Source of the DNA: Chloroflexota bacterium
GTDB taxonomy: Bacteria; Chloroflexota; Chloroflexia; QHBQ01; JADMIH01
Direction of reading: 5' to 3'
DNA length: 8,913 nucleotides
NCBI GenBank assembly: GCA_015478675.1
Contig: JADMIH010000158.1
Span: 1 to 8,913 of the forward strand
Numbering within the stretch: the first letter of the stretch is position 1; every line of letters begins with the position of its first letter. The translations under genes were made by a program, and so were the position numbers. The notes beneath the pieces were generated by a model. It was not told the origin of the DNA and did no database searches. It was given only the letters and a program-made list of their open reading frames with translations. This document shows, piece after piece, positions 1-8,913 of the stretch.

Positions 1-203
1 GCACACGTGGTCTACCCCCACCGAAGCGATGGCTATTCACATGCACAGGCAAGGCAGTAGAGGCTCAAGCGCTGCCCACAACTCATCAGACACAAGGAGA
101 CATGGTAAGCTGTGGTGGTGGCATTATCCGCAGTCCGTCCCCGTGTGCGTGGCCGGGTGCGCTCCTGTTTTGGTTTTTGCTTTGTTGTTTCTTTCATACC
201 ATA

Positions 204-212
204 ATTATACCA
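204..212 (-). promoter_or_regulatory. Extended -10 promoter reading off the left edge
   Basis: The minus strand reads TGG-TATAAT, a perfect -10 hexamer with a TGn extension. The nearest -35-like hexamer, TTGACT at 233-238, is 23 bases away and too far for normal spacing, so any activity would rest on the extended -10. It lies just beyond the terminator of the Crp/Fnr operon and would start a new leftward transcript into sequence outside the window. Apart from this and the terminator I see no gene in 1-300. Confidence 0.35.
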
Positions 213-236
213 GGTGATTCGGATAGGCTCTTAGTC

Positions 237-260
237 AAAAAGTGGCTCTATTGAGAGCAC
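237..260 (-). terminator. Rho-independent terminator of the redoxin-regulator operon
   Basis: On the minus strand GTGCTCT, a CAAT loop and AGAGCCAC form a 7-bp stem with one bulged C, followed directly by TTTTT. It sits about 40 bases after the stop codon of the Crp/Fnr-type gene, as expected for the end of that operon. Confidence 0.6.
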
Positions 261-300
261 GTTGGGCTTGTTTTATCATTCTGAAGTCACTCCTCATTAC

Positions 301-1029
301 TCAGCCCCGACCCACAGCAGGAGGCAAGTCCTCGGCGATAGCTAGCAGGCGTTCGGGCTTGCGGATCAACACTCGTGAGCGGCCACCCTCGACCAGGCCC
401 TGGGCTTCCCAATCGCTCAAGATGCGGCTGACGGTGAAGAGGGTCGTGCCTGTCATCTCGGCAATATCCTGCCGCGAGAGGGTGAGATCAAGCAGTGTGC
501 CACCCTCTACGGTACGGCCAATCTGCTGCGACAACCGCAGCAAGGCATGAGCCACTCGCCTCTCGACTCGCTCCGTCGCCAGCTCACGGCAGCGGTCCTG
601 AAACTCATGCAGCCGTCCCACAAGGAAGCGTATCGCGTTGAGAGCGATGGGTGGGAACCTCTCCATAAGATCGCCTATGACATCGCTCTCCCAGCCGAGC
701 GCCGCGCACATGCTCTGTGCCTCACCCGTTGCAGGGTGAAAAGCATCGCCCAGCGCGGCTACCGCCCCGAACATCTCTCCGGGGCCAATCACACGCAGCA
801 ACACCTGGTGACCTTCGGGCGTAATCTGAGTGAACTTCACTCGCCCCTCGGTCAGCACATAAAGCACCCGGGCCGGGTCGCCCTCGTAGAAGAAGAACGC
901 GCCGCTACTGACCCGCCGCAGGCGAGCCACCCTAGCTACCTCTGTGAGGGCAGCAGGCTCAAGCCCATGAAAGAGGGCGCTCTTCTCCAGGTATTGCAGA
1001 TAGCGTCTTTGCTCCGGCGTTGTATTCAT
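301..1029 (-). CDS. Crp/Fnr-family transcriptional regulator
   Basis: A 242-residue regulator with the two-domain Crp/Fnr plan. An N-terminal cyclic-nucleotide-binding-type beta-roll covers about residues 15-120 (FFFYEGDPARVLYVLTEG, then IGPGEMFG). A long dimerisation helix follows at about 125-160, then a C-terminal winged helix-turn-helix at about 180-225 (SRQDIAEMTGTTLFTVSRIL). Only Cys108 and Cys147 are present, so the four-cysteine iron-sulphur set of FNR is missing. The ligand could be heme/NO, a nucleotide or nothing; sequence alone does not say. It is the second gene of an operon, 42 bases after the selenocysteine-type redoxin and in the same reading frame, which suggests a redox or nitrogen-oxide response (inference). 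I chose ATG at 1029. A TTG at 1056 would add nine residues including one Cys. Neither has a good Shine-Dalgarno sequence, so translational coupling to the upstream gene is possible. It ends in TGA just before a terminator. Confidence 0.88.
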   Translation of the reverse strand: MNTTPEQRRYLQYLEKSALFHGLEPAALTEVARVARLRRVSSGAFFFYEGDPARVLYVLTEGRVKFTQITPEGHQVLLRVIGPGEMFGAVAALGDAFHPATGEAQSMCAALGWESDVIGDLMERFPPIALNAIRFLVGRLHEFQDRCRELATERVERRVAHALLRLSQQIGRTVEGGTLLDLTLSRQDIAEMTGTTLFTVSRILSDWEAQGLVEGGRSRVLIRKPERLLAIAEDLPPAVGRG

Positions 1030-1056
1030 CTTAGATGTGCGATCTTTGCAAACCAA

Positions 1057-1070
1057 AGCGGCGCACCGCT
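1057..1070 (-). other. Small hairpin between redoxin and regulator genes
   Basis: One base after the redoxin stop codon the transcript can fold AGCGG, a UGCG loop and CCGCU (5 bp), followed by UUUG. It could weakly attenuate or protect the message between the two cistrons. It lies only about 5 nt after the UGA, too close to serve as a bacterial SECIS for that codon, which supports reading 1074-1072 as a true stop. Confidence 0.35.
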
Positions 1071-1071
1071 G

Positions 1072-1317
1072 TCACAAATAACCTTCACGCGCCAGTACCT
1101 CTATCAGTAGAGGCTCGCCCGTGTAATCTGTTATAACTGTGTTGCCCGCTTCTATAACGGGCAAGAACTCGTAACCCTTGTCGAGAAACTCACGCTTGGC
1201 TTCAGGGCTGCTGCTGATGTTGCGCTCCTCAAAGGGCACACCCATGCGCGAGAGAAACTCCCTCGCATCGTGGCACGGCCCTCAGAGGTTCCCTATGTAG
1301 AGTACCACAGGCGGCAT
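1072..1317 (-). CDS. Glutaredoxin-like selenoprotein (UGPC active site, in-frame TGA)
   Basis: An 81-residue thioredoxin-fold protein, the normal length for a bacterial glutaredoxin/NrdH-type redoxin. Residues 1-11 (MPPVVLYIGNL) form the first beta strand. Codon 12 (1284-1282) is TGA, then Gly13-Pro14-Cys15, then helix HDAREFLSRMGVPFEERNI, a predicted cis-Pro at 53 (FLPVIEAG) and a C-terminal helix to residue 81. TGA thus replaces exactly the N-terminal, nucleophilic Cys of the CGPC motif, the classic position of selenocysteine in redoxins. The frame is open for 69 codons after it. AAAGGAG (1334-1328) precedes the ATG by 10 bases, so the true start lies upstream of the TGA. A SECIS-like hairpin follows. 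Likely role: cytosolic reduction of disulfides, mixed thiols or peroxides. Alternatives are a Cys-to-TGA point mutation (pseudogene) or a sequencing error. An internal start at Met25 would lose the active site. The redoxin identity is firmer than the Sec decoding. Confidence 0.8.
1234..1284 (-). promoter_or_regulatory. Candidate bacterial SECIS hairpin after the in-frame UGA
   Basis: In the message, counting from the base after UGA, G1-C4 can pair with 45-48, C10-C12 with 41-43, A14-G18 with 34-38, and A19-G22 with U31-C28. This leaves an apical AGUUU loop at 23-27. An alternative apical stem pairs 16-22 with 34-28 and keeps the same loop. The loop starts 22 nt after UGA, and its second base is G followed by U. 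Published descriptions of bacterial SECIS elements call for a loop about 16-37 nt downstream with a G among its first two bases; this agrees. The pairing was done by hand and no folding energy was computed. Confidence 0.6.
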
Positions 1318-1327
1318 AAAGTTATTA

Positions 1328-1342
1328 CTCCTTTCATGAAAG
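1328..1342 (-). promoter_or_regulatory. Ribosome site and overlapping palindrome of the selenoprotein gene
   Basis: AAAGGAG at 1334-1328 (minus) is a strong ribosome site 10 bases from the ATG at 1317. It overlaps a perfect 12-base palindrome, CTTTCATGAAAG (1331-1342). In RNA the CUUU/AAAG arms could partly cover the ribosome site; in DNA it could be an operator. CATGA and TCATG also form inverted arms at 1335-1339 and 1350-1354. The -10-like CATAAT at 1365-1360 with TTGTAT 15 bases upstream is only a weak promoter candidate. Confidence 0.45.
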
Positions 1343-1490
1343 ATAACCATCATGCAACAATTATGCCCTCCGAGCTGTATATACAATGAAGGGTATACTT
1401 ACTTATCGGGTAGCATTGCGCGACGGACGACCGGCCACAGAGCAAGTAAACGTACGGGCCAGGCGCGGGGGCTGCTGAGGTTGGGATAAG

Positions 1491-1715
1491 ATGCCAGGAG
1501 ACAAAAAAGAGAAGGACGAAGCAGAAGAGGTCAGTTTCGAATACGATCAGAAACCTCCGTCAGTAGACCTGCTCAGCTACAAGAATATGATCATAGAGAT
1601 GAACAAGTGGGCACGCACTGATAACGGGTGGGGGTCTGTAATAGCGCTCTTTGTCTTCATGTTCTCCTGTATATTCGCGATAGTACTCGCGGTCGCCTTG
1701 CTCAACTTGCTCTAG
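1491..1715 (+). CDS. Small single-pass membrane protein, function unknown
   Basis: A 74-residue protein I do not recognise. Residues 1-20 are strongly charged (KKEKDEAEEVSFEYD). Residues 21-47 are a polar stretch with two Trp (WARTDNGWGS), and residues about 49-73 form one long hydrophobic helix (VIALFVFMFSCIFAIVLAVALL). It is therefore probably a C-terminally anchored protein with its N terminus in the cytosol. GAGG at 1477-1480 stands 10 bases before the ATG, which is weak but acceptable. The gene is divergent from the selenoprotein operon (174-base gap) and is followed 18 bases later by a strong terminator, which argues that it is a real single-gene transcript. I see no convincing promoter hexamer pair. 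A role linked to the neighbouring redox operon is possible but unsupported. Confidence 0.6.
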   Translation: MPGDKKEKDEAEEVSFEYDQKPPSVDLLSYKNMIIEMNKWARTDNGWGSVIALFVFMFSCIFAIVLAVALLNLL

Positions 1716-1733
1716 AGAGATCGCAAGCTCAGG

Positions 1734-1766
1734 AAAAGCCTCTCCACAAGTGGGAAGAGGCTTTTA
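1734..1766. terminator. Bidirectional rho-independent terminator
   Basis: AAAAGCCTCT (1734-1743) pairs fully with AGAGGCTTTT (1756-1765). An inner CCAC/GTGG stem, an AA loop and a two-base bulge complete it. The A-run and T-run at the two ends make it work both ways: for the small membrane protein on the plus strand and for the solute-binding protein gene on the minus strand. Confidence 0.88.
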
Positions 1767-1791
1767 TTCTCCAAAACAAGTAGAAGTGCAG

Positions 1792-3537
1792 TTACGGAAC
1801 CTTTATATACCAGCCGGGGCCAACGCTCGTGTCTTCCGCAGGTGACGCATCGTTGCCTGAGCTTGTGAAGATCGTATCAAAGCGCTGGGCAGGGCTTAGT
1901 AAATTGGCAGTGGGCAGACTCACGTTGCGCGCTGAAGGAGCAGTGGCATAGTAATATAGTGGGCTGTTGAGTATGACAGCGGGGACATCTTGTGCGAAGG
2001 CCTTTTGAAACTCCGCGTAGTAGCTCTTGCGCTGCTCCTTGTCGGGGCTACTGAGGACAGCCTGTAAAGCCTTGTCGGCTGTCGGGTTGCTCCAGCCTGA
2101 GAAGTTGAGGCCACCCGCTATAGTAGCTTGCGATGAATCCCAGTAGGCGTACAGGTCCGGGTCAGCCCCTTGCGCCTGCCAGCCCGCAAGCACCATGTGA
2201 AAGGCTCGGGGTCCGAGATAATCGCGCAACAACGTTTCACGGCTCACCAGCGCCAGCTTTACATCGACCCCGATATTACGCAGGTAACCCGCTATCTGCT
2301 GCGATACAGCTACATTGCTCGCGACATCAGAGTTGGCCGCCAACACCACCGTCATAGTTACCCCGTTGCGAGCGCGTATTCCTGCGGGGCCAGCTCTCCA
2401 ACCTGCGCTGTCGAGTAATCTCCTTGCCTCAGCCGGATCATACCCAGGATATTTGAGGCTCTGGTCATAAGCCCATGACTTTGATAGCACCGGGCTGTCG
2501 GCAACGGCTGCCTGTCCACCGAGGCTTTGGCGCACCAGCGCCTCTTTATCAATAGCAAGCTCAAAGGCCTGCCGGGTCTCAGGCTTATCAAAGAAAGGCG
2601 AGCGCACATTGAAAAGCAGCATGGTGTAGCGCGCTAACGGTTGGCTGTGCAGCTGCACGCCTTGCAGAGCCTTTACCGTGCTGACTTGTTCTGCCGGGAT
2701 ATGTCCTAAGCCATGTACTTCCCCTACTTGCAAAGCTGTTAAGGCCGCACCAAAGCTAGGATAGAGCCGGAACCATAACCTGGAAATGCCGCTGCCGGGG
2801 AACGCAGTATAGGGATTAGGCTCTAAGAATACCCCATCCTGCGAGGATAAAGGAGCAACAGGCGTCGCTGAAAGGTTGCCCGCGCCTGCTACGACGGGAG
2901 TGACGCTGCCGCTCACCAGCCGCCAGGGGCCGGAGCCTATAGGGGCTTGGTTTAGATCAGCGCCAGGCATATCTGCTACCTTGATTTTGCCCCAGAGGTG
3001 GCTGGGCAGAATACCCAGGGTGGTATATTGCAGGAATGCCGCGTTGGGCGCGGGTAGCGTCAGCCGCACCACGCGGCGGCCCGGAAGCTCAACCTTCACC
3101 CCGCGCCAGGGCATTGCGAGTGTTGGGTCGCCCGGAAAGGCTTTATCAACAAGAGTATCTATGGTGAAGAGCACGTCGTCGGAGGTAAGAGGCTCGCCGT
3201 CATGCCAGCGCAGGTTGGGCCTGAGAGTAAAGGTGTACACACTCGCGTCCGGGCTAATCTCGTAATCGCTTGCCAGGTCGGGCGCCAAATTGCCTGCTGC
3301 ATCTACACGCATAAGGCCACTAAAGATGAGATGAGATAGGTCGGTGTCGGTATCAGACGAGGCAAGCAGCGGGTTAATAAAACGAGGCGCACCCACCATC
3401 GCCTCTACATAGGTGCTGTTGGGCTGAATAGAGCTATTCTTAGAAGTAACGGCTCCGCGCGTGGCAGTGAGAATTGCCAGCAGTAAAGCGAAGCCAAGAG
3501 CGCAGACAACAGCCTGCGGTCTGAAGGAGAGAGGCAT
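1792..3537 (-). CDS. Family 5 extracellular solute-binding protein (peptide-type ABC transporter)
   Basis: A 581-residue binding protein of the SBP_bac_5 (OppA/DppA) type, which captures oligopeptides or related solutes outside the cell for an ABC importer. An N-terminal hydrophobic segment (residues about 8-28, AVVCALGFALLLAILTA) acts as signal peptide or membrane anchor. No lipobox cysteine follows it, unusual because Gram-positive-type binding proteins are normally lipoproteins. Family hallmarks follow: a PRFINPLLASSDTDTDL entry, LIFSGLMRVDAAGNLAPDLA, then LRWHDGEPLTSDDVLFTID. The central and C-terminal domains include ETRQAFELAIDKEALV and YDPAEARRLLDSAGW. I chose ATG 3537. A GTG at 3579 would add 14 Cys/Ser-rich residues with no ribosome site. 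No permease or ATPase genes are nearby, so the transporter partner is elsewhere or absent. The gene lies 75 bases after secG in the same orientation and probably shares its promoter. It ends before the bidirectional terminator. Confidence 0.9.
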   Translation of the reverse strand: MPLSFRPQAVVCALGFALLLAILTATRGAVTSKNSSIQPNSTYVEAMVGAPRFINPLLASSDTDTDLSHLIFSGLMRVDAAGNLAPDLASDYEISPDASVYTFTLRPNLRWHDGEPLTSDDVLFTIDTLVDKAFPGDPTLAMPWRGVKVELPGRRVVRLTLPAPNAAFLQYTTLGILPSHLWGKIKVADMPGADLNQAPIGSGPWRLVSGSVTPVVAGAGNLSATPVAPLSSQDGVFLEPNPYTAFPGSGISRLWFRLYPSFGAALTALQVGEVHGLGHIPAEQVSTVKALQGVQLHSQPLARYTMLLFNVRSPFFDKPETRQAFELAIDKEALVRQSLGGQAAVADSPVLSKSWAYDQSLKYPGYDPAEARRLLDSAGWRAGPAGIRARNGVTMTVVLAANSDVASNVAVSQQIAGYLRNIGVDVKLALVSRETLLRDYLGPRAFHMVLAGWQAQGADPDLYAYWDSSQATIAGGLNFSGWSNPTADKALQAVLSSPDKEQRKSYYAEFQKAFAQDVPAVILNSPLYYYATAPSARNVSLPTANLLSPAQRFDTIFTSSGNDASPAEDTSVGPGWYIKVP

Positions 3538-3612
3538 AAGGAAGCAAGAGAAGCTGGGGGCGCACCAACACGACAGCACCCCATGACAAAAGGAAAACCG
3601 ACAGCAGGGCTC

Positions 3613-3855
3613 TTAGACTGAAGGACTGCTGATTACGCTATTAATGAGAGCCACCAGGAAGAAAACTACCGATAGCACGATCGTAAATTGGAAGAGACGA
3701 CGCTCAAAGCCGCGCCGCGTGCGGTACACAGCGGACGAGTCTCCTCCACCAAATATGCCGGAGAAGCCGGAGCCTTTAGCTTGCAGCAACAACGCCAGCA
3801 CCAACACCGCGCCAAGTAAAATCTGTACTGTATTAAGAGCGGTCTGAATTGACAC
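3613..3855 (-). CDS. secG: Protein translocase subunit SecG
   Basis: An 80-residue SecG, the small auxiliary subunit of the SecYEG channel that assists SecA-driven export. Two membrane helices (about residues 8-26 and 55-76) flank a conserved glycine-rich cytosolic loop, GSGFSGIFGGGDSSAVYRTR, the SecG signature. The start is GTG at 3855, with AAGGAG (3871-3866) 10 bases upstream. The length is typical. It is the first gene of a minus transcript whose promoter is recognisable at 3926-3954, and it is followed by the solute-binding protein gene. That pairing is functionally loose: a translocase part with an exported protein. Confidence 0.95.
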   Translation of the reverse strand: MSIQTALNTVQILLGAVLVLALLLQAKGSGFSGIFGGGDSSAVYRTRRGFERRLFQFTIVLSVVFFLVALINSVISSPSV

Positions 3856-3925
3856 CTGATAGATACTCCTTACGAGTAATCACGATAAAGCGTGCAGATA
3901 GTTATGCAGATTCTGCAACTTTAGG

Positions 3926-3954
3926 ATTATACCACCAGGCGAATATTAACGCAA
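3926..3954 (-). promoter_or_regulatory. secG promoter
   Basis: On the minus strand TTGCGT (3954-3949), 17 bases, then TATAAT (3931-3926), with a TGG extension ahead of the -10. Transcription would start near 3919, giving a leader of about 60 bases before the GTG of secG. The boundary of the 126-bp inserted element lies just upstream of the -35. Confidence 0.65.
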
Positions 3955-3960
3955 ACAGCT

Positions 3961-4103
3961 GGCGCATCGTAACTGTTCAGACTTGAGGTGGAAGGGCTAG
4001 CCCAACCCCCTCTCCCTTCATGGGAGAGGGGGTTGGGGATGAGAGTTGGCAAGGGCACTGGCTCCTTGCCTCCACCTCAAGTCTGAACTGTTACGGCGCA
4101 TCG
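3961..4103. mobile_element. MITE-like non-autonomous element with target duplication
   Basis: The direct repeat GGCGCATCG flanks the element at 3961-3969 and 4095-4103. Between the copies, 24-base ends at 3969-3992 (GTAACTGTTCAGACTT...) and 4071-4094 are inverted copies with one mismatch. If the ends are symmetrical (GTAAC/GTTAC) the target duplication is 8 bp; otherwise 9 bp. The body (126 bp in all) encodes nothing. It holds a perfect 16-bp stem (4001-4016 with 4022-4037, loop TTCAT) and a second 7-bp stem (4048-4054 with 4064-4070). Inverted ends plus a duplication of this length indicate insertion by a DDE-type transposase acting in trans. I cannot name the family. Confidence 0.8.
4001..4037. 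repeat. Perfect 16-bp C-rich/G-rich palindrome inside the mobile element
   Basis: CCCAACCCCCTCTCCC, a five-base loop and its exact complement. From memory, similar C-rich/G-rich palindromes are dispersed in some Chloroflexi and cyanobacterial genomes. No T-run follows on either strand, so it is not a classical terminator, though it would be a strong RNA hairpin if transcribed. Confidence 0.7.
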
Positions 4104-4178
4104 CGTAAGCGTTCAGGATAAGGGTGGAGCAAGCTTCTGGGGGCATGGGGTGAGGGCAGGTGAGGATACACACCTATG

Positions 4179-4191
4179 ACCCCGTCGGGGC
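4179..4191. repeat. Short GC hairpin in intergenic region
   Basis: CCCC-GTC-GGGG inside ctatgACCCCGTCGGGGCTATG forms a short imperfect palindrome. It sits in the intergenic stretch 4104-4377 beside a C-rich run (4195-4214). No coding potential or clear function is seen; it may be part of a dispersed repeat. Confidence 0.3.
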
Positions 4192-4224
4192 TATGCCAGG
4201 CCCCCCCAGGCCCCTATTCTTCTG

Positions 4225-4252
4225 AAAAATAGCCCGCTGAGGGCGTATTTTC
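4225..4252 (-). terminator. Terminator of the TPR protein gene
   Basis: On the minus strand AAAATA-C-GCCC, loop TCAGC, GGGC-TATTTTT forms a 10-bp stem with one bulge and ends in a T-run. It stands about 125 bases after the stop codon at 4378. The inverse orientation also carries A/T runs, so it may act in both directions. Confidence 0.55.
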
Positions 4253-4377
4253 ATTGCCGGTTGGTGGCCCGTAGGGTCATGAGTTATTCTGAATGCTCAC
4301 CCGCTCCCGGCTGGTGCTCCACCTGATAGAGAAAACGTACGTAAAAGCTGGGATAAGGCGCAAGCGGAATAACAGAG

Positions 4378-7242
4378 CTACTGTATCTTATTGTACTCGG
4401 CTATGGCTTCCTGGTAGAGGCCCTGCTTCATATACAGGTCGCCCATCACCTGGTGGAAGCGGCTCTGACCGTGGAGAGTGGGGTCGAACTCCGCAAGCTC
4501 GTCGCCTATCATCTGCAAGATTGTCGGTGAGACATTACGCTGCTTCAATATCCGCCTGTACACTCTGAGAGCAGGATCGAAATCACCCGCCTGGGTGTAG
4601 GCAGCAGCAAGGGCCATGTGTGCACTTACATCATTCGGATTGTGCTCGATGATGTTCTGAAGCTCAACAAAGCTATCAAGCTCAGGTAGGGGGCCGGAGC
4701 TTAAGAGCTTACTGGGGAAAGTAATCGGCTGCTCATTTTCCTGTTGCGGTTGCATAGCTCTAACTGCCTGTCCGGACGTTTGGCGCTCCGTGTCATTGGC
4801 GGTTTTACTATTCATATCAGCGTTCTCCTTTTGTGGTTCTCTAAAGTCTAATTCCTGATAGTCATCTGAATGTCGCGCCGCAAAAGCAGAGCGAGCACCG
4901 TATCCACTGTTCATCACTCGCGCCTTATAGATACCCTCTGCCTGGCCTGTAGCATCTGCTCTGCTTTCTTCCTTCGCTGATACTGAAGGTTCAGAGAGGC
5001 TATCGGCCTCATTACGCTGCCGTGATGCCTGCACATCCTCAGCGCTCAACCAGCCTGTAGGCAATTCATCGCCGGCATCTTCAGCGTGCATAGTTGGCCT
5101 GTTGAAGATAGAAGTGTCGCTCTCATTACTGTCCCAGAAGTCCTCACCCAATTGCTCTTGCTGCTTTTGGGGTGCCGCAGCTTCAGCAAGTGGAGCTAGC
5201 TTTTTCGTACCTCGACCTTTAGTTGCTGCCGACGCATCATCAGTTGGATTGGGCAGGTCAGCAGGGTTCTCTTTCTCGGCAAGATGGATGTTTGTAAAGT
5301 CGAAGGGCGCAACATCAAGATCGGCCACCGTCAGGTTTTCGGTGCTGGTCATCCTGTCAGCATCAGCTGACGATAGAGAACCCGTCCGGCGGTCAACTGC
5401 ATCTAACGCCAGGCTGCTCGTAACCGTAGCAGTCCAGCCCGGCTTGCGCGTCTTATCCACAACGGTGGAAGGCTCGATCTTACCCGTTTTGTGCTTTCCA
5501 CCATTGGGTGAATTCTCAGCAGGACTTTCCTCTACGACCGGGGCGGCGGGCTGCGGGGCAAGAGCCTGCCCAACGGGGGTTGCTGCTTCGTTCTCTCTGC
5601 CTGCGTTGAAATCAAGGACGCCAGATATGGGGCTTGATATAGAGCCGCCGCCTATGACATCAGCCAGCGCTTCGAGATTGGCCGTCACCATCATAGGCTC
5701 GTGGTGCATGGGCAGGCCGCCCGTTAACTCTTGTGTGCTGAAGCCCAGGCCATCATCAATTTCCTCTAATCCCAGAAGCGAGAAATCGAATGGCTCGATC
5801 GGTGGGAGATCAGCAAAGCTCTGCTCTGCGGGCTGCTGGAAGGCGGGTGCCCTCTCCATTATAACAGTGGGCACAGTGGCGGGTACTTCAACTGCGGTTG
5901 TCGCCTTAGATGCAGCCTCTACGTACCCCTCGCCGGGTGTAACCTCCACCTCGGCGGCATCGCGCAACCAGAAAGGCAACTCGCCCCCCGCGCCTTCAAC
6001 GGTGGGGTTTAGACGCATCGGCGGCACGGCACTCGCCTCAGTGGGCGCATCCGGCGTTGTGCCTGTGACGCTGCCGGATGCGTCCGGCGCAAAGGCGTTC
6101 GCCATCTCCGCTACGGCGGGCATGAACTCCTCTACCTGCGCATCAGGGAGCGAGGCCATATCGAGAGAGGTGCCCCTGTCGAACATAAAGCTCTCAAACT
6201 CTATATCGTCGCCTCCAAAGCCGTGTGTCCCTTGTACCGGGGTCTGCTCTTCTCCAGCGCCGGATAGACTCACCTCGGAGAGTGATGCGCTAGCCGCAGA
6301 TGGCACTTCGTAAGTAGCAGGCTCCTGAGCTATCTGCCCCTCAGCGGCCATCAAAGGCTCAAAGGGCGTTACGCCAGGCTCAAGCTCTGACGCATCGAAA
6401 GCCTCTTGTGGAAGGGCTGTTTCTTCAACTATAAAGGGTGTGTATTCTACTGTGGTTTCAGAGACGTCGCCGGAGAGATAACCAGGCTCCTCCCTCTTTG
6501 TAGAGAGTTCGGAGGCAATCGGTGACATCTCTGAGACAGCTCGCGCTGCCCAGTCGGGCATAGTGCGCTCGTCTGCTTGCTCCTGGCTATCTACCGCCGG
6601 TGCAAAGTCGGCGGCGGGTGCAACACTATCCAAAGCATTCTTGCCTGCGCGCATGGCAATAAGCACAGCGCTGAAATCTTCTATACCGGCGAGCGAGCTG
6701 TCGCTCCAGGTTAGCGGCTGCTCAGCAGAGGGGGCATCACCGCCAGAAGATGCATCCGCCATCCCCAACCTTTGGGATAAGGGACCTGACATATTAGTCA
6801 GAGCTGTGCCCACAGGGCCTGTGCTCATGGGGCCCGCCACGCCCCGGCCAAGCCTCCCCTGGAGAGGTGTAGAAAGCGAATGGGAAAGCGCGCCTGAGTC
6901 GCGTACCGCAACGCCGTCGGTCTGGGGGGCGTTGCTTTCCTGAGGAGCTTCACCGGCTTGCATGTAGGCAGGCACGGCAGGCACTTGCACTTCCTCTCCC
7001 GTCACAGGGGAAGCGACAGAAGCCGCCTCTGATTCTCCGGCCTGCGATCCGTCGAGAGAAGACGGCGCGCTTTCGCTGCGCATGAGCTCTGCGTTATCTG
7101 ATGTAGCTTCGACAGGCTTTACCCCGGCATCTTCGCCCGCGTCGAACATGAACGCCTCGAACTCAATATCCTCGCCATTGAACCTCTGCGCGGGATCATC
7201 CTGCGAAACTTCACCGCTTTGCTGGCGCTTATCTTTGTTCAT
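4378..7242 (-). CDS. Large acidic, disordered protein with C-terminal TPR region
   Basis: A 954-residue protein of unknown function. Residues 1-850 are rich in Ala, Glu, Ser, Pro and Thr, almost free of Cys and probably disordered, with no signal peptide or membrane segment. Short motifs recur: RFNGEDIEFEAFMFD (20-34) and GFGGDDIEFESFMFD (341-355); PFDFSLLGLEEID (484-496) and PFDFTNIHLAE (646-656); and Trp motifs MPDWAARA (228), LPFWLRDA (422), LPTGWLSAED (727). Residues about 855-954 carry tetratricopeptide repeats (NDVSAHMALAAAYTQAGDFDPALRVYRRIL at 870-899; FHQVMGDLYMKQGLYQEAIAEYNKI at 929-953), with the protein ending on the last helix. TPRs bind partner proteins, so it may be a cytosolic scaffold (inference). 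AGGAGGG 8 bases before ATG 7242 fixes the start. It lies 164 bases downstream of sbcD with no clear promoter between, so cotranscription is possible. Confidence 0.85.
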   Translation of the reverse strand: MNKDKRQQSGEVSQDDPAQRFNGEDIEFEAFMFDAGEDAGVKPVEATSDNAELMRSESAPSSLDGSQAGESEAASVASPVTGEEVQVPAVPAYMQAGEAPQESNAPQTDGVAVRDSGALSHSLSTPLQGRLGRGVAGPMSTGPVGTALTNMSGPLSQRLGMADASSGGDAPSAEQPLTWSDSSLAGIEDFSAVLIAMRAGKNALDSVAPAADFAPAVDSQEQADERTMPDWAARAVSEMSPIASELSTKREEPGYLSGDVSETTVEYTPFIVEETALPQEAFDASELEPGVTPFEPLMAAEGQIAQEPATYEVPSAASASLSEVSLSGAGEEQTPVQGTHGFGGDDIEFESFMFDRGTSLDMASLPDAQVEEFMPAVAEMANAFAPDASGSVTGTTPDAPTEASAVPPMRLNPTVEGAGGELPFWLRDAAEVEVTPGEGYVEAASKATTAVEVPATVPTVIMERAPAFQQPAEQSFADLPPIEPFDFSLLGLEEIDDGLGFSTQELTGGLPMHHEPMMVTANLEALADVIGGGSISSPISGVLDFNAGRENEAATPVGQALAPQPAAPVVEESPAENSPNGGKHKTGKIEPSTVVDKTRKPGWTATVTSSLALDAVDRRTGSLSSADADRMTSTENLTVADLDVAPFDFTNIHLAEKENPADLPNPTDDASAATKGRGTKKLAPLAEAAAPQKQQEQLGEDFWDSNESDTSIFNRPTMHAEDAGDELPTGWLSAEDVQASRQRNEADSLSEPSVSAKEESRADATGQAEGIYKARVMNSGYGARSAFAARHSDDYQELDFREPQKENADMNSKTANDTERQTSGQAVRAMQPQQENEQPITFPSKLLSSGPLPELDSFVELQNIIEHNPNDVSAHMALAAAYTQAGDFDPALRVYRRILKQRNVSPTILQMIGDELAEFDPTLHGQSRFHQVMGDLYMKQGLYQEAIAEYNKIQ

Positions 7243-7406
7243 TATCCCGACCCTCCTAACAACCCTGCAATCTACGTAACTAACTCTATAGAGCTACACG
7301 TGTTACCTATCGTCTGCCACAGATTAGCAATCGCCCCGCAGGGTATATACCCAGGTTGCCCCTATTTTAGTGGAATGGAGGGGCGCCCCCAATAAAGTCT
7401 TATCCT
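7243..7406. promoter_or_regulatory. Palindrome-rich spacer between sbcD and the TPR gene
   Basis: The 164-base gap holds several perfect palindromes: TACGTA (7273-7278), CTCTATAGAG (7284-7293), ACACGTGT (7296-7303), GGGTATATACCC (7341-7352) and GGGGCGCCCC (7380-7389). No -35/-10 pair with good spacing and no T-run terminator was found. The palindromes may be operator sites for the TPR gene; this is only a suggestion. Confidence 0.3.
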
Positions 7407-8678
7407 TTAATCCCTAGCCTGAGATTTTTCCGTCTCTACTAGTGTTACATTTAGCTTGTCGTAATACTTCAAGAGTGTTTGTATGCGCTCTGGTGTAGCT
7501 TCGCGGTTTTCCAGGTATGCAGCTAATGCCTCTCTGGGACTCATCTGCTCAATCGCGCCGTCGCCCATGCGCTGACGGTGAGGCCGTTCCGAGTTGGTCA
7601 CTACTATCATGTAAGAGGGCCTCTTGGAGTAAAGAGAGCTTCGGATTTCGTCCTGCCTGAGATCGCGCTGGTGCTCAGGCGTCGTCTCAATAATAAGGCG
7701 CACCACCGCACCCTCTATTTCGACCTCGCGCTCTTCGATGCGACGCAGCACCTCTTCTGTAGGGAAATCGCAGGCCGCACTCACCTTGATAGTCAGGAAG
7801 CGACGCGCCCTTACTTCATGAAAGGTGTGCCGCACCTCACGCATGCCCTCCGCGCCCGGCTCGTCTATCTCTACAGATACAAAGCCCTTCTTCTCGCGCT
7901 CTTCGCCGAAATCTATCCTCTCCAGTGAGCCTGGATAGACCATAGTCGGCCTCTGAAGGCTCAAAACCTGGTACTTATGGATGTGCCCCAGCGCCACGTA
8001 GTCGAAATGCGGGTTAGCAACAACACTCTTCGGCAGCACCACGTCCTGGCCGAGCATGATGTCCTTCTCAGAAGAGAGCACCGCCCCCTGTACTGAGGCG
8101 TGCGCCGTCAATACTGTGGGCATAGACGGGTCGAGCTTTTTGGCCGAGTTATCAATAAAATTCTCTATCATCGCCAGCAGCTCACGATTGAGCGCGTCGG
8201 GGTCAAGGTTGCGCCGCTCTCGATCTCGCAGCAGGTAAGAGCGCGAAATCCAGGGTAGCGCCACTATCTGCAAAGGCCCGGCCCTGGTTTCTACTATGTG
8301 CGTGCCCGGCTGCTGGGCGATAGTGACTTGGGGCACGGCCAGTGTAGAATATATCTCTACGGTGTTGGCGCGCTGAAAGGCGTTGGGCACGTCATGATTG
8401 CCCACCAGTATAAAGGTAGGCATACCGGCGGCGGATAGCTTGTGAATAGACCTGGCGAACTCGCGCTGCACTGTGGGGGTAGGGTCACGGTTCTTGAATA
8501 TATCCCCCGCGATGAGAACCAGATGTACGTCGTTTTCCAGCGCCCAATCGAGAGCCTGGTTGAGCGACTTAAGGAAATCGCCCAGGCGCGATGAAAGGCC
8601 CGTCACGGGGTCAATGCGGCCATAGTTTTCCATGCCAAGATGGATATCGGCCAGATGTAAAATACGCAATGTCGGCAA
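7407..8678 (-). CDS. sbcD: DNA repair exonuclease SbcD/Mre11 family
   Basis: A 423-residue calcineurin-like metallophosphoesterase of the SbcD/Mre11 type. With the ATPase SbcC (Rad50) such enzymes open DNA hairpins and process double-strand ends with manganese. All metal and catalytic motifs are present: DIHLG (Asp11, His13), AGDIF (Asp59), GNHD (Asn94-His95), AHASV (His193) and GHIHKY (His232, His234). A C-terminal capping domain follows (about 285-370), and a tail (375-423) may hold SbcC-binding helices. The start is TTG 8678: an in-frame TAA at 8684-8682 rules out any earlier start, and GAGAGG stands 11 bases upstream. A start at TTG 8669 is less likely. A strong promoter lies at 8768-8796. 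sbcC normally follows sbcD, but here the next gene is the TPR protein, so the SbcC partner must be encoded elsewhere or be absent. Confidence 0.93.
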   Translation of the reverse strand: MPTLRILHLADIHLGMENYGRIDPVTGLSSRLGDFLKSLNQALDWALENDVHLVLIAGDIFKNRDPTPTVQREFARSIHKLSAAGMPTFILVGNHDVPNAFQRANTVEIYSTLAVPQVTIAQQPGTHIVETRAGPLQIVALPWISRSYLLRDRERRNLDPDALNRELLAMIENFIDNSAKKLDPSMPTVLTAHASVQGAVLSSEKDIMLGQDVVLPKSVVANPHFDYVALGHIHKYQVLSLQRPTMVYPGSLERIDFGEEREKKGFVSVEIDEPGAEGMREVRHTFHEVRARRFLTIKVSAACDFPTEEVLRRIEEREVEIEGAVVRLIIETTPEHQRDLRQDEIRSSLYSKRPSYMIVVTNSERPHRQRMGDGAIEQMSPREALAAYLENREATPERIQTLLKYYDKLNVTLVETEKSQARD

Positions 8679-8740
8679 AAGTTATGCGGCCTCTCAGGTG
8701 AGCAACAACAGCTATTTAGCTGAACCATAACCGATACGAC

Positions 8741-8759
8741 AGGCATGCGGAGCACGCCT
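8741..8759 (-). other. Hairpin at the 5' end of the sbcD message
   Basis: On the minus strand AGGCGUGC, loop UCC, GCAUGCCU forms an 8-bp stem including one G-U pair. It falls within the first bases after the predicted sbcD start point (near 8761). On the plus strand the same site has an A-C mismatch, so the minus-strand RNA is the better fold. It could stabilise or regulate the leader. Confidence 0.4.
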
Positions 8760-8767
8760 TTTTCCGG

Positions 8768-8796
8768 AGTATATCACCCACATTGTGGGGTGTCAA
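8768..8796 (-). promoter_or_regulatory. sbcD promoter with palindrome in the spacer
   Basis: A perfect -35 TTGACA (8796-8791), a 17-base spacer and -10 TATACT (8773-8768), the best housekeeping promoter in the window. The leader to TTG 8678 is about 80 bases. The spacer contains the inverted repeat CCCACA-T-TGTGGG (8777-8789), placed where a bound repressor would block RNA polymerase. Confidence 0.75.
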
Positions 8797-8806
8797 GCCT
8801 TACTTA

Positions 8807-8815
8807 TGGTACAAT
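8807..8815 (+). promoter_or_regulatory. Extended -10 of the dehydrogenase gene promoter
   Basis: TGG-TACAAT, an extended -10 with one mismatch to TATAAT. No -35 fits at 16-18 bases. Initiation near 8822 would give a leader of about 50 bases to the ATG at 8871. It is back-to-back with the sbcD promoter, with only ten bases between the sbcD -35 and this TGn motif. Confidence 0.45.
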
Positions 8816-8870
8816 AGGCATACCCAAAGTAGCTATATAGACTCGATACCGCTCCCATCAGGAGGATAAG

Positions 8871-8913
8871 ATGACACACCGAGTAACACTGATACCAGGA
8901 GACGGCATTGGCC
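8871..8913 (+). CDS. Isocitrate/isopropylmalate dehydrogenase family protein, N terminus only
   Basis: Fourteen codons before the window ends give MTHRVTLIPGDGIG. The opening strand and LIPGDGIG loop are the hallmark start of the beta-decarboxylating dehydrogenases: isocitrate, 3-isopropylmalate and tartrate dehydrogenases, which oxidise a 2-hydroxyacid with NAD(P). AGGAGG at 8860-8865, five bases before the ATG, fixes the start. Isocitrate dehydrogenase is the most common match for this opening, but the visible part cannot separate it from LeuB, so no symbol is given. Confidence 0.8.
   Translation, partial: MTHRVTLIPGDGIG

Follow-up and report, generated by a model that had tools for sequence, protein, structure and literature searches.

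The window, that is, the whole stretch of 8,913 nucleotides analyzed here, carries on its minus strand, at positions 1072..1317, a gene for a glutaredoxin-like redoxin of 81 residues, whose reading frame, match to Pfam family PF00462, and predicted fold point to a selenoprotein with selenocysteine (Sec) at residue 12, in the motif U-G-P-C. Translation of the minus strand from 1317 to 1072 gives MPPVVLYIGNL-U-GPCHDAREFLSRMG...EGYL, the full reading being MPPVVLYIGNL-TGA-GPCHDAREFLSRMGVPFEERNISSSPEAKREFLDKGYEFLPVIEAGNTVITDYTGEPLLIEVLAREGYL, followed by the terminal TGA (codon 82, 1072-1074, minus strand). The only in-frame stops of the gene are codons 12 and 82, both TGA. The TGA at codon 12 (1282..1284, minus strand) is read here as selenocysteine and as the putative catalytic nucleophile, on the basis of the truncation of relatives and of the TGA or Cys found at this site in distant homologues, and the TGC at codon 15 (1273..1275, minus strand) encodes the Cys that probably has the resolving role in the UxxC motif. 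On the same strand lie a Shine-Dalgarno-like AAGGAG (1328..1333), 10 nt upstream of the ATG, and the codon for Pro53 of FLPVIEAG (1159..1161). Within the coding sequence, also on the minus strand, there is a bacterial SECIS-like hairpin (1232..1283) with a core 9-bp stem at 1247-1267 and a GUU apical loop 23 nt past the UGA.

A sequence-only reading of this DNA had described a minus-strand frame running from ATG 1317, encoding an 81-residue redoxin with a single TGA interruption at codon 12, and our re-translation agrees with it. Its placement of this TGA at the nucleophile of a CGPC-type motif was borne out, codons 12 to 15 reading U-G-P-C, and the ribosome site that it saw before the ATG was found as AAGGAG. 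Its statement that standard gene callers miss the gene, neither half being long enough to be called, turned out to be wrong: the C-terminal part is called, mostly as a protein of 57 residues.

Downstream of the redoxin gene lies a gene for a Crp/Fnr-family regulator (301..1029, minus strand), whose ATG shares the frame of the redoxin and comes 42 nt past its stop, and the two genes may possibly be cotranscribed. In the gap that separates them is a weak terminator-like stem (1057-1070, minus strand), outside the minimum-energy fold of that region, and 900-1500 showed no sigma-70-like promoter. No match to the Crp/Fnr gene was present in the approximately 1.5 kb beside the UGA comparison loci (see below) fetched up to L101. 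Elsewhere in the window, an open reading frame of 74 residues with one membrane-like stretch, as judged by eye, diverges from the redoxin gene (1491-1715, plus strand) and has no match in Pfam or NCBIfam. A 954-residue protein with C-terminal TPR repeats is encoded at 4378-7242 (minus strand), and its long N-terminal part looks, to the eye, like an acidic low-complexity region. A nested inverted repeat at 3968-4095 lies between the TPR gene and secG; its outer arms measure 25 nt (96%), and inside them is a perfectly matching pair of 16-nt arms (CCCAACCCCCTCTCCC). In Rfam, three miRNA matches fell over this palindrome, all under their gathering scores.

With Cys put for the TGA, the conceptual protein scored 41.8 bits against the Pfam glutaredoxin family PF00462 (cutoff, 22.9), the query P0001 also holding the terminal TGA as an 82nd residue, and the match starts from residue 4 of the redoxin. 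The search of redoxin families suggested by the sequence-only reading thus returned a family above its cutoff. In none of the 12 NCBIfam families listed did the redoxin reach the curated cutoff; YruB came top with 38 bits (cutoff, 88.55), and NrdH and Uxx-star gave 36.8 bits (cutoff, 85.75) and 32.8 bits (cutoff, 66), respectively. AlphaFold2, run with 32 aligned sequences, predicted a glutaredoxin fold for the 81-residue form with a mean pLDDT of 93.7 and the element order E-H-E-H-E-E-H (E, strand; H, helix). The window row alone covers the first 17 residues of the alignment, because the other sequences start later. Codon 12 sits directly before predicted helix 13-24, and the model is a thioredoxin-type fold with an N-terminal U/CxxC/S motif. 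L52 and P53 are invariant among the 32 aligned sequences, and we take Pro53 to be probably the cis-Pro of the redoxin fold.

We then considered the close relatives of the redoxin. Some 5.8 billion proteins were searched, with 84 matches, and a profile search had 226 matches, 120 of them listed; from both lists, 129 distinct proteins were scored, namely, 128 relatives and the window's own fragment. Among the matches listed, every one of the 128 relatives starts after codon 12 and none spans it. All 129 listed proteins are 57 to 65 residues long and begin at the positions of window codons 18, 19, 21, or 25. Met25 is kept in 128 of them, including the 16 whose predicted start is upstream of it, and is itself the predicted start in 113 of the 129, the window's own included. 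A full-length 81-residue Cys form was not found among the matches listed, though it was within the length range searched. One listed relative is named as coming from a Chloroflexia bacterium, and a 57-residue relative (P0233) and P0108, a relative of the SbcD protein also encoded in the window, are each listed on a contig of 576,195 bases and probably belong to one genome of the same lineage.

This shared truncation suggests that the close relatives, too, have UGA at codon 12. Gene finders take this codon as a stop, so in databases the redoxin, like its close relatives, appears only in a form that lacks the N-terminal part, and at least 128 public protein entries may be such remnants of a single gene family. 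The sequence-only reading had held that a random stop would be very unlikely to fall on this codon; with all 128 listed relatives starting after it and a SECIS-type hairpin following it, its position is beyond chance. Of the homologues with Cys or TGA at the site that it had proposed to look for, distant ones were found with either, while close ones are known only as proteins truncated just past it.

The terminal UGA is the only stop between the redoxin and the Crp/Fnr gene, and in 1027-1074 (minus strand) it is followed by QRC, so that U-QRC has the form of a UxxC motif, with the Crp/Fnr ATG 15 codons on. Read-through of this second UGA, which would yield a second UxxC and a Crp/Fnr fusion, was considered and judged unlikely: codon 81 is the precise end of 125 of the 129 listed proteins, and the four extending beyond it (P0018, P0053, P0065, and P0211) have Q, G, H, or S as the next residue, not Cys. 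We give a second Sec with a redoxin-regulator fusion very little credence and hold U-QRC for chance.

The strongest evidence for the selenoprotein reading is the SECIS-type hairpin downstream of the UGA, which is absent from the sequence-only reading. The 53 nt from the UGA onward folded into a hairpin at -26.8 kcal/mol with a z-score of -3.05, which weakened with other flanks to -2.63, -1.63, and -0.76. The 54-nt stretch reached -27.1 kcal/mol, the lowest value among the codon-stepped 54-nt windows of the gene. Only 3 of 2,000 synonymous recodings folded as well (8, 2, and 4 of 2,000 for 51, 57, and 60 nt, respectively), and 3 of 2,159 windows in four neighboring genes attained the same energy. 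The published bSECIS model has a loop of 3 to 9 nt with a G in its first two positions, a stem of 4 to 16 bp, a spacing of 16 to 37 nt from the UGA, and a minimum free energy of -7.5 kcal/mol or lower (PMC13188914). The hairpin of the window lies within all of these bounds, with its GUU loop, 9 bp, 23 nt, and -27.1 kcal/mol. This loose geometry is not specific, as it also fits a 5-bp apical stem after the terminal UGA, which has a five-base loop starting with G (read by eye) 18 nt past the codon and an energy of -11.6 kcal/mol; the fold at that place is no better than shuffles (z-score of -0.55).

For comparison, redoxin loci of Chloroflexota genomes were fetched by a read-through search. Many of these redoxins have TGA exactly at the nucleophile and others have Cys; they fall into several paralogous types, none orthologous to the window gene. 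In 27 of 32 UGA loci, counting the window, a loop placed 22 or 23 nt past the codon is closed by a stem of 6 bp or more, versus 0 of 27 Cys loci (Fisher P = 7.8e-12, which is not a true probability because the loci are related, the register moreover having been picked after the first set was viewed). With the looser published geometry, hairpins of at least 6 bp were found in 30 of 32 UGA loci versus 6 of 27 Cys loci. The UGA loci without 6 bp at the fixed register were L109, L112, L116, L121, and L123, of which L112, L116, and L123 have 6 to 7 bp with a five-base loop. Five loci that do not fit the motif pattern were left unscored (L062, L086, and L089 of the Cys type and L099 and L101 of the UGA type); read individually, L099 and L101 both show the hairpin, its loop lying 23 nt past the codon. 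The scoring of L114 fell away from its match, and only those UGA matches that had been fetched as loci were scored. More than one UGA redoxin occurs in some genomes, two being scored in each of G297 and G345 and two in G318, which also holds L099.

The hairpin is nearly constant in sequence, reading GAG-UUU-CU or GAG-UUC-CU with the loop 22 to 23 nt after the UGA, and since these codons recur in most loci, it apparently also fixes the residues E-F-L of the protein. In the 11 loci with a three-base loop, 87.9% of the cells pair, 11 cells carry compensatory changes on both sides (shuffled mean, 3.2; a value reached by 0 of 500 shuffles), with a covariation score of 0.323 versus 0.122 (0 of 500 shuffles). 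Two of the five measures failed to exceed the shuffles, namely, the pairs with changes on both sides (3 versus 2.2; 193 of 500) and the further pair types (6 versus 6.5; 386 of 500), and the sequences are related. In the seven loci with a four-base loop, 91.1% of the cells pair (4 of 500 shuffles) and the covariation score is 0.214 versus 0.073 (4 of 500), both count measures (pairs with changes on both sides and further pair types) again being not above shuffles.

The lineage of the window was approached through its SbcD gene (7407-8678), whose named close relatives come from Chloroflexia or Chloroflexota metagenome-assembled genomes, thus placing the window in Chloroflexota. The best SbcD identities in genome contigs were 48 to 49% for full-length matches and 51% for a partial one (L051), and those in a draw of 377 genomes of the phylum were 53 and 50% (G179 and G269, of the class of G220). 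The class of G220, with 29 genomes, is the nearest one reached, and the window's own lineage lies outside the genomes compared. SelB was over the cutoff in 25 of these 29 genomes, with 2 of 14 controls, E. coli and M. jannaschii, also over it, and tRNA-Sec was over the cutoff in 23 of the 29; 5 of 14 controls were over it too, making the tRNA-Sec model less clean. G179 has SelB, tRNA-Sec, and a UGA redoxin, and G188, one of the four genomes of this class that lack SelB, carries a UGA redoxin. Among the 158 genomes in the class of G002, 114 had SelB over the cutoff. By hand-compiled counts, 26 of 27 genomes with a UGA redoxin were SelB positive versus 15 of 22 with only Cys redoxins (P = 0.016), or versus 15 of 21 without the doubtful G276 (P = 0.034). 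G096 was placed in the UGA group from its listed stops, and counting this genome as Cys only gives P = 0.019, or 0.038 without G276. The association of the UGA redoxin with SelB is thus in the expected direction but modest. A scan of the genome contigs with the redoxin alignment showed no relative, and the redoxin found 2 genomes at an E value of 1e-8 or lower in a draw of 400 genomes of the phylum. Of two scans of the viral collection, one gave a single locus, a Cys glutaredoxin with 33% identity, and the other gave none; plasmids gave one match of 37%.

Could the UGA at codon 12 simply be a true stop, with either a conserved C-terminal product from Met25 or a decayed gene? The near-universal retention of Met25 in the listed proteins and its frequency as the predicted start speak for such a product. 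However, the 24 codons upstream of Met25 are preceded by a Shine-Dalgarno sequence, encode the first strand of the redoxin and the helix with Cys15, and match PF00462 from residue 4; a piece lacking the first strand and the active site would presumably not be a working redoxin, and the SECIS-type hairpin would be left unexplained. We therefore regard a true stop as very unlikely. An error of sequencing or assembly by which TGC was read as TGA is conceivable in what is probably a metagenome contig, but 128 other proteins, from separate clusters, start after the same codon among the matches listed, and we consider such an error extremely improbable.

The remaining alternatives concern the residue inserted. 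UGA can serve for both Cys and Sec, and distant homologues do have Cys at the position of codon 12, which would suit a reading of the codon as cysteine, through a UGA-reading tRNA-Cys or a sulfur-charged Sec pathway. Against this, the adjacent hairpin fits recruitment of SelB, most genomes of the nearest class score over the cutoff for SelB and for tRNA-Sec, and no full-length Cys homologue of the clade is among the 129 listed proteins scored, leaving cysteine slightly less probable still than a true stop. A paper on tRNA-dependent cysteine in Chloroflexi deals, in the sections available, with SepRS and SepCysS and not with UGA as Cys (PMC5424206). A reassignment of UGA in the lineage, for example, to Trp or Gly, would make codon 12 an ordinary sense codon. 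Nothing was found in its favor; the five neighboring genes have 2,294 sense codons, 22 of them TGG, and are free of TGA by construction, being bounded by stops, but the long TGA-free open frames and the Crp/Fnr gene ending at TGA favor the standard code, and we consider reassignment extremely improbable.

Overall, these data argue strongly that the gene encodes a SelB-type selenoprotein, a Sec-containing thiol/disulfide oxidoreductase of the glutaredoxin fold, and that its catalytic residue is very probably selenocysteine. Computation places the frame, the U-G-P-C motif, the predicted fold, and the hairpin at this locus, while conservation and the machinery of related genomes point to the insertion of Sec. 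The glutaredoxin-like selenoprotein with a UGPC site proposed by the sequence-only reading is thus supported by the PF00462 match, the truncation of relatives, the TGA or Cys at the site, the hairpin, and the occurrence of SelB and tRNA-Sec in most genomes of the nearest class reached. In the mechanism that we propose, ribosomes would start at ATG 1317, the hairpin directly downstream of the UGA at codon 12 would recruit SelB with Sec-tRNA(Sec), selenocysteine would be inserted as the nucleophile of the U-G-P-C active site, and translation would terminate at the second UGA, codon 82. As is known of the family, the selenolate would attack the disulfide of the substrate and Cys15 would resolve the mixed selenenylsulfide. 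Since the motif is thioredoxin-like (xGPC), what recycles the redoxin may be thioredoxin reductase and not glutathione. More tentatively, and with slightly less than even confidence, we propose an undescribed Sec-only subfamily that would combine a thioredoxin-type UGPC site with a glutaredoxin/NrdH fold, use Sec across a whole uncultured Chloroflexota lineage, have no Cys orthologue, and be partnered by thioredoxin reductase instead of glutathione.

With this gene, an uncultured bacterial lineage gains a selenoprotein for which the support is good. The near constancy of the hairpin supplies a simple rule by which Sec redoxins can be sought in Chloroflexota, and the UGA/Cys pairs provide a natural setting in which to study the retention and loss of Sec.

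Among solved structures, the best relative by sequence is cGrx1 (PDB 7c10; E value, 1.3e-9), which also has the best Foldseek E value (TM-scores of 0.80 for 7c12 and 0.75 for 7c10) and is 30 to 32% identical to the window redoxin. We take cGrx1 to be a Clostridium oremlandii protein that is natively a selenoprotein. In the alignment, codon 12 falls on the first Cys of the CPHC motif of cGrx1, where the window redoxin has xGPC. NrdH redoxins and YruB-type glutaredoxins share its fold and length (1h75; E value, 2.1e-5), but it falls far under the NCBIfam cutoffs of both. The Chloroflexota UGA glutaredoxins of the comparison loci (PT-U-PWC, PG-U-APC, and HER-U-SAC; L063-L124) have UGA at the same codon, are 27 to 44% identical to the window redoxin, and in most cases carry a hairpin like that of the window at the same spacing.

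Sec-containing glutaredoxins with a UxxC motif are already known, and what is new here is a UGPC subfamily member from an uncultured Chloroflexota lineage. They appear as a row (PF00462, UxxC) in a table of Zhang et al. 2026, a review whose main text contains no word beginning with Chloroflex (PMC13188914). Zhang and Gladyshev (2006) report a glutaredoxin selenoprotein for each of Geobacter sulfurreducens, Alkaliphilus metalliredigenes, and Moorella thermoacetica and credit Chloroflexi with three families and three selenoproteins (PMC1794560). Among the papers listed on selenoproteins in Chloroflexota and on Sec-containing glutaredoxins, none describes the UGPC subfamily in its title or opening abstract. 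The window redoxin has in common with the described Sec-containing glutaredoxins the Pfam family, the Sec at the first position of UxxC, and the bSECIS-type hairpin after the UGA, and differs from them as a U-G-P-C subfamily.
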